DNA of 64,000 nucleotides from Acidovorax soli (GTDB taxonomy: Bacteria; Pseudomonadota; Gammaproteobacteria; Burkholderiales; Burkholderiaceae_C). Numbering within the stretch: the stretch's first letter is position 1; the number at the start of each line of letters is the position of its first letter. The translations under genes and the position numbers were made by a program. Of this stretch, positions 1 through 64,000 are shown in pieces. The notes under the pieces are model-generated. The model ran no database searches and was not told the DNA's origin. It saw only the letters and a program-made list of their open reading frames with translations. The DNA is taken from NCBI RefSeq assembly GCF_900107605.1, contig NZ_FNQJ01000002.1, forward strand, positions 186,001-250,000, read 5' to 3'.

Positions 1-668
1 TTGCACCCCAGGTCCGCCAGCTCCTGCAACAGGCGCTGCGGCGTCGCAAAGGTCAGCCGGATGCGTTCCATGTCCATCACCGGCTCGGCAAAGCCGGCCT
101 GCATCAGCATGTCCCCCCAGTCGTGCATGTCGGTGAAGGCATGGCCGGCGGGCGGCCAGCCGAGAGCGGCATACACCGCGTGCAGCTCCTTGGCCGTGTC
201 CGGTCCCAGGCACGAGAACATCAGATAGCCGTCCACGGCCAGCGCGCGATGCCATTGGGCGATGAGGGCCTGCGGATCGCTCGCCATGTGCAGTGCCATG
301 TTGGCCCAGAGCATCTGCACGCTCCCCTCCTGCGGCAGGCCGAAACGCGGGCGCCCCGCACTCCATCGCGTCGGACTCCACCAGGGCCGGGCCAGTGCCT
401 GCATTGCGGCAGGAACGCAGTGCGGCGATGTTTCCGTCACCTGGCAAAGCGCCTGGGGATAACGGGCACTGACCAAGGCATGGCCTTGCAGCCCCCCGCG
501 CACCGCATCCCAATGGCACCAGGCGGCGGGAGCCAGGCGAATCCACTGCAAGCGGTCGTCCATGCGCCGGGCCACCTCTTCATGCAGCCAGGGAGATTGG
601 GCCGGCGCTGCGGCGTGCCAGCGGGCGGCCGCAACGGGATCGATGGTGGGAGGATGCTCGGTGGACAT
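1..668 (-). CDS. BioC-like class I SAM methyltransferase, partial (3' end beyond window)
   Basis: The frame is open from an ATG at 668 to the window edge, giving 222 visible codons. The layout resembles the BioC-like methyltransferases often found beside comF in Burkholderiales. Visible family features are an N-terminal ARRMDDRLQWI stretch, a mid-protein LMFSCLGPDT segment (the usual beta-4 region of BioC) and a later DMHDWGDML...AGF segment. BioC methylates malonyl-ACP/CoA for biotin synthesis; whether this protein does so is uncertain. The glycine-rich SAM-binding motif I expected after the first 50 residues is not recognisable; the segment there reads WDAVRGGLQGHAL. It is divergent from comF, with 35 bp between the two starts. 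The C-terminus is outside the window. Confidence 0.72.
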   Translation of the reverse strand, partial: MSTEHPPTIDPVAAARWHAAAPAQSPWLHEEVARRMDDRLQWIRLAPAAWCHWDAVRGGLQGHALVSARYPQALCQVTETSPHCVPAAMQALARPWWSPTRWSAGRPRFGLPQEGSVQMLWANMALHMASDPQALIAQWHRALAVDGYLMFSCLGPDTAKELHAVYAALGWPPAGHAFTDMHDWGDMLMQAGFAEPVMDMERIRLTFATPQRLLQELADLGC

Positions 669-703
669 GGTGGCAAAGATGGGCAGACGAGTATATTGAC
701 CCC

Positions 704-1426
704 ATGCTTCACAAGATGCTGGCAGGGACATCACGGCGTATCGGCGCGCTGGTCGGGCACCTGCCCAGCCAGTGCGCCGTGTGCCACGCCTGGCCGGCCC
801 GGCGCGTGTGCGATGACTGTGCCGCCCGGTTTGCGCAGCCCCGCGCACGCTGCACGCGCTGCGCCTTGCCGGTGCCCGATGGCGTGTCGGAATGCGGTGC
901 CTGCCTGCGCGAGCCACCAGCGCTGGATGCCTGTTTGGCCGCAGTGGACTATGCCTACCCCTGGGCCGGCGCCATCGCCGAATTCAAGTTCCGCGGCGAT
1001 CCCAGCTGGGCTGCGGCGCTGGCCACGCTGCTGCGCAGCACGCCCTGGGTGGAGCCGGCGCTGGAAGCTGCCGACCGGGTACTGCCGGTGCCCCTGTCGC
1101 GAGCGCGCCTGCAAGAACGTGGCTTCAACCAGGCCGCCCTGCTGGCCCATCACCTCGCCGCCCCCAAGGTGGACGCCACGCTGCTGCTGCGGCTGCGCGC
1201 CACCGAGGCGCAAAGTGGCCTGCCACGCAGCCAGCGTCTGCGCAACCTGCAGGGCGCGTTTGCCGTCGAGCCCACCCGCGCGGCCACCCTGCAAGGACAG
1301 CGCATTGTTCTGCTCGACGATGTGATGACGACCGGTGCCACGCTGAATGCGGCCACCCACGCACTGCGCCAGGCGGGTGCGGCACACATCACGGCCCTGG
1401 TGGTGGCGCGCACCGAACAGGCCTGA
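704..1426 (+). CDS. comF: ComF family phosphoribosyltransferase-like protein
   Basis: This 240-residue protein has the full ComF layout. Four CxxC pairs (C24/C27, C36/C39, C50/C53, C64/C67) form the N-terminal zinc-ribbon region. The conserved LQERGFNQA segment lies near residues 136-144, and a PRPP-binding loop LLDDVMTTGATL at 203-214. ComF proteins are needed for DNA uptake during natural transformation and are related to type I phosphoribosyltransferases such as GntX; the biochemical reaction is not settled. An ATG four codons downstream could also be the start. trmL follows 57 bp later on the same strand. Length is normal for the family. Confidence 0.9.
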   Translation: MLHKMLAGTSRRIGALVGHLPSQCAVCHAWPARRVCDDCAARFAQPRARCTRCALPVPDGVSECGACLREPPALDACLAAVDYAYPWAGAIAEFKFRGDPSWAAALATLLRSTPWVEPALEAADRVLPVPLSRARLQERGFNQAALLAHHLAAPKVDATLLLRLRATEAQSGLPRSQRLRNLQGAFAVEPTRAATLQGQRIVLLDDVMTTGATLNAATHALRQAGAAHITALVVARTEQA

Positions 1427-1483
1427 AACCTTTGTTTACGAGGGCGCTGCGCAGATCCGTGCGTCCGCAGGACAATACAGGCC

Positions 1484-1987
1484 ATGTTCCATATCGTCCT
1501 GGTCGAACCCGAGATACCGCCCAATACCGGCAATGTGATTCGCCTGGCGGCCAACACGGGTTGCACGCTGCATCTGATCGAGCCCCTGGGTTTTTCGATG
1601 GAAGACCGGCTGATGCGCCGCGCCGGGCTGGATTACCATGAATACACCCAGGTGCAACGGCATCCGGGGTGGACCGCCTTCCTGCGCAGCGCACAGCCCG
1701 ACCCCACGCGCATGTTCGCCCTGACCACGCACGGCAGCCAGAGCGCCTTTGACACCTGCTTTCTCCCCGGCGACTGGCTGGTGTTCGGTGCGGAAACGCG
1801 GGGCCTACCCACCGCGTTGCGCGAAACCTTCCCGCCCGCGCAGCGCGTGCGTCTGCCCATGGTGGCCGGGCAACGCAGCCTGAATCTCTCCAACGCCGTC
1901 GCAGTGACCGTGTTCGAAGCCTGGCGCCAGAACAGCTTCGGCATGCCCCGCGTGACGGCCGCAGCCGCGCTGGAATCATTGCTCTGA
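1484..1987 (+). CDS. trmL: tRNA (cytidine(34)-2'-O)-methyltransferase TrmL
   Basis: A 167-residue SPOUT (SpoU-class) methyltransferase. The opening MFHIVLVEPEIPPNTGNV is typical of TrmL/YibK. The three SPOUT motifs are visible: NTGNVIRLAANTG (14-26), FGAETRGLP (101-109) and SLNLSNAVA (132-140), which together build the knotted SAM site. TrmL methylates the ribose of the wobble base in tRNA-Leu isoacceptors. Length and motif spacing match the family. Its 3' end overlaps the 3' end of the convergent LysR gene by 12 bp, so the two genes share a terminator region with no spacer. Confidence 0.95.
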   Translation: MFHIVLVEPEIPPNTGNVIRLAANTGCTLHLIEPLGFSMEDRLMRRAGLDYHEYTQVQRHPGWTAFLRSAQPDPTRMFALTTHGSQSAFDTCFLPGDWLVFGAETRGLPTALRETFPPAQRVRLPMVAGQRSLNLSNAVAVTVFEAWRQNSFGMPRVTAAAALESLL

Positions 1988-2929
1988 CACCCTGCCGCCT
2001 TCAGGGCGCGAGGACGCCAGATGCTGCGCGTGCTCGCTGACAAAATCAAGAAACACCTTGGTGCGGGCTGGCACCATGCGGCGCGACGGCAGCGCGGCAT
2101 ACACGGCGTAGCGGGAAAAAATCCAGTCAGGCAACACATGCACGAGCGCACCGCTGGCCAGATGGGGGCCCGCCAGCAACCGCGACATCACGGCCACGCC
2201 CATGCCGTCCACCGCGGCGCGCAGCAGCACGCCTGCACTGACGGACTGCAGCACCACCGGCACCTTCACCTCCTGCGCCGCGCCCGCGCCCTGCACGGGC
2301 CGCAACCGCAACCGTTGCGCGATGCCGCTCCGGGAGCGAACCAGCTGGCCTGAATAACGCAGGTATTCGTGGTGCTGCAGATCGCCGGGCTCGGCAGGCA
2401 CACCCATGCGCTGCAGATAGGCAGGTGCAGCAATGACGATGGCCTCCCAATGGGCCATGGGCCGGGCCACGATATTGCCATCGTAGTCCTCCCCAGCCAC
2501 CATGAAAGTGACATCAAACTCGTCCACCCGCGACGCAGGCAACGCATCCACCAGGATATCGAGCATGAGCGTGGGATACAGCACATGCCACGACGCCAGC
2601 AGCGGTGCAAGAAAGTGCGTGGCCAGCAAGGGGGCCGCCAGCACGCGAATGGTGCCGCGCAAGTCGCGGGTGCTCGACGCGGCGGCGGCCTCGGCGTCGT
2701 CGATTTCGTGCAGGATGGCGCGCACCCGCTGCAGATAGGCCTCGCCGGCATCGGTCAAGGCCAGCTTGCGGGTGGTGCGCTGCAACAGCCGTGTGCCCAG
2801 GTGGTGCTCCAGATCGGCCACCAGCCTGGTCACGACGGGGGGCGACAACTCCATCAACCGTGCCGCAGCAGCAAAGCCCCCCTCTTCGACGACGGCCTGA
2901 AACACACGCATGGTCAACAATCTGTCCAT
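1976..2929 (-). CDS. LysR family transcriptional regulator
   Basis: A 317-residue LysR-type regulator. The N-terminal winged helix-turn-helix covers about residues 1-60 (MDRLLTMRVFQAVVEEGGFAAAA start, then LVADLEHHLGTRLLQR), followed by a periplasmic-binding-like effector domain. It belongs to the abundant LysR group typified by MDRLxxMRVF starts that often act on nearby genes. It is divergent from the small DUF4148 gene across a 209-bp A/T-richer intergenic region containing runs such as TTATTTCATTTTTAAG, so that gene is a plausible target (inference). The effector is unknown. Confidence 0.92.
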   Translation of the reverse strand: MDRLLTMRVFQAVVEEGGFAAAARLMELSPPVVTRLVADLEHHLGTRLLQRTTRKLALTDAGEAYLQRVRAILHEIDDAEAAAASSTRDLRGTIRVLAAPLLATHFLAPLLASWHVLYPTLMLDILVDALPASRVDEFDVTFMVAGEDYDGNIVARPMAHWEAIVIAAPAYLQRMGVPAEPGDLQHHEYLRYSGQLVRSRSGIAQRLRLRPVQGAGAAQEVKVPVVLQSVSAGVLLRAAVDGMGVAVMSRLLAGPHLASGALVHVLPDWIFSRYAVYAALPSRRMVPARTKVFLDFVSEHAQHLASSRPEGGRVSEQ

Positions 2930-3138
2930 TTTGGCAACAAAGTGTTATTCGAGCATTGATTATTTCATTTTTAAGAACCATTCATTGCCCGCATTGCCAT
3001 TTCACCAAGGGATACCCCTCTATACAGTGGCTTTCATCGATGGGTTGCACATGCGCGGGCGCTCACCGAGGCCGGACAAGACCGGGGCAAAACCCGGCCT
3101 GGCCCGCAGCAAATGGCTCCATTTTTGAAGGAAACGTC

Positions 3139-3438
3139 ATGAATGCATACCCCACCCTGCCCATCGCCGCCGCCCTGGCCGTCGGCGCGCTGGCCGCCCA
3201 GGCGGACTCCGCACTGCCCGGCGATAGCGAATGGTCCAACTATCCCTTGACCACCACGAGCACGCTGACCCGTGAGACCGTGATTGCCGAGCTGGTGGCA
3301 GCCCGCAAGGCAGGCACGATGCCCAGCGACCGCGAGTGGTACAACATACCGGCGCCACTGGGCAACACCCCGGGCCCCGTGCAGGCAGAGGCGATGCCCG
3401 CAGCGACGACCAACTCCGTTGTCACCGGTAACCAGTGA
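3139..3438 (+). CDS. small exported DUF4148-like protein
   Basis: A 99-residue protein with an N-terminal hydrophobic signal (LPIAAALAVGALAAQA) and a predicted cleavage near residue 22. The short conserved block TLTRETVIAELVAARKAG followed by DREWYNIP resembles DUF4148, a family of small periplasmic proteins common in Burkholderiales with no known function. A good Shine-Dalgarno (GAAGGA, 5 bases before ATG) fixes this start inside a longer open frame. Divergent from the LysR gene. Downstream lie a hairpin terminator and the 271-bp inverted-repeat element. Family assignment rests on the short LTR...ELxAAR motif and the size. Confidence 0.75.
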   Translation: MNAYPTLPIAAALAVGALAAQADSALPGDSEWSNYPLTTTSTLTRETVIAELVAARKAGTMPSDREWYNIPAPLGNTPGPVQAEAMPAATTNSVVTGNQ

Positions 3439-3490
3439 CGCCATGGCGCGGCAAGACTGCCGGCCGTCTGCCGCGCTGCACCCCGCAACG

Positions 3491-3530
3491 ACAAGGCCTG
3501 CCGGCGCGCACCGGCAGGCCTTGTGCTTTG
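3491..3530 (+). terminator. hairpin terminator after the DUF4148 gene
   Basis: A perfect 14-bp inverted repeat (ACAAGGCCTGCCGG at 3491-3504 and its complement at 3511-3524) encloses a 6-base loop and is followed by GCTTTG. It lies 52 bp after the stop codon and directly before the 271-bp element. The U-tract is weak, so termination strength is uncertain. Confidence 0.6.
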
Positions 3531-3801
3531 AGAGCCTGTTCACGATCTCGCAGGGGATCGCGTTGGAGCGCAATCGGGATGAGTGGATGCTTCGGGTGCG
3601 CCGCATGGGCTCGTGCCCATGCAAGCGGCCGGGGCGGCCTTGTCGCCCGATTTCGCTCCAACCCATCGGGCAGTGGTCTTTGCGGGCGGTCTGCGGCGTT
3701 GCGGCGCTTGTGGATAGCCGGGCTATCCACTGCACACCGCGCCTTGCATCCCATCGCGCAAAGACCGCTGCGCGACCCCTGGGAGATCGTGAACAGGCTC
3801 T
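3531..3801 (+). mobile_element. 271-bp MITE-like element, copy 1
   Basis: The ends are perfect 19-bp inverted repeats: AGAGCCTGTTCACGATCTC at 3531-3549 and its complement at 3783-3801. The symmetry extends imperfectly inward (GCAGGGGATCGC against CCAGGGGTCGC). Internally there is a 16-bp inverted repeat with one mismatch (3563-3578 with 3646-3661). There is an 8-bp hairpin GCATGGGC/GCCCATGC (3603-3622) and a near-perfect 21-bp palindrome GTGGATAGCC-G-GGCTATCCAC (3710-3730). No transposase is encoded; the short open frames inside are by-products of the palindromes. If the element proper starts at AGCCTG, the flanks TTGAG (3528-3532) and CTGAG (3800-3804) look like a decayed 5-bp target duplication. 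A second copy in the same orientation at 58268-58538 differs at only two positions. Related to an IS5-like parent is possible but not shown. Confidence 0.8.
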
Positions 3802-3836
3802 GAGGGCCGCTCCAAATGACCGGAGGTGAAACCACC

Positions 3837-4301
3837 TCAAGGCGCTGCGCCGTAACTGCGCGCCAATGATTCGGCCACGCACGCCGGCTTGTCCCCGCCC
3901 TCGCGCTCCACGGTCACCAGCCAGGTCATCTGCAGCCCGTCGGGCGCCAGGGCTTCGGTGGCCCGCAGCACCAGGCGCGCACGCAGGCGGCTGCCCACAG
4001 GCACGGGCGCCGTGAAGCGTACCCGGTTCAGCCCGTAGTTCACCCCCATGCGTGCACCTTCGATGCGCAGCCCCTGCTCAAAAAAACGCGGAATCAGCGA
4101 CAGCGTGAGAAAACCATGTGCGATCGGCGCGCCAAACGGCCCGGCCCGGGCACGCTCGGGGTCCACATGGATCCACTGGTGGTCGCCCGTGGCCTGGGCA
4201 AACAGGTTGACCTGTTCCTGCGTGATGGTGATCCAGTCGGTCACGGCGACCTCCTGGCCCACGCAGGCGCTGACTTCAGAGTAGGAGCGAAAGGTTTTCA
4301 T
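3837..4301 (-). CDS. MaoC family (R)-specific enoyl-CoA hydratase-like protein
   Basis: A 154-residue single hotdog-fold MaoC protein. The hydratase-2 signature is visible: ATGDHQWIHVDPERA with D40 and H45 in the catalytic positions, followed by GAPIAHGFLTLSL. Such proteins hydrate trans-2-enoyl-CoA to (R)-3-hydroxyacyl-CoA, feeding polyhydroxyalkanoate or fatty-acid metabolism. The start at MKTFRSYSEV matches family N-termini; an in-frame ATG 18 codons upstream lacks family resemblance. No clear Shine-Dalgarno is seen at either start. It stands alone downstream of the ParA gene on the same strand, with the 271-bp element behind it. Confidence 0.88.
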   Translation of the reverse strand: MKTFRSYSEVSACVGQEVAVTDWITITQEQVNLFAQATGDHQWIHVDPERARAGPFGAPIAHGFLTLSLIPRFFEQGLRIEGARMGVNYGLNRVRFTAPVPVGSRLRARLVLRATEALAPDGLQMTWLVTVEREGGDKPACVAESLARSYGAAP

Positions 4302-4379
4302 GCAGCCAATGTAGCGCTGCGGCCCGCGCAGGGCGTGTCGGGCAAGCGACAGCAAGGCACCGCCGCTGCGGGCTGGCTT

Positions 4380-4997
4380 TCAGGCGTCCAGCCAGGAACA
4401 AATCCCTTGCCACTGCTCCAGGTCGCGCGCCACGCGTGCGGGCGCCACATCGAACAGCGTGAGCCCGTGCGCCGCCAGGTGCACATAGTTCTGCGTGTCG
4501 CGCAGATAGCCCAGCACGGGAAAGCCCAGGCTGTCGACAAAGTGGTGCAACTGCTCCGCGGCCTTGGTGCGGGCGTCCACCCGCATGCCGACAATGCCCA
4601 CCTGCACGCCCGCGCCATGGCGGTGCTCGGCCAGCTGGTCCAGGAAAGCGCGCGTGGCGAAGATGTCGAACACGCTGGGCTGCAGCGGCACAATGATGCG
4701 GTCGGCCAGCTTGAGCACATCGCTCAGCCGCCGGCCATGCAGGCCCGCCGGGGTGTCGAGCACCGCGTGCGTGCTGCCCTTGGGCGGCTTGGTGATCTCG
4801 TCGGCGCTGGCGTCCCAGGCGCCTATGGGGCGTGCGGCGGGCGGGCGCAGGCCCAGCCACAGGCGGGCGGACTGCTGGCGATCGGTGTCGCCCAGGATCA
4901 CCGGATGCCCCTGTCGGGCGTAATAGCCGGCCACATTGGTGGACAGCGTGGACTTGCCCACGCCGCCCTTGGGATTGGCGACAACGACCACTGGCAT
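4380..4997 (-). CDS. ParA/MinD-like P-loop ATPase, orphan
   Basis: A 205-residue ParA-family ATPase with the deviant Walker A KGGVGKST at residues 10-17 and the Walker A' region DTPAG at 81-85. Family members position plasmids, chromosomes or large protein complexes on nucleoid or membrane surfaces. The start is fixed by a strong Shine-Dalgarno GGGAGGA seven bases before the ATG; an upstream in-frame ATG would sit inside or before this site. No parB, mipZ partner or centromere-like repeat is visible nearby, so its cargo is unknown. It lies between the MaoC gene and a LysE exporter on the same strand. Confidence 0.88.
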   Translation of the reverse strand: MPVVVVANPKGGVGKSTLSTNVAGYYARQGHPVILGDTDRQQSARLWLGLRPPAARPIGAWDASADEITKPPKGSTHAVLDTPAGLHGRRLSDVLKLADRIIVPLQPSVFDIFATRAFLDQLAEHRHGAGVQVGIVGMRVDARTKAAEQLHHFVDSLGFPVLGYLRDTQNYVHLAAHGLTLFDVAPARVARDLEQWQGICSWLDA

Positions 4998-5105
4998 GGC
5001 ACATCCTCCCGGGATCACAGGTTGAAAAACAATTGGAGCGAAAAATTCCTCTGGCGCTCATGCATCCAGCGCGCACAGCGATCCAAATAAAAGCAACCGC
5101 TCCGC

Positions 5106-5744
5106 TCAGGCATGCTGTCCGCCGCGCTTGACGAAGAACAGCCCCGCACCCACCGCCATCAGCAGCCCGCCAAACACGCGGTTCTGGGTGCGCACCGCGC
5201 TGGCGCTGCGCATCAGGCGGCGCAGCGCGCTGGCCCCGGCAGCGTAGCCGTGCATCACCGTCACGTCCACCGCCACGGTGGTGGCGGCCATGACCAGCAG
5301 CTGCATCCACAGCGGGCGGCCATCGGTCATGAACTGGGGCAGCACGGCCACCATGAAGATGATGCCCTTGGGGTTGGTGGCGTTGGTCAGAAAACCCGTC
5401 AGAAAACGCTTTTGCCACGGGCCGGCAGGTGCCGCCTCGTCCCCGTGCAGTGGCGAGGCCTCGCCCGCGCGCCACTGGCTCCAGCCCACATAGATCAGAT
5501 AGCAGGCGCCCAGCACCTTCACCACGCTGAAAGCCAGCTCGGACGCCAGCAGCAGCGAGCCCACGCCCGCACCGGCAATCAGCAAGATCATCAGCAGTCC
5601 GGCCTGCAGCCCGGCGATGGTGGCGCCCGTCTTGCGCACGCCATACGACAGGCCATGGCTCATCGACAGCACAGCCCCCGAGCCCGGGGACACCGCAATC
5701 AGGCACGATGCCGCAAAAAATGCCAACCAGATCTGCAAGTCCAT
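5106..5744 (-). CDS. LysE/RhtB family amino-acid exporter
   Basis: A 212-residue integral membrane protein with about six hydrophobic segments. The N-terminal LysE signature is clear: AVSPGSGAVLSMSHGLSYGVRKTG, then the LGACYLIYVGWSQWR segment near residue 75 and NATNPKGIIFM near residue 125. Such proteins export amino acids (lysine, threonine, homoserine lactone) across the inner membrane. The substrate cannot be deduced. It is divergent from the KefB/KefC-like gene across a 186-bp spacer that carries one copy of the AAGCGC/AGCTAT repeat family. Confidence 0.93.
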   Translation of the reverse strand: MDLQIWLAFFAASCLIAVSPGSGAVLSMSHGLSYGVRKTGATIAGLQAGLLMILLIAGAGVGSLLLASELAFSVVKVLGACYLIYVGWSQWRAGEASPLHGDEAAPAGPWQKRFLTGFLTNATNPKGIIFMVAVLPQFMTDGRPLWMQLLVMAATTVAVDVTVMHGYAAGASALRRLMRSASAVRTQNRVFGGLLMAVGAGLFFVKRGGQHA

Positions 5745-5837
5745 GAAGAAGCCCTACACAAGAATGGCAAGCATCTTAGCAACCGGCTGCACGGCCCCAT
5801 GGATATGAACGAAAATACCCACCAAAGCTTACCCCAC

Positions 5838-5867
5838 AAGCGCTACAAGCTACTATAAAAATAGCAA
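5838..5867 (+). repeat. AAGCGC/AGCTAT intergenic repeat, copy a
   Basis: The bases AAGCGCTACAAGCTACTAT followed by AAAAATAGCAA match the repeat family described in the findings. The CTAT/ATAG pair can form a short stem around an A-rich loop. It lies between the divergent starts of the LysE and KefB/KefC-like genes, so it may overlap their promoters. Confidence 0.6.
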
Positions 5868-5930
5868 TCAACACAGGTGCCAGAATCAGTGCCAGACTCT
5901 GCGCTGACAGGCCGCCACCGCACACACCCC

Positions 5931-7802
5931 ATGGAACACGCACCCACCTGGCTCACCTACGGCTTTCTGTACCTGGGCGCTGCGGTGCTGGCCGTTCCCA
6001 TCGCCAAGGCGCTCGGGCTGGGCACCATCATTGGCTACCTGGCGGCGGGCATCGCCATCGGCCCCTGGGGCCTGGCGCTGGTCAGCAATGTGCAGGACAT
6101 CCTGCACTTTGCCGAGTTCGGCGTGGTGCTGATGCTCTTTCTGGTGGGTCTGGAGCTGCAACCCAGCCGGCTGTGGGCGCTGCGCCGCCCCATCTTTGGC
6201 ATGGGCAGCGCGCAGGTGCTGGGCTGTGCGGCCTTGCTGTTTGCGCTGGGTGCGCTGGCCGGCCTGCCCTGGCGCGTGAGCCTGGTGGGCGCCTTGGGCC
6301 TGGCGCTGTCGTCCACGGCGATTGCGCTGCAGTCGCTGGCCGAACGCAACCTGTTGCGCACACCCGGAGGGCAGGCAGGGTTTTCCATCCTGCTGTTCCA
6401 GGACGTGGCGGCCATCCCCATCCTGGCCCTGCTGCCGCTGCTGGGCGCGGCCGGGGCTGCCGGCGCCACACACTCTCCCGGCGATCTGGCGCTGGAGGCC
6501 CTCAAGATCGTCGGCGTGATCGGCGCCATCATCCTCGGCGGGCGCCTGCTGCTGCGCCCCGTGCTGCGCTGGATCGCCAAGAGCAAGACGCCCGAGATCT
6601 TCACCGCCGCCGCGCTGCTGCTGGTGGTGGGCATGGCCTACCTGATGGTGCTGGTGGGCTTGTCGATGGCGCTGGGCGCATTTCTGGCGGGCGTGCTGCT
6701 GGCCGACAGCGAATACCGGCGCGAGCTGGAGGCCGACATCAAGCCCTTCAAGGGCCTGCTGCTGGGGCTGTTCTTCATCGCCGTGGGCATGGGCATCGAC
6801 TTCGGCGTGATCCTGCGCTCACCCGGGCTCATGGCGGCCATCCTGGCCGGCTTTCTGGCGGCCAAGGCCATCGTCATCTACACGCTGGCCAAGCTCGTCA
6901 ACATTCCCTACCAGGAGCGCCCGGTGTTCACGCTGCTGCTGGCGCAGGGCGGCGAGTTTGCGTTCGTGGTGTTCCAGGCCGCTGCGGGTGCCAAGGTCTT
7001 CGCGGCCGAAACCGCCTCGCTGCTCATTGGCGCCGTGGCGCTGTCGATGTTGATCAGCCCGCTGCTGCTGGTGCTGCTGGACCGCGCGCTGCTGCGCCGC
7101 CATGCACATGTCAAGGCCCCGGCGGCAGAGGAAATCTCCGAACCGCAGGAAGCGCCCATCATCATCGCGGGCTTTGGCCGCTACGGGCAGATCGTCTCGC
7201 GCGTGCTGCTGGCCCAGGGCATTCCCACCACCGTGCTGGACCACAGCGTGGAGATGCTGGAAGTGGCACGCACCTTTGGCTACCGCGTGTTCTATGGCGA
7301 CGCCACACGCCTTGATTTGCTGCGCATTGCCGGCGCCGAGCACGCACGCATCCTGGTGGTGGCGGTGGACGACCCCGAGCAATCCCTCAAGATCGCCAAG
7401 CTGGCACGCGGGCACTTCCCACACCTTCAAATCGTGGCCCGCGCACGCGACATCACCCATTGGAACAATCTGCGCGACGCAGGCGTGACGCTGGTGCAGC
7501 GCGAGCTGTTCGAGTCGAGCCTGCAAAGCGCCCACACGGTGCTGGAGCTGATGGGCCTGCCGCCCGCAGAGGCCACGGCCATCACCCAGCGCTTTCGCAC
7601 CCACAACATCGCCCTGGTCGACCGCATGTACCCCCACCACAAGGACCGCACCAAATACATCGCCGTGGCCCGCGAAGGGCGCAGCCAGCTGGCCGATCAG
7701 ATGGCCAAGGAGCGCCAGGAGCACCGCACGCCCGATGCCGCCCCGGCCAAAGGCCCCGCCCCCGAGGGCTTGCCACGGGAGTCAAGCCAGGATGGCCTCT
7801 GA
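5931..7802 (+). CDS. CPA2 monovalent cation:proton antiporter (KefB/KefC type)
   Basis: A 623-residue protein. The first 390 or so residues hold about 12-13 membrane segments of the Na+/H+ exchanger fold, including the GFLLAGIAIGP-like stretch (here YLAAGIAIGPWGL). A cytosolic TrkA-N/RCK nucleotide-binding domain follows near residue 409 (GFGRYGQIV, a GxGxxG motif). Relatives are glutathione-gated K+/H+ antiporters protecting against electrophiles, or housekeeping K+/H+ antiporters. No kefF/kefG ancillary gene is visible. The chosen ATG gives MEHAPTWLTYGFLYLG, the family-like start; an upstream in-frame ATG adds 18 polar residues. A copy of the intergenic repeat begins right after the stop. 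Confidence 0.92.
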   Translation: MEHAPTWLTYGFLYLGAAVLAVPIAKALGLGTIIGYLAAGIAIGPWGLALVSNVQDILHFAEFGVVLMLFLVGLELQPSRLWALRRPIFGMGSAQVLGCAALLFALGALAGLPWRVSLVGALGLALSSTAIALQSLAERNLLRTPGGQAGFSILLFQDVAAIPILALLPLLGAAGAAGATHSPGDLALEALKIVGVIGAIILGGRLLLRPVLRWIAKSKTPEIFTAAALLLVVGMAYLMVLVGLSMALGAFLAGVLLADSEYRRELEADIKPFKGLLLGLFFIAVGMGIDFGVILRSPGLMAAILAGFLAAKAIVIYTLAKLVNIPYQERPVFTLLLAQGGEFAFVVFQAAAGAKVFAAETASLLIGAVALSMLISPLLLVLLDRALLRRHAHVKAPAAEEISEPQEAPIIIAGFGRYGQIVSRVLLAQGIPTTVLDHSVEMLEVARTFGYRVFYGDATRLDLLRIAGAEHARILVVAVDDPEQSLKIAKLARGHFPHLQIVARARDITHWNNLRDAGVTLVQRELFESSLQSAHTVLELMGLPPAEATAITQRFRTHNIALVDRMYPHHKDRTKYIAVAREGRSQLADQMAKERQEHRTPDAAPAKGPAPEGLPRESSQDGL

Positions 7803-7814
7803 CGCTTTAGAAAA

Positions 7815-7845
7815 AAGCGCCGACAGCTATATATTCAATAGCTAA
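7815..7845 (+). repeat. AAGCGC/AGCTAT intergenic repeat, copy b
   Basis: AAGCGCCGACAGCTAT is followed by ATATTCAATAGCTAA. The AGCTAT/ATAGCT pair is a perfect 6-bp inverted repeat. Just upstream GCTTTAGAAAAAAGC gives a second small hairpin. It occupies the 75-bp gap between the antiporter stop codon and the TRIC-family start. Confidence 0.65.
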
Positions 7846-7877
7846 TTCATTCAGAACCGCCACCGCACCATCCCCCC

Positions 7878-8519
7878 ATGGACCTGCCAGAAACCCCGTG
7901 GATACACACCCTGCGCTTTGTGCTGGAAGTCGCGGCCACCGTCGCTTTTGCGCTGTCGGGCATGATCGCCGCCGCGCGCCAGCGCATGGATGCGGTAGGG
8001 GTGTGCGTGGTGGCCTTCGTGGCCGCCTTTGGCGGCGGCACGCTGCGCGACCTGCTGCTGGACCAGCGGCCCTTCTTCTGGGTGCGCCACACGGGCTATG
8101 TCTGGGGCATCCTGGCACTGTGCGTGGGCACCATGCTGTTCATGCGCCAGCGCCACTTCCAGCCCACCGAGCGCGCCATGCTGCTGCCCGACGCGATTGG
8201 CCTGGGCCTGTTTGCTGCCATCGGTGTGGATGCGGCCATGGCGTTGGGCATGCCGCCGCTCATTGCCGTCATGATGGGCCTGATCACCGGGGTGTTCGGC
8301 GGCGTGCTGCGTGACGTGCTGTGCAACAAGGTGCCCCAGGCCTTCAGCGACCACCGCCCCTATGCGCTGTGCGCCTTTGCCGGCGGCTGGGTCGATGTGG
8401 TGCTGCGCCAGTTCCAGGCGCCCGAATGGGCCGCGCTCTTGGCCTGCGTGCTGGTGACGGCCGGGCTGCGCGGGCTGGCGCTGTGGCGCAACTGGCAGCT
8501 GCCGGCGTGGCGGGTATGA
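7878..8519 (+). CDS. TRIC-type cation channel family protein (UPF0126/YicG)
   Basis: A 213-residue inner-membrane protein made of two similar halves. Each has the glycine-rich helix break of the family: VVAFVAAFGGGTLRDLLL in the first half and MGLITGVFGGVLRDVLCNKVP in the second. About seven hydrophobic segments are visible. Bacterial members are homologous to trimeric intracellular cation channels and conduct monovalent cations. It follows the cation antiporter in the same direction (75 bp apart), which suggests a shared ion-homeostasis role. Convergent with the Bug gene across a hairpin terminator. Confidence 0.9.
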   Translation: MDLPETPWIHTLRFVLEVAATVAFALSGMIAAARQRMDAVGVCVVAFVAAFGGGTLRDLLLDQRPFFWVRHTGYVWGILALCVGTMLFMRQRHFQPTERAMLLPDAIGLGLFAAIGVDAAMALGMPPLIAVMMGLITGVFGGVLRDVLCNKVPQAFSDHRPYALCAFAGGWVDVVLRQFQAPEWAALLACVLVTAGLRGLALWRNWQLPAWRV

Positions 8520-8555
8520 GCGCGCGGCGCGTGCGCCAGGCGTTTTGAAACAAGA

Positions 8556-8594
8556 ATAGCTGCTGGCGCACCATGCATGTGCGCCAGCAGCTAT
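8556..8594. terminator. bidirectional hairpin terminator with repeat-family sequence
   Basis: A perfect 16-bp inverted repeat (ATAGCTGCTGGCGCAC at 8556-8571 and its complement at 8579-8594) encloses the 7-base loop CATGCAT. It lies between the convergent TRIC and Bug genes and suits a terminator for both. Each arm contains the GCGCCAGCAGCTAT box of the intergenic repeat family, so this looks like two repeat halves head to head. Confidence 0.65.
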
Positions 8595-8619
8595 CCATTT
8601 CAAAGCAACCGGGTTGCGG

Positions 8620-9630
8620 TCAGTCCAGACTTGCGCCCGACTCCTTGACCACCTTGCCCCACTTCGCCGATTCCGACTTGATGAAGGTGGCAAACTGGGC
8701 CGGGGTCTCATTGACGGGCTCGCCACCCTGGTCAGCAATCTTTTTCTTCACCTCGGGGTTGGCCAGCACCTTGGCCAGCGCGCCGGTGAGCTTGTCCAGC
8801 ACCGGCTTGGGCGTGGCGGCTGGCGCAAACATGCCAAACCACGACATGGCCTCATAGCCTGGCACACCGGCTTCGGCGATGGTCGGTACATCGGGCAACT
8901 CCGCCGAGCGCTTGGAAGTGGTGATGGCAATGGCGCGCAGCTTGCCCGAACGCACATGAGGGATCACCGATGGCATGTTGTCAAACATGATGGCGATCTG
9001 GTTACCCAGCAGATCGGTCACAGCCGGTGCGCTGCCCTTGTAGGGGATGTGCGTGAGATCCACCTTGGCCAACGACTTGAACAGCTCACCCGAGAGGTGT
9101 GGCGAAGCGCCGTTTCCGGGGGAGCCGAAGTTGATCTTGCCGGGGTTGGCCTTGGCATAGGCGATCATTTCGGGCACCGTCTTGAACGGTTGCTTGGGGT
9201 TGACCACCAGCAGGTTGGGCACATTGGCCACGCGCGTCAGCGGTGCGAAGTCCTTGATGGGATCAAAGGGCATCTTCTTGTACAGGCTGGCGTTGATGGC
9301 GTGCGTGCCCACGGTGCCCATGAACAGGGTGTAGCCATCGGCTGCGGCCTTGGCAGCATATTGTCCGCCGATGTTGCCACCTGCACCGGCCTTGTTTTCC
9401 ACCACCACTGGCTGGCCCAGCTCAGTCGAAAGGTATTGACCCACCAGTCGTGCCAGGATGTCGGTCGTGCCGCCGGCCGAGAAAGGCACAACGATAGAGA
9501 TGGGCTTGGTGGGGTAGGCCTGTGCCAGGGCGGCGCCCGGCAGGGCGGCCGTGCCGGCGGCCAGGCTGGCCAGGACAGCCAGGGCCTGGCGGCGGCCGGC
9601 CAGGAAGGTGCGGCGGGTGGAATGGGTCAT
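8620..9630 (-). CDS. Bug family tripartite tricarboxylate transporter substrate-binding protein
   Basis: A 336-residue periplasmic solute-binding protein. The N-terminus has a twin-arginine-like stretch (STRRTFLAGRR) and a hydrophobic core ending near AQA at residue 37. The mature part starts with the Bug hallmark YPTKPISIVVPFSAGG and continues with GQPVVVENKAGAGGNIG and NPGKINFGSPGNG. Bug proteins bind organic acids or aromatics for TTT-type uptake or signalling and are greatly expanded in Burkholderiales. AGAGGA before the ATG fixes the start. No membrane TctA/TctB genes are nearby. It follows the pca genes and SDR on the same strand, 196 bp away, so a beta-ketoadipate-related ligand is a reasonable guess. 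Confidence 0.92.
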   Translation of the reverse strand: MTHSTRRTFLAGRRQALAVLASLAAGTAALPGAALAQAYPTKPISIVVPFSAGGTTDILARLVGQYLSTELGQPVVVENKAGAGGNIGGQYAAKAAADGYTLFMGTVGTHAINASLYKKMPFDPIKDFAPLTRVANVPNLLVVNPKQPFKTVPEMIAYAKANPGKINFGSPGNGASPHLSGELFKSLAKVDLTHIPYKGSAPAVTDLLGNQIAIMFDNMPSVIPHVRSGKLRAIAITTSKRSAELPDVPTIAEAGVPGYEAMSWFGMFAPAATPKPVLDKLTGALAKVLANPEVKKKIADQGGEPVNETPAQFATFIKSESAKWGKVVKESGASLD

Positions 9631-9826
9631 GGTGATTTCCTCTGTCTTGCTCGGGAGAATGGGGCCTGCTGCAAAGGGCGTGTGCGCGCCCCGGCGCAAC
9701 AGGCAGGGTCAAGGCCTCACAGATGGGGCCGGATCAGGATGGCCGCGATGCAGATCGCGTCCACCAGGAACGGGTTCACCAGGGTGCAGCCCATGGTGTT
9801 CTTCGACAGCAGGCGCTGCCATGCGG

Positions 9827-10567
9827 TCAGACCCCTGCCACGCCGACGGTCATGCCACCGCAGACGTACAGGACCTGCCCCGTGACGAAGCCGCTGCGCG
9901 CGTCCAGCAGGTAGCTGGCGGCATGGGCCACATCGTCGGGCGTGCCGATGCGCCTGACGGGCACGGATTCGACGATGGCGCGGGTGCGCGGTGCGTCGGG
10001 CGGATTGGCGCGATCGAACAGTTCGGTGCGGATGGGGCCGGGACCGATGGCGTTGGCCGTGATGCCATGCTGGCCCAGCTCCAGCGCCCACACGCGGGTC
10101 ATGCCGATCAGGCCGGCCTTGGTGGCGGCGTAGGCGGTGCGCAGCTCCTTGCCCAGCGCAGCGCGCGAGGACATGTTGACGATGCGCCCGAAGCCGGCCG
10201 CTTTCATGCCCGGCAGCAGTGCCTGCATGCACTGGAAGGCGCAGCGCAGGTTCAGCGACACGGCCAGGTCGAACTCGGCCATGGTCTGGTGCTCGGCATC
10301 GGCTGGCACCACCACGCCCACGTTGTTGACCAGGCGGGTGATGGGGCCGCCGGCCAGTGCCTCTTGCAAGGCCCGCGCGGTGTCTGCCGCATCCGACAGG
10401 TCGGCGCGCAAGCCGCCGTGCACGCCATCCACCATGCGGTCGATGACAACCGGCAGGTAGCCTTCGGCGCGGCAGCGCTCGGCAATGGCGGCGCCGATGC
10501 CGGCGGCGCCACCGGTGATCAGCACGCGCTCAGGCGCGCCTGCGGGGCTGGTGTGGGGGTAGCTCAT
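9827..10567 (-). CDS. short-chain dehydrogenase/reductase
   Basis: A 246-residue classical SDR. The dinucleotide-binding TGGAAGIG lies at 18-25, the NNVG structural motif (usually NNAG) at 81-84, the catalytic serine in NMSSR near 133, and the YAATK catalytic pair Y146/K150. Substrate is not evident. It begins 34 bp after the end of pcaD and is transcribed in the same direction, so it probably belongs to the pca operon and oxidises or reduces a related hydroxy- or keto-acid (inference). The start MSYPHTSPAG puts the Rossmann motif at the normal distance; longer upstream readings are shadow sequence of pcaD. Confidence 0.9.
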   Translation of the reverse strand: MSYPHTSPAGAPERVLITGGAAGIGAAIAERCRAEGYLPVVIDRMVDGVHGGLRADLSDAADTARALQEALAGGPITRLVNNVGVVVPADAEHQTMAEFDLAVSLNLRCAFQCMQALLPGMKAAGFGRIVNMSSRAALGKELRTAYAATKAGLIGMTRVWALELGQHGITANAIGPGPIRTELFDRANPPDAPRTRAIVESVPVRRIGTPDDVAHAASYLLDARSGFVTGQVLYVCGGMTVGVAGV

Positions 10568-10601
10568 GCGGGTTCCGGTACGTTGCGCGCGCGCGGGTGG
10601 C

Positions 10602-11402
10602 TCAGGCCCCCGTGGCCAGAAAGGCCGCCAGCGCATCTGCGAACGCGGCGGGAGCTTCCAGGTTGGACAGGTGCGAGGCAGGCAGCTCAGCCAGGTGCGC
10701 GCCGGCGATGGCGCGCTGCATGGCCTGGGCGTCGGCCACGGTGGTGACCGGGTCGCTGGCGCCGGCAATCAGCAGGGTGGGCACGCGGATGGCGCTGATG
10801 GCACCCCGCAGATCGGCCTGCGCCAGGGCTTCGCAGCAGGCGGCGTAGCCCTCGGGCGCGATGCCGGCAATCCAGCCTTGCGCACGGGCCACCAGCGCGG
10901 GCTGGGCCGCGATGAAGGGCTCGGTGAACCAGCGGCCGGGCGACGAGGCGGCCAGCTCGGCCATGGCCGCCTTGCCCTGGTCGCGCACCAGCGCGGCGCG
11001 GGTTTGCCAGCCTTCGGCCGTGCCAATCTTGGCGGCGCTGTTGCACACCACCAGATGGCTCAGGCGCTCGCCTGCATGCACGCCCAGCCACAGGCCGGTG
11101 AGGCCGCCCATGGAGATGCCACAAAAGCTGGCCTTGGCAATGCCCAGCGCATCCAGCAGCGCCACCACATCGCCGCCGAGCTGGTCGAAGCTGTAGGGGC
11201 CGGGCGATACCACGCTGCCACCGTGGCCGCGCGTGTCATAGCGCAGCACGCGGTGCGTCTGGGCAAAGCGCTGTGCCTGTGCATCCCACATCTCCAGCGT
11301 GGTGCCCAGCGAGTTGGAAAACACCAGCACGGGTGCATCGGCCGGGCCGTCCAGGGCAACGCGAAAGCGGCCAGCCGCAGTGTCAATGGTTTGCATCGAC
11401 AT
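10602..11402 (-). CDS. pcaD: 3-oxoadipate enol-lactonase PcaD
   Basis: A 266-residue alpha/beta-hydrolase. The oxyanion strand is LVFSNSLGTTLEMWD, the nucleophile elbow GISMGG is at 95-100 (S97), and the likely acid and histidine lie in AGASDPVTT and PASHLSNLEAP. PcaD hydrolyses 3-oxoadipate enol-lactone to 3-oxoadipate in the beta-ketoadipate pathway. Motifs FSNSLGTTLEMWD and YDTRGHGGS are typical of PcaD. The ATG chosen overlaps the pcaF stop region; a second ATG two codons later is equally possible. Its place directly after pcaF supports the assignment. Confidence 0.92.
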   Translation of the reverse strand: MSMQTIDTAAGRFRVALDGPADAPVLVFSNSLGTTLEMWDAQAQRFAQTHRVLRYDTRGHGGSVVSPGPYSFDQLGGDVVALLDALGIAKASFCGISMGGLTGLWLGVHAGERLSHLVVCNSAAKIGTAEGWQTRAALVRDQGKAAMAELAASSPGRWFTEPFIAAQPALVARAQGWIAGIAPEGYAACCEALAQADLRGAISAIRVPTLLIAGASDPVTTVADAQAMQRAIAGAHLAELPASHLSNLEAPAAFADALAAFLATGA

Positions 11403-11406
11403 GGCT

Positions 11407-12609
<1,203 letters not shown>

Positions 12610-12638
12610 GGGTGTGTTCGGTGGTGTGGAGGGAAGAT

Positions 12639-13316
12639 TCAGGCCTGGATGGGCAGACCGACCAGGCGTTCGAGTTCGGCGTGTTCCAGCCCCTCGACCT
12701 TGTCGATGAGCTGGAGCCCCTGCGGCGTGCAGGCCAGCGTGGCCAGGTCGGAATAGATGCGCTTGACGCAGCCGATGCCGGTGAGCGGGTAGGTGCAGCG
12801 CTCGACGATCTTGCTGGCGCCCTGCTTGGTGAGCAGGTCCATCATGACCCAGGTCTGCTTGGCGCCGATGGCCAGGTCCATGGCGCCGCCCACGGCGGGA
12901 ATGGCGCCGGGCTCGCCCGTGCTCCAATTGGCCAGGTCGCCCGTGGCTGACACCTGGAAGGCGCCCAGCACACAGATGTCGAGGTGGCCGCCGCGCATCA
13001 TGGCAAAGCTGTCGGCATGGTGGAAGAACGCTCCGCCCGACAGCAGGGTGACGGGCTGCTTGCCGGCGTTGATGAGGTCGTAGTCTTCACTGCCCGCTGC
13101 CGGCGCCGGGCCCATGCCCAGGATACCGTTCTCGCTTTGCAGGATGACCTCGCGGCCCTCGGGGATGTGGTTGGCCACCAGGGTCGGCTGGCCGATGCCC
13201 AGGTTGACATAGGCGCCGTCGTGGATGTCTTGCGCCACCCGTTGGGCCAACTCTTCTTTACTACGTTTTTGATAGCTGCTCACGCTCGCTCCTTTTGCGC
13301 CAGAGGCCTGATTCAT
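12639..13316 (-). CDS. pcaJ: 3-oxoadipate CoA-transferase subunit B
   Basis: A 225-residue beta subunit of a family I CoA-transferase. The catalytic glutamate is E62 in SENGILGMGP, and GAYVNLGIGQPTLVANHIPEG is the signature block. With PcaI it transfers CoA from succinyl-CoA to 3-oxoadipate. The start overlaps the pcaI stop as ATGA, indicating translational coupling. The first 14 residues (MNQASGAKGASVSS) are extra compared with the usual YQKRSKEEL start. A succinyl-CoA:3-ketoacid transferase (ScoB) role is the main alternative; the pcaF and pcaD neighbours argue for 3-oxoadipate. Confidence 0.9.
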   Translation of the reverse strand: MNQASGAKGASVSSYQKRSKEELAQRVAQDIHDGAYVNLGIGQPTLVANHIPEGREVILQSENGILGMGPAPAAGSEDYDLINAGKQPVTLLSGGAFFHHADSFAMMRGGHLDICVLGAFQVSATGDLANWSTGEPGAIPAVGGAMDLAIGAKQTWVMMDLLTKQGASKIVERCTYPLTGIGCVKRIYSDLATLACTPQGLQLIDKVEGLEHAELERLVGLPIQA

Positions 13317-14014
13317 GCAGATTTCTTGAAACCACCGGCCTGCGTGGCAACGCGGGCGATCTTCACGACGTGGCTCACATAGATGCCCGGCGTGACGATG
13401 GCTTCGGGGTCGAGCGCGCCCAGCTCCACCACCTCGTGCACCGTGGCGATCGTGGTCTTGGCGGCGGTGGCCATCACCGGGCCGAAGTTGCGTGCCGACA
13501 TGCGGTAGGTGAGGTTGCCCCAGCGGTCGCCTCTTTCGGCCTTGATCAGGGCCACGTCGCCGTAAATGGGGTACTCCAGCACGTAGTGCTTGCCGTTGAT
13601 TTCGCGGGTTTCCTTGCCCTTGGCCAATTCCGTGCCATAGGCCGTGGGGCAGAAAAATGCACCAATGCCAGCACCGGCGGCGCGAATGCGCTCAGCCAGG
13701 TTGCCCTGCGGCACCAGCTCCAGTTCGAGCTTGCCGCTGCGGTAGAGGCCATCGAACACATAGCTGTCGGCCTGGCGCGGAAAGCTGCAGATGACCTTGC
13801 GCACCTGGCCCGCCTTGAGCAGCGCCGCCACGCCCTGTTCGGCGTTGCCGGCGTTGTTGTTGACGATGGTCAGGTCGCGTGCGCCATGGGCAATCAGCCC
13901 CTCGATCAGCTCGTCGGGAATGCCCGCCGTGCCAAAGCCGCCAATCAGCACGGTGGCCCCGTCCTTCACACCCGAGAGGGCTTGCGCCACCGAGTCCGCT
14001 ATCTTGTTGATCAT
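13313..14014 (-). CDS. pcaI: 3-oxoadipate CoA-transferase subunit A
   Basis: A 233-residue alpha subunit of a family I CoA-transferase, with the GGFGTAGIPDELIEGL signature near the N-terminus and FFCPTAYGTELAKGKETR in the middle. It pairs with PcaJ to activate 3-oxoadipate. The ATG chosen gives MINKIADSVAQAL, the usual family start, with GGAAG upstream; a longer frame to 14053 would run into the operator region. It is the first gene of the pca operon and faces the IclR regulator across 92 bp. Confidence 0.92.
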   Translation of the reverse strand: MINKIADSVAQALSGVKDGATVLIGGFGTAGIPDELIEGLIAHGARDLTIVNNNAGNAEQGVAALLKAGQVRKVICSFPRQADSYVFDGLYRSGKLELELVPQGNLAERIRAAGAGIGAFFCPTAYGTELAKGKETREINGKHYVLEYPIYGDVALIKAERGDRWGNLTYRMSARNFGPVMATAAKTTIATVHEVVELGALDPEAIVTPGIYVSHVVKIARVATQAGGFKKSA

Positions 14015-14053
14015 GGAAAGTCTTCCGGGAAGTAGCAAAAAAATCGCCCGCAT

Positions 14054-14078
14054 TTGTTCTTATAATGAACAAATGTTC
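14054..14078. promoter_or_regulatory. candidate IclR-type (PcaR) operator and promoter region
   Basis: Three half-sites of one element lie between the divergent pcaI and regulator genes. TTGTTC (14054-14059) is inverted relative to GAACAA (14067-14072) over a 7-base spacer, and GAACA-AA-TGTTC (14067-14078) is a perfect 12-bp palindrome. A perfect TATAAT (14061-14066) sits inside the spacer on the plus strand. IclR-family proteins bind short palindromes at such divergent promoters. No good -35 box is seen, which fits activator dependence. Confidence 0.6.
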
Positions 14079-14106
14079 GCATAAAGAATTATATGCCGGG
14101 CACTCC

Positions 14107-14904
14107 ATGAACACCAATACCCCTCCTGCCAGCCCCAGACCAGGCGACAGCTACGTGCAGTCCTTCGCGCGCGGACTGGAAGTGATCCGCTCGTTCAGCG
14201 CTAGCGCGCCGCAGCAGACCCTGAGCGAGGTGGCCGCACAGACCGGGCTGACCCGCGCGGGCGCCCGGCGCATCCTGCTCACGCTGCAGACGCTGGGTTA
14301 TGTGGAAAGCGATGGCCGGCTGTTTCGCCTCACCCCGCGCATCCTCGATCTCGGGTTTGCCTACCTGTCGTCCATGCCCATCTGGGACCTGGCCGAGCCG
14401 GTGATGGAAGAACTGGTGGAGCAGGTACGCGAGTCGTGCTCGGCGGCCGTGCTCGACGGCCTCGACATCGTCTATGTGCTGCGACTGCCCACCCACAAGA
14501 TCATGCGCACCAACCTGGGCGTGGGTTCGCGCCTGCCTGCCGCCTGGACATCGATGGGGCGGGTGCTGCTGGCCGGCCTGCCCGACGACGCATTGCAGGC
14601 GCGGCTGCAGGGCCTGATCCCGCAGCGCTTCACCCAGCACACCGTGATGGACATGCCCACCCTGCTGGAGCGCATCCGCCAGGCACGCACGCAGGGCTGG
14701 TGCCTGATCAATCAGGAACTCGAAGAAGGGTTGATTTCGATTGCCGCACCGCTGACCAACCGCGCGGGCCAGACCGTGGCCGCCCTCAATATCAGCGGCC
14801 AGGCCAACCGCTCCAGTGCCGAGGTCATGCAGGCCACCATGCTGCCCGCCCTGCTGCGGGCCGCGCAGTCCATCTCGCGCATGCTGGGCACCCAGCACGG
14901 CTGA
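14107..14904 (+). CDS. pcaR: IclR family regulator of the beta-ketoadipate genes (PcaR-like)
   Basis: A 265-residue IclR protein. The N-terminal winged helix (YVQSFARGLEVIRSF, then LSEVAAQTGLTRAGARRILLTL) lies at about 15-70 and the C-terminal effector domain at 85-260 (LDGLDIVYVLR; EEGLISIAAP). YVQSFARGLEVI is the typical PcaR/PobR/PcaU opening; these respond to 3-oxoadipate or protocatechuate. It is divergent from pcaIJFD with a palindromic operator candidate between, so control of that operon is well supported. An ATG 14 codons upstream lies in the operator and is disfavoured. Confidence 0.92.
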   Translation: MNTNTPPASPRPGDSYVQSFARGLEVIRSFSASAPQQTLSEVAAQTGLTRAGARRILLTLQTLGYVESDGRLFRLTPRILDLGFAYLSSMPIWDLAEPVMEELVEQVRESCSAAVLDGLDIVYVLRLPTHKIMRTNLGVGSRLPAAWTSMGRVLLAGLPDDALQARLQGLIPQRFTQHTVMDMPTLLERIRQARTQGWCLINQELEEGLISIAAPLTNRAGQTVAALNISGQANRSSAEVMQATMLPALLRAAQSISRMLGTQHG

Positions 14905-14952
14905 CCGCCCTGCGTGCAGCGGGAGCACGAGACAGGCCCGCAGAACGCCCGC

Positions 14953-15174
14953 TCAAGGCTTGCGAAAGCCCAGCACCAGCACCACCGCGCCCAGCGCAAT
15001 CGCGCCCAGGCTCAGCCACTGGGGCACGTTCACCGTCTCTTTGTCCTTCACGGTCAGTTCCAGCGGGCCGAGCTTGGCCTGGGTGGTCTCTTTGGTAAAG
15101 CTGAAACCGCCGGTAAAAAAGCCGGCCAGCCCCAGCACGATCAGGACCACTCCGGTCAGGCGCAGTGCATTCAT
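14953..15174 (-). CDS. small membrane protein, DUF3185 family
   Basis: A 73-residue protein with two hydrophobic segments (TGVVLIVLGLAGFFTGG and LSLGAIALGAVVLVLGF) separated by a short charged periplasmic stretch (TKETTQAKLGPLELTVKDKET). This matches the DUF3185 layout of small two-helix inner-membrane proteins of unknown function. It ends 48 bp from the convergent IclR gene end. No function is inferred. Confidence 0.8.
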   Translation of the reverse strand: MNALRLTGVVLIVLGLAGFFTGGFSFTKETTQAKLGPLELTVKDKETVNVPQWLSLGAIALGAVVLVLGFRKP

Positions 15175-15349
15175 GGCCTATCTCCCACATCCGGGGCTGT
15201 TGGACAAAGGCACGGCATTGCCCCCGGTTTCCCCGCCTGTGCCCGGCCACTGTAGGCCCGCGCAGCAGCGGCGCGTGTAGGACGCCACCGCAAGGGCGCG
15301 CGCCGGTGCCCTGCTGCTGCCGGCGTATCTGCGTGCTACGCTCAGCGCC

Positions 15350-15784
15350 ATGTTCAACCCGTCCCAAGCCGACGTGCGCCGCTTCCTCTGCGCGGTGCAC
15401 GCCAAGACCCTGAGCGGCCAGCCCATGGAGGCCATCGAAACCCTGGCCAGCCTGTGGATCGCCGAGCACCCCGAATACCACGCCGAGCTGGCCGATGCCG
15501 ACGCCGCCGCGGCGCGCAACTACGACGAAACACCAGAGCAGACCAACCCTTTCCTGCACCTGTCGATGCACCTGTCGATCAGCGAGCAGTGCAGCATCGA
15601 CCAGCCGCGCGGCATCCGCCAGGCGGTCGAGCTGCTCACGGCACGGCTGGACTCCCTGCACGACGCCCACCACGCCACCATGGACTGCCTGGGCCAGATG
15701 CTGTGGGAGAGCCAGCGCGCAGGCCGCCCGCCGGACGGCGATGCCTACATCGCCTGCGTGCAGCGCCGCGCCACACGGGACTGA
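15350..15784 (+). CDS. DUF1841 family protein
   Basis: A 144-residue soluble protein. It matches DUF1841 by its opening MFNPSQADVRRFLC, the central EHPEYHAELAD and the conserved NPFLHLSMHLSISEQCSIDQPRGIRQ block (about 64-90), which has clustered histidines. Members are widespread in beta- and gammaproteobacteria, with unknown function. The C-terminal half contains DAHHATMDCLGQMLWE, typical of the family. It is convergent with the universal stress protein gene. Confidence 0.88.
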   Translation: MFNPSQADVRRFLCAVHAKTLSGQPMEAIETLASLWIAEHPEYHAELADADAAAARNYDETPEQTNPFLHLSMHLSISEQCSIDQPRGIRQAVELLTARLDSLHDAHHATMDCLGQMLWESQRAGRPPDGDAYIACVQRRATRD

Positions 15785-15801
15785 GCGCGCCAGCGAAGGC
15801 G

Positions 15802-16695
15802 TCAGGCAGACACACCGGAAACCGCGCGCCTGGGCGCCGCCATGCGCCCTTGCTGCAGCGCATAGTCGCGGGGAAACACCAGGACATCGCATTGCACGCC
15901 GCCCACCAGCCGCACCGCAACGCTGCCCATCAACCACGCAAAGGCTGCCCAGCGGCGTGTATGGCCGACGGCAATCAGATCGGCACCAGAAGCCTGGTGC
16001 TGCACCGCCAGCTGGCACGCAGGATCGCCAGCCCCGATGACCGTGGCGACCCGGTTGCGGCGGGTGTCAAAAGCGGTGGCCAGCGGCAGCATCTTGCGGC
16101 GTGCGTGCTCCCGCACTTCTGCGCGATAGCTCTGAATGGCTTGCATCGATGCCTCGGCGCTGCGCAGCCTGGCCTCGTCGCGGCGGTCAATGGCGTGGTA
16201 GAGCTCCAGCCGCGCCTCGGCTTGCACCCCCCCGGCATACCGCACCAACGCCCCTGCGGCCTCGGAGAAATCCACCGCAACCAGCACATGCTGGTAGGCA
16301 CCCTTGGGCGTGTTCTGCACGATCAGCACCGGACAGCGGCTGCCGCGCAGCACCCGCACCCATGGCGAGCTCCGCAGCAGGTGCATCCAGCTGCAATGCG
16401 CACGCCGGTCCATCACCAGCAAGTCAGCGCCCGCCGCTGCGGCCAGCGCATCGATCACCACGTCGCCGGTGCCCCGCCCTCCTGCAACGACGGCAATGCC
16501 ATGGCGCCGGGCCAGTTGGCGCGCCCGCTGCTCCAGCCGCGCGTGCGGATCGGTGAACTTGGGGTCGGGCATGTCGGTGCCGTAGAGGATGCGCAAGCGC
16601 GCATGGTGGCTGGCTGCGACCATGGCGGCACGGTCCATCGCCTGCTCGGCGGCGGCAGAAAAATCGGTGAGGGCGACAATGGATCGGAGGTGCAT
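15802..16695 (-). CDS. tandem-domain universal stress protein (UspE-like)
   Basis: A 297-residue protein made of two Usp domains. Domain 1 (about 1-145) starts MHLRSIVALTDFSAAAEQAMDRA; domain 2 starts YQHVLVAVDFSEAAGALVRYA near 150. Family members sense or buffer stress through ATP binding. The ATP loop G-2X-G-9X-G(S/T) is degenerate: domain 1 reads MDRRAHCSWMHLLRSSP and domain 2 GHTRRWAAFAWLMGS, so ATP binding is doubtful. GGGAAG before the ATG supports the start. The frame stays open 120 codons further upstream but with no family resemblance. Confidence 0.88.
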   Translation of the reverse strand: MHLRSIVALTDFSAAAEQAMDRAAMVAASHHARLRILYGTDMPDPKFTDPHARLEQRARQLARRHGIAVVAGGRGTGDVVIDALAAAAGADLLVMDRRAHCSWMHLLRSSPWVRVLRGSRCPVLIVQNTPKGAYQHVLVAVDFSEAAGALVRYAGGVQAEARLELYHAIDRRDEARLRSAEASMQAIQSYRAEVREHARRKMLPLATAFDTRRNRVATVIGAGDPACQLAVQHQASGADLIAVGHTRRWAAFAWLMGSVAVRLVGGVQCDVLVFPRDYALQQGRMAAPRRAVSGVSA

Positions 16696-17130
16696 GAAAC
16701 TTCCCGGTAAGCGTACGAACGGCCGGCGCAGGGCGCCGCGCTGGGTTGCGCCATCCATGCGCCCACGCCACGAAAAGCCACGGAACGTGAGCGGAGGGAA
16801 GCCGGAAGCTCCATCGCGGCAGCACGACATGCGCGCGCGCTGGTCCGGCAACACTGCCCGGCGGTGGTTCGATGACGCTCTTGGGAAGAAGAAACCGCCG
16901 GGCCTAGGAATCTGCGGCCGGCGAAGCTGGTTTCTGAACACCCGTCCTTTGCACGGCGCGTGCGGGCAGCGCAGCCGTCTTGGACGACTCGGCGGCACGG
17001 ACACAGGCGGGAAAAACCAGAATATGCATAGGGTCACTTTACCAACGAGACCCCCAATGGGCAACCAAGCCCCTGCGCAGCGTGCCAGATAAACCGGCAG
17101 CTGCGATTGCCGGCACCCTGCCTGCCGGCA
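16696..17130. other. intergenic stretch with no recognised gene
   Basis: About 435 bp between the universal stress protein start and the cytochrome terminator. Several open frames cross it, but none has a plausible start, Shine-Dalgarno and family resemblance. It presumably holds the promoter of the stress protein gene. I see no repeat or RNA signature. Confidence 0.5.
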
Positions 17131-17162
17131 GAAACAAAAGAGCCCGCTGGCTGCGGGCTCTT
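17131..17162 (-). terminator. rho-independent terminator of the cytochrome c4 gene
   Basis: On the minus strand a perfect 10-bp stem (AAGAGCCCGC, loop AGCCA, GCGGGCTCTT) runs into TTTTGTTTC. It lies 45 bp after the cytochrome stop codon. Stem plus U-tract make this a good intrinsic terminator. Confidence 0.8.
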
Positions 17163-17207
17163 GGCGAATGGCGTGGGTCGGCGGAGCCAGACCCTGAGGT
17201 GCTCAGC

Positions 17208-17870
17208 TCAACGGAAGCGCGATTGCGGCACGGTGTGCAGGTCGCCATCCAGCGAACCCACATAGCTTGCCAGCGCCTTCAGTTCGGCGTTGGTGAACTG
17301 CTTGGCGATGCCGCCCATGATGGCGTTGCCACGGCCCACATGGGCGTTCTTTTCCACCTTGTACGACTTGAGCGCCACAAACAGATAGTCGGCATGCTGG
17401 CCCGCGATCTTGGGATAGGACGGGTCGATGGGCTTGGCGAAGTTGTCGCCGTGGCAGGACACGCAGGCGCCCTTTTTCAGCAGCTCGGCCACTTGCACGC
17501 TGGGTTCGCGGCCTGGCTTGGCGGCCACTTCGGCGCCGGTCTTGCCGTGCTGCTCATAGTAGGCCGACACATCGGCAATGTCCTGCTCGGTCAGCGAATC
17601 GGCAATGCCGCGCATGGTGGGGTGCTTGCGCTCGCCCTTCTTGTAGGCGGTGAGCGCGGCAGCAATGTACTTGCCGCTCTGGCCCGAGATCATGGGCACC
17701 TTGTGCACTTCGGGAAAGCTGGACTGGTAACCCGGAATGCCGTGGCACCCGATACACATCGCAATTTTCTGCTTGCCGGCTTCGACATCGCCTTTGGTTT
17801 CCTGGGCTTGGGCAATCGCCGTCACGGAAGCGACAGCCAGGGCGAATATCGTGGTCAACGTCTTGTTCAT
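17208..17870 (-). CDS. diheme cytochrome c4
   Basis: A 220-residue periplasmic c-type cytochrome with a signal peptide (LTTIFALAVASVTAIAQA). It has two CxxCH haem sites, CIGCH (C39, C42, H43) and CVSCH (C136, C139, H140), one per domain. Candidate axial methionines are VPMISGQ and PTMRGIA in domain 1 and AIMGGIA in domain 2. This two-domain architecture is cytochrome c4, which passes electrons from the bc1 complex to terminal oxidases. A strong terminator follows. The MoxR gene is divergent, 104 bp away. Confidence 0.92.
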   Translation of the reverse strand: MNKTLTTIFALAVASVTAIAQAQETKGDVEAGKQKIAMCIGCHGIPGYQSSFPEVHKVPMISGQSGKYIAAALTAYKKGERKHPTMRGIADSLTEQDIADVSAYYEQHGKTGAEVAAKPGREPSVQVAELLKKGACVSCHGDNFAKPIDPSYPKIAGQHADYLFVALKSYKVEKNAHVGRGNAIMGGIAKQFTNAELKALASYVGSLDGDLHTVPQSRFR

Positions 17871-17974
17871 TTTGCGCGCACAATCGTGTGAAGGTTCAGC
17901 TCGGGGCTCTGATCAGTCGGCGATTATAGCCAGCGCTTGTCAAGCCCATCCATCAACATTCCGGTGTTTCGTTC

Positions 17975-18829
17975 ATGAAATTTCAAGGCTCCCAGAACTA
18001 CGTCGCCACCCAGGACCTGATGCTCGCGGTGAACGCCGCCATCACGCTGCAGCGCCCCCTGCTCATCAAGGGCGAGCCCGGCACCGGCAAGACCATGCTG
18101 GCCGAGGAGGTGGCCCAGGCGCTCGACATGCCGCTGCTGCAGTGGCACATCAAGTCCACCACCAAGGCGCAGCAGGGCCTGTATGAATACGACGCCGTGA
18201 GCCGCCTGCGCGACAGCCAGCTCAATGATGGCGACAGCGCCGAGCGCGTGAAGAACATCCGCAACTACATCGTGCAGGGCGTGCTCTGGCAGGCCTTCAC
18301 GGCCGACCGGCCCGTGGCGCTGCTGATCGACGAGATCGACAAGGCCGACATCGAGTTTCCGAACGACCTGCTGCGCGAAATCGACCGCATGGAGTTCTAC
18401 TGCTACGAAACGCGCGAGCTCATCAAGGCCAAGCACCGCCCGCTGGTGTTCATCACCTCCAACAACGAAAAGGAGCTGCCCGACGCGTTTTTGCGCCGCT
18501 GCTTCTTCCACTTCATCAAGTTCCCCGAAGCCGACACGATGCGCCAGATCGTCAACGTGCACTTCCCCACGCTCAAGAGCGAGTTGCTCGGCGTGGCGAT
18601 GAAGACGTTCTACGACGTGCGCAATCTGCCGGGCCTGAAAAAGAAACCCTCCACCAGCGAGCTGCTCGACTGGCTCAAGCTGCTGGTGGCCGAAGACATA
18701 CCGCTGTCGGCGCTGCAAAGCGCCGACAACAAGGTGGCTGTGCCCCCGCTGGTGGGCGCGCTGCTCAAGAACGAGCAGGACGTGAGCCTGTTCGAGAAGC
18801 TGGTGTTCATGAACCAGCGAAACCGATGA
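17975..18829 (+). CDS. MoxR-type AAA+ ATPase
   Basis: A 284-residue AAA+ ATPase of the MoxR group. Walker A is GEPGTGKT (33-40), Walker B ALLIDEID (115-122), sensor 1 FITSNNEKELPDAFLRRC, and the lid occupies the C-terminus. MoxR ATPases act as chaperones that insert cofactors or activate partner complexes together with VWA-domain proteins. The expected VWA partner lies two genes downstream in the same direction. The strings STTKAQQGLYEYDAVSRLRD are typical of the subgroup paired with CoxE-like VWA proteins. Confidence 0.93.
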   Translation: MKFQGSQNYVATQDLMLAVNAAITLQRPLLIKGEPGTGKTMLAEEVAQALDMPLLQWHIKSTTKAQQGLYEYDAVSRLRDSQLNDGDSAERVKNIRNYIVQGVLWQAFTADRPVALLIDEIDKADIEFPNDLLREIDRMEFYCYETRELIKAKHRPLVFITSNNEKELPDAFLRRCFFHFIKFPEADTMRQIVNVHFPTLKSELLGVAMKTFYDVRNLPGLKKKPSTSELLDWLKLLVAEDIPLSALQSADNKVAVPPLVGALLKNEQDVSLFEKLVFMNQRNR

Positions 18830-18868
18830 GCTTCGCGCACCACAGCCACCCCCTACTCAATTTATTGC

Positions 18869-19099
18869 ATGACTGACACCAAACGACTGCTGATGGAAGG
18901 CGCATCCGACGCCGTGGGCTTTGTCGGCGGCGCGCTGGCAGGCTTCTGGCTGGGCCGGTGGCTGGGTTTCGACATCTTTGCCGCAGGCTACGGCACCGCC
19001 AGCCTGGCGGGCATCGCGCTGGTGGGCCTGGGCGGGGGCCTGGGCCTGCATGCGGCGCGGCGCTGGCGCGCCAGCCGCCGCACGAAATCGGAGCAGTGA
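18869..19099 (+). CDS. small membrane protein of unknown function
   Basis: A 76-residue protein with a short polar start (MTDTKRLLMEGASDA), two glycine/alanine-rich hydrophobic segments (FVGGALAGFWLGRWL and GTASLAGIALVGLGGGLGL) and a basic tail (AARRWRASRRTKSEQ). I do not recognise a family. It lies 39 bp after the MoxR gene and its stop is 2 bp before the next ATG, so it is probably cotranscribed. The GxxxG-like patterns suggest helix packing or oligomerisation. Confidence 0.7.
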   Translation: MTDTKRLLMEGASDAVGFVGGALAGFWLGRWLGFDIFAAGYGTASLAGIALVGLGGGLGLHAARRWRASRRTKSEQ

Positions 19100-19101
19100 C
19101 C

Positions 19102-19704
19102 ATGGCGCTGGTGGAACCCGTCATCCTGCGCGACCGTGGCGTGCGCCTGGAGCCGCTGGCACTCGTCCACGCAGCGGGCCTGGCCGCTGCGGCGGCCGAT
19201 GGCGAGCTGTGGAAGCTGCGCATCACCTCGGTGCCCGAGCCCGAGGGCACGCGCGCCTACATCGAAAGCGCGCTCGCCATGCGCGAGCAGGGCAACCGTT
19301 TTGCCTTTGCCGTGGTCGAAGACGCCACGGGCAAGGTCCTGGGCTCCACCAGCTACCACGACATCGTGCCTGCGGTGCGCCGCGTGGAGATCGGCTGGAC
19401 TTGGTACTGCCAAAGCGTGCAGCGCACCCATGTCAACACCACCTGCAAACTGCTCATGATGGGCCACGCCTTCGACACGCTGGGCTGCCATGTGGTGGGC
19501 TGGCGCACCGACAACTACAACTTTGCCTCGCAACGCGCCATCGAGCGCCTGGGCGCCAGAAAGGATGGCGTGCTGCGCGGCCACGCGCTGCGCCGCGACG
19601 GCACCATCCGCGACACGGTGATGTACAGCATGCGCGCGGGCGAGTGGCCCGAGGCCCGGGCACAGTTGCTATATCTTTTAGAGCGTCATGCGCTTACCCG
19701 GTAA
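19102..19704 (+). CDS. GNAT family N-acetyltransferase (RimJ/RimL-like)
   Basis: A 200-residue GNAT protein. It opens LRDRGVRLEPLALVHAAGL, has RVEIGWTWYCQSVQRTHVNTTCKLLMM in the core, and HVVGWRTDNYNFASQRAIERLGARKDGVLRGH near the end, the last being the motif B region of RimJ/RimL-type enzymes that acetylate protein N-termini or small amines. Its substrate is unknown. It sits between a small membrane protein and the VWA gene. The last dozen codons (LLYLLERHALTR) are formed by a reverse-oriented copy of the intergenic repeat, so the C-terminus appears repeat-derived. Confidence 0.88.
   Translation: MALVEPVILRDRGVRLEPLALVHAAGLAAAAADGELWKLRITSVPEPEGTRAYIESALAMREQGNRFAFAVVEDATGKVLGSTSYHDIVPAVRRVEIGWTWYCQSVQRTHVNTTCKLLMMGHAFDTLGCHVVGWRTDNYNFASQRAIERLGARKDGVLRGHALRRDGTIRDTVMYSMRAGEWPEARAQLLYLLERHALTR
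19666..19696 (-). repeat. AAGCGC/AGCTAT-type repeat inside the GNAT 3' end, copy j
   Basis: On the minus strand TAAGCGCATGACGCTCTA is followed by AAAGATATAGCAA, a divergent member of the intergenic repeat family. It lies wholly within the last codons of the acetyltransferase gene and ends just before its stop. Confidence 0.45.
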
Positions 19705-19722
19705 GTGCCGGAGGCCAGAATC

Positions 19723-20910
19723 ATGCTGATCGACTTCTTCTACACCCTGCGCGCTGCCAAGCTGCCGGTTTCGGTCAAGGAATACCTCACCCTGCTCGAA
19801 GCCCTGCAGGCCGGCGTGGTGGGCCCCAAGTCGGACGATGCGTGGAGCCTGGACGACTTCTACAACCTCTCGCGCCTCACGCTGGTCAAGGACGAGAAGC
19901 ACTACGACAAGTTCGACCGGGCGTTCGGCGCCTACTTCAAGGGCGTCGAAATGGTGGCCGACTTCACCAAGGAGATCCCCGCCGATTGGCTGCGCAAGAT
20001 CCTGGAGAACGAACTCACGCCCGAGCAAAAGGCCGCCATCGAAAAGATGGGCTGGGACGAACTCATGGAGACGCTCAAGAAGCGCCTCGAAGAACAGAAA
20101 GAGCGCCACGAGGGCGGCAGCAAATGGATCGGCACGGGTGGCACCTCGCCCTTTGGCCACGGCGGCTACAACCCCCAGGGCATCCGGATTGGCGGTGCTG
20201 GCAAGAACAAGAGCGCCGTGAAGGTATGGGAGCAGCGCGCCTACAAGGACTACGACGACCAGCAGGAACTGGGTACGCGCAACATCAAGGTGGCCCTGCG
20301 CCGCCTGCGCAAGTTCGCGCGCGAGGGGCATGAGCTGGAGCTGGACCTGCCCGACACCATCCGCAGCACGGCAGCCAACGCCGGATACCTGGACATCAAG
20401 ATGGTGCCCGAGCGCCATAACAACGTGAAGGTGCTGCTGCTCATGGACGTGGGCGGCACCATGGACGAACATATCCAGCGCGTGGAAGAACTGTTCAGTG
20501 CCGTGAAGACCGAGTTCAAGCACCTGGAGTTCTATTACTTCCACAACTGCGTGTACGACTTCATGTGGAAGAACAACCGCCGCAGGTTTGCCGAAAAATT
20601 CCCGACCTGGGACATCATCCGCAAGTACAACAAGGACTACAAGCTGATCTTCGTGGGCGACGCGACCATGAGCCCCTACGAGATCCTGCAGCCCGGCGGC
20701 AGCGTGGAATACAACAACGAGGAAGCCGGCGCCGAGTGGATCCAGCGCCTCACGCACGCTTTCCCCAAGTTTGCCTGGATCAACCCCGAACCCCAGGGTG
20801 TGTGGCAGTACCGCCAGAGCATCAGCATCATCCAGCAGCTCATCGGCAACCGCATGTACCCTTTGTCACTCAAGGGGCTGGAAGAAACCATGCGGCTGCT
20901 GTCAAAATAA
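19723..20910 (+). CDS. VWA domain (CoxE-like) protein, MoxR partner
   Basis: A 395-residue protein with a C-terminal von Willebrand A domain. Its first MIDAS loop is DVGGTMDEH (D242) rather than the usual DxSxS; DVGGTM is a variant I associate with this CoxE-like group. The N-terminal part (LIDFFYTLRAAKLPVSVKEYLTLLEALQAG) and the HLEFYYFHNCVYDFMW segment are typical of the group. Together with the MoxR ATPase it probably forms a metal- or cofactor-insertion or complex-remodelling unit; the client is unknown. GGAGG eight bases before the ATG decides this start over an upstream GTG. Confidence 0.9.
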   Translation: MLIDFFYTLRAAKLPVSVKEYLTLLEALQAGVVGPKSDDAWSLDDFYNLSRLTLVKDEKHYDKFDRAFGAYFKGVEMVADFTKEIPADWLRKILENELTPEQKAAIEKMGWDELMETLKKRLEEQKERHEGGSKWIGTGGTSPFGHGGYNPQGIRIGGAGKNKSAVKVWEQRAYKDYDDQQELGTRNIKVALRRLRKFAREGHELELDLPDTIRSTAANAGYLDIKMVPERHNNVKVLLLMDVGGTMDEHIQRVEELFSAVKTEFKHLEFYYFHNCVYDFMWKNNRRRFAEKFPTWDIIRKYNKDYKLIFVGDATMSPYEILQPGGSVEYNNEEAGAEWIQRLTHAFPKFAWINPEPQGVWQYRQSISIIQQLIGNRMYPLSLKGLEETMRLLSK

Positions 20911-20914
20911 GCAC

Positions 20915-22753
20915 ATGCCCATTGCGCCTCCAACGCCGGCCCGATGGCCGGCGTTGCTGTTTTTCTGCGTGGTGTGCCTGCAAGGCTGCAGTCTCCTGCC
21001 CCGGGGCGAACCAGATGCCGCCGCAGATGCTGCCGCCATTCCGGTCACTGACAGCTCCGCCTTGTCTGCCTTCACGCTCGAAGTGAACGCACCCGATGGT
21101 GTGCGCGAGACCCTGGAGCGCCATCTGGAGCTGCAGCGCCTGCTGGCCGCCGCCGACGCCAACGCGCGCGAACTGCTGGGCACGCTGGGCTACTTTGCGC
21201 CCACCATCACGGTGGTGATGACCGACACCCCGGCCAGCAGCGCCGCCTTGCACGCCGTGGCGGTAACGGTAGAGCCCGGCCCGCAGACCCGCATTGCCAG
21301 CACCCGCATCACCGTGGCCGAGCGCACCGACGAAGACACCGACAACCGCGCACGCCGGCAAGAGAGGTTGCAGCGCAACTGGTCGCTCCAGCCCGGCGAG
21401 CCCTTCACCCAGTCGGCCTGGGACAGCGCCAAGACCGACGGCCTGCGCCAGCTGCAGGTGCGGCGCTACCCCACGGCCCGCATTGCACAAAGCCGGGCCG
21501 AGGTGGATGCCGACACCCACCAGGCGGCGCTGAGCGTGACCTACGACACCGGCCCGGCCTACCGCTTCGGCCCGCTGGTGGTTGAGGGCAGCGAACGCTA
21601 CGACCCCGATGGCGCACGGCGCCTGGCCCGCCTGCCCACCGGCGCTTTCTATGACGAGGCCGCGCTGATGGACACGCAGTTGCGCCTGGCCAGCAGCGGT
21701 TATTACGACGCAGTGTTCCTCACCCTCGACACCGAAGGCACCGACCCGCAATCAGCCCCCGTGGTGGCGCAGGTGCGCGAGGCGCGGCTGCAAAAGCTGG
21801 TGTTTGGCGCCGGCCTGTCCACCGACAGCGGCCCGCGCCTTTCGATGGACCACATCCACAACCAGCTGCCCGGCGTGGGCTGGCGTGCGGTCAGCAAGCT
21901 GTCGCTGGACCGCAAGACCAAGCTGGCAGGCACCGAGTGGACCGATCTGCCCGACGAGAACGGCTGGCGCTGGTTTGCCTCGGCCCAGGGGCAGCGCGAA
22001 ACCACGGGCGACTACGAGGTCAACAGCGCGCGCCTGCGCACCGGCCGCAGCAAAAGCAGCACGCGCATCGACCGCAACTATTTTCTGCAATACGACTACG
22101 CCAACAGCCAGGGCCTGAACGCTCCGTCCTCGGCCACGGCGCTGACCCTGAACTACGGCTGGACGGGCCGCTATTTCAACAGCACCGTGGCGCCCACGCG
22201 CGGGCACGGGCTGGCGGTGGAACTGGGAGCAGGCACCACCTTCACCCCCGAGCGCGACCCGTTTGTGCGCGCGCTGCTGCGCTGGCAAGCGTTCCTGGCG
22301 GCAGGCCGCGTGCAGGCCGAAACCGGCGGCGCACGCAATGCCCGCGTTGCCCTGCGGGCCGAAGCCGGGGCCGTGCTGGCACGCCAGGCCGCGCAAATCC
22401 CGGTGACCCAGCTTTTCCTGACCGGCGGCGACACCACCGTGCGCGGCTATGGCTACCGCGCCATCGGCGCCCGCACCGAAAACAACCAGCTCTTTGGCGG
22501 CCGCTACCTGGCCCTGGCCAGCGCCGAATGGCAACGCCCCATTGTTTACAACGGCGCCCTGACCGACTGGGAGAGCGCGCTGTTCGTCGATGCCGGCGCC
22601 GTGGCCGACCGCGTGGGCGACATGGCCCCCCGCGTTGGCGTGGGCGCCGGTGTGCGCTGGCGCAGCCCAGTGGGCCCGCTGCAGGCCGACCTGGCCTATG
22701 GCGTGCAGGCAAAACAGCTGCGGCTGCATCTGCGCCTGGGGTTCAGCTTCTGA
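20915..22753 (+). CDS. tamA: TamA, outer-membrane component of the TamAB assembly module
   Basis: A 612-residue Omp85-family protein. Polypeptide-transport-associated (POTRA) repeats occupy the first half (e.g. VTYDTGPAYRFGPLVVEGSERYDPDG) and a 16-strand barrel the second (SMDHIHNQLPGVGWRAVSKLS; VRGYGYRAIGARTENNQLFGGRYLALASAEWQ; C-terminal LRLHLRLGFSF ending in F). With TamB it helps deliver proteins or lipids to the outer membrane. The signal ends in a lipobox, LQGC (C25), so the mature protein may be lipidated, unlike Escherichia coli TamA. The stop overlaps the tamB start as ATGA. Confidence 0.9.
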   Translation: MPIAPPTPARWPALLFFCVVCLQGCSLLPRGEPDAAADAAAIPVTDSSALSAFTLEVNAPDGVRETLERHLELQRLLAAADANARELLGTLGYFAPTITVVMTDTPASSAALHAVAVTVEPGPQTRIASTRITVAERTDEDTDNRARRQERLQRNWSLQPGEPFTQSAWDSAKTDGLRQLQVRRYPTARIAQSRAEVDADTHQAALSVTYDTGPAYRFGPLVVEGSERYDPDGARRLARLPTGAFYDEAALMDTQLRLASSGYYDAVFLTLDTEGTDPQSAPVVAQVREARLQKLVFGAGLSTDSGPRLSMDHIHNQLPGVGWRAVSKLSLDRKTKLAGTEWTDLPDENGWRWFASAQGQRETTGDYEVNSARLRTGRSKSSTRIDRNYFLQYDYANSQGLNAPSSATALTLNYGWTGRYFNSTVAPTRGHGLAVELGAGTTFTPERDPFVRALLRWQAFLAAGRVQAETGGARNARVALRAEAGAVLARQAAQIPVTQLFLTGGDTTVRGYGYRAIGARTENNQLFGGRYLALASAEWQRPIVYNGALTDWESALFVDAGAVADRVGDMAPRVGVGAGVRWRSPVGPLQADLAYGVQAKQLRLHLRLGFSF

Positions 22754-25700
22754 TGCGCCACAAGCCACCAGCCCGGCGCGCACCCCCGGCAGACTTTTCG
22801 GCGGGCGGTGCCACGCCCTCCACTGCGCCCGCGCGTGGCCTGCGGACGCACCAGGCACTGCGCCTCACGGGCTGGCTGCTGGTGTGCCTGTGCGCCCTGG
22901 TGCTGGCAGCCGGCACGCTGGCCTGGTGGTGGTCGGGCCGCGACAGTTCCCTGGCGACCCTGCTGGCACGCGCAGCCCTGTACCTGCCTGCCGGCCAGAC
23001 GCTGGAAAGCCGCGAGGTGAGCGGCTCGCTGCGCAGCGGTGGCCGCATTGGCTGGCTGCGCTGGAGCAGCCCCACGCTGCGCGTGGAAGTCAGCGATGCC
23101 CGTGTGGGCTGGCAGCTGGCGCCCTTGCTGCAGCGGCGCCTGGAACTGGGCGAGGTGCATGCCGCCCGCCTGGCGATCACCCCGCTGGGCCCGCCGAGCG
23201 CTGAATCCCCGACCCCGCTCGACACACTGGTGCTGCCGCTGCAGATCGGCCTGCCCTTTCGCATCGATCGCCTGCAGTGGGCTGGCACACCGGCCGTCGA
23301 AACAACAGCGCTGGTGGGCGACTACCGCTTTGACGGGCACCAGCACCATCTGTCGATCAGCGATGTAGCGCTGGCCCAGGGCCGCTACATCGCCCGCGCC
23401 ACCCTGGACGCCCAGGCCCCCATGGCGCTCGACGCCACGGTGGACGGCAATCTGCACCAAGCCGTACCCGGCAGCGGCACCAGCGTGCAGGTGCAGGCCC
23501 ACGCCACGCTCCAGGGCACGCTGTCCGGCGCGGCGGCGCAATTGCAGCTGGAGGCCCGTTTGCGCCCTGTCGCGCAGACCGCCCAGACCCCGCAGTCCGC
23601 CGAAGCCGCCACGCCCGAAGCCATGCAGGCCGACCTGCAGGCCACCCTGGCCCCGTGGGTGCCCCAGCCCGTGCAGCAAGTGCAAGCCGCGCTGCGTGCC
23701 GTCAACCTGGCCACGCTGTGGCCCCAGGCCCCCGCCACGCTGCTGCACGGCACGCTGCAGGCCGGCCCCACGGCAGCGCCGGGCTGGGCCGTGCAGGCGC
23801 AGATCCAGAATGCACTGGCAGGCCCGTGGGACCAATCACGCCTGCCGCTCACCGCCCTCGCGGCCAGCGCCACCTGGGATGGCACACGCTGGAGTGTTCC
23901 CGGCGCCACGGCCAGCGTGGGCCAGGGCACGGCCACCCTGCAGGGCCACTACACGCCCGCCACCGGCGCCATCGACGCTCAAGCCCAGCTGCGCCAACTG
24001 CCCCCCGAGGCACTGCACTCGGCACTGGCCGCCGCGCACCTGTCCGGCAGCGTGGTGGCGCAAACCCAGGGCAACGGCAGCGTGGCCTTCACGGCCGACA
24101 TCGGGGCCGGCCAGGCCCGCGCGCCGCGTGGCCCTGCGCTGCGCATCAACACCCTGCAGGCCAGGGGGCAATGGCAGGCACAGGAAGGCGGCGGCACCGT
24201 GCGGCTGGATCGCCTGCTGGTCGATGCCATGCAGGCGCGGCTGCAAGCCACCGGGTTGCAGGTGGCGCTGGGCGCCATCGCCGTGCAAGGGCAAATGCAG
24301 CTCACGGTGCCCGGCGCCAGCGCCCACGCCCAGGGGGCTCTCGCACCCCGCACCGGCGCCGGCGAGCTGCAGCTGCAGTGGACCGACGCCGACCGCACCC
24401 AGCGCTGGCTGGCCCAGTTGCCGGGCCTGGCCGCCGCGCTGCCAGGCGTTGCGCTCAAGGGCCAGGCGCAACTGGCCGGCCGCTGGACGGGCGGCTGGCA
24501 AAGCCTGGCAGAGCAACTGCAGGCCGCCCGGGAGCGCAAGGCGCCGCCGGCGGACAAGGCCCCGTTCACGCTCCAGGCCACGCTGTCGGCCCCGCAATTC
24601 GACCTGACCCTGCCGCCAGGCGACGGCACCACCGCAGTGCCCACCTCCGTGCAGGTGCAATCGCTGCAGGCGCAGCTGTCGGGCTCGCTGGTGCAGGCCA
24701 CGCTGGCACTGGACGGCCAGCTGCGCACGGGCCCGCTGCAGACCACGCTGCACACCCGCGTGGCGGGCGGGCTGGCATCCGCTGCGCTGTGGAAGGTGCA
24801 GGTGAACACGCTGCGGGTCCAGGTGCAAGACACCCAACGCCCCGGCCCCTGGACCCTGGCGCTTGCCGAGCCCCTGGCCATTTCGGCGCAGGTCGGCCCT
24901 GCCACCAGTGCACCCGGCGGGGTGGTGCTGCAGGCGGCGGCCGGTCAGGCCCGCCTCACCGGCCCGCTGCCCGGCAGCGTGGCGCTGCAATGGCAGCCCC
25001 TGCGCTACCAATCGGGGCCCGGCACGGCAATGCGCCTGCAAAGCCAGGGCCGCCTGCAGGGCCTGCCCTTTGCCTGGCTGGATGCCCTCGGGCTGGAAGG
25101 CGCGCCGGCCGTGGCCGGCCAGCCGGTGCAGCCGCTGCTGGCCCGCCTGGGCCTGGGCGGCGACATGCTGCTGGAAGGCCAGTGGAAGGTGGATGCCGGC
25201 GCCGCCCTGCGCGCCCAGGCCAGCCTGCGGCGCACCAGCGGCGACCTGCACATCCTCACGGGCGAAGCCACCCCGGTCACGGTGCTGCAAAGCAGCGGCC
25301 AGGGTACCGGCGCGGGCAGCCCCACTGCCATCACCGCCCCCCCGCCCGGCAACCGCGCTGGCGTGTACCAGGCCGAGCTGACGCTGGAGGCCGAGGACCA
25401 GGCCCTGCGCGCACGCCTGCTCTGGGCCAGCGAGCGCGCCGGCGAGATCGACGCCAGCGCCAGCACCCGCCTCACCCTGGGCGAGTCACTGGCGGATGCC
25501 ACCTGGGCGCCCGACGCACCGCTGGCCGCCAGCGTGCGCGCCCGACTGCCCGACGTGGGCGTGTGGTCGGCCCTGGCCCCGCCAGGCTGGCGCGTGCGCG
25601 GCACCCTGGATGCCAACGCCACCCTGTCGGGCACGCGCAACGCCCCCCACTGGGCTGGCACGCTGGGCGCCGATGGCCTGGCCGTGCGCTCCGTCGTCGA

Positions 25701-26919
25701 TGGGGTGGATCTGCAAAACGGCCAGTTGCGCGCCACGCTGCGGGGCAACCAGCTGGAGCTGACCGAATTGCGCCTGCAGGGCGGGCGCGGCAGCAACGCG
25801 CGCATTGCGGGTTTCAGCGGCAACCGCACGCCCGCGCCGCAAGACGGCGGCACCCTCACCGGCTCGGGCCGCCTTACCTGGGGTGAGCCCGGCGCAGGCC
25901 TGTCGGGCATGGCCATGGACATCACCGCCGAGGCCCGCGCGCTGCAGGTGCTGGTGCGCGCCGACCGCCAGGTCAGCGTGTCAGGCCAGGTGCAGGCGCA
26001 GTTGCAGCAAGGCCAGTTCAGCCTGCGCGGCAAGCTCACCACCGACCGCGCGACCGTCATCCTGCCCGACGAATCGGCGCCCCGCCTGGGCTCGGACGTG
26101 GTGGTGCGCTCGGCCGCGAAAGACCGCGAAGCCCAGGCCAAGGCCCAGGCAGCCGGCCGCGCCCACCAGAAAGCGGCGCAGGCCGAAACCACCCGGCCGC
26201 CCGCCGTGGCCATCACCCTCAACCTGGGCCGCGACTTCGCACTGCAGGGCCAGGGCATCACCACCCGCCTCACCGGCGAGCTGGACATCCGCAGCAGCAC
26301 CGTGCCCGGCGCCCCGCCCCGCGTGACCGGCGAGGTGCGCACCGACGCAGGCCGCTACCGCGCCTGGGGCCAGATGCTGGACGTGGAGACGGGCCTGATC
26401 CGCTTCAACGGCCCCTACAACAACCCCGCGCTCGACATCCTGGCGCTGCGCCCCAACATCAGCGTGCGCGCCGGGGTGCAGGTCACCGGCACGGCCCTGG
26501 CGCCACGCGTGCGGCTGTATTCCGACCCCGAACTGCCCGACGCCGAAAAGCTCTCCTGGGTGGTGCTGGGCCGCGACGCGGCCAACGGCGGTGCCGAGGC
26601 CGCCGTGCTGCAGCAGGCGGCCCTCGCCCTGCTGGGCCGCGGCGGAGGTAGCGGCAACCCCACCGCCCAGGTGGCCAGCCGCCTGGGGCTGGACGAGATC
26701 GGTTTCAAGGGCTCCGGCGCCGGCGAAGACGCCGCCAGCGCCGCGCTGACCTTCGGCAAGCGCCTGTCCAAGGACATGTACGTGACCTACGAGCGCAGCC
26801 TGTCGGGCACGCTGGGCACGCTGTACATCTTCTACGACCTCTCGCGCCGCCTCACCCTGCGCGGCCAGACGGGCGAAAAAAGCGCGGTGGACATCATCTA
26901 CACCGTGCGTTACGACTGA
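22753..26919 (+). CDS. tamB: TamB-like translocation and assembly module subunit
   Basis: A 1388-residue AsmA/TamB-like bridge protein. One N-terminal membrane helix (LTGWLLVCLCALVLAAGTLAWWW, about 40-63) anchors it in the inner membrane. A very long beta-rich region follows, and the conserved DUF490 domain fills the last 300 or so residues (GRYRAWGQMLDVETGLIRFNGPYNNPALDI; LPDAEKLSWVVLGR; KRLSKDMYVTYERSLSGTLGT). Such proteins span the periplasm and carry phospholipid or assist barrel assembly with TamA. The start is fixed by a 4-bp ATGA overlap with tamA. Upstream continuation of the frame is antisense-free shadow of tamA. Confidence 0.95.
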   Translation: MRHKPPARRAPPADFSAGGATPSTAPARGLRTHQALRLTGWLLVCLCALVLAAGTLAWWWSGRDSSLATLLARAALYLPAGQTLESREVSGSLRSGGRIGWLRWSSPTLRVEVSDARVGWQLAPLLQRRLELGEVHAARLAITPLGPPSAESPTPLDTLVLPLQIGLPFRIDRLQWAGTPAVETTALVGDYRFDGHQHHLSISDVALAQGRYIARATLDAQAPMALDATVDGNLHQAVPGSGTSVQVQAHATLQGTLSGAAAQLQLEARLRPVAQTAQTPQSAEAATPEAMQADLQATLAPWVPQPVQQVQAALRAVNLATLWPQAPATLLHGTLQAGPTAAPGWAVQAQIQNALAGPWDQSRLPLTALAASATWDGTRWSVPGATASVGQGTATLQGHYTPATGAIDAQAQLRQLPPEALHSALAAAHLSGSVVAQTQGNGSVAFTADIGAGQARAPRGPALRINTLQARGQWQAQEGGGTVRLDRLLVDAMQARLQATGLQVALGAIAVQGQMQLTVPGASAHAQGALAPRTGAGELQLQWTDADRTQRWLAQLPGLAAALPGVALKGQAQLAGRWTGGWQSLAEQLQAARERKAPPADKAPFTLQATLSAPQFDLTLPPGDGTTAVPTSVQVQSLQAQLSGSLVQATLALDGQLRTGPLQTTLHTRVAGGLASAALWKVQVNTLRVQVQDTQRPGPWTLALAEPLAISAQVGPATSAPGGVVLQAAAGQARLTGPLPGSVALQWQPLRYQSGPGTAMRLQSQGRLQGLPFAWLDALGLEGAPAVAGQPVQPLLARLGLGGDMLLEGQWKVDAGAALRAQASLRRTSGDLHILTGEATPVTVLQSSGQGTGAGSPTAITAPPPGNRAGVYQAELTLEAEDQALRARLLWASERAGEIDASASTRLTLGESLADATWAPDAPLAASVRARLPDVGVWSALAPPGWRVRGTLDANATLSGTRNAPHWAGTLGADGLAVRSVVDGVDLQNGQLRATLRGNQLELTELRLQGGRGSNARIAGFSGNRTPAPQDGGTLTGSGRLTWGEPGAGLSGMAMDITAEARALQVLVRADRQVSVSGQVQAQLQQGQFSLRGKLTTDRATVILPDESAPRLGSDVVVRSAAKDREAQAKAQAAGRAHQKAAQAETTRPPAVAITLNLGRDFALQGQGITTRLTGELDIRSSTVPGAPPRVTGEVRTDAGRYRAWGQMLDVETGLIRFNGPYNNPALDILALRPNISVRAGVQVTGTALAPRVRLYSDPELPDAEKLSWVVLGRDAANGGAEAAVLQQAALALLGRGGGSGNPTAQVASRLGLDEIGFKGSGAGEDAASAALTFGKRLSKDMYVTYERSLSGTLGTLYIFYDLSRRLTLRGQTGEKSAVDIIYTVRYD

Positions 26920-26967
26920 TCCGGGCGCCGCTTTACAAGCCAAATACGCTCTTGACGCCCTTGCGAA

Positions 26968-26996
26968 AAGCGCTACCAGCTATCAATACAGAAGCA
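26968..26996 (+). repeat. AAGCGC/AGCTAT intergenic repeat, copy e
   Basis: AAGCGCTACCAGCTATCA followed by ATACAGAAGCA lies between tamB and the tRNA gene, about 30 bp before the tRNA 5' end, where its promoter should be. The upstream 26929-26967 segment also carries GCCAAATACGCTCTTGACG, common beside this repeat. Confidence 0.6.
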
Positions 26997-27025
26997 CCGG
27001 AACGCGTACAATCCGCGCCTGCTTG

Positions 27026-27100
27026 CTCCTCATAGTTCAATGGATAGAACGAGTGCCTCCTAAGCGCTAGATGCAGGTTCGATTCCTGCTGAGGGGACCA
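27026..27100 (+). tRNA. tRNA-Arg (anticodon CCT)
   Basis: A 75-base cloverleaf with encoded CCA. Acceptor CTCCTCA pairs with TGAGGGG (one U-G pair). The D arm is GTTC/GAAC, and the anticodon arm AGTGC-CTCCTAA-GCGCT (one T-G pair) gives anticodon CCT. The T arm is GCAGG-TTCGATT-CCTGC and the discriminator A. It reads the rare AGG codon. The layout matches Escherichia coli argW. tRNA-Arg(CCU) genes are frequent integration sites, but no integrase lies nearby. Confidence 0.95.
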
Positions 27101-27195
27101 GCGGATCGCCTCACACGGCATCCCAAAACATCCAGAATCCGCGTGTGCTCTGGCTTGCGGGCATTCCCCCACCTGCCGCGACCTCGCCCGCACAT

Positions 27196-27894
27196 TCAGC
27201 GCTCGTCGCTGAAGCCGGTGCTGACATGGCTGCCGTCGCAAAATGGTTTGTTCCTGGACGCACCGCAGCGGCAAAGCGTCATGCGGTTGCGCACCTCGTA
27301 TTCAAAACCGTCAGCGCCGATCAGCTGAACGCCGCCACGCAGCCCTATGGGCCCCGAGCAAGCCATGGCCGGGTCCTCGATCAACACCACCGAAGGCGCG
27401 TACTGCGGCTCCACCGGCTGGCCGGTGGCATTGGCCCAGGCCACAAGGCGCCCCGAGGGGCAATCACCGCACTGGCGCGCAAAATGCGCGCGCGCTGCCG
27501 GGACCTGTGATTCGCGGACCAGGTGCCATACCTTGCCATGGGGATCACAAAAGCGGGCCGATGCACACAGCGCCTCGACATCGGTCAGCGACATGGCCGG
27601 GCCTGGTATGCGCTGGGCCTGTTCCAGATAGGGGCGGCGGCTGGCGGTTTCCGTGCCGTCGAAGCCCACCCTGGCATGGCTGCCGTCGCAAAACGGCTTG
27701 TTGCCGCTGTGCCCGCAGCGGCACAGCGCGTATTGCATCTGTTCGGGGTAGGGCACCGCCGCGACCCATTCGACCGACTCGCCTTCGGTATTAGTGCCTA
27801 TGGTCTGCTTGCGCAACGGCAGCTTGCCCGCGACGAGATAGGGACCATTGCTGGTGATGCGCACCTGCGCGCCCGCGGGTTTTTCGGAATCCAT
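27196..27894 (-). CDS. double CDGSH iron-sulfur protein with a central ferredoxin-like segment
   Basis: A 232-residue protein with two complete CDGSH 2Fe-2S sites: C58, C60, C69, H73 in CRCGHSGNKPFCDGSH and C208, C210, C219, H223 in CRCGASRNKPFCDGSH. Between them lies a segment with LCASARFC (110-116) and QCGDCPSGRLVAW (141-153) that resembles the divergent ferredoxin domain (Fer4_19) often fused to CDGSH motifs. Proteins of this kind bind redox-active clusters and are thought to serve electron transfer or redox sensing. It is a stand-alone gene, divergent from the patatin gene. The role here is unknown. Confidence 0.9.
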   Translation of the reverse strand: MDSEKPAGAQVRITSNGPYLVAGKLPLRKQTIGTNTEGESVEWVAAVPYPEQMQYALCRCGHSGNKPFCDGSHARVGFDGTETASRRPYLEQAQRIPGPAMSLTDVEALCASARFCDPHGKVWHLVRESQVPAARAHFARQCGDCPSGRLVAWANATGQPVEPQYAPSVVLIEDPAMACSGPIGLRGGVQLIGADGFEYEVRNRMTLCRCGASRNKPFCDGSHVSTGFSDER

Positions 27895-28029
27895 CGGTGG
27901 CCTCCTTGTGGCATGTGCGTCCGGCAGAGGATGACGGATCGGCGCCGTGCTGCTACTGTAGCCATTCGCGGCGCCAGCACAAGTCGTGCCCCTGTTACGG
28001 GCCGGGCCGACGCCATCCTGGAGGTCGCC

Positions 28030-28893
28030 ATGGCTGATTCATCCACCCCCACGACTGCCTGGGTGCTTGCCGGCGGCGGCAGCTTCGGCGCGATCCAGGT
28101 CGGCATGCTGCACGCGCTCGTCGCGCATGGGCTGAGGCCCGATCTGGTGGTGGGCTCGTCGGTCGGCGCGATCAATGGCGCCTACTTTGCCGGAGCGCCC
28201 GATGGGGCCGGCCTGCAGCGACTGGCCGCCATCTGGTGCGGGCTGCGCCGCAGCATGGTGTTTCCGATCGCGTGGCGCAATCTGCTGGCCCGCACCGGCA
28301 GCGGCGGGTTCGCGGTCGATCCGTCGGGGCTGAGCGGCCTGCTCGAACAATGCCTGCCTTTTCGGTTGCTGGAGCAGGCGCGCGTGCCGGTGCATGTGGT
28401 CGCCACCGACCAGCTAGGCGGTGGAACGGTAGCGCTTTCGCGCGGCCCGGCTGTCGCAGCCGTACTGGCCAGCAGTGCGATCCCCGCCGTATTCCCCGCG
28501 GTGCGCATCGAGGGGCAGTTTCTTATCGACGGCGCAATTGCCAGCAATACGCCGATCAGCGTGGCCGTCGGACTGGGCGCGCGGCGCGTGATCGTGCTGC
28601 CCACGGGCTTTGCCTGCGCGCTCCAGACGCCGCCGCGCAGCGCCATCGCCAATGCCTTGCATGCCGTCACCCTGGTCATTGCACACCAGCTGGCCGACGA
28701 ATTCGAGCAGTACCACACGCAGGCAGAGATCATCGTCGTGCCACCGCTGTGCCCGTTGTCGGCCTCGCCCTACGATTTTTCCCAGGCCGCCACATTGATC
28801 GAACGCGCCACCGCGCAGACCCGGCGCTGGCTGGAAACCGGTGGGCTGCAACGTTCGCAGTTCGCGCCTGCATTGCTGGCGCACGGGCATTGA
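28030..28893 (+). CDS. patatin-like phospholipase
   Basis: A 287-residue patatin-domain protein. The oxyanion loop GGGSFGAIQVG lies at 15-25, the nucleophile elbow GSSVG at 42-46 (S44), and the catalytic aspartate in DGAIASNTP near residue 168. These enzymes (RssA/YchK group) hydrolyse acyl chains from phospholipids, lysophospholipids or similar esters. A Shine-Dalgarno GGAGG sits seven bases before the ATG, which decides the start within a longer open frame. It lies next to another lipid gene, the phospholipase D/cardiolipin synthase, in convergent arrangement. Confidence 0.92.
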   Translation: MADSSTPTTAWVLAGGGSFGAIQVGMLHALVAHGLRPDLVVGSSVGAINGAYFAGAPDGAGLQRLAAIWCGLRRSMVFPIAWRNLLARTGSGGFAVDPSGLSGLLEQCLPFRLLEQARVPVHVVATDQLGGGTVALSRGPAVAAVLASSAIPAVFPAVRIEGQFLIDGAIASNTPISVAVGLGARRVIVLPTGFACALQTPPRSAIANALHAVTLVIAHQLADEFEQYHTQAEIIVVPPLCPLSASPYDFSQAATLIERATAQTRRWLETGGLQRSQFAPALLAHGH

Positions 28894-28971
28894 GCGATCA
28901 AGAGAAATCCAGGGCATTTCGCCACCTACTGCTTTCCCACCCAGCGCCGGCTGCTCTTCTTTCAGGAGTTT

Positions 28972-30384
28972 CTACAGCTGAAATCCCACCGCCCGCACCA
29001 CGCCCTCGGCGATGTCGCGCAGCCACGACGGCTGGCGCGCATGGTGCGGCTGGGCCGTGGCGATCTGGCGGGCGCACCAGTCAGACAGCCATTGCACCTG
29101 CGCACGCTCGTAAAAGGCCGTCATGCTTTCGTAGTTGAGGAACAGGCTGCGCGCATCCAGGTTCAGCGAACCGGTGAGCGCCATGCTGTCGTCGATGAGC
29201 ACCGCCTTGGCATGCACCATGCCGGGGGCCAGCCACACCTGCGCGCCCGCGGCGGCCAGCTGGCGCAGGGCGCGTTCGCGGGCCCAATCGGCCAGGCGGT
29301 GGTTGGAGCGGGCGGGCACGATCAGGTGCACCTGCACCCCGCGCCGGCAGGCAATGCACCAGGCGTCGAGCAAGGCCTCGTCGGGCACGAAATACGGGGT
29401 GATCGCCACGATGCGCCGCTGCGCGTGGTAGGCCGCCGTGAGCAGCAGGGCATAGGCAGTGTCGTCGGGCTGGTCGGGGCCGCTGGGCACCCACTGGGCC
29501 AGCGCACCGCCGGGCGGGCCGACCAGCGCATGGCGCGGAGGCGGCAGGTGGCGGGTAAAGCGCACGCGGCCCGTGGCCGCGCGCCAGTCGGCCCGGAACT
29601 GCGCCTGGGCCAGCGCGGCCAGCGGGCCTTCGACATCGAAGCTCAGGTCCAGCCAGGCGGGCCTGTCCGGGCGGTCCACAAAGTATTCGCTGGCCAGGTT
29701 GCGCCCACCGCTCCACAGGCGTGCCCCGTCGGCCACAGCCATCTTGCGGTGGTTGCGCAAGTTGGTGCGCCCGCGCATGGGGTTGTGCAGCATGGGCATG
29801 AAGCGGCGCACCTGCACGCCCTGGCGGCTGAGCTGGCGCAGCATGGCGGCCGGGGTGCGCCAGCTGCCCACGGCATCCAGCAGCAGCCGCGTGGCCACGC
29901 CGCGCTGGGCGCACCGCGTCAGGGCCTGGGCCACGCGCGCGCCCACCGCATCGTGGCCGAAGACAAAGGTGCACACATCCAGGCTGTGCTGGGCGGAATC
30001 GATGAGCGCCAGCAGGGCTTGCAGCGCCTCGGGGCCATCTTCGTGGAAGTGGACACGGGCATTGCGCACGGCGGGCGCCAGGTCCATGCCCGCCAGCAGG
30101 CGCGTGGCCCAGGCCGGGCCCTCACCCGTCGCCGCAGGGCCGGCCACCGCCCCATCGCCAGGCCGATGGGGCAGGCGCAAGGGCCGCGCAAACTTGCGCG
30201 AACCCACCAGCAGGAACAGGGGCAGCGCCACATAGGGAAAAGCCACGATGCCCACCACCCACGCCAGCGCCGCCGAAGGATGGCGCCGCTGGTGGTCGAT
30301 GCGGGTCAGCATCACATACACCAGCAGGCCCGCAGCCACCACGATGGCGTGCCCCAGACCCGACAGCAGCACCAGGCCGGTCAT
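28972..30384 (-). CDS. cls: phospholipase D family cardiolipin synthase
   Basis: A 470-residue membrane protein. Two N-terminal hydrophobic segments (LVLLSGLGHAIVVAAGLLVYVML and ALAWVVGIVAFPYVALPLFLLVG) precede two HKD phosphodiesterase motifs: NHRKMAVADGARLWSGGRN near residue 213 and VHAKAVLIDDSMALTGSLN near 390. This is the layout of bacterial cardiolipin synthases, which condense phosphatidylglycerol or exchange headgroups. An ATG nine codons upstream (giving MGPRAPGCC) is an alternative start; neither has a clear ribosome site. Other PLD-family roles cannot be excluded. Confidence 0.88.
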   Translation of the reverse strand: MTGLVLLSGLGHAIVVAAGLLVYVMLTRIDHQRRHPSAALAWVVGIVAFPYVALPLFLLVGSRKFARPLRLPHRPGDGAVAGPAATGEGPAWATRLLAGMDLAPAVRNARVHFHEDGPEALQALLALIDSAQHSLDVCTFVFGHDAVGARVAQALTRCAQRGVATRLLLDAVGSWRTPAAMLRQLSRQGVQVRRFMPMLHNPMRGRTNLRNHRKMAVADGARLWSGGRNLASEYFVDRPDRPAWLDLSFDVEGPLAALAQAQFRADWRAATGRVRFTRHLPPPRHALVGPPGGALAQWVPSGPDQPDDTAYALLLTAAYHAQRRIVAITPYFVPDEALLDAWCIACRRGVQVHLIVPARSNHRLADWARERALRQLAAAGAQVWLAPGMVHAKAVLIDDSMALTGSLNLDARSLFLNYESMTAFYERAQVQWLSDWCARQIATAQPHHARQPSWLRDIAEGVVRAVGFQL

Positions 30385-30546
30385 GCAACACCCAGGAGCC
30401 CGCGGGCCCATGTGGCAACGCAGGCGAAACGCAGCCAGTGGCCCCTTGCGACGCTGCGCGAAAAATCATCGGATGCAAGCAATCCCATGGCACCCGAGCA
30501 TAGCGGGCGCGCAGGGCGGGCGCCATGCCCCGGCTCCCGGCGTGCT

Positions 30547-32175
30547 TCAGGTGCGGGCGCGCAGCGTGCGGCTGAGCAGAATCACCGGTACCAGCCCCAC
30601 GGCCACCAGCGCCAGCGAAGGCAGGGCCGCCTCGCCCAGGCGTTCATCGCGCGCCAGCTGGTAAGCCACCACGGCCAGGGTGTCGCTGTTGAAGGGGCGC
30701 AGCACCATGGTGGCGGGCAGCTCTTTCATCACGTCCACGAACACCAGCAGCGCCGCAGCGGCGGTGGAGCGCCGCAGCAGCGGCCAGTGCACGCGGGCCA
30801 TCAGGCGGGCGCTGCCCGCGCCCAGCATGCGCGCAGAGTCGTCCAGGCTGGGGGGAATGCGCGCATAGCCGCTTTGCACCGACTGCAGCGCCACCGCGCA
30901 AAAGCGCACCAGATACGCCCACACAATGCCCACCGCCGTGGTGGTGACCAGCGCGCCCACGCCCCACTGCGGCACGCGCGCCTGCAGCCAGCCCACCGGC
31001 AGCAGCAGGCCCACCACGATGACCGCGCCCGGCACGGCGTAGCCCACGCTGGCCAGCCGCACCACGCCGCGTGTCAGCAGATCGGGCTTGCGGCGCACGG
31101 CAAAGGCCAGCGCCAGGGCCACGGCCACGGCCAGACCGGCGGTGATGCCCCCCAGCCACACGCTGTTCCAGGCCCATTCGAGAAAGCGGTCCCAGGGCAG
31201 CACCGACCAGTCGGACGCCAGTGGTCGCAGCATGAAGGCCACCGGTGCCACGAAGCCCATGAACACGGGCAGCGTGCACACGCCCCAGGCCAGGCCGCGC
31301 GCCAGGCCGCGCAGTGGCACGGGCTGGGCCTCGGTGGCGCCCGCGTGGCCGGTGCCCTTGGCGGTGAAGCGCATGCGCCGCTCGGCGCGGTGCTCCAGCC
31401 ACAGCAGCAGCAGCACCAGGGCCAGCAGCATGGTGGACAGCTGGGCAGCGGCAATGCGGTTGTCCATGGACAGCCAGGCCTTGATGATGCCGGTGGTGAA
31501 GGTCTGGATGCCGAAGTAGCTGGTCACGCCAAAATCGGCCAGGGTTTCCATCAGCGCCAGTGCCACGCCAGCCGCCACGGCCGGGCGGGCCAGCGGCAGC
31601 GCAATGGTGGCGATGCGCCGGGACAGCGGCGCGCCCAGCAGGCGTGCCGCCTCCATCAGGTGCGCCGCGCGCTCGCCCAGCGCCGTGCGCGCCAGCAGAT
31701 AGACATAGGGATAGAGCGAGAAGGTGAAGACCCAGATGGCGCCCCACAGGCTGCGCACCTCTGGCAGCAGGCGCCCCTCCAGCCCGAAGGTCTCGCGCAG
31801 CGCCACCTGCAACGGCCCGCTGAACTGCAGAAAGTCGGTGTAGGCATAGGCCGTGACATAGGCCGGCATGGCCAGCGGCAGCAGCAGCAGCCACTCGAAC
31901 GTGCGCCGGCCCGGAAAATCAAACAGCGTGACAGCCGCCGCTGCCGCGGTGCCCACCACGGCAGCGCCCACCCCCACCCACAGGCCCAGCCACAGCGTGG
32001 TCCACAGGTAGCGGGGCAGCACGGTGCTGGCCATCTCGCGCAGGATGGCGCCGGTATCGGCCTGCACCCCGCCCCAGGGCAGCCACGACGCCAGCAGCGC
32101 CAAGACGGGCAAGGCCAGCAGGCCCACCAGCAGGATCAGCGGCAGGGTCGATAAAGAAAAGCGGGTGCGGGGCAA
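30547..32175 (-). CDS. fbpB: ABC transporter permease, iron(III)/FbpB type
   Basis: A 542-residue permease with about twelve membrane segments in two homologous halves. Each half carries the binding-protein-dependent transport EAA-like loop (LMEAARLLGAPLSRRIATIALPLARPA and LDDSARMLGAGSARLMARVHWPLLRRS). This fused double-domain form is typical of FbpB/SfuB iron permeases. The ATPase gene lies divergently, 105 bp away, with a Fur-box-like palindrome between. The periplasmic binding protein (FbpA) gene is not in the window. Thiamine or spermidine type permeases are alternatives. Confidence 0.88.
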   Translation of the reverse strand: MPRTRFSLSTLPLILLVGLLALPVLALLASWLPWGGVQADTGAILREMASTVLPRYLWTTLWLGLWVGVGAAVVGTAAAAAVTLFDFPGRRTFEWLLLLPLAMPAYVTAYAYTDFLQFSGPLQVALRETFGLEGRLLPEVRSLWGAIWVFTFSLYPYVYLLARTALGERAAHLMEAARLLGAPLSRRIATIALPLARPAVAAGVALALMETLADFGVTSYFGIQTFTTGIIKAWLSMDNRIAAAQLSTMLLALVLLLLWLEHRAERRMRFTAKGTGHAGATEAQPVPLRGLARGLAWGVCTLPVFMGFVAPVAFMLRPLASDWSVLPWDRFLEWAWNSVWLGGITAGLAVAVALALAFAVRRKPDLLTRGVVRLASVGYAVPGAVIVVGLLLPVGWLQARVPQWGVGALVTTTAVGIVWAYLVRFCAVALQSVQSGYARIPPSLDDSARMLGAGSARLMARVHWPLLRRSTAAAALLVFVDVMKELPATMVLRPFNSDTLAVVAYQLARDERLGEAALPSLALVAVGLVPVILLSRTLRART

Positions 32176-32233
32176 GGCAGGGGCTCGGCAAATGAGGGAA
32201 TGGCACTACCGACCCACAGGGGCGTCCAGGAAT

Positions 32234-32258
32234 GCAAATGCGAATTTTAAGCATTCGC
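32234..32258. promoter_or_regulatory. candidate Fur box between divergent ABC genes
   Basis: The 25-bp stretch beginning GCAAATGCGAAT and ending GCATTCGC lines up with the classical extended Fur palindrome GCAAATGAGAAT...ATTCTCATTTGC, agreeing at about 18 of 24 positions by eye. It lies midway between the divergent fbpB- and fbpC-like starts, so one repressor site could control both. It ends 22 bp before the ATPase ATG. Confidence 0.55.
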
Positions 32259-32280
32259 TCCGCCCCACTAGAATCAAGCG

Positions 32281-33345
32281 ATGTTTCTTGAGGTTTCCCA
32301 ACTGGAAGTGCGTTACGCAGGCCGTTCCCAGGCGGCTGTCCAGGGCGTCACGCTGGGGCTGCATGCGGGCGATATCGGCGTGCTGATCGGCCCCTCGGGC
32401 TGCGGCAAGACCACGCTGCTGCGCGCCGTGGCGGGGCTGGAGCCGGTATCGGCCGGCGAGATCCGCCTGAAGCAACAGCTGGTGGGCAGCGCGCACCTGA
32501 ACGTGCCGCCCGAATCGCGGCGCATCGGCATGGTGTTCCAGGACTACGCCCTGTTTCCGCACCTGAGCGTGGAGCGCAACGTGGCCTTCGGCATCCACCA
32601 GCTGCCCCGGGCCGAGCAGGCCGCCCGCGTGGCCGAGGCCCTGCAACTGGTGGGGCTGGAAGGCAGCGGCGCGCGCTTTCCGCACGAGCTTTCGGGCGGA
32701 CAGCAGCAGCGCGTGGCCCTGGCGCGGGCCCTGGCCCCGCGCCCACAGCTCATGCTGCTGGACGAGCCGTTTTCCAACCTCGATGTCGATCTGCGCGAGC
32801 GCCTGGCGCACGAGGTGCGCGACATCCTCAAGGCCGCCGGGGCCACGGCGCTGTTCGTCACGCACGACCAGTTCGAGGCCTTTGCGATCGGCGATGTGAT
32901 TGGCGTCATGCACGAAGGCCACCTGCACCAGTGGGACGACGCCTACACCCTCTACCACCGGCCGGCCACCCGCTTTGTGGCCGACTTCATCGGCCACGGC
33001 GTCTTTACCCCCGCCAGGCTGGTGCAGCGCGGCAACAACGTGGTGGCGCAGACCCCGCTGGGCGACCTGACCGATCTGGCCGAATGCCCCCTGCCCGCCA
33101 GCTACCCCGGCGGCGAGTGCGATGTGCTGCTGCGCGCCGATGACGTGGTGCACGACGACCATGCGCCCGTGCAGGCGCAGATTCTGCGCAAATCGTTTCG
33201 CGGCTCGGAGTTTCTGTACACGCTGCGCCTGGCCAGCGGCCAGACCCTGATGGCCCATGTGCCCAGCCACCACAACCACGCCGTGGGCGAGTGGATTGGC
33301 ATCCGGGCGCAGGTCGATCACGTGGTCACGTTTGCGCGCGACTGA
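32281..33345 (+). CDS. fbpC: ABC transporter ATP-binding protein, iron(III)/FbpC type
   Basis: A 354-residue ABC ATPase. Walker A is GPSGCGKTT (37-45), Q-loop VFQDYALFPHL, signature LSGGQ (137-141) and Walker B LMLLDE (157-162). The C-terminal extension (about 240-354) is the regulatory OB-type domain found in the FbpC/PotA/ModC group. Energises the inner-membrane transport of ferric iron if the permease assignment holds. Divergent from that permease, an unusual split for genes normally in one operon; the shared spacer carries the Fur-box candidate. Confidence 0.9.
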   Translation: MFLEVSQLEVRYAGRSQAAVQGVTLGLHAGDIGVLIGPSGCGKTTLLRAVAGLEPVSAGEIRLKQQLVGSAHLNVPPESRRIGMVFQDYALFPHLSVERNVAFGIHQLPRAEQAARVAEALQLVGLEGSGARFPHELSGGQQQRVALARALAPRPQLMLLDEPFSNLDVDLRERLAHEVRDILKAAGATALFVTHDQFEAFAIGDVIGVMHEGHLHQWDDAYTLYHRPATRFVADFIGHGVFTPARLVQRGNNVVAQTPLGDLTDLAECPLPASYPGGECDVLLRADDVVHDDHAPVQAQILRKSFRGSEFLYTLRLASGQTLMAHVPSHHNHAVGEWIGIRAQVDHVVTFARD

Positions 33346-33385
33346 TGAGCTTTTGGATCAAATAGGCAGATAGCGCCTATCTGGA

Positions 33386-33415
33386 AAGCGTCAGCAGCTA
33401 TCAAAATAGCAGCAA
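33386..33415 (+). repeat. AAGCGC/AGCTAT intergenic repeat, copy f
   Basis: AAGCGTCAGCAGCTATCA followed by AAATAGCAGC, with GCTAT-caaa-ATAGC as a short stem. A second hairpin directly upstream (CAGATAG-CGC-CTATCTG, 33367-33383) precedes it. Together they fill the gap between the convergent ATPase and acyltransferase genes, where a terminator is expected. Confidence 0.7.
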
Positions 33416-33460
33416 ATTACACCGCGACAACACGGCGAGCGCGAGAATGGTGAATCCGCC

Positions 33461-34198
33461 TCAAGCCTGGCGCAGGCGGTCCACGGTGTCGTGCAGGTGC
33501 TGCGTCCACTCGCGCCGGTCCCGGCCGCCGGCCTGCTCGGGCACGCCGTAGTGCACCACCGCCTCGATCGCGGGCGCACGCAGGGTGCGCCAGATGGAAC
33601 CCACCAGGGTTTCATCGCCGATGTAGCTGGGCGCGAAACTGGTCGCACCCCGCACCTTGTCGACAAAGCGCAGGCCCACCGGCTGCACGAAGGCGTTGGC
33701 CGTCACCGCCGCCTGCAGCAGATTGGCATGGAACGGCAGCATGGCCCGCCCGTCGCCCGTGGTGCCTTCCGGAAACACCGCCAGCACCTCCCCGCGCCCC
33801 AGCGCCTCGTGCATGGAGCGCACCATGCGCAGCGCATCGCGGCGCGAGTTGCGTTCGATGTACAGGGTGCCCGCGGCGGTGGCCAGCGTGCCGACCAGCG
33901 GCCAGGCCTGCACATCCGATTTGGAGACAAAACGGCAATGCCGCGCCGCGTGCATGACCGGGATGTCGAGCCATGAGAGGTGATTGGCCACCAGCATCAC
34001 CGGCCCGCCCACGGGCGGTGTGCCCAGAATGCGCAGCGACACGCCCGCACGGGCCAGCAACTGCATGGACCAGGCCTGCACCCGGGCATGCTGCTGGTCG
34101 GGCGACAGCGCCGGAAAGCGCACCGCCACGATCACCAGGCCCTTGAGAATGTGGCCCAGCACACGCAGCAGGCGCCAGCAGGCGCGCAGATCCCTCAT
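33461..34198 (-). CDS. plsC: 1-acyl-sn-glycerol-3-phosphate acyltransferase (PlsC family)
   Basis: A 245-residue membrane-bound acyltransferase. The catalytic HX4D is NHLSWLD (H73, D78) and the phosphate-binding FPEGT is at 142-146; between them is GTLYIERNSRRD. An N-terminal hydrophobic segment (LKGLVIVAVRFPAL) is visible. PlsC acylates lysophosphatidic acid to phosphatidic acid; lysophospholipid or ornithine-lipid acyltransferase (OlsA) are alternatives. It starts 6 bp after the pyrX stop on the same strand, so it is likely transcribed with the pyrimidine cluster. Confidence 0.9.
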   Translation of the reverse strand: MRDLRACWRLLRVLGHILKGLVIVAVRFPALSPDQQHARVQAWSMQLLARAGVSLRILGTPPVGGPVMLVANHLSWLDIPVMHAARHCRFVSKSDVQAWPLVGTLATAAGTLYIERNSRRDALRMVRSMHEALGRGEVLAVFPEGTTGDGRAMLPFHANLLQAAVTANAFVQPVGLRFVDKVRGATSFAPSYIGDETLVGSIWRTLRAPAIEAVVHYGVPEQAGGRDRREWTQHLHDTVDRLRQA

Positions 34199-34204
34199 GT
34201 CACC

Positions 34205-35500
34205 TCAGCTCCGTTCAAATGCGACTTGCCCGCCCACCAGCGTGGCGCGCACCTGGCCCGGCAGCTCGTAGCCGGAGAACGGCGTGTGCTTGCCCTGGCT
34301 GCGCAGCGCGTCGTCCTGCACCGTCCACGCGGCCTGGGGATCGAAGATGCACAGGTCACCCACGCCACCTTCGACGATCTGGCCCACGCTGGCCTGCAAG
34401 GTGCCTAAAGCGCTGCCCAGCACCCGCGCCGGCTCGGAGGTGACCGTGGCCAGGGCGCGCACGAACGGCACGCCGCTGTCCTGCGACCACTTGAGCGCCA
34501 GCGAGAGCAGCAGCTCCAGTCCAGTGGCGCCGGGCTCCGCCTCGGCAAACGGCAGGGTCTTGGCGTCTTCATCGACGGGCGTGTGGTCGGACACCAGCGC
34601 ATCGATGGTGCCGTCGGCCAGCGCCGCGTTGAGCGCATCGCGGTCGCGCTGCTGGCGCAGCGGAGGCGACAGGCGGGCGCGGCTGTCGAAGAAGCCGATG
34701 TCCACATCCGTGAGGTGCAGCGAGTTGATGCTCACATCGGCCGTGACCTTGAGGCCCTCGGCCTTGGCGCGGCGCAGCAGTTCCACGCCGGCGGCGCTGC
34801 TGATGCGGCACAGGTGCACGCGGGCGCCGGTGGTCTTGAGCAGCTCGAAGATGGTGTGCAGCGCAATGGTCTCGGCCGCCACGGGCACACCCGACAGGCC
34901 CAGGCGCGTGGCCAGTGGGCCGCTGGCGGCCACGCCCTTGCCCAGGTGCATCTCTTGCGGGCGCAGCCACACGGTGTAGCCAAAGGTGGCGGCGTATTGC
35001 AGCGCGCGCTGCAGCACCTGCGTGCTGGCCAGCGGCACCTCGGCCTGGCCAAAGCCCACGCAGCCCGATTCGGTGAGCTCGGCCATCTCGGTCAGCACCT
35101 CGCCCGCCAGGCCGCGCGTGAGCGCGCCCAGCGGGAACAGGCGCGACTGGTGCAGCTTCTCGGCGCGGAACTTGAGCATTTCCACCAGGCCGGGCTCGTC
35201 GAGCACGGGGTCGGTGTCGGGCGGGCAGACCAGGCTGGTCACGCCACCGGCCACGGCCGCCGCCATTTCGGATTCGAGCATGCCTTCGTGCTCGTGGCCG
35301 GGCTCGCGCAGGCGCGCGGCCAAGTCCACCAGGCCGGGCAAGACGATGCAGCCTGCGGCATGGATGGTGCGGTTGGGCGCAAAGTCGGGTGGCACGCGGT
35401 TCACCCCGACGATGCGGCCCGCTGCCAGCGCGATGTCGCAGGTCTGGTCGAAGCCCGAGGCGGGGTCGATCACCCGGCCGTTCTGGATCAGGATTTTCAT
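34205..35500 (-). CDS. pyrX: dihydroorotase-like PyrX (non-catalytic partner of aspartate transcarbamoylase)
   Basis: A 431-residue protein of the dihydroorotase/amidohydrolase fold. The metal-binding motif DxHxHxREPG reads DLAARLREPG (59-68): both histidines are replaced, by A61 and R63. The region that normally supplies the carboxylated lysine also lacks a clear candidate, and the DHAPH-type motif is SDHTPVDED. Such inactive homologues (PyrC' of Pseudomonas) are structural subunits of the dodecameric aspartate transcarbamoylase with PyrB. Its place directly after pyrB supports this. A separate active dihydroorotase should exist elsewhere in the genome. Often annotated simply as dihydroorotase. 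Confidence 0.9.
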   Translation of the reverse strand: MKILIQNGRVIDPASGFDQTCDIALAAGRIVGVNRVPPDFAPNRTIHAAGCIVLPGLVDLAARLREPGHEHEGMLESEMAAAVAGGVTSLVCPPDTDPVLDEPGLVEMLKFRAEKLHQSRLFPLGALTRGLAGEVLTEMAELTESGCVGFGQAEVPLASTQVLQRALQYAATFGYTVWLRPQEMHLGKGVAASGPLATRLGLSGVPVAAETIALHTIFELLKTTGARVHLCRISSAAGVELLRRAKAEGLKVTADVSINSLHLTDVDIGFFDSRARLSPPLRQQRDRDALNAALADGTIDALVSDHTPVDEDAKTLPFAEAEPGATGLELLLSLALKWSQDSGVPFVRALATVTSEPARVLGSALGTLQASVGQIVEGGVGDLCIFDPQAAWTVQDDALRSQGKHTPFSGYELPGQVRATLVGGQVAFERS

Positions 35501-35536
35501 GATTTCAAGCCAAATTGGCTGCTAGTTCTTAGAGGG

Positions 35537-35564
35537 TAAGCGCTAGCAGCTATGAAAACAGGAG
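35537..35564 (+). repeat. AAGCGC/AGCTAT intergenic repeat, copy g
   Basis: TAAGCGCTAGCAGCTATGA followed by AAACAGGAG in the 79-bp pyrB-pyrX gap. GCTGCTAG (35518-35525) is complementary to CTAGCAGC (35543-35550), giving an 8-bp stem. Because both flanking genes lie on the minus strand, the repeat should be transcribed inside the pyr messenger. Confidence 0.65.
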
Positions 35565-35579
35565 TATTCATTCCACGCG

Positions 35580-36542
35580 TCACGCTTCGTTCCCCGCGAC
35601 GATGGACATGACCGCCATGCGCACCGCAATGCCGAAGGTGACCTGCGGCAGGATCACGCTCTGCTTGCCATCGACCACGGCGGAGTCGATCTCGACGCCC
35701 CGGTTGATGGGGCCGGGGTGCATCACGATGGCATCGGGCTTGGCCAGTTGCAGCTTTTCGGGCGTGAGGCCGAAGCTCTTGAAATACTCCTGGCTGGAGG
35801 GCAGCATCGCGCCGCTCATGCGCTCGTTCTGCAGGCGCAGCATGATGACCACGTCGGCGTCCTTGATGCCTTCTTCGAGCGTGTGGCATACGCGCACGCC
35901 CATCTGCGCCATGTCGGACGGCACCAGCGTGCGCGGGCCCACCACGCGCACCTCGGGGCAGCCCAGCGTGGTCAGGCCATGGATGTCCGAGCGCGCCACG
36001 CGCGAGTGCAGCACATCGCCAACAATGGCCACGGTGAGGTTGCTGAAATCCTTTTTGTAGTGGCGGATGGTGTACATGTCCAGCAGCCCCTGCGTGGGGT
36101 GGGCATGCCGGCCATCGCCCGCATTGATCACATGCACATGGGGCGCCACATGCTGGGCAATGAGGTAGGGCGCGCCCGATTCGCTGTGCCGCACCACAAA
36201 CAGGTCGGCCGCCATGGCCGAGAGGTTGGCGATGGTGTCGAGCAGCGACTCGCCCTTGGCTGCCGAGCTGCGCGCGATGTCGAGGTTGAGCACGTCGGCC
36301 GACAGGCGCTTGGCCGCGATCTCGAAGGTGGTGCGCGTGCGCGTGCTGTTCTCGAAGAACAGGTTGAACACGCTCTTGCCGCGCAATAGCGGCACCTTCT
36401 TGACCTCGCGGTCGTTCACGCTGACGAAGTTGGCGGCCGTATCGAGGATGTGCGTGACGATGTCGCGCGGCAGGCCTTCGATGGACAGCAGGTGGATGAG
36501 TTCGCCGTTGTCGTTGAGTTGGGGGTTGCGCTTGTGCAGCAC
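35580..36542 (-). CDS. pyrB: aspartate carbamoyltransferase catalytic subunit
   Basis: A 320-residue transcarbamoylase. The carbamoyl-phosphate loop is [13 protein letters not shown] with STRTR at 66-70, and [23 protein letters not shown] and [13 protein letters not shown] are the other active-site segments. It makes carbamoyl-aspartate in the second step of pyrimidine synthesis. The start lies 2 bp after the pyrR stop codon region, so the two are coupled. With the non-catalytic PyrX downstream this is a class A (PyrB-PyrC') enzyme rather than the PyrBI type. Confidence 0.95.
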
Positions 36543-36544
36543 GG

Positions 36545-37066
36545 TCAGGCCTCTTTGACTTGGAATTGGAAGGTGCCGCTGTCGTCGCGCGCCAGGGCCA
36601 GCGACTGGGCTGCGGGCAGGGCCACGCGCGCGGCAGCAAAGTCGGCCTGCACGGGCAGCTCGCGTCCGCCCCGGTCCACCAGCACGGCCAGGCGCACGCT
36701 GGCAGGGCGGCCGTAGTCGAACAGCTCGTTGAGGACAGCGCGGATGGTGCGGCCGGTGTAGAGCACGTCGTCGAGCACCAGCACATCAGAGCCGTTCACG
36801 TCGAAGGGCAGCGCGGTCTGCGCACTGGCCGACAGGCCGCGCTGGGCAAAGTCGTCGCGGTGCATGACCGAGGACAGCACGCCGTGCGGGCCTTCCAGGC
36901 CCAGGTCTTTCTGCAGACGCTCGGCCAGCCAGGCACCGCCCGATGCGATGCCTGCCAGGCGCGTGGTGGGAGTGAGCATGCTGCGCACGCCGCGCAGCAG
37001 CTCGCGGTACAGCGCCTCGGCGTCGAGCACGAGGCTGCCCCCGCTGGCTTGGGAGGGAGTGGTCAT
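36545..37066 (-). CDS. pyrR: bifunctional pyrimidine regulator PyrR / uracil phosphoribosyltransferase
   Basis: A 173-residue type I phosphoribosyltransferase. The PRPP loop [16 protein letters not shown] lies near 95-110 and the conserved [12 protein letters not shown] and [11 protein letters not shown] precede it. PyrR homologues bind pyr leader RNA in Gram-positives; in proteobacteria the role is less clear and may be mainly enzymatic. Its start overlaps the ruvX stop by 4 bp and it is tightly followed by pyrB. Confidence 0.92.
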
Positions 37067-37482
37067 GGAAGATTCCTCAAAAACTGTTCCAGGATGATGC
37101 AGGCCGAAGCAGCGTCGGCGTCCTTGGCACCGCCCGCGATGGCCTCGGTGGTGCTGTAGCGCTCGTCCACCTCGAACACCTGCAAACCGAATCGCCCGCG
37201 CAGCTGGCGGCCGAACTTGAGCGCGCGCTCGGTGTTTTCGTGGCTCGCGCCATCAGGGTGGTACGGCACGCCGATCACCAGGGCGTCGGGTTGCCATTCC
37301 TTGATGCGCTGCGCCACCTGCACAAAGCGGGCATCGCCCTCGGCCTTGATGGTGGCCTGCGGCGTGGCGCTCTTGAGCATCCGGTTGCCCGTGGCCACGC
37401 CCGTGCGCTTGAGGCCGAAATCGAAAGCAAGAAAGGTCTGAAAATGCGCAGGAACAGCGGGCTGAACGGGCAAGCCGGTCAT
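37063..37482 (-). CDS. ruvX: RuvX/YqgF Holliday-junction-resolvase-like RNase
   Basis: A 139-residue RNase H-fold protein. The first catalytic aspartate is D21 in FLAFDFGLKRTGVATG; VIGVPYHPDGASHE and VFEVDERYSTTEA supply further acidic residues, and the final KDADAASACIILEQFL holds the last aspartate. YqgF acts in 16S rRNA 5'-end maturation and possibly recombination. It overlaps yqgE upstream and pyrR downstream by 4 bp each, a tightly coupled yqgE-ruvX-pyrR order common in beta- and gammaproteobacteria. Confidence 0.94.
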   Translation of the reverse strand: MTGLPVQPAVPAHFQTFLAFDFGLKRTGVATGNRMLKSATPQATIKAEGDARFVQVAQRIKEWQPDALVIGVPYHPDGASHENTERALKFGRQLRGRFGLQVFEVDERYSTTEAIAGGAKDADAASACIILEQFLRNLP

Positions 37483-38078
37483 GCGTGCCCCGCCTCGGGC
37501 GACAGCATCCAGGCCTGCAGGCCCAGCAGCGACAGGGCCCGGTCGTAGCGCTCGGGCACGGGGGTGTCGAAGATCACCGACAGATCGGCCGCCACGGTGA
37601 GCCAGGCGTTTTCGGCCAACTCCGACTCGAGCTGGCCCTCACCCCACGACGAATAGCCGAGCGTGATGAGCACGCGGCGGGGGCCTGCGCCGGTGGACAA
37701 GGCTTCTAGCACATCCTTGGAAGTGGTCATCTCCAGGCCGCCAGGAATGGTCATGGTGGAGGCATAGGCCGACTCGTCGGTTTCGGCCTTGTCCATGAGC
37801 ATGGGCTCATGCAGCACAAAGCCGCGCTCGGTCTGCACCGGCCCGCCCTGGAACACCGGTTCCCGGGTGAGATCTTCGCGCCGCAGCGACAGATCCACCT
37901 TGTCAAAAAGGCTCTTGAGCGTGATGTCCGAGGGCTTGTTGATGATGAGGCCCAGCGCACCGCGTGCGCTGTGCTCGCACAGGTAAATGACGCTGCGCGA
38001 GAAAGACTCATCCTCCAGACCGGGCATCGCGATCAGGAAGTGATGCGTCAGGTTGATGGGCGCAGAATCGAAAGACAT
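37479..38078 (-). CDS. YqgE/AlgH family protein
   Basis: A 199-residue member of the YqgE/AlgH family: LTHHFLIAMPGLEDESFSRSVIYLCEHSARGALGLIINKP at the N-terminus and VLITLGYSSWGEGQLESELAENAWL near the end are diagnostic. Function is poorly defined; AlgH was linked to alginate regulation in Pseudomonas and the fold suggests nucleotide or RNA contact. First gene of the yqgE-ruvX-pyrR-pyrB-pyrX-plsC run. Divergent from the photolyase gene, with only 21 bp between starts, so promoters must overlap the coding starts. Confidence 0.94.
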   Translation of the reverse strand: MSFDSAPINLTHHFLIAMPGLEDESFSRSVIYLCEHSARGALGLIINKPSDITLKSLFDKVDLSLRREDLTREPVFQGGPVQTERGFVLHEPMLMDKAETDESAYASTMTIPGGLEMTTSKDVLEALSTGAGPRRVLITLGYSSWGEGQLESELAENAWLTVAADLSVIFDTPVPERYDRALSLLGLQAWMLSPEAGHA

Positions 38079-38099
38079 ATTCCAATTTTAACGGCGAAC

Positions 38100-39578
38100 A
38101 TGGCGCCCTCCTCCGAGCCTTCTTACCCCAGCGGTCTTGTCTGGTTCCGGCGCGACCTGCGCGCGCACGACCAGGCGGCACTGTACCGCGCTCTCACGCA
38201 GTGCCAGCAGGTGTATTGCACCTTTGTTTTTGACCGCGAGATCCTGGATACCCTCCCGCGGGCGGACCGGCGGGTCGAGTTCATCCGCGCGTCACTGGTC
38301 GAACTCGATGCATCACTGCGCGCGCTCTCTGGCCACACGCAGGGGGGCCTGATCGTGCTGCACGCAGTGGCCAGTGACGCCATTCCGGCCTTGGCCGAAA
38401 GCCTGGGCGTGCAGGCCGTGTTTGCGAACCACGATGACGAGCCCCAGGCCCTGGAACGCGACAGCCTCGTACGCACGCGGCTGGCCGCTGCCGGACGGGC
38501 TTTCCACACCTTCAAGGACCACACCCTGCTGGAGCGCAGCGAGGTGCTGACACAGACCGGCAAGCCGTACAGCGTGTTCACGCCCTACAAAAATGCCTGG
38601 CTCAAGAAAATCGACGCTTTCCAGCTGAAAAGCTACCCTGTGGAGCGCCATGCGCACCGCCTGGCAGCTCGCCCGCTGGAACACGGCCAACCTGTCCCCA
38701 CGCTGGCGTCACTGGGGTTCGAGACCACCGCCTTGTCACAGCGCCAACTGCCCCCGGGTGCCAGCGGCGCGCAGCAGTTGTTCGACGACTTTCTGGAGCG
38801 CATGGAGCGGTACGACGACACGCGCAACTTCCCGGCCATCAAGGGCCCCAGCTATCTCAGCGTGCACCTGCGTTTTGGAACCATCTCGCCCCGGCTGCTG
38901 GCGCGCACCGCGCACCGCTTGATGCAGGAAGGCAACCCGGGCGCCACCACCTGGCTGAGTGAGCTGATCTGGCGCGACTTCTACTTTCAGATCCTGCACC
39001 ACCATCCCCATGTGGCGGGCCACAGCTTCAAGCCGGCCTACGACGCCATCCAGTGGGAATCAGGCCCCGAGGCAGACACCCTGTTTGCCGCCTGGTGCGA
39101 GGGCCGCACCGGCTACCCGCTGGTGGATGCGGCCATGGCCCAGCTCAACCAGACGGGCTACATGCACAACCGACTGCGCATGGTGGTGGCGAGTTTTCTG
39201 GTCAAGGACTTGGGGCTGGACTGGCGCCGGGGTGAGGCCTACTTTGCCGCGCGACTCAATGACTTTGACCTGGCCGCCAACAACGGTGGCTGGCAATGGG
39301 CCAGTTCCAGCGGCTGCGATGCGCAGCCCTACTTTCGCATCTTCAACCCGGTCAGCCAGAGCGAGAAGTTCGACCCGGAGGGCAAGTTCATCCGCCGCTA
39401 CCTGCCGCAGCTGGCACGGCTGCCGAACGCGGCCTTGCATGCCCCCTGGCTGGCCCGCCCGCTGGAACTGGCGGAGGCCGGCGTGGTGCTGGGCCAGACC
39501 TACCCGCAACCGGTGATCGACCATGACACGGCCAGACTGCGCACGCTGCAGCGCTATGCAGTCGTCAAGACGGGATGA
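38100..39578 (+). CDS. phrB: deoxyribodipyrimidine photolyase / cryptochrome family
   Basis: A 492-residue class I photolyase. The N-terminal antenna domain starts LVWFRRDLRAHDQAALYRAL and the FAD domain covers the C-terminal 280 residues (TWLSELIWRDFYFQIL; GYPLVDAAMAQLNQTGYMHNRLRMV; DFDLAANNGGWQWASSSGCDAQPYFRIFNP). The tryptophans of the electron-transfer chain lie within WRDF and GWQWASS. It repairs UV-made cyclobutane pyrimidine dimers with light energy. Divergent from yqgE; upstream in-frame sequence overlaps yqgE and is not part of the gene. Confidence 0.95.
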   Translation: MAPSSEPSYPSGLVWFRRDLRAHDQAALYRALTQCQQVYCTFVFDREILDTLPRADRRVEFIRASLVELDASLRALSGHTQGGLIVLHAVASDAIPALAESLGVQAVFANHDDEPQALERDSLVRTRLAAAGRAFHTFKDHTLLERSEVLTQTGKPYSVFTPYKNAWLKKIDAFQLKSYPVERHAHRLAARPLEHGQPVPTLASLGFETTALSQRQLPPGASGAQQLFDDFLERMERYDDTRNFPAIKGPSYLSVHLRFGTISPRLLARTAHRLMQEGNPGATTWLSELIWRDFYFQILHHHPHVAGHSFKPAYDAIQWESGPEADTLFAAWCEGRTGYPLVDAAMAQLNQTGYMHNRLRMVVASFLVKDLGLDWRRGEAYFAARLNDFDLAANNGGWQWASSSGCDAQPYFRIFNPVSQSEKFDPEGKFIRRYLPQLARLPNAALHAPWLARPLELAEAGVVLGQTYPQPVIDHDTARLRTLQRYAVVKTG

Positions 39579-39611
39579 TTGCCCATCGTGGGCCCACCGT
39601 GGCCGGGGCCA

Positions 39612-40778
39612 TCACAATGGGCCTCGGGTGCGTTGGGGCGCATCCTCGATCTTCTGCTCGCTCATGCGCATCCCGTCCATCTCCAGGGGCGTGCCCGAGG
39701 CCAGGCGCAGGCGCAGCGTGACATCGGTACGGTTGTCGGCATGGGCCACGGCTTCGTCCGGCGAAATGATGCCGCGTTCATACAGCTCGAACAGCGACTG
39801 GTCAAAGGTGCACATGCCCTGCTCACCACTGCGCACAATGGCAGTTTTGAGCTCGTCCACCTGGCCTTTCTGGATCAGCTCCGACACATAGGGGGTGAGC
39901 AGCATCACCTCCATGGCAGGCACCACCGAGCCCTGCACGCTCTTGACCAGCCGCTGTGCCGCCACCGCCTGCAGGTTCAAGGACAAATCCATCAGCAATT
40001 GGCGGTGGGCTGGCTCGGGAAAGAAATTGAGGATGCGCTGCACCGCCTGGTTGGCGTTGCTGGCATGCAGGGTGGACACGCACAGATGCCCCGACTCGGC
40101 GTAGTGCAGGGCATGCTGCATGGTGGCCCGGTCGCGGATCTCGCCGATCATGATCACGTTCGGCGCCTCCCGCATGGCGCGCCGCAAGGCCTCGTCGTAA
40201 GACGCGGTATCCAGCCCCACCTCGCGCTGCGTCACCAGCGATTTCTTGTGCGTGTGCAGGTATTCGATGGGGTCTTCCACCGTGAGGATATGGCCCGCAG
40301 TGTGCTCATTGCGGTAGTCGAGCATGGCGGCCAGCGTGGTGGTCTTGCCCGAGCCTGCCGCCCCCACGGCAAGCACCAGCCCGCTTTTCAGAAACGCCAG
40401 CTGTTTGAGCACGGGGGGCAGCCCCAACTCGTCAAGGCTGGGAATCCTGGCCGTGACATGGCGCACGACCACGCCCACATTGCCGCGCTGTAGATGCACA
40501 TTCACCCGAAAGCGGGCCTGGTCCTGCGTCTGGAACGAGAAATCACACTCCTTCGACGCTTCAAATTCTTCGATCTGCGCCTTGCCCATGATCGAATAGA
40601 CCATCGCCCGGACATCCTCTGCCGTCACCGAACCCTTGGTGATGGGCAGGAATGTCCCCTGCCGCTTGAGTGTGGGCGGCGCACCTGCCAGGAGAAACAG
40701 GTCCGAAGCGCTTTCGCGCACCATCAGTGCAAGGCAGGACAACAGACGGCTGTCCGCCTCAGGTGTTACCGAATCCAT
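39612..40778 (-). CDS. pilU: type IV pilus retraction ATPase PilU
   Basis: A 388-residue PilT-like secretion ATPase. Walker A is GAAGSGKTT (139-147), the Asp box ILTVEDPIEY, Walker B region NVIMIGEIRD and the His box HLCVSTLHASNANQA. The C-terminal tail and PTLKRQGTFLPIT start are PilU-like rather than PilT-like. PilU supports PilT in pilus retraction and twitching. pilT itself is not adjacent. It lies just downstream of the chemosensory operon that controls pili, on the same strand, separated by 87 bp with a hairpin. Confidence 0.9.
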   Translation of the reverse strand: MDSVTPEADSRLLSCLALMVRESASDLFLLAGAPPTLKRQGTFLPITKGSVTAEDVRAMVYSIMGKAQIEEFEASKECDFSFQTQDQARFRVNVHLQRGNVGVVVRHVTARIPSLDELGLPPVLKQLAFLKSGLVLAVGAAGSGKTTTLAAMLDYRNEHTAGHILTVEDPIEYLHTHKKSLVTQREVGLDTASYDEALRRAMREAPNVIMIGEIRDRATMQHALHYAESGHLCVSTLHASNANQAVQRILNFFPEPAHRQLLMDLSLNLQAVAAQRLVKSVQGSVVPAMEVMLLTPYVSELIQKGQVDELKTAIVRSGEQGMCTFDQSLFELYERGIISPDEAVAHADNRTDVTLRLRLASGTPLEMDGMRMSEQKIEDAPQRTRGPL

Positions 40779-40833
40779 GGGGTCTCCTGATCATGCTGGC
40801 ATCTTATCGGCGCTGCCAGCAAGGCTGCACCGA

Positions 40834-40859
40834 TTGACCGGCCCCTGCGGGCCAGTCAA
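40834..40859 (-). terminator. hairpin between chpA and pilU
   Basis: TTGACCGGCCC (40834-40844) and GGGCCAGTCAA (40849-40859) form an 11-bp stem with one mismatch and a CTGC loop, 7 bp after the chpA stop. There is no T-run, so it may stabilise the 3' end or attenuate rather than terminate fully. Confidence 0.4.
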
Positions 40860-40865
40860 CCCAGA

Positions 40866-43800
40866 TCATGCCTCTGCAGTCGCCTCCAGCCGAGCGTAGT
40901 GCTGGATGAGGCTGAGCAGCTCTTCATCCGAGTACGGCTTGCCCAGATAGTGGTTGACTCCCAGTTCCATCGCATGCTCGCGGTGCTTTTCTGCGATGCG
41001 GGATGTGATCATGATGATCGGCAACCCCTTCAATGCACCGTCTGCCCGGATGTTGCGTGCCAGGTCAAATCCGTCCATGCGCGGCATTTCAATGTCGGAC
41101 AACACCACCGTCGGACGCTCTTCCTGCAAGCGCTCCAGGGCCTGCAGGCCATCGGCAGCGAGCGCCACGCGATAGCCCTCACGTTGCAGCAATCGCTGCG
41201 TGACACGGCGCACGGTGATGGAATCATCCACCACCAGCACCAAAGGCACCTGGGTGGGGCCTGCGAGCATCGAAGCGGGCGGTTTGCCGGCGTCAGGACT
41301 TTCGGCTTCCAGTATGGCGGGCAAGCCGGCACTGGCTGCACGAACCTGGTCGCCATACACCGTGGACAGCGCCACCGGGTTGTAGATCAGCACCACGGCG
41401 CCAGAAACCAGCACCGACATGCCGGCCAGGCCTGGCAGGCGCGACAGTTGGGCGCCCAGGTTCTTCACCACGACTTCCTGGTTGCCCAGCACTTCATCCA
41501 CATGCATGGCGATGCGCTGCGACGCACTGCGGAAAATCACCACAGGCCGCGTCTTGCCGGCGGCTTCACTGCTGCGCGCTGAAGCCTGAAGCAATGCACC
41601 GACCCAGAAAAATGGCAATGGTTCGAAGCCATCGTCAAAGTAACCTGTGCGATACGCTTCCTCAAGATCTGCAGCAGTGGTACGCCGCACGATTTCAACC
41701 ACGTTGGCCGGCACGCCGATGACCAGATCTCCCGCACGCAACATCACCACCTGCGTCACTGCAGTGGTCAAAGGCAGCACCATGCGGAAGGCGGCACCCT
41801 TGCCCGATTCGGTCGAGGTTTCAATCCGGCCACCCAGGGCATTGATTTCCGAACGCACGACGTCCATCCCGATGCCGCGTCCCGCCAGGCCTGTCACCTC
41901 GGATGCCGTGGAAAAGCCTGGCATGAAGATTAGGTTGGCAGCTTCGGTATCACTGATGTCCGCGTCGACCTGCACGAGCCCTTGGGCCATGGCCTTTTCT
42001 CGGATGCGCTGCAGATCCAGACCGGCGCCATCGTCCCGGAATTCAACCGATACGTCATTGCCTTCATGGCGCAAATCCACGGTGATAGTGCCCGATGCGG
42101 GCTTGCCCGCAGCCACACGGACCTCGGATGCTTCAATGCCATGCACCACGCAATTGCGCAGCAAATGCTCGAAGGCGGGCGTCATGCGATCGAGCACGCC
42201 ACGGTCCATTTCGATGGAACCACCCGTGATGTCGAGTTTGATCTGCTTGCCGGTTTCCTTGGATGCCTGGCGCACCACCGCATACAGACGCTCGGCGATG
42301 CCCTCGAACTCCACCATGCGTGTGCGCAAGAGATCGCGTTGCAACTCACGCGCCTGGCGGCCCTGAGCGATCAGGTCGTCCTCGGCGCCTTCCATGGCAC
42401 GCTGCAGGTTGCGTTGCACGGTGGCAACGTCGTTCACCGACTCGGCCATCATGCGCGTGAGTTCCTGTACCCGCGTAAAACGGTCGAACTCCAGCGGGTC
42501 GAATCCGGCGGCGGAATCCTTTGAGAGTGCCAGTCGCGACTGCATCTGCGACTCGGACTGCACCTCGATGTCACGCAGCTGCTGACGCAGGCGGTCCAGG
42601 TTGCCCGAAAGATCCGCCAGTGAACTGCGGAACTGACCCAGACGCGCGTCCAGACGCGAGCGGCTGATCATGACCTCGCCCGCCTGATTCACCAGGCGGT
42701 CCAGCAATTGCGCACGCACACGCACCGACTGGTTGGCCGCCACGCGCACAGGGGCCAGCTGCGAGGGCCCCGGAAGCCTTACCGAGGGCTTTGGAGGCGA
42801 CACAGCTGCCAAGATGGCACCTGAACCATTCGCAGCGGTACCCAGATCGCTCGGAACCGTAGGGGAAGAGCCGTCGGCGCCAGCTGCCCCGTGCGCACCG
42901 ACGGCGCGCAGGAACTCGAGGTTCGCCTGCAATCCATCAAAACTCGCAAGCAACGGTTCAATCTGGTCCGTCGTGACAGACTCCATGTCCAGCTGTTCGA
43001 TGGCCGATTCGAGTCGGTGGGACATCTCTCCCAGGCGCATGGCACCGGCAAGGCGGGAACTGCCCTTGAGGGTGTGCAAGGCCCGCAGTACCTCGTTGCG
43101 CGCACCGAGATTGTCCGGACGGGATGCCCACTGTCGCAATGCGCCACCCAGTTGGGGCAGCAGTTCCGCGGCTTCTTCTTCAAAGATGGGGAACAGATCG
43201 GGATCAATGACGTCAATGGCGTCAATGTCATCATCCACATCCGACCGCTCGGAGACGCCATGGGCCATGGCATCGTCGATGGGCTGGTCATGGTCACTTC
43301 CCACCACGGAGAGCGCCGGGGCCACATACCCAGCAGCGGCCACTTCCGCCGCCTTCGCAATCGGCAGCTCCGGTACAACGAAGTCAGGACCGACGCTGGC
43401 AGCCGGTACGCCATCCTTCGGAAGAGCGATGTCATCGAACTCATCTTCCGGAGGTGGCAGGGTATTGGCCACCTCGGTTTCGAGGATCTGGCGCAGCTGC
43501 TGCAATACTGCTTCGTTCGGCTCTTTGAGGAACCCTGCCGCAAACTGGTGCAGAAGACGGCGAATATCGTCCGCGGCGGCCATGAACGCTTCGGCCTGTT
43601 CGACGGTACCACCAGACTGCAGTTGGACATGCTGCATCGCGTGCTCGACCACCCTGGCCAGGTCGGACAGTGCCGAGAACCCCACGGTCGACGAACTGCC
43701 AGCGAGCGAATGGGCCAGAGCTACTGCCATGTCCGGCAAAGGCTCATGCAACTCGAGCGCCCACTCTTGCATACAGGTAACCAGTCGCCGCGACCACTCG

Positions 43801-46800
43801 TCAGCCTCATTGAGGTACACGTTGTACAGGGGGATACCGATTCGCAAGGTCTCGATCACCTTGACCGCCTCATCCGTCGGCGTTTCTTCCTCGGGCTCCG
43901 AGACTGGCACGACGCAAGGCTCAAGCCCAGCCTCTGGCAAGCTCACATCCACACCCGTGCCAGCGAGGCTGGCATCCTGTGCAGCGTCCGCCAGGAACTC
44001 CGGCACATCGCCGGACAACAACGAAGATGCGCCCCCATCGTCCGGGCTTGCAACCGTGGCAGGCAGATCGCCGGAGGCGGCATCCATGGCCACATCAGGC
44101 GCTGGCACCAAATCGGGCAACTCCAGATCCAGAGGGATGGACTCACTCACCACCTCCGCCGTGGCCCCAGTTTCGTTCAGGGCCTCGGAGAACACGGAGA
44201 AATCGATGTCTTCCGTCACGGTCGCCGCAGAAACATCCAACGCCAGACTTTCTGCAGCCGATTCCGCTTCCGTCTCCGCTTCGGCGCCATCCGCCAGCAA
44301 TGGCTCAGGCACGGCGGCGACGGCAAGCGCTGCGTCCACCGCGTCCACCGCGTCCACGCCAGCCTGCGGTGCGGGCAGGACGGCTGTCGCGACAGCGTCT
44401 GTTTCGACTGGCGCCACGGCCGCCCCCCGCGCCATGAGCGGCAGCAAAGTGCCGTCAAGGCGCATGGCATCGGCGGAACGGCGGAATGCTTCAGCCCCCC
44501 AGACCAACGCAGATCCTGCAGAGATATCATCGGCCCAGCGGCCAAACGCCTGCAAGCCATCCGACGACAACTGCAGCAAATTGGGCTGCATGGGCTTTTG
44601 CTCGGCCAGCCAGGCGTTCAGCAATTGCTCCATGGACCAGGCCGCCTCGCCGAAATCATGGAGCCCCACCATGCGCGAGCTGCCCTTGAGGGTATGAAAC
44701 GCACGACGCAAGGTGGTTTGCTCGCTCAGATTGGCTGGCTCTTCGGACAGCACTTCAATGGCTGCCAGACCTGTAGCCACCACCTCACGGGCCTCCTCCA
44801 GGAAAACGCCCAGCAACTCATCGTCCAATCCAGGCTCTGACGCGGTCGCTGATGCAGGGGTTGCGACGGAGGGAGGGACGGATGCAGCAGAAGGAAGATC
44901 CTCCGGCAACGGGAGATCAAAGAAAATATCCGCTGACAGCACTTCCGTTGCCGCCTCTGGCTGGGGACCGGCATCAGGTATCTGGGCCAACGCCGCTGCC
45001 ACCGCAGCCTGCTCCTGCGCAGGAAAACGTGGTACCACATCCGGCAGAGACGGAGCCGCACGCTCCTCCATCTTGGCCGGTGCTTCTGCCACATCATCGG
45101 TGGCACGGGCGCGGGTTTTGCCCACCAGGATACGCAACTCCCCGAGCTCTTCATCGTAAACAAAGAGCTTGCGCGCCATCGTGCGCTGGTAGCTCAGCAT
45201 GTCAATCAGAAATCCGAGCGCTCCCAGGCTGTTGCCCAGCTTTTCAAACGCTGGCTGTCGATCTTCTTCAGGAATGTCATTGATGAGCAAGTGCTCCACG
45301 GTGTCACGCATGCGCACCACCGCCAGCGATGCCTGCTCCAGTCCCAGAACGGACAAGACGCCACGCATCTGCGCCAGGTGGCCCGGCACTGCCGCCAACA
45401 CCTCCGTATCCTGGGAATTCCGGAAAAACTGGTCCAGCGCTTTCTCGGCTTCACCCAGTGTGGAACGCAATTCATCCACCACACTGCCCATTGTCTGGTT
45501 GTCGCTGACCCGGCGGTACAGCTCTTCCATCCAGAGTTCAAGCGGCTCTGGCTCCGCGCCCGCGACCACAGCGTCCAGCCGCTGCGCCAGGCGCTCTGCA
45601 CGCGACTCCATCAGTCCGTCATCCGCATCCAGCTCCTCAAACGCGGCCTGCAGGTAAAGCACTGAAGTTGCCACCTCCATTGCCAGCGCTGGTGACGGCG
45701 GTTCCCCCGAGCGGGTTGTGGACTCAAGGGCCCGCGTCAGGCCTGCGGCGAGACTTTCGCTTCCCGGATGCAGCTTGCGCAGCGAGTCGCAAACCAGACT
45801 GAACTGATCCGCTGCCGGCTTGAGCTTGTTGCGGTCTCCACCTGCCAGCGCGGACCAGGTTTCGGTAGCAGATGCGATGCGCTTGCGCGCCTGCGCCAGC
45901 AAGGCCGGGTCAAACCGGCCAAAACGCGCGATTTCATAATCTACCGGCTTGAATCGCTCCAGACCAAAGGATTTTCTGACGGCTTCGAGAGCCGGCGCCT
46001 TATCCGCCTCACCGCCCGCGAGATTCGCCTGTGAACAGAAGAAAAGCAGATCCTGGACCAAGCGATCAGCAATGGCATCGTCGCCCTTGGCCAAGGTGGC
46101 GTACTGCATCAGCACGCGCGACGCCACCCGCTTCACGTAGACGTCGGGCGCCAGCAGCCCTGCGCCAAGTGCTTCGAAGAAACCGGCACAGATCTTCCAG
46201 AAAGCCCGCGACTGGCGGTCGGACTGGGCCGCAGCAAAACCCAGGCAGATTTCGCGCATGCTCGTCGCGGCCGACTGATCGCCCGATTTGACGATTTTCA
46301 ATACTGCAGAATCTAGGCGCGCCCGTGCCTCGGGGCCGTATGGCAACGGCGTGGCTGCCACGGAATCTTCCGGCTCACGGAAACGACGCTCCGCCGGCCA
46401 CAGATCTGCAGGGTGCGCACGCTCGGCCCCTGCCAGCGCCTGGGCGTCTCGGTACTGAGGAAAAAGGGCGACCGCAGAAACAGCCTTGCCTCCCAGCACG
46501 TTTTCGAGATATTCGATGAGGGCGAAGCTGGCACGCTCGATCACCGCAGCAGCATCGTCTGTGCATTGCTCAGGGCGTTGCACAAACTTTTGTACGGCCG
46601 ACTCCATGGCTCGCAAGACCAGGGCCGGCGAACCCATGCCCACCATTTCAAGCGCTCCGCTGGCCTGATGGAGCTGCTGGCGCGCAATACGCAAGGCTCC
46701 GGCATCCAACGAGGCCAGATCGGACTCTCGCGCCAGCTCTGCGTCCCGCACAAAACGGCGCATTGCCTTGACAGCTCCATCCAGTGATTTGCGCAGTTCG

Positions 46801-46886
46801 TCAAGCACCCATGCCAGAGGCCCCAGATCCTGAACGCCCTGGATTTCATCCGCGGCCGGTGCATTGTTGACATCAATAGATGGCAT
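40866..46886 (-). CDS. chpA: ChpA/PilL-type hybrid chemotaxis histidine kinase
   Basis: A 2006-residue kinase. Three Hpt domains have clear phospho-histidines: AFHTLKGSSRMVG (about 732), LAHSLAGSSSTVG (about 1062) and ALHTLKGSSRLAG (about 1274). Degenerate Hpt-like segments LHQASGALEMVG (about 74) and HLAQMRGVLSVLG (about 507) lack the HTLKGSS core. A CheA dimerisation and HATPase unit follows (HLLRNCVVHG near 1582; DDGAGLDL), then a CheW-like domain (from about 1715) and a C-terminal receiver with phospho-aspartate in LSDIEMP (about 1931). It receives signals from PilJ through PilI and phosphorylates PilG and PilH to set pilus extension, retraction and cAMP signalling. Acidic linkers join the Hpt units. 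Normal for ChpA-like kinases, though the Hpt number varies. Confidence 0.95.
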   Translation of the reverse strand: MPSIDVNNAPAADEIQGVQDLGPLAWVLDELRKSLDGAVKAMRRFVRDAELARESDLASLDAGALRIARQQLHQASGALEMVGMGSPALVLRAMESAVQKFVQRPEQCTDDAAAVIERASFALIEYLENVLGGKAVSAVALFPQYRDAQALAGAERAHPADLWPAERRFREPEDSVAATPLPYGPEARARLDSAVLKIVKSGDQSAATSMREICLGFAAAQSDRQSRAFWKICAGFFEALGAGLLAPDVYVKRVASRVLMQYATLAKGDDAIADRLVQDLLFFCSQANLAGGEADKAPALEAVRKSFGLERFKPVDYEIARFGRFDPALLAQARKRIASATETWSALAGGDRNKLKPAADQFSLVCDSLRKLHPGSESLAAGLTRALESTTRSGEPPSPALAMEVATSVLYLQAAFEELDADDGLMESRAERLAQRLDAVVAGAEPEPLELWMEELYRRVSDNQTMGSVVDELRSTLGEAEKALDQFFRNSQDTEVLAAVPGHLAQMRGVLSVLGLEQASLAVVRMRDTVEHLLINDIPEEDRQPAFEKLGNSLGALGFLIDMLSYQRTMARKLFVYDEELGELRILVGKTRARATDDVAEAPAKMEERAAPSLPDVVPRFPAQEQAAVAAALAQIPDAGPQPEAATEVLSADIFFDLPLPEDLPSAASVPPSVATPASATASEPGLDDELLGVFLEEAREVVATGLAAIEVLSEEPANLSEQTTLRRAFHTLKGSSRMVGLHDFGEAAWSMEQLLNAWLAEQKPMQPNLLQLSSDGLQAFGRWADDISAGSALVWGAEAFRRSADAMRLDGTLLPLMARGAAVAPVETDAVATAVLPAPQAGVDAVDAVDAALAVAAVPEPLLADGAEAETEAESAAESLALDVSAATVTEDIDFSVFSEALNETGATAEVVSESIPLDLELPDLVPAPDVAMDAASGDLPATVASPDDGGASSLLSGDVPEFLADAAQDASLAGTGVDVSLPEAGLEPCVVPVSEPEEETPTDEAVKVIETLRIGIPLYNVYLNEADEWSRRLVTCMQEWALELHEPLPDMAVALAHSLAGSSSTVGFSALSDLARVVEHAMQHVQLQSGGTVEQAEAFMAAADDIRRLLHQFAAGFLKEPNEAVLQQLRQILETEVANTLPPPEDEFDDIALPKDGVPAASVGPDFVVPELPIAKAAEVAAAGYVAPALSVVGSDHDQPIDDAMAHGVSERSDVDDDIDAIDVIDPDLFPIFEEEAAELLPQLGGALRQWASRPDNLGARNEVLRALHTLKGSSRLAGAMRLGEMSHRLESAIEQLDMESVTTDQIEPLLASFDGLQANLEFLRAVGAHGAAGADGSSPTVPSDLGTAANGSGAILAAVSPPKPSVRLPGPSQLAPVRVAANQSVRVRAQLLDRLVNQAGEVMISRSRLDARLGQFRSSLADLSGNLDRLRQQLRDIEVQSESQMQSRLALSKDSAAGFDPLEFDRFTRVQELTRMMAESVNDVATVQRNLQRAMEGAEDDLIAQGRQARELQRDLLRTRMVEFEGIAERLYAVVRQASKETGKQIKLDITGGSIEMDRGVLDRMTPAFEHLLRNCVVHGIEASEVRVAAGKPASGTITVDLRHEGNDVSVEFRDDGAGLDLQRIREKAMAQGLVQVDADISDTEAANLIFMPGFSTASEVTGLAGRGIGMDVVRSEINALGGRIETSTESGKGAAFRMVLPLTTAVTQVVMLRAGDLVIGVPANVVEIVRRTTAADLEEAYRTGYFDDGFEPLPFFWVGALLQASARSSEAAGKTRPVVIFRSASQRIAMHVDEVLGNQEVVVKNLGAQLSRLPGLAGMSVLVSGAVVLIYNPVALSTVYGDQVRAASAGLPAILEAESPDAGKPPASMLAGPTQVPLVLVVDDSITVRRVTQRLLQREGYRVALAADGLQALERLQEERPTVVLSDIEMPRMDGFDLARNIRADGALKGLPIIMITSRIAEKHREHAMELGVNHYLGKPYSDEELLSLIQHYARLEATAEA

Positions 46887-46940
46887 GAATTCGTCCCCGG
46901 CTGCAGTGAGCCGCTGGTTGATGACTGCTTGATGGTTGCG

Positions 46941-49229
46941 TCAGGCGATCTTGAAACGTGCCACCGACTGGCGCAGTTCTTCAGCCATGTGCGAGAGCTC
47001 GCGCACCTGTTGTGCCGTGGTACGCGTGCCCTCACCCGTCTGCTCGGTCACCGCAAAAATGTGCTGGATGTTGTCTGCCACTTCATTGGCCAGAACAGCT
47101 TCCCGGGACGTGGACGACGAAATTTGCTCGATCAGCTCCGCCAGGCGGCGCGACACACGGTCAATTTCAGTCAGTGCGGTACCTGCACTGTCAGACAGGC
47201 GCGCCCCTTCCACCACACCCTGCGTGGAACGCTCCATGGCGGCCACCGCATCCTGGGTATCGGTCTGAATGGCTTTCACCAGGGCCGAAATCTGCCGGGT
47301 TGCATCGGCGGACCGCTCAGCCAGTCGTTGCACTTCTTCGGCAACCACCGAGAAGCCGCGACCGGCATCACCCGCAGATGCAGCCTGAATGGCAGCGTTC
47401 AGGGCCAGCACGTTCGTCTGCTCCGTAATGTCAGAGATCAGCTCGGTGATTTCACCGATTTCCTGCGACGACTCACCAAGACGCTTGATCCGCTTGGACG
47501 TATCCTGGATCTGGTCACGAATCGAGTTCATACCACCGATGGCGTTCTGCACAGCCTGCAAACCCGAGTCGGCCGCCTGCAGCGACTGACGCGCCACCGT
47601 AGCGGACTCTTGCGCCTGGGTGGACACTTCGTTGATTCGGGTCGCCATATCCAGAACGGACCGGCCGGTTTCACGAATTTCGCGCAGCTGCTCTGTGGAA
47701 GCCGCCAGCAGCTCAGTGGACGTGCTGTCCACCTGGGCCGTCGTCTGCGCCACACGGGTTGCCGTGTTCTGCACGCTGCCCACCAGTTGGCGCAACTCTT
47801 CCACCGTGTAGTTCACAGAGTCAGCGATAGCGCCGGTGATGTCTTCGGTCACCGTGGCTTCCTGCGTCAGATCACCTTCCGCAACGGATTGCAATTCGTT
47901 CATCAAACGCAAAATGGCGGCCTGGTTGGCATCGTTGACGCGCTTGGCCTCCTGCTCCTGGCGTTTTGCATCCTTTTGCTGTACTTCAGCAGCCACCTGG
48001 CGACCCCGGCTGTCCAGCAGCTGAACGCGGGAAATTCCGACACCGCAAAGCAGCACGAACAAACCCGCCAACGCCAGGGCAGCAAACTGCCCGGCCCCCA
48101 GGCCCGTCTGCGAAGAAAGCTTGTCCTGCAAGCCTTCCAACTGGCGACGCAGCGGCTCGCTATCGGCAATGATCGACGACTGGGCCTCCCGGGCAGAAAC
48201 CAGACCTTGCAGGTTGCCCAGAATGGCACTGGCTTGCGTACGGGTCTCTTCGTAGAGTTTGATCAGGGCTTCGAGCTGTTCGCGTGTCTGCGCATCCTTG
48301 GTTGCAGCCAGCCGCAACTCCGGACTTCCATTGAGCAGGCCTTGGGCAATTTCCTTGAAGGAATTCAAGTCCTTGCCCAGCAGGAACACGGCTTCGGGGC
48401 TTACGCCTTCCATGGTCTGGAATTCATTGGCCGACTTGCCAATACGCTGGGTCAGCATCACCAATTGACCGGCGGCGGAAATCTCGGCCGCCGGAGCGTT
48501 TTGCTGCAGCTTGAGAGACGACACGGTTTCTGCGATTTCCAGCAGATCCGACGACTGGCGATTGATGGTGCGCAGTGCGTCGCCCACCTGCATAAGGATT
48601 TTCTGCTGCCCCATCACCACGCTGGCGTTGCGTTCCGCGCGCTCCATGAGCGGGTTCACGGCCTCCAGATCCGGCCGGAGCTGTTCGCCCAGGGACTGCA
48701 CGCCCAGCTCACTGTCGCCAGTGCCCAGTGCGCGCACGTTGCGGGCCAGAACACCAGAGCTTTCCACCACGTCCGGGAAGGCCTGCGGACTCCCCACCAG
48801 CGCCTGTGAAACAGATTTGGCAAGCCGCTGGGACTGCATCAGCGACTGACCGGTAGCAGCCAACTGCTGGGCAGAGCGATCTGCCTGCCGCAGCACCCAG
48901 CCCGCAATCAGTGCCAGCGCCACAACGCCAATGGCCAGCAAAGCCAGCAAACGCCGCTGGTGGCCAGCCGCCGTGGAACGGCCCAGCAGCGGCAAGGAAA
49001 TAAGGTCTTCGTCCGTTTCATTCGCTGATGGTTCCAGCGACTCGGCACCTGGATCACCCTGCACACTGTGCATGGCATCGGTCTGGTAAGACTCCCGCAC
49101 AGCGCTGGCTTCGACAGTTCCCGCCTCCATGGCATTGCGCCTGCCATCCACCATGCCGGCACCCAGCACCTTGTCCGATTCCTCGGGCTTGCGATTGAAC
49201 AGTTTTCCAAATTGATTCACGACGGACAT
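46941..49229 (-). CDS. pilJ: PilJ-type methyl-accepting chemotaxis protein
   Basis: A 762-residue receptor. A long cytosolic N-terminus precedes the first membrane helix (LLALLAIGVVALALIAGWVL, near 92-112); a periplasmic region with two PilJ-type four-helix modules follows, then a second helix (FAALALAGLFVLLCGVGIS, near 385). The cytosolic part has a HAMP-like segment and the MCP signalling hairpin (NVLALNAAIQAASAGDAGRGFSVVAEEVQRLAERS). It senses surface contact or pilin state and feeds ChpA. The N-terminal 90-residue cytosolic extension is longer than in Pseudomonas PilJ. Confidence 0.94.
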   Translation of the reverse strand: MSVVNQFGKLFNRKPEESDKVLGAGMVDGRRNAMEAGTVEASAVRESYQTDAMHSVQGDPGAESLEPSANETDEDLISLPLLGRSTAAGHQRRLLALLAIGVVALALIAGWVLRQADRSAQQLAATGQSLMQSQRLAKSVSQALVGSPQAFPDVVESSGVLARNVRALGTGDSELGVQSLGEQLRPDLEAVNPLMERAERNASVVMGQQKILMQVGDALRTINRQSSDLLEIAETVSSLKLQQNAPAAEISAAGQLVMLTQRIGKSANEFQTMEGVSPEAVFLLGKDLNSFKEIAQGLLNGSPELRLAATKDAQTREQLEALIKLYEETRTQASAILGNLQGLVSAREAQSSIIADSEPLRRQLEGLQDKLSSQTGLGAGQFAALALAGLFVLLCGVGISRVQLLDSRGRQVAAEVQQKDAKRQEQEAKRVNDANQAAILRLMNELQSVAEGDLTQEATVTEDITGAIADSVNYTVEELRQLVGSVQNTATRVAQTTAQVDSTSTELLAASTEQLREIRETGRSVLDMATRINEVSTQAQESATVARQSLQAADSGLQAVQNAIGGMNSIRDQIQDTSKRIKRLGESSQEIGEITELISDITEQTNVLALNAAIQAASAGDAGRGFSVVAEEVQRLAERSADATRQISALVKAIQTDTQDAVAAMERSTQGVVEGARLSDSAGTALTEIDRVSRRLAELIEQISSSTSREAVLANEVADNIQHIFAVTEQTGEGTRTTAQQVRELSHMAEELRQSVARFKIA

Positions 49230-49250
49230 GGTGCAGCCTTACAGAAAAAC

Positions 49251-49778
49251 TCAAGCACTGATACTCAGGAAAGCAGGATTTTGGGACAGCATCTGAAGAT
49301 TGATCTCCTGCCAGCGGGTCCCATTCGAATCCACATAGATGGTGCCGAAAAAGGCGGGAGCGTCGTGGGCCGGGGGCTCCGACGAGACAAAGGCATCCGT
49401 GCCCCGCAGCCCGGCAAGCCGATCCACCAAGAGGGCAGCGTTGACTTCCAGTGCAGCATTGAAAGCAAGCAGACTGGCCTCCGACAGGGCCTGCTCATTG
49501 CGCGCGACGGTCGATCCCAGCAGTCCCGCCAGATCCACCACCCCCACAAGACCACCCCGCAGATTGGCCACACCCAGAAACCATTTCTGGGTGTAAGGGA
49601 CACGCTGAACCGCGATCCAGGGAAAAATTTCACCCGATTGACCCAGCGGCAAAAGATAAGCCTGCCCGGCAGCCTCGACCGCCAGCCAGGAGGAAACAGA
49701 TACTCCCTCACCCCTTGCCGCCTGAAGACGGCTGGCGAGACGGGTCTGGAGTTCTCGCAGTGCTTCGCGATTGGCCAT
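49251..49778 (-). CDS. pilI: CheW-like adaptor PilI
   Basis: A 175-residue CheW-domain protein with VSSWLAVEAAGQAYLLPLGQSGEIFPW at the start of the domain and VPYTQKWFLGVANLRGGLVGVVDLAGLLG as the conserved CheW core. It couples the PilJ receptor to the ChpA kinase. Gene spacing is 21 bp to pilJ and 14 bp to pilH, in one operon. The short C-terminal part LQMLSQNPAFLSIS is typical of PilI. Confidence 0.92.
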   Translation of the reverse strand: MANREALRELQTRLASRLQAARGEGVSVSSWLAVEAAGQAYLLPLGQSGEIFPWIAVQRVPYTQKWFLGVANLRGGLVGVVDLAGLLGSTVARNEQALSEASLLAFNAALEVNAALLVDRLAGLRGTDAFVSSEPPAHDAPAFFGTIYVDSNGTRWQEINLQMLSQNPAFLSISA

Positions 49779-49792
49779 GAACGCGAACCGCC

Positions 49793-50158
49793 TCAGTTCA
49801 GCGCATCGATCTTGGCCTGCAGCTCGGCTGGATCTACCGGTTTCGTGATGTAGCCACGTGCGCCTTGGCGCATTCCCCAGACACGATCTGTTTCCTGGTT
49901 TTTACTGGTGCACATGATGATGGGCACATCCGCATAGAGGGGATCACGCGTAATGGCACGGGTCAGCTGGAAACCATTTTGCCCCGGCATCACCACGTCC
50001 ATCAAAATCAAATCGGGCTTTTCTTCCGCCAATCGGCGAAACGCCTCTTCGGCATTTTCGGCGGTACGCACTTGCATGCCTTTTTTCTGCAGCAAGTCGG
50101 TCAGAAACATTAACTCGGTCTTCGAGTCGTCAACGACCAGCACTTTCTGAATAGGCAT
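49793..50158 (-). CDS. pilH: response regulator PilH
   Basis: A 121-residue single-domain CheY-like receiver. The acidic pair is D10/D11, the phospho-aspartate D54 in LILMDVVMPG, the switch threonine/serine in IIMCTSKNQETD and the lysine in YITKPVDP. It is one of two output regulators of the Chp system and usually favours pilus retraction or acts as a phosphate sink. The start codon overlaps the pilG stop as TAATG, so translation is coupled. Confidence 0.93.
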   Translation of the reverse strand: MPIQKVLVVDDSKTELMFLTDLLQKKGMQVRTAENAEEAFRRLAEEKPDLILMDVVMPGQNGFQLTRAITRDPLYADVPIIMCTSKNQETDRVWGMRQGARGYITKPVDPAELQAKIDALN

Positions 50159-50556
50159 TACATGGCTCCTTGTTGGGAATTACCGAATTGCTGCACCGCC
50201 TGCAACAACTGGTCTTTGGTAAAGGGTTTGGTGAGATATTCCTGGCAACCGACCATGCGGCCGCGCGCTTTGTCAAACACGCCATCCTTGGAGGACAGCA
50301 TGACCACAGGAGTATCCGCAAAACGCGCATTGCGCTTGATGATGGCGCATGTCTGATATCCATCAAGCTTGGGCATCAGAATGTCGCAGAAAATGAGCTG
50401 CGGCTGGTAGTCATTCACCTTGGCCAAGGCATCGAACCCATCGTCTGCCAGCAAGACCTCGTGCCCTCCCTGCTTGAGAAAAATCTCGGCGCTTCGGCGA
50501 ATGGTATTGCTGTCATCCACCACGAGCACTTTGAAAGTTGCGCCTGCTGTAGTCAA
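50158..50556 (-). CDS. pilG: response regulator PilG
   Basis: A 132-residue single-domain receiver. Acidic pair D14/D15, phospho-aspartate D58 in LIFCDILMPKLDGYQ, switch serine in VVMLSSKDGVFDKARG and lysine in YLTKPFTK. The FDKARGRMVG stretch is the PilG hallmark. PilG promotes pilus extension and adenylate cyclase activation in the Pseudomonas model. It is the first Chp gene after rubredoxin in the operon, separated from it by 58 bp. Confidence 0.94.
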   Translation of the reverse strand: MTTAGATFKVLVVDDSNTIRRSAEIFLKQGGHEVLLADDGFDALAKVNDYQPQLIFCDILMPKLDGYQTCAIIKRNARFADTPVVMLSSKDGVFDKARGRMVGCQEYLTKPFTKDQLLQAVQQFGNSQQGAM

Positions 50557-50614
50557 TTGTCACTGCTCCCGATGGAGAAAAAAACAACGCCGCAGCAGAT
50601 GGTGCTGAAGCGTC

Positions 50615-50788
50615 TCAAATCTGAACCAACTCGAAATCTTCTTTGCGGGCACCACACTCGGGACAGATCCAATTCATGGGGACCTGGTCCCACGGTGTGT
50701 TGGGCGCAATGCCGTGCTCGGGTGAACCTTGCGCCTCGTCATATATCCATCCACAGATCAGACACATCCAAGTTTTAAAGTCAGTCAC
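50615..50788 (-). CDS. rubredoxin
   Basis: A 57-residue rubredoxin. Two iron-binding loops are visible, CLICGWIYDEAQG and CPECGARKEDFEL, giving the four cysteines of the FeCys4 site; the middle NTPWDQVPMNW is also conserved. The start is GTG (an in-frame TAA lies two codons upstream); ATG at codon 8 would cut the first strand. Rubredoxins carry single electrons to oxidases, hydroxylases or reductases. It heads the pilG-pilH-pilI-pilJ-chpA operon, an association seen in other Burkholderiales, and is divergent from the ThiD-like gene. Confidence 0.93.
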   Translation of the reverse strand: MTDFKTWMCLICGWIYDEAQGSPEHGIAPNTPWDQVPMNWICPECGARKEDFELVQI

Positions 50789-50882
50789 AGCTTACTGGGC
50801 CTTCACATAGAATGCAACGATTGTATCTAGTCATCACACCGGGTTGCTGCTTCTGTGCCACCCTCACTGCCGAATCCGGCCC

Positions 50883-51813
50883 ATGACAACAAATACCCCC
50901 CCTTCTTCTGATATAGCGGACATTTCCGACCAGGCAGCGGACGATGCCAGCCCTGCCTGCGTCCTGGTGTTCAATGCCAGCGATCCCAGCGGTGCGGGTG
51001 GTCTTACCGCCGATATCAGCACCATTGCTTCGGTGGGAGGACACCCCATTGCCGTTGTTACAGGCGCTTACGTTCGCGACACCGCCGAGATCTTCGACCA
51101 CTTCAGTTTTGACGACGAGGCCGTGTCCGAGCAAGCGCGCACCGTGCTGGAAGACTTGCCGGTGCAGGCCATCAAGATCGGTTTTGTGGGCAGCCCCGAG
51201 AACATCAGCGCCATTACCGAGATCACCACGGACTATGACGAGGTCCCCGTCATCGCCTACATGCCCAACCTGTCGTGGTGGCAGGACGACCTGATCGACC
51301 AGTACCTGGATGCTTTTCGCGAACTGCTGCTGCCACAGACATCCGTATTGGTCGGAAACCACAGCACGCTGTGGCGCTGGCTGCTGCCCGAGTGGCGAAG
51401 CGACCGCAGCCCCACCGCCCGCGACATCGCCCGGGCCGCCGCCGAAATGGGCGTGCCTTACACCCTGGTCACGGGCATACCGCTGCCCGAGCAGTTCGTC
51501 GAGAACGTGCTGGCCTCGCCCCAGACCGTGCTGGGCAGCGGCAAGTTCGAGCTGTTCGACGCCACCTTTGCCGGTGCAGGCGACACCCTTTCGGCCGCCC
51601 TCACAGCGCTGGTAGCCAGCGGCAACGATCTGGGCGAAGCCACCAGCGAAGCACTGAGCTACCTTGACCGCTGCCTAGACGCCGGATTTCGCCCCGGAAT
51701 GGGGCACATCATTCCCGATCGCATGTTCTGGGCCCAGCCCGATGAGGACGATGGCGATGAAGAAGAACCCCTTGACGAAACACAGGCCCTCGAAGGCTTT
51801 GTGATGCCACCCC

Positions 51814-51830
<17 letters not shown>
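50883..51830 (+). CDS. thiD: ThiD-like hydroxymethylpyrimidine/phosphomethylpyrimidine kinase
   Basis: A 315-residue ribokinase-fold kinase. The N-terminal block [35 protein letters not shown] is ThiD-like. The anion hole near the C-terminus reads [19 protein letters not shown] as in PfkB and pyridoxal kinases, where canonical ThiD has GTGCT. After the domain comes an acidic tail ([14 protein letters not shown]). It is expected to phosphorylate HMP for thiamine synthesis, but a pyridoxal or related substrate is possible. Its 3' end overlaps hemL by 17 bp, so the two are translationally linked. Divergent from rubredoxin. Confidence 0.82.
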
Positions 51831-53124
<1,294 letters not shown>

Positions 53125-53146
53125 GGGCGCATAGCGCTTCCCAGAT

Positions 53147-53170
53147 AAGCGCCACAAGTCAAAAACGCTC
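53147..53170 (+). repeat. AAGCGC-type intergenic repeat, degenerate copy h
   Basis: AAGCGCCACAAGTC followed by AAAAACGCTC, with GCGCATAGCGC just upstream, sits between the hemL stop and its terminator. Only the AAGCGCCA box and the spacing match the family well; the AGCTAT box is lost. Confidence 0.35.
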
Positions 53171-53189
53171 ATTGGCTTTCTCCCACCAA

Positions 53190-53225
53190 CCCCGTGGCAA
53201 CGCACCCCGTTGCCACGGGGTTTTT
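53190..53225 (+). terminator. rho-independent terminator of hemL
   Basis: A perfect 12-bp stem, CCCCGTGGCAAC (53190-53201) with GTTGCCACGGGG (53209-53220), 7-base loop GCACCCC, then TTTTT. It lies 65 bp after hemL. Confidence 0.9.
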
Positions 53226-53298
53226 GCATGGTGCAGGCGTTCACAGCCCCGTCACAAGCGCCTGTCAGCCTTGGTGGCTTTAACCCGAGCGTTCCACC

Positions 53299-55059
53299 AT
53301 GCACAGCCCCCACGACAAGAAGCCCCTGACCAACTTGTTGCAGCCTGCTACCGCCACGGAGGCAGCCACGGACACGGGCCGGCGCCGCTTCGTGCGCCAG
53401 ATGGCCTGGGGCGCCACGGCGCTCGGCACCTTGCCGCTGGCGGCCTGCGGTGGCGGCGACGACCCGGAAGTGCGCTTTGTCCACGGCGTGGCCAGCGGCG
53501 ACCCGCTGAGCGACCGCGTGATCCTGTGGACGCGCGTGACGCCGGCTGCGGGTGCCACAGCAGACATCCCCGTGCAATGGGAGCTGGCCAGCGATGCCGC
53601 CTTCACCACCGTGGTGGCCAAGGGACAGGCCACCGCCACCGCAGCCCGCGACTTCACCGTCAAGGTCGATGCCACCGGCCTGAAGCCCGCCACGGCCTAC
53701 CACTACCGTTTCACCGCCTACGCGGCCAGCTCCCCCTTGGGACGCACGCGCACCTTGCCCACGGGCAGTGTCGCGCAGGTCAGGCTGGCCGTGTTCTCGT
53801 GCGCCAACTATCCGGCAGGCTACTTCAATGTGTATGCCGAAGCCGCACGCCGCAGCGACCTGGACGCCACGGTGCACCTGGGCGACTACCTGTACGAATA
53901 CGCGCGCGGCGGCTATGCCTCGGCCAATGCCGAACAGCTGGGCCGCCTGGTACAGCCCGCAGGCGAAATCCTCTCGCTGGCAGACTACCGCGCGCGCCAC
54001 GCGCAGTACCGGACCGACCCCGACCTGCAGGCCCTGCACGCCGTGGCGCCCATGATCGCCATCTGGGACGACCATGAGATCGCCAATGACACCTGGGCCA
54101 ACGGCGCCGAAAACCACCAGAGCGCCACCGAAGGCAGCTTTGCCACACGCAAGGCCGCCGCCATGCAGGCCTACCACGAGTGGATGCCCACCCGCAACGC
54201 GCAGCCCGAGCTGATCTACCGCAGTTTTCAATTTGGCGACCTGGTGGCGCTGCACATGCTGGACACGCGCGCCATCGGACGCGAAGAGCAGCTCGACTAC
54301 AACAACTACATCACCGCCAGCGGCATCGATGCCGCTGGCTTTACCGCCGCCGTGGGCAACCCCGCGCGCCAGCTGATGGGCAGCACACAGACCCAATGGC
54401 TGCAGCAGCAGATGGCTGCCTCCAGCGCCACCTGGCAGGTGCTGGGCCAGCAGGTGCTGATGGGGCGCATGAACGTGCCCGCCCCCCTGCTGCTCCATTT
54501 CAACAACCCGGCCACGGGGGTGTCGCTGTCGCAATACTCGGCCCTCGTGGCCAAGGCCCAGACTGCGCCCGCCACGCTGACCCCCGCCGAGCAGGCCATC
54601 CTGGCCCAGCCCAGCATCCCCTACAACCTCGACGCCTGGGACGGCTACCAGGCCGCGCGCGAAACCGTGCTGGGCACGGCCCGCAGCCTGGGCAAGAACC
54701 TGGTGGTGCTGTCGGGCGACACGCACAACGCCTGGGCCAACGAACTGGCCGACATGAACGGCAACGCCGTGGGCGTGGAGTTCGCCACCTCGTCGGTGTC
54801 GTCGCCCGGCTTCGAGGAATACCTGCCCAAGGAAAACCCGGCCATGCTGGCGGGCGCCTTCCAGCAGTTGATCAAGACGCTGAAATACTGCGACACCGCG
54901 CGCCGCGGCTACATGCTGCTCACCGCCACGGCCACCGAGTGCCGTGCCGACTGGGTGTATGTGAACACCATCACCAGCCGCAACTACACCGCCAGCACCG
55001 ACAAGTCACTCAAGGTGCTGGCCGGCGCCAGCGGACGCGGGCACATCGTGGCGGCCTGA
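53299..55059 (+). CDS. phoD: PhoD-family alkaline phosphatase, Tat-exported
   Basis: A 586-residue PhoD phosphatase. The Tat motif RRRFVRQ (28-34) is followed by a hydrophobic core and LPLAAC, a possible lipobox with C50, so the mature enzyme may be a membrane-anchored lipoprotein. Catalytic segments are FVHGVASGDPLSDRVILWTRV, FSCANYPAGYFNVY, VHLGDYLYEY, IWDDHEIANDTW and VLSGDTHNAW, which bind the Fe/Ca centre. It releases phosphate from phosphodiesters and monoesters outside the cytosol. No Pho box was recognised. It shares a bidirectional terminator with purH. Confidence 0.92.
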   Translation: MHSPHDKKPLTNLLQPATATEAATDTGRRRFVRQMAWGATALGTLPLAACGGGDDPEVRFVHGVASGDPLSDRVILWTRVTPAAGATADIPVQWELASDAAFTTVVAKGQATATAARDFTVKVDATGLKPATAYHYRFTAYAASSPLGRTRTLPTGSVAQVRLAVFSCANYPAGYFNVYAEAARRSDLDATVHLGDYLYEYARGGYASANAEQLGRLVQPAGEILSLADYRARHAQYRTDPDLQALHAVAPMIAIWDDHEIANDTWANGAENHQSATEGSFATRKAAAMQAYHEWMPTRNAQPELIYRSFQFGDLVALHMLDTRAIGREEQLDYNNYITASGIDAAGFTAAVGNPARQLMGSTQTQWLQQQMAASSATWQVLGQQVLMGRMNVPAPLLLHFNNPATGVSLSQYSALVAKAQTAPATLTPAEQAILAQPSIPYNLDAWDGYQAARETVLGTARSLGKNLVVLSGDTHNAWANELADMNGNAVGVEFATSSVSSPGFEEYLPKENPAMLAGAFQQLIKTLKYCDTARRGYMLLTATATECRADWVYVNTITSRNYTASTDKSLKVLAGASGRGHIVAA

Positions 55060-55090
55060 CCGCCCCGCGCTCCGGGCAGGAACGCAGACA

Positions 55091-55120
55091 ACAAAAAAGC
55101 GGCCGAGGCCGCTTTTTTGT
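55091..55120. terminator. bidirectional terminator between phoD and purH
   Basis: A perfect 14-bp stem ACAAAAAAGCGGCC / GGCCGCTTTTTTGT with a GA loop. The T-run on each strand makes it an intrinsic terminator in both directions between two convergent genes. Confidence 0.93.
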
Positions 55121-55138
55121 TGCTCTGATCGAAACCGA

Positions 55139-56740
55139 TCAGTGGCGGAAGTGCCGCACGCCGCTGAACACCATGGCCACGCCGCGCTCGTTGGCGGCGT
55201 CAATCACCTCCTGGTCGCGCATGCTGCCGCCGGGCTGGATCACGCAGGTGGCGCCTGCATCGACCACCACATCCAGGCCGTCGCGGAAGGGGAAGAAGGC
55301 GTCGCTCGCCACGGCCGTGCCCTGCAGGGTCAGGCCGGCATGCTGGGCCTTAATGCTGGCGATGCGGGCCGAATCCAGGCGGCTCATCTGGCCGGCACCC
55401 ACGCCCATGGTCATGCCGCCCTTGCAGAAGACGATGGCGTTGCTCTTGACGTACTTGGCCACCTTCCACGCAAACAACAGGTCTTGCATTTCTTCGTTCG
55501 AGGGCTGCTTGGTGGTCACCACCTTCAGGTCGGCCAGGGCCAGCTCGTGGTTGTCGGCGGTCTGCAGCAGCAGGCCCGAACCGATGCGCTTGGCGTCCAT
55601 GGCGTTGCGGCCGCGTTCCCAGTCGGTTTGGCCACCATGGGCTGGCAGCGCGATTTTCATCAGGCGCACATTGGCCTTGGCCTTGAAGATTTCCAGCGCT
55701 TCCGCCGTGAAGTCGGGCGCCATCAGCACCTCGACAAACTGCTTGCTGACCTGGGCTGCGGCCGCGCCATCGACCACGCGGTTGAACGCGATGATGCCGC
55801 CAAAGGCGCTGGTGGGGTCGGTCTGGAAGGCCTTGCTGTAGGCGCTCAGGGCATCCAGGCCCACGGCCACGCCGCAGGGGTTGGCGTGCTTGACGATCAC
55901 GCAGGCGGCGGCCTCGAAGCTCTTGACGCATTCCCAGGCGGCATCGGCGTCGGCGATGTTGTTGTAGGAGAGCTCCTTGCCCTGCAGCTGCACGCCGGTG
56001 ACCAGCGAGCCGGGCGCGGGGTAGAGGTCGCGGTACAGCGCGGCCTGCTGGTGGCTGTTTTCGCCGTAGCGCAGGTCCTGCACCTTGGTGAAGATGCCAT
56101 TGCTCTGGCCGGGGAACTGGGTGCGGGCGGGCACGTAGGTTTCAGACAGCTTTTCGGCTTCGAACGCGACCGACGACAGGTAGTCGCTGATGGCGCCGTC
56201 GTACTGGGCGATGCGGTTGAACGCGGCCACCGACAGCGCAAAGCGCAGCTTGTCAGACAGCTTGCCGCCCGCCTTCAGTTCAGCCAGCACGGCCTCGTAC
56301 TGGTCCGCCGAGGTGATCACGCCCACGTCTTTCCAGTTCTTGGCGGCGCTGCGCACCATGGCGGGGCCCCCGATGTCGATGTTCTCGATGGCATCGGCCA
56401 GCGTGCAACCGGCCTTGGCCACCGTGGCTTCAAAGGGGTAGAGATTGACCACCAGCAGGTCGATGGTGTCGATACCGTGCTCCTTGAGAGCGGCCATGTG
56501 CTCGGGCAACTCGCGGCGGGCCAGCAGGCCGCCATGCACCTTGGGGTGCAGGGTCTTGACGCGGCCGTCGAGCATCTCGGGGAACTGGGTGACTTCGGCC
56601 ACCTCGGTCACGGGCAGGCCCTTGTCGGCCAGCAGTTTGGCGGTGCCGCCGGTGGACAAGAGCTTGATGCCGAGCGCGTGCAAGGCCTGGGCGAATTCGA
56701 CGATACCGGTCTTGTCGGAGACGGAGAGAAGTGCGTTCAT
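55139..56740 (-). CDS. purH: bifunctional AICAR formyltransferase / IMP cyclohydrolase
   Basis: A 533-residue two-domain purine enzyme. The MGS-like IMP cyclohydrolase domain starts [20 protein letters not shown] and contains [17 protein letters not shown] and [13 protein letters not shown]. The AICAR transformylase domain includes [26 protein letters not shown] and [18 protein letters not shown]. It carries out the last two steps to IMP. The chosen ATG is the family start; an in-frame ATG 12 codons upstream adds nothing recognisable. It follows fis on the same strand with a repeat copy in the 95-bp gap. Confidence 0.97.
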
Positions 56741-56791
56741 GGTGTGGATGGATAGAGTTTGAATAAAAACAGGCACTGGCGCTTACTCAAC

Positions 56792-56824
56792 AAGCGCCAG
56801 AAGCTATAAATTAAATAGCAAATG
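56792..56824 (+). repeat. AAGCGC/AGCTAT intergenic repeat, copy i
   Basis: AAGCGCCAGAAGCTATAA followed by ATTAAATAGCAAATG. The upstream CTGGCGCTT (56776-56784) pairs with AAGCGCCAG (56792-56800) as a 9-bp hairpin, and GCTAT/ATAGC forms a second one. This is the clearest two-hairpin member. It lies between fis and purH and should be cotranscribed with them if the operon is continuous. Confidence 0.75.
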
Positions 56825-56835
56825 ACACCCTGGCA

Positions 56836-57069
56836 TCAGAGCATCTTGTGCTCGACCAGCTTCTTGCGCAGGGTGTTGCGGTTCAGGCCCAGCCATTCGG
56901 CGGCCCGCGACTGGTTGTTGTCGGCCTGGAGCATCACCACCTCCAGCAGCGGGCGCTCGACCAGGCGAACCACCATGTCGTACATGCCATCGGGCGTCTC
57001 GCCGCCCAGGTCGCGAAAGTAGCCTTGCAGGCTTTCGCGCACGGATTCTTCAATGTTTTTCTTGCTCAT
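56836..57069 (-). CDS. fis: Fis family nucleoid protein
   Basis: A 77-residue Fis-like DNA-binding protein. The helix-turn-helix NNQSRAAEWLGLNRNTLRKKL fills the C-terminus and is strongly conserved; the N-terminal part ESLQGYFRDLGGETPDGMYDMVVRLVERPLLEVVM matches beta-class Fis proteins, which are shorter than the Escherichia coli protein. The start MSKKNIEESV overlaps the dusB stop as ATGA. dusB-fis is the classical gene order. Confidence 0.95.
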   Translation of the reverse strand: MSKKNIEESVRESLQGYFRDLGGETPDGMYDMVVRLVERPLLEVVMLQADNNQSRAAEWLGLNRNTLRKKLVEHKML

Positions 57070-58112
57070 GCAGCCATTCCCTCTTGTTCTTGTGTATTCG
57101 CATCCACATCGGTGGCAGCCGGCAGCCGGTCCATCTGTTGCGCCAGGGCATCCAGGTAGTCGGCCACCGCCTGCCACTGCGTGGTGCAGTCTTCTATCGT
57201 ATTGATGTGCTGCCGCAAGGCCTCGCCGCCCGGCAGCGCGCGCAGGTACCAGGCAATGTGCTTGCGCGCGCTGCGCACACCGGTCAGTTCGCCATACAGG
57301 CGGTAGTGGTCCTGCAGGTGCTCCAGCAGCAGGCGCCGCAGCTCGGCCACCAGCGGCGGTGCCAGGTGCTCGCCCGTGGCCAGGAAGTGGCCCACCTCGC
57401 GGAAGATCCAGGGCCGGCCTTGCGCTGCGCGGCCGATCATGAGGGCGTCAGCCCCGGTGGCGGCCAGCACGGCGCGGGCCTTTTCCGGCGTGGTGATGTC
57501 GCCGTTGGCCACCACGGGCACGCGCACGGCGGCCTTCACTGCGGCAATGGTGTCGTATTCGGCCTGGCCCTTGTAACCCTGCTCGCGCGTGCGGCCGTGC
57601 ACGGTGAGCATCTGGATGCCCACCTTTTCAAACTGCCGCGCCAATGCCACGGCGTTCTTGTGCTGCTGGCACCAGCCAGTGCGCATCTTGAGCGTGACGG
57701 GCACGTTGCGCGGGGCGCAGGCCTCCACCACGGCGGCGGCGATTTCCACGGCCAGCGCCTCGTCCTGCATCAGCGCCGAGCCCGCCCATTTGTTGCACAC
57801 CTTCTTGGCCGGGCAGCCCATGTTGATGTCGATGATCTGCGCGCCCCGGTCCACGTTGTAGAGCGCGGCCTCGGCCATCATCTGCGCCTCGGTGCCGGCA
57901 ATCTGCACGGCAATCGGCCCGGGCTCGCCTTCATGGTTGGCCCGGCGCGAGGTCTTGAGGCTGTTCCACAGGTCCTTGCGCGAGGTCACCATCTCGCTCA
58001 CCGCGTAGCCCGCGCCGAGCTGCTTGCACAGCTGGCGAAACGGCCGGTCCGTGACGCCCGCCATGGGGGCGACGAACAAACGGTTCGCCAAAGGGATGTG
58101 GCCGATCTGCAT
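57066..58112 (-). CDS. dusB: tRNA-dihydrouridine synthase B
   Basis: A 348-residue FMN-dependent dihydrouridine synthase. LFVAPMAGVTDRPFRQLC begins the TIM barrel; the catalytic cysteine is C100 in NMGCPAKKVCNKWAGS; LKMRTGW, TVHGRTREQGYKG and NGDITTPEKA line the FMN site. It reduces specific uridines in the tRNA D-loop. It is first in the dusB-fis unit, coupled by a 4-bp overlap. Normal length. Confidence 0.95.
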   Translation of the reverse strand: MQIGHIPLANRLFVAPMAGVTDRPFRQLCKQLGAGYAVSEMVTSRKDLWNSLKTSRRANHEGEPGPIAVQIAGTEAQMMAEAALYNVDRGAQIIDINMGCPAKKVCNKWAGSALMQDEALAVEIAAAVVEACAPRNVPVTLKMRTGWCQQHKNAVALARQFEKVGIQMLTVHGRTREQGYKGQAEYDTIAAVKAAVRVPVVANGDITTPEKARAVLAATGADALMIGRAAQGRPWIFREVGHFLATGEHLAPPLVAELRRLLLEHLQDHYRLYGELTGVRSARKHIAWYLRALPGGEALRQHINTIEDCTTQWQAVADYLDALAQQMDRLPAATDVDANTQEQEGMAA

Positions 58113-58267
58113 GAAGGGGAAGGAATGGGCGTGCAGCGGATGCTGAAAAAGGAGGCAGCATTGTAGCTGCTCAAATTTTCAGCAAACGAAATGCACGCCC
58201 CCGCCAGATAGTGGAAATCAATGGCCGGTGCCGCCCTCCATCCGCGCCTTCTGGCGCCAGCGGACTC

Positions 58268-58538
58268 AGAGCCTGTTCACGATCTCGCAGGGGATCGCGT
58301 TGGAGCGCAATCGGGATGAGTGGATGCTTCGGGTGCGCCGCATGGGCTCGTGCCCATGCAAGCGGCCGGGGCGGCCTTGTCGCCCGATTTCGCTCCAACC
58401 CATCGGGCAGTGGTCTTCGCGGGCGGTCTGCGGCGTTGCGGCGCTTGTGGATAGCCGGGCTATCCACTGCACACCGCGCCTTGCATCCCATCCCGCAAAG
58501 ACCGCTGCGCGACCCCTGGGAGATCGTGAACAGGCTCT
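58268..58538 (+). mobile_element. 271-bp MITE-like element, copy 2
   Basis: Same length and orientation as the copy at 3531, differing at two positions: C for T in GTGGTCTTcGCGGGC and C for G in CCCATCcCGCAAAG. The 19-bp ends are intact (58268-58286 and 58520-58538). Taking the element as AGCCTG...CAGGCT (58270-58536), both sides carry CTCAG (58265-58269 and 58537-58541), a clean 5-bp target-site duplication. It is inserted between dusB and a lipoprotein gene; the lipoprotein stop codon TGA (58540-58538) lies in the right-hand duplication, so the coding sequence ends at the insertion edge. No transposase is encoded. Confidence 0.82.
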
Positions 58539-59089
58539 CAGCGCGCGGCCAGGTCCACCTCGGCCACGGCCGACGGCGCCGCTTTCCGGGCATAACGCCA
58601 CCAGGCGTCCGGCAGATTGTCGAGCTGGTGGCGCGCCATGAGCGCACGCAGCCACTGGCGGTTGTGCTGCACGTCGGGTGAAAAATCTGCACTGTGGCTA
58701 GCGGCCGCTGCGCCGCCGACGCCGGCAGCAGTGCCCATGTCCACCGCTTCGCCCTCGGCCAGCGGGCCGCGCACCACCTTGCTGGCCAGCAGGCCGTTCG
58801 CCACCTCCACCCGAACGGCCAGCGCGCCTTGCGACGCCTGGCATACGGTCTTCAGCACCAGCCCCTGGGCCTGCAACTCGCTGCGTGCACTGGCCACGGC
58901 GGCCCGCAGGCGCTCGTCCCCCGCGCAGCCCTCCTCCGCGGCGTTCCAGGCCATATGCGCCGGAGGCGGCGTCTGCCCAGACGCCGCGGACTGCGGGCTC
59001 TGCACACAGGCCGCCAGTGAGATGCCAGCGGCCAGTGACAGCCAGTACGTACGGCAGGGAAATCGGGGCGTCGTGGGGGTGATATGCAT
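58538..59089 (-). CDS. putative lipoprotein of unknown function
   Basis: A 183-residue protein with a lipoprotein signal: hydrophobic YWLSLAAGISLAAC with lipobox LAAC (C28). The mature part has EEGCAGDERLRAAVASARSELQ and a SLASK-like VANGLLASKVVRG segment; I recognise no family. GGAAGG upstream supports this start over an ATG eight codons earlier. The 3' end abuts the 271-bp element: the stop TGA is inside the CTGAG target duplication, so either the gene naturally ended there or the insertion trimmed a longer tail. Confidence 0.7.
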   Translation of the reverse strand: MHITPTTPRFPCRTYWLSLAAGISLAACVQSPQSAASGQTPPPAHMAWNAAEEGCAGDERLRAAVASARSELQAQGLVLKTVCQASQGALAVRVEVANGLLASKVVRGPLAEGEAVDMGTAAGVGGAAAASHSADFSPDVQHNRQWLRALMARHQLDNLPDAWWRYARKAAPSAVAEVDLAAR

Positions 59090-59237
59090 CGCAAGCCTTC
59101 CGGTGATTGCCAAGGGCGGGAGTCAGCCCACGATACAAACCCTGGCGCACCCGCGCCGTGGCCCAACAGCGCAGCGCCTTGTAGGACGGAATCCCCAGGG
59201 CCTGCGGCGCGCGCAATGCCGCCCTACACTTGCCCTC

Positions 59238-59774
59238 ATGGAAATCTGGATGCACCAGTTGCTGCAATGGCTGGCTCTGCCGCAGTTCGGGCTGGGCACG
59301 GTGTTTGTCGTCTCGTTCGTTTCGGCCACGCTGCTGCCCATGGGCTCGGAGCCCGCGGTGTTCGGCCTGATCAAGCTCAACCCCGACCTGTACTGGCCCG
59401 CCATCGCCGTGGCCACGCTGGGCAATACCCTGGGCGGCGGCGTGAGCTGGTGGATGGGCCTGGGCGCGCACCGTGCCTGGGATGCGGCGCGGCGCCACCG
59501 GCGCGCCGGCCAGCCCCCCAGCGCCGACTCCCAACCGGCGCGCGCACTCAGCCGCACCGAGCGCCGCGCGCGCATCTGGCTGCGCAAATGGGGGGCCAAG
59601 ACCTGCCTGCTGAGCTGGCTGCCCGTGGTGGGCGACCCGCTGTGCGCCGTGGCGGGCTGGCTCAAGCTGCCGTTCTGGCCCTGCCTGGCCTACATGGCAG
59701 TGGGCAAATTCTTTCGCTACCTGGTCATGACCAGCGTGCTGCTGTATTTCATGCCGGGCCACCTGGCGTTCTAG
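59238..59774 (+). CDS. YqaA-like (DedA-related, SNARE-associated fold) membrane protein
   Basis: A 178-residue membrane protein with about four hydrophobic segments. FVVSFVSATLLPMGSEPAVFGLIKLNP and ATLGNTLGGGVSWWMGLGA correspond to the YqaA N-terminal half, and LRKWGAKTCLLSWLPVVGDPLCAVAGWLKLPFWPCLAYMAVGKFFRYL to the conserved C-terminal half. Such proteins are small relatives of DedA lipid scramblases; function unknown. A polar insertion (HRRAGQPPSADSQPARALS) sits between the halves. It overlaps the convergent kinase-fusion gene by 26 bp. Confidence 0.88.
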   Translation: MEIWMHQLLQWLALPQFGLGTVFVVSFVSATLLPMGSEPAVFGLIKLNPDLYWPAIAVATLGNTLGGGVSWWMGLGAHRAWDAARRHRRAGQPPSADSQPARALSRTERRARIWLRKWGAKTCLLSWLPVVGDPLCAVAGWLKLPFWPCLAYMAVGKFFRYLVMTSVLLYFMPGHLAF

Positions 59775-61377
59775 CGCCCGCGCAGGCACCAGCGGGCGGC
59801 AGCAGCGCATTCCAGTCCACCGGCCGGGTGGTGTCCACATGCACCGCGATCGCTTCCTCGGCGGGGGAAAGCGGCTGGGCTGCCGCCCATTGCGCCTCCA
59901 GCACCTGCACCGAGGCCTCGGAGGCGTCGCCCCCCGTCTGCTGGCGGCGGCGCACCCGCTCGCGCAGCACCGCGAGGGGCGCCTCGAACGCGAGGATGCG
60001 GCAGGGCACCTGCGCCTGCCGCGCCAGGGCCATGAAGCGCTGGCGCATCGCGGGGTTCAGGAAGGTGGCGTCCACCAGCACCGTGTGGCCCGCATCCAGT
60101 GCCCAGCGGGCCGCCTGCGCCAGGGCCTCGTGGGTGCGCCGCGAGGCCTCGGCCGTGTAGATACCGCCCGGCACCGCCGCGCTCGATGCCTGTGGCGCCA
60201 GGCCGAACAGGCGCTTGCGTTCCACATCGGCGCGCACGCGCACCACGCCGCGCTCGGCGATGAGGGCTTGCGACTGCGTGCTCTTGCCCGCACCCGAAAA
60301 ACCATGCGCCAGCCACAGCTCGGGCGCCAGGGGCTGGACGAAACGCTGCGCCAGCGCCAGATAGCGCTGCACCTCGCGCAGGCTGGCGGCACGCGCCTCA
60401 CCCTGCGCCTGCGCCAGCCGCAGGCCCGCCACGCGGGCGCGCACCAGGGCACGGTACACGCGGTAGTACGGCAGCACCGGCAGGCCGGCATAGTCGCCCG
60501 TGTGCTCCAGCCAGGCATTCAGAAAGCGCCAGGCCAGGTCGGCGCGGCCGCGCGCCTCCAGGTCCATGGCCAGGAAAGCGATGTCGGCCACGCAGTCGAT
60601 CCAGCGCAGCGCCGGGTTGAACTCGATCGCGTCAAACAGCTGCGGCTGTCCGTCGATCAGCACCAGGTTGGCCAGGTGCAGGTCGCCATGGCATTCGCGC
60701 ACCCGCCCGGCCTGCAGGCGCTGCGCAAACACTGGCTCCAGCGCGGCGCCCTGTGCGGCACACCACTGCGCCACCTGCGCCAGCGCGAGGACCAGGTCGG
60801 GCACCCACTGCGCCACCTGCGGCTGCAGCGCCGCCAGGCAGTCGTGCACCGGCGCGGTAACCGCCCGGGCCGTGCCCCAGCCCTGCTGCGGCAGGGCCAC
60901 GGCTGCACTGGCGTGGAATTGCGCCACCTGCTGCGCCAGGGCGTCGATATGGGCAGGCAGCAGGCGCTGCTGCTCCAGCAGGTGGCTCAGCAGCGCCTCC
61001 TGCGCAAAGCGGCGCATGCGCACGGCGGGTTCGGCATCGGCCGGGGCTGCTTCGGCGGGGTGCAACCGCAGGCTGCCTGCGGCACCACTCAGCGCCACCA
61101 GGCCCAGGTACAGGGCGGGCGCGGTGCGGCGGTTGATGCGCAGCTCTTCCTCGCAGGCGGCGCGCCGTAGCGCAGGGGTGCTGAAGTCCAGGAAATCCAG
61201 CTTCAGGGGCTTCTTGAACTTGTAGACAAAGCCGCCCGCCAGCAGCAGCCAGGAGATATGGGTTTCGATCCACTCCACGGTACCGGTGGGGTGGCCAAAA
61301 GCCTCGGGGCTGCGCTGCAATTGGCGCAGGCGCTGCTCGGCGGCGGCATAGGCTTTCACAAGGGATTCAGGGTACAT
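59749..61377 (-). CDS. aminoglycoside-phosphotransferase-like / P-loop kinase fusion protein
   Basis: A 542-residue two-domain protein. The N-terminal half is APH-like: VYKFKKPLKLDFLDFS gives the nucleotide lysine region, ECHGDLHLANLVL near 229 the catalytic loop (HGDxxxxN) and FDAIEFNP the metal-binding segment. The C-terminal half (from about 360) is a P-loop kinase with GFSGAGKST (near 364) and DATFLNPAMRQRF. Proteins of this kind are usually labelled bifunctional aminoglycoside phosphotransferase/ATP-binding protein; the true substrate is unknown and resistance is not implied. It starts 14 bp after the end of the HlyD adaptor gene. Confidence 0.88.
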   Translation of the reverse strand: MYPESLVKAYAAAEQRLRQLQRSPEAFGHPTGTVEWIETHISWLLLAGGFVYKFKKPLKLDFLDFSTPALRRAACEEELRINRRTAPALYLGLVALSGAAGSLRLHPAEAAPADAEPAVRMRRFAQEALLSHLLEQQRLLPAHIDALAQQVAQFHASAAVALPQQGWGTARAVTAPVHDCLAALQPQVAQWVPDLVLALAQVAQWCAAQGAALEPVFAQRLQAGRVRECHGDLHLANLVLIDGQPQLFDAIEFNPALRWIDCVADIAFLAMDLEARGRADLAWRFLNAWLEHTGDYAGLPVLPYYRVYRALVRARVAGLRLAQAQGEARAASLREVQRYLALAQRFVQPLAPELWLAHGFSGAGKSTQSQALIAERGVVRVRADVERKRLFGLAPQASSAAVPGGIYTAEASRRTHEALAQAARWALDAGHTVLVDATFLNPAMRQRFMALARQAQVPCRILAFEAPLAVLRERVRRRQQTGGDASEASVQVLEAQWAAAQPLSPAEEAIAVHVDTTRPVDWNALLPPAGACAGARTPGGPA

Positions 61378-61391
61378 GGGCCCACCCTTCG

Positions 61392-62636
61392 TCAGGGGGT
61401 GCGCACCTTGACGCGGGCGCCATCGGCCAGCGCAGCGGGCGGGTACACCACCAGCTGTGCACCCGCCTGCAGCCCCTCTTTCACCCAGGCATGGGTGCTG
61501 CCGCGCGCCTCCAGCACCACCGGCACGCGCCGCGCCCGGCCTCCATCGACCACAAACACCGCCATGCGGAACTCCGTGGAATCCGCGATGGGGGGCGCTG
61601 CGGCATCGGCGCTGGCGGGCAGCGGGAACAGCGCGCTCACCGGCACCAGGGTGGCGTCCTGCGCCTCGCGCGTGAGCACGCGCGCCACCACGCGGTAGCC
61701 GTCGCCCAGCGCGGCCCACTGTGCGGGGGGGCTGGTCAGGTCGATCAGCACGTTGACCCGTTGCTCCTCCACTCCCAGCGCCGAGACCTTGGTGAACGCC
61801 ACCGGCTCCACGCTGCGCACGCGCCCCTGCAACACGCCCGGGCCACCCCAGCGCTCAATGCGCACGGGGCTGCCGGGGTGTACCTGCAGCGCATCGGTGG
61901 ACAGCAGCGGTGCCACCACTTCGAGCTGCGCGGTGTCACCCACCTCGATGAGCACGGCGCCCAGCGCCACCACGCCCTCGCTGGCCTGCGCCACGCGCAG
62001 CACACGGCCGGCCACAGGGGTCAGCACCTCGAAGGCTTTGCCAACCTGCGTGCCGCCGGGCCGCTGCACCACGTCGAGCGCCGCACGGGCCTGGGCCAGG
62101 TCGGCGCGGGCCACCTGCTGGTCCTGCACCGCGGCGTCGGCGTCTTTCTCGGCCGCCTGCACCGCCAGGCGCTCGGTATCCAGCCGCGCGGGGGCCACAA
62201 AGCCCTGCTGCGCCAGCTGCTCGCTGCGGCGCAGGTCATGGCGGGCCTGTTCCAGCGCCACGCGGCTGCGCTCGATGCGCACGGCAGCGCGCTGCACACC
62301 GGCCTGAGCCGCCGTCACGCGGGCCTGCTGTTCACGCAGGCTGCGCTCGTCCAGCAGGGCCGGCAAACCGGGGGTCATGCGCGCCACCACGTCACCCGCC
62401 CGCACGGCATCGCCCTCGCGCAGCACAATGCGCGCCAAGCGACCGGCCAGCGGGGCCGAAATGCTGTAGCGATCGCGCAGGCGGGTTTTCGCGTCCTCGT
62501 CAACGCCAGCCTCGAAGCGCCCCTGCACCACGGCCGCCGTCTCCACCGGCAGCGGCCGGGGTGCAAATGCCCAGGCCAGCAAGGCGCCCAGCACCACCAG
62601 CGTCCCGCCACCCCAGATCACCGTTTTCTTCTGCAT
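61392..62636 (-). CDS. HlyD/RND-type periplasmic adaptor of an ABC exporter
   Basis: A 414-residue membrane-fusion protein. N-terminal anchor VIWGGGTLVVLGALLAWAFA, barrel-sandwich halves around ISAPLAGRLARIVLREGDAVRAGDVVARM and LTPVAGRVLRVAQASEGVVALG, and a coiled-coil hairpin between (RVTAAQAGVQRAAVRIERSR...). It links an inner-membrane exporter to the outer membrane or assists substrate release. GGGGAAG six bases before ATG favours this start; an ATG at 62678 overlaps the permease stop (ATGA) and would add 14 residues. The permease gene precedes it directly. Confidence 0.88.
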   Translation of the reverse strand: MQKKTVIWGGGTLVVLGALLAWAFAPRPLPVETAAVVQGRFEAGVDEDAKTRLRDRYSISAPLAGRLARIVLREGDAVRAGDVVARMTPGLPALLDERSLREQQARVTAAQAGVQRAAVRIERSRVALEQARHDLRRSEQLAQQGFVAPARLDTERLAVQAAEKDADAAVQDQQVARADLAQARAALDVVQRPGGTQVGKAFEVLTPVAGRVLRVAQASEGVVALGAVLIEVGDTAQLEVVAPLLSTDALQVHPGSPVRIERWGGPGVLQGRVRSVEPVAFTKVSALGVEEQRVNVLIDLTSPPAQWAALGDGYRVVARVLTREAQDATLVPVSALFPLPASADAAAPPIADSTEFRMAVFVVDGGRARRVPVVLEARGSTHAWVKEGLQAGAQLVVYPPAALADGARVKVRTP

Positions 62637-62674
62637 TGCCGTCTTCCCCTTGCCTGCATTGTTGGTTGCCTGTG

Positions 62675-64000
62675 TCATTCCCGCGTCTTGAGCGCACCCA
62701 CCATGTCCAGCCGGTCGATCTGCCGGCGCACCACCAGGGCGCTGGCCACCCCCGCCGCCACCACGCACAGCCCTGCCCAGGCATAGGTGCGCGCACTGAT
62801 GACCACCGGAAACAGGAACTGGTCGTTCTTGAGCAGTTCCACCAGCAGGTGCACCAGCCCCCAGCCCATGGCCATGCCCAGCGGCAGCGCCAGCGCAATG
62901 CCGATCGCCAGCTCGCCCAGCAGCAAGGCCGACACCTCGCCGCGCGTGAAACCCAGCACGCGCAGGCTGGCCAGCTCCCAGGTGCGTTCGGCCAGGGCAA
63001 TGCGCGCATTGTTGTAGACCACGCCCACGGCGATTACGGCCGCGAACAGCGTGAGGATGGTGCTCATGATGCGCACATTGCGCGCGCTCACATCCTGCAT
63101 GTTGCGCAGCAGCGTGGCCTTGCTGAAGGCGCCCGCCACGCGCGGCAGGGCCTTGGTGGCCTCCAGAAAGCGCGCTTCGGAGCCGGGCTCCAGCGCCACA
63201 TTGAACTGCGAGGCCACGTTGCCCTCCTGCAGCCAGCGGTTGAGTGTGTCGCGCTGCACGTAGGCGTTCAGGCCCATCATCTCGCGCACGGTGGCCTGCA
63301 CGGGCACATACAGCGTGCGCTGCCGGCCTTCCAGCACCTCCACGCGCACCCTGTCGCCCACGCGCACGCCCAGCTTGTCGGCCAGGCGGTCGGTGAGCAG
63401 CAGTCCGGCATCGGGCACGGTGCTCTGGCGGCCCTCCACATCCACAATGCGCAACAGCTGTGCGTCCGGGGCCACGCCCTGCAGCCCCACCCGCTCGCTG
63501 CGGTGGCCGTAGGCCATGCGCACCGCCACACTGCGCGCGGGCTCCACACCCGTCACACCGGGCAAGCGCGCCAGCTGCAGGCGGGCCAGCGCATCCACCG
63601 GTTCGGTCATCCAGACATTCACATCGCTGCGCATCGCGATGTGGAAGGTGGTGTCCACGATGTGATCGATGGCATCGCGAAAGAAATTGCCCATGACCAC
63701 GATGGCCACCGCAGCGGCCGTGCCACCGATGGTGAGCGTGGTGCGCAGGGGCTTGCGCTCCATGTTGCGCAGGATCATGCGCAGCCCAGCGGGTATGCGG
63801 CGCACCCCCAGGCGCTCCAGCGTGGTGCGGCGGTACTGGCCCGGGGCGGGCGGGCGCATGGCCTCGGCCGGGGCCAGGCGCACGGTGGCCCCGATTGCGC
63901 TGAGCGTGCCCAGCAGCGCGGTGCCGCCCGTGACGCCAGCCCCCACCAGGATCAGCCAGGGCGCAATGCGATGTTCGAACACCGGAAAGAAAAAGAACTC
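62675..64000 (-). CDS. FtsX/MacB-type ABC transporter permease, partial (5' end beyond window)
   Basis: The frame is open to the window edge, with at least 441 residues visible, so the N-terminus is missing; the GTG at 63982 is internal. Seen are a helix (WLILVGAGVTGGTALLGTLSA), a MacB-type periplasmic domain starting after TTLTIGGTAAAVAIVVMGNFF, and the C-terminal FtsX core with three helices (MSTILTLFAAVIAVGVVYNNARIALAERTWELASLRVLGFTRGEVSALLLGELAIGIALALP). With the HlyD-like adaptor downstream it forms an export or lipid-trafficking system; the ATPase gene presumably lies upstream beyond the window. Confidence 0.9.
   Translation of the reverse strand, partial: EFFFFPVFEHRIAPWLILVGAGVTGGTALLGTLSAIGATVRLAPAEAMRPPAPGQYRRTTLERLGVRRIPAGLRMILRNMERKPLRTTLTIGGTAAAVAIVVMGNFFRDAIDHIVDTTFHIAMRSDVNVWMTEPVDALARLQLARLPGVTGVEPARSVAVRMAYGHRSERVGLQGVAPDAQLLRIVDVEGRQSTVPDAGLLLTDRLADKLGVRVGDRVRVEVLEGRQRTLYVPVQATVREMMGLNAYVQRDTLNRWLQEGNVASQFNVALEPGSEARFLEATKALPRVAGAFSKATLLRNMQDVSARNVRIMSTILTLFAAVIAVGVVYNNARIALAERTWELASLRVLGFTRGEVSALLLGELAIGIALALPLGMAMGWGLVHLLVELLKNDQFLFPVVISARTYAWAGLCVVAAGVASALVVRRQIDRLDMVGALKTRE

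Follow-up and report, generated by a model that had tools for sequence, protein, structure and literature searches.

What are the two nearly identical stretches at positions 3531–3801 and 58268–58538 of the window (the whole 64,000-nucleotide stretch of Acidovorax soli DNA that was analyzed), and how did they come to lie where they are? The preliminary description had read them as copies of a structured element that moves without a transposase of its own. The two copies have equal length, as described there, and differ at 2 of 271 positions (99% identical). Their flanks are unrelated and the similarity ends at the element edges; the copies therefore do not lie inside a larger duplication, the circumstance that the preliminary description had named as speaking against its own reading. 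The perfect 19-bp ends that it reported were present in both copies, but the outermost A/T pair belongs to a TNA target duplication. Since the 19th base is part of the duplication, the true inverted repeat has 18 bp, GAGCCTGTTCACGATCTC, and the element measures 269 bp. The terminal inverted repeat is perfect over 18 bp and imperfect over about 30 bp, and the target duplications are of 3 bp each, TGA for copy 1 and TCA for copy 2. The features of both copies are as follows.

3529–3531, no strand: target duplication TGA, left of copy 1
3532–3800, plus strand: MITE copy 1, 269 bp, ends GAGCC...GGCTC; one of the eight full-length copies in the genome
3532–3561, plus strand: left terminal repeat of copy 1, outer 18 bp perfect, inner part imperfect
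3562–3662, plus strand: palindromic arm 1 of copy 1; base 3562–3578 with 3646–3662, distal hairpin 3585–3639
3670–3771, plus strand: palindromic arm 2 of copy 1; tip GTGGATAGC/GCTATCCAC, with both-sided changes among copies
3772–3800, minus strand: right terminal repeat of copy 1; pairs with 3532–3561, 28 bp in the fold
3801–3803, no strand: target duplication TGA, right of copy 1
58266–58268, no strand: target duplication TCA, left of copy 2
58269–58537, plus strand: MITE copy 2, 269 bp, orientation as copy 1; empty site in genome G019 (locus L410)
58299–58399, plus strand: arm 1 of copy 2, by alignment; offset +54737 from copy 1
58407–58508, plus strand: arm 2 of copy 2, by alignment
58538–58540, no strand: TCA target duplication on the right side of copy 2; read on the minus strand, it forms the TGA stop of the open frame 58538–59113

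With 269 bp and no transposase gene, the element falls within the size of MITEs (below about 500 bp), and copy lengths across the family range from 266 to 292 bp (116 extracted copies). The internal palindromes that had been described are real: none of 200 dinucleotide shuffles folded as well as the 271-bp copies. That the element encodes no protein, as also proposed, is likely by the rough test of open frames, in which the best end-to-end frame is open in 60 of 116 copies. By eye, a GC-rich, strong inverted repeat resembling a terminator (AAGGCCTGCCGG...CCGGCAGGCCTT, window 3490–3525) lies just before the insertion point of copy 1.

The suggested count of copies, made with the 271-bp sequence in this genome and its relatives, found many dispersed copies. 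The genome assembly is a draft of 90 contigs and 4.13 Mb. It holds eight full-length copies, plus fragments; seven have the end type of the two window copies (94–100% identical) and one has other ends. This eighth copy (contig C70, L474), of which a first search had covered only 235 of 271 bases, is full length, is 91% identical to L268, has ends of the class GAACCTGTTCAATGTC and carries TCA on both sides. A 40-bp remnant of two ends lies between TAA duplications in the same genome (L475, contig C60, about 61,655–61,700), and minimal elements of 51 and 46 bp, with little beyond two facing ends, were seen in other genomes (L156, L158).

The spread of the family was searched in 99 genomes (its own, 46 of the same genus, 12 of the same family, and 40 of the same order), in each of which the best seven candidates were scored, so that copy numbers are lower bounds. 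Matches at E ≤ 0.001 were present in at least 51 of the 99 genomes and in at least 41 of the 46 same-genus relatives; five of the latter (G002, G008, G024, G031, and G037) had none among the scored candidates. Outside the genus, strong matches within this sample, again with seven candidates per genome scored, occurred only in G049 and G053, and a later search added two further 91% copies in G274, of another genus. A scan with the core pattern gave at least 114 stretches. Among the 80 matches listed, 72 came from Acidovorax or Paracidovorax, two from Polaromonas, two from Curvibacter, three from unassigned Burkholderiales, and one from a MAG labelled as Gammaproteobacteria. No phage matched the element. 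The one plasmid match (Comamonas odontotermitis, 71.6% identical) keeps the end stem and both arms with differing arm tips, and has matched ends GAACGTGTTTACGATC with TAA on both sides.

For the analysis of the flanks, 116 copies were cut out by their ends. Identical 3-bp flanks were found in 46 of them, all TNA. TNA stands on both sides of 65 copies, and the middle base agrees in 46 of these 65 against 30% expected (p 2e-11), although the insertion sites are not all independent (L021–L023 and L034/L035 look like shared insertions by their flanks). The empty-site consensus of the 46 duplicated insertions is CTNAG. When the flanks of copy 2 were joined, G019 was 95% identical over all 480 bases and had a single CTCAG at the junction, an exact empty site; the site is also empty in G033 (85%). 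Relatives without the element at the same place thus exist for copy 2, and the lack of any empty site, which the preliminary description had set against its reading, did not materialize. The left flank of copy 1 is not conserved in the aligned relatives, and for this reason copy 1 has no alignable empty site. At the orthologue of the copy 2 site in G037 (L412), an otherwise empty site contains a 19-bp insert that creates GTTCACGATCTC, perhaps a footprint of excision or deletion.

Most insertions lie between genes. By the calls of a simple codon-usage gene caller, 37 of the 42 distinct duplicated sites are intergenic or on a stop codon and five are inside a called gene; in a cruder first pass 28 of 106 elements overlapped a called gene, many only at the gene's beginning (by eye). 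The remaining gaps, counted after these 28 and 14 elements at locus edges had been left out of the 106, were tandem for 35 elements, convergent for 18, and divergent for 11, against 151, 67, and 68 background gaps, which is no clear bias, and a preference for a gene context was rejected. Copy 2 sits on the TGA stop of the open frame 58538–59113 and duplicates that stop. Insertions exactly on a stop codon made up 14 of the 37 intergenic-class sites with duplications; 9.1 (sd 2.0) would be expected if all TNA were equal, and the CTNAG preference alone predicts 13.3 (sd 2.0). As this prediction is close to the 14 observed, we rejected a targeting of stop codons.

An IS5-like parent had been guessed in the preliminary description. 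Other genomes do contain full-length elements of the IS5 family whose ends are of the same class and whose target duplications are TNA. We searched 399 genomes of the family for TNA plus an end plus a base that excludes the canonical MITE. Matches came from 13 genomes in 11 of 141 genera; the reversed-sequence control in the same 399 genomes gave no match in any row. Autonomous-type elements with ends like those of the MITE were L088, L168, L192, L194, and the truncated L209. L168 in G237 (L168/L186) measures 845 bp, is flanked by TCA duplications, has the ends GAGCCTGTTTACGATC and GAACGTGTTTACGATC, and carries one 271-aa transposase frame that matches PF01609, PF13340, and PF13586. Relatives of the L168 transposase occur in at least 31 of the 399 genomes and at least 21 of the 141 genera, with at most six candidates per genome scored. 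The assignment of these parents to IS5, made from transposase domains, is at the level of the family, above that of subgroups such as IS427, ISL2, and IS1031. The proposed check for an IS that begins with the MITE ends was thus borne out for the class of ends, while the exact 18-bp end was found in one IS only, the truncated L209 (G216), which begins with exactly GAGCCTGTTCACGATCTC in front of a transposase frame.

Both ends were located in 18 IS, which were chosen by their ends and are not a sample of all IS5-family elements; eight have perfect duplications, all TNA, and two are without a left flank. By end class, no separation is seen in the catalytic half of their transposases (mean identity 0.82 and 0.81 within classes vs. 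0.81 between) and a slight one in the N-terminal half (0.66 and 0.76 within vs. 0.62 between). At L099, near 1281–1431 and 2251–2640, an IS has doubled ends beside N, which probably arose in scaffolding across a repeated IS. Other short elements, of 266, 180, and 129 bp, share the end class and have no core match beyond the ends (three in G297, for each of which both ends were met, as L170/L175, L177/L179, and L181/L183; L160; and L182); judged by their ends, further MITE families seem to rely on a transposase of this kind.

In the window's own genome, ends with at most two mismatches occur at 16 places, all of which are MITE copies or fragments. When all 13 candidates of a transposase search were scored, only four weak matches resulted (best 2.5e-7), namely L473, the decayed C-terminal part of a transposase, and three distant pieces located at the ends of contigs, in which no end of the MITE class was found; a search with the L168 transposase gave none at E ≤ 1e-30 among the best 6 of 11 candidates. 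The genome has eight PF01609 matches, and among 30 PF01609 loci of the genus one has a related pair of ends. A draft of 90 contigs could have lost a multi-copy IS. No cognate IS was found in the draft genome, and mobilization in trans is therefore an inference.

The dispersed copies, the TNA duplications, the empty site, and the IS5-family relatives together support the original reading of a structured non-autonomous element, and we consider it very probable that both copies belong to one MITE family moved in trans by an IS5-family transposase. The movement itself, its timing, and which IS may have served this genome are read from comparison of sequences. The 18-bp ends would be the recognition sites of an IS5-family transposase of the kind encoded by the elements of about 845 bp (DUF4096 + DDE_Tnp_1); acting in trans, such an enzyme would move the 269-bp element to CTNAG-like targets and duplicate the central TNA.

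Two other origins have to be weighed against this one. A fixed repeat of the REP/ERIC kind, copied by recombination or within larger duplications and never transposed, would agree with the lack of a perfect duplication in 70 of 116 copies and with the occurrence of arm-2 tip variants alongside different end types (by eye), which indicates that copies may exchange sequence; yet the unrelated flanks, TNA duplications above chance, the CTNAG target, and an exact empty site make it barely credible. That the element's ends are IS ends would also be expected of an internally deleted copy of one IS (a type I MITE) with an IS-derived core. We regard this origin as very improbable, since none of the 116 cores matches any of the 18 IS compared at E ≤ 1e-4 and one core is common to elements with different end types.

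The element has a two-armed core, and its arms stay complementary while their sequence changes. Of 118 loci, 116 gave elements (L046 and L267 were dropped), 109 were left after removal of near-duplicates, and 99 entered the alignment; left out of it were nine copies of 278–292 bp (L238, L239, L240, L242, L247, L254, L257, L286, and L289) and L276. Measured against the dinucleotide shuffles, the fold of the window element has a z score of −12.6 with RNA parameters and −11.4 with DNA parameters. Over the 99 aligned copies the consensus structure has 100 pairs, 36 of them with both-sided changes; 97.8% of the cells pair and 806 are changed on both sides, against 35%–40% and at most 82 for structures slid by one to three columns. 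Predicted without G-U pairs, the structure consists of an end stem of about 29 bp and two arms, and 106 of its 107 pairs are common to both strands.

Such both-sided changes in the arms would also arise if the arms were a conserved RNA (a small RNA or a cis-regulator) under selection on the transcript. In 89 of 99 copies the plus strand has the better fold of the two, and with the plus-strand RNA fold the changes toward G-U outnumber those toward A-C by 95 to 44 across the whole core. Each strand, however, comes out ahead on its own RNA fold (161 to 49 and 78 to 40 cells), so the raw G-U excess comes partly from the choice of structure. On the strand-neutral structure of Watson–Crick pairs only, single changes toward G-U and toward A-C numbered 45 and 29 in the ends, 6 and 12 at the base of arm 1, 49 and 17 in its distal part (p 1e-4), 16 and 12 at the base of arm 2, and 16 and 29 in its distal part. 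The plus-strand excess shrank to distal arm 1, distal arm 2 leans toward A-C, and a conserved RNA is not claimed here. Orientation to flanking tandem genes is also even (15 same, 20 opposite), and a search of 801 bases against Rfam gave no match at E ≤ 1. Were a transcript under selection, G-U should be favoured on one strand over the whole structure; this is not so, and we therefore read the pairing as maintained on DNA. Function as a transcript seems unlikely to us. A template-switch process that restores stems is described in the available text of PMC8794818. Upkeep of the arms on DNA could proceed through arm-to-arm copying by replication template switching or through exchange between copies.

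Distal arm 1 (window 3585–3639), with its G-U excess on the plus strand, differs from the rest of the element. A GGGATG in arm 1 (window 3576–3581) is complementary to a CATCCC in arm 2 (3747–3752), partly outside the main stems; by eye, both are retained in the Comamonas plasmid copy, and an inter-arm pairing or a repeated protein site is possible.

The ends behave otherwise than the core. In 54 of the 99 aligned copies the left and right ends agree at all of their outer 16 bases, while 34 copies have one mismatch there and 11 have more; when right ends were dealt at random, 4.3 identical pairs resulted (maximum 12 in 2000 shuffles). Of the 198 MITE end 16-mers, 109 are identical to a member of a set of 16 IS end 16-mers, where column shuffles gave 48.5 (maximum 63), and 43 of the 99 copies have such an identity at both ends. 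On a tree built from the core only, the first five end bases change type 26 times (87 copies) against 40.3 when shuffled, and the ACG/CAA end class changes 6 times (78 copies) against 25.4. These changes are fewer than shuffled and still many, from which it follows that the ends follow the core in part and have switched repeatedly; support in the core tree is low (median 0.76) and recombination among copies is probable, so that the counts of events are approximate. Between L253 and L273, for example, the cores are 97.1% identical, yet either of the matched ends differs at 5 of 16 positions, and the ends of the 56 pairs with less than 4% core divergence differ by 15%. L252 and L286 combine the two major types, with a TTTT-type end on the left and a CTGCG/CTGGG-type end on the right, and look like recombinants between subfamilies.

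These data support a repeated replacement of the ends as matched pairs. As an alternative, the core could be under strong purifying selection while the ends drift freely, but drift alone leaves the matching of the two ends unexplained. The ends switch type more readily than the core changes, and for the most part both together; this fits selection for whichever IS5-family transposase is available. We tentatively propose, as a possibility only, that the MITE family survives by changing its partner: a conserved core would repeatedly gain matched ends suited to different transposases of the IS5 family, and each time the second end would be rewritten to the sequence of the first. This rewriting may take place via end-to-end template switching or conversion in the folded element.

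We compared the family with systems already described. None of five end strings was found in open-licence papers, and none of the matches listed in the open-licence MITE literature (Acidovorax, Comamonadaceae, Polaromonas, IS5) dealt with this element in its title or the start of its abstract. According to the available text of PMC6382973, MITEAba12 has 111–114 bp and 9-bp duplications, found in 40% of its copies, and ISAba12 is its proposed, co-resident parent. Like the window family, MITEAba12 is short and non-coding, shares its ends with an IS, and is spread throughout a genus, and the fraction of copies with duplications can be set beside our 46 of 116. In contrast to that account, the window family has 266–292 bp, a 3-bp TNA duplication, and a single core that carries several types of matched ends; in the window's draft genome no cognate IS was found. 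With the IS5-family IS (PF13340 + PF01609) the element shares the TNA duplication and ends of the same class, identical over 16 to 18 bp in several cases; unlike them, it has no transposase. MITEs were reported in Polaromonas sp. JS666 (Mattes et al., 2008, as cited in PMC10969869), which belongs to the same bacterial family as the window's genome, and the window core also occurs in two Polaromonas records among the matches listed; the JS666 MITE, which we know by that citation and not by its sequence, may be of the same or a related family. Correia/nemis and ERIC, as presented in the available text of a review (PMC2229807), are likewise palindromic, non-autonomous, and intergenic, and the window element is set apart from that description by its two covarying arms and exchangeable ends. 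The element is thus of an ordinary kind, and its uncommon feature is one conserved palindromic core with several matched end types.

Strong covariation without an evident RNA is a caution for the discovery of RNAs from covariation (compare the available text of PMC8794818). The family is genus-wide, with more than 100 extracted copies, relatives of autonomous type, and a known target. The survival of a non-autonomous element beyond a single transposase therefore becomes testable, since end types and IS types can be set against the phylogeny of the core in one genome after another. If the change of partners is true, the arms would keep both ends identical and let the element track whichever transposase is present.
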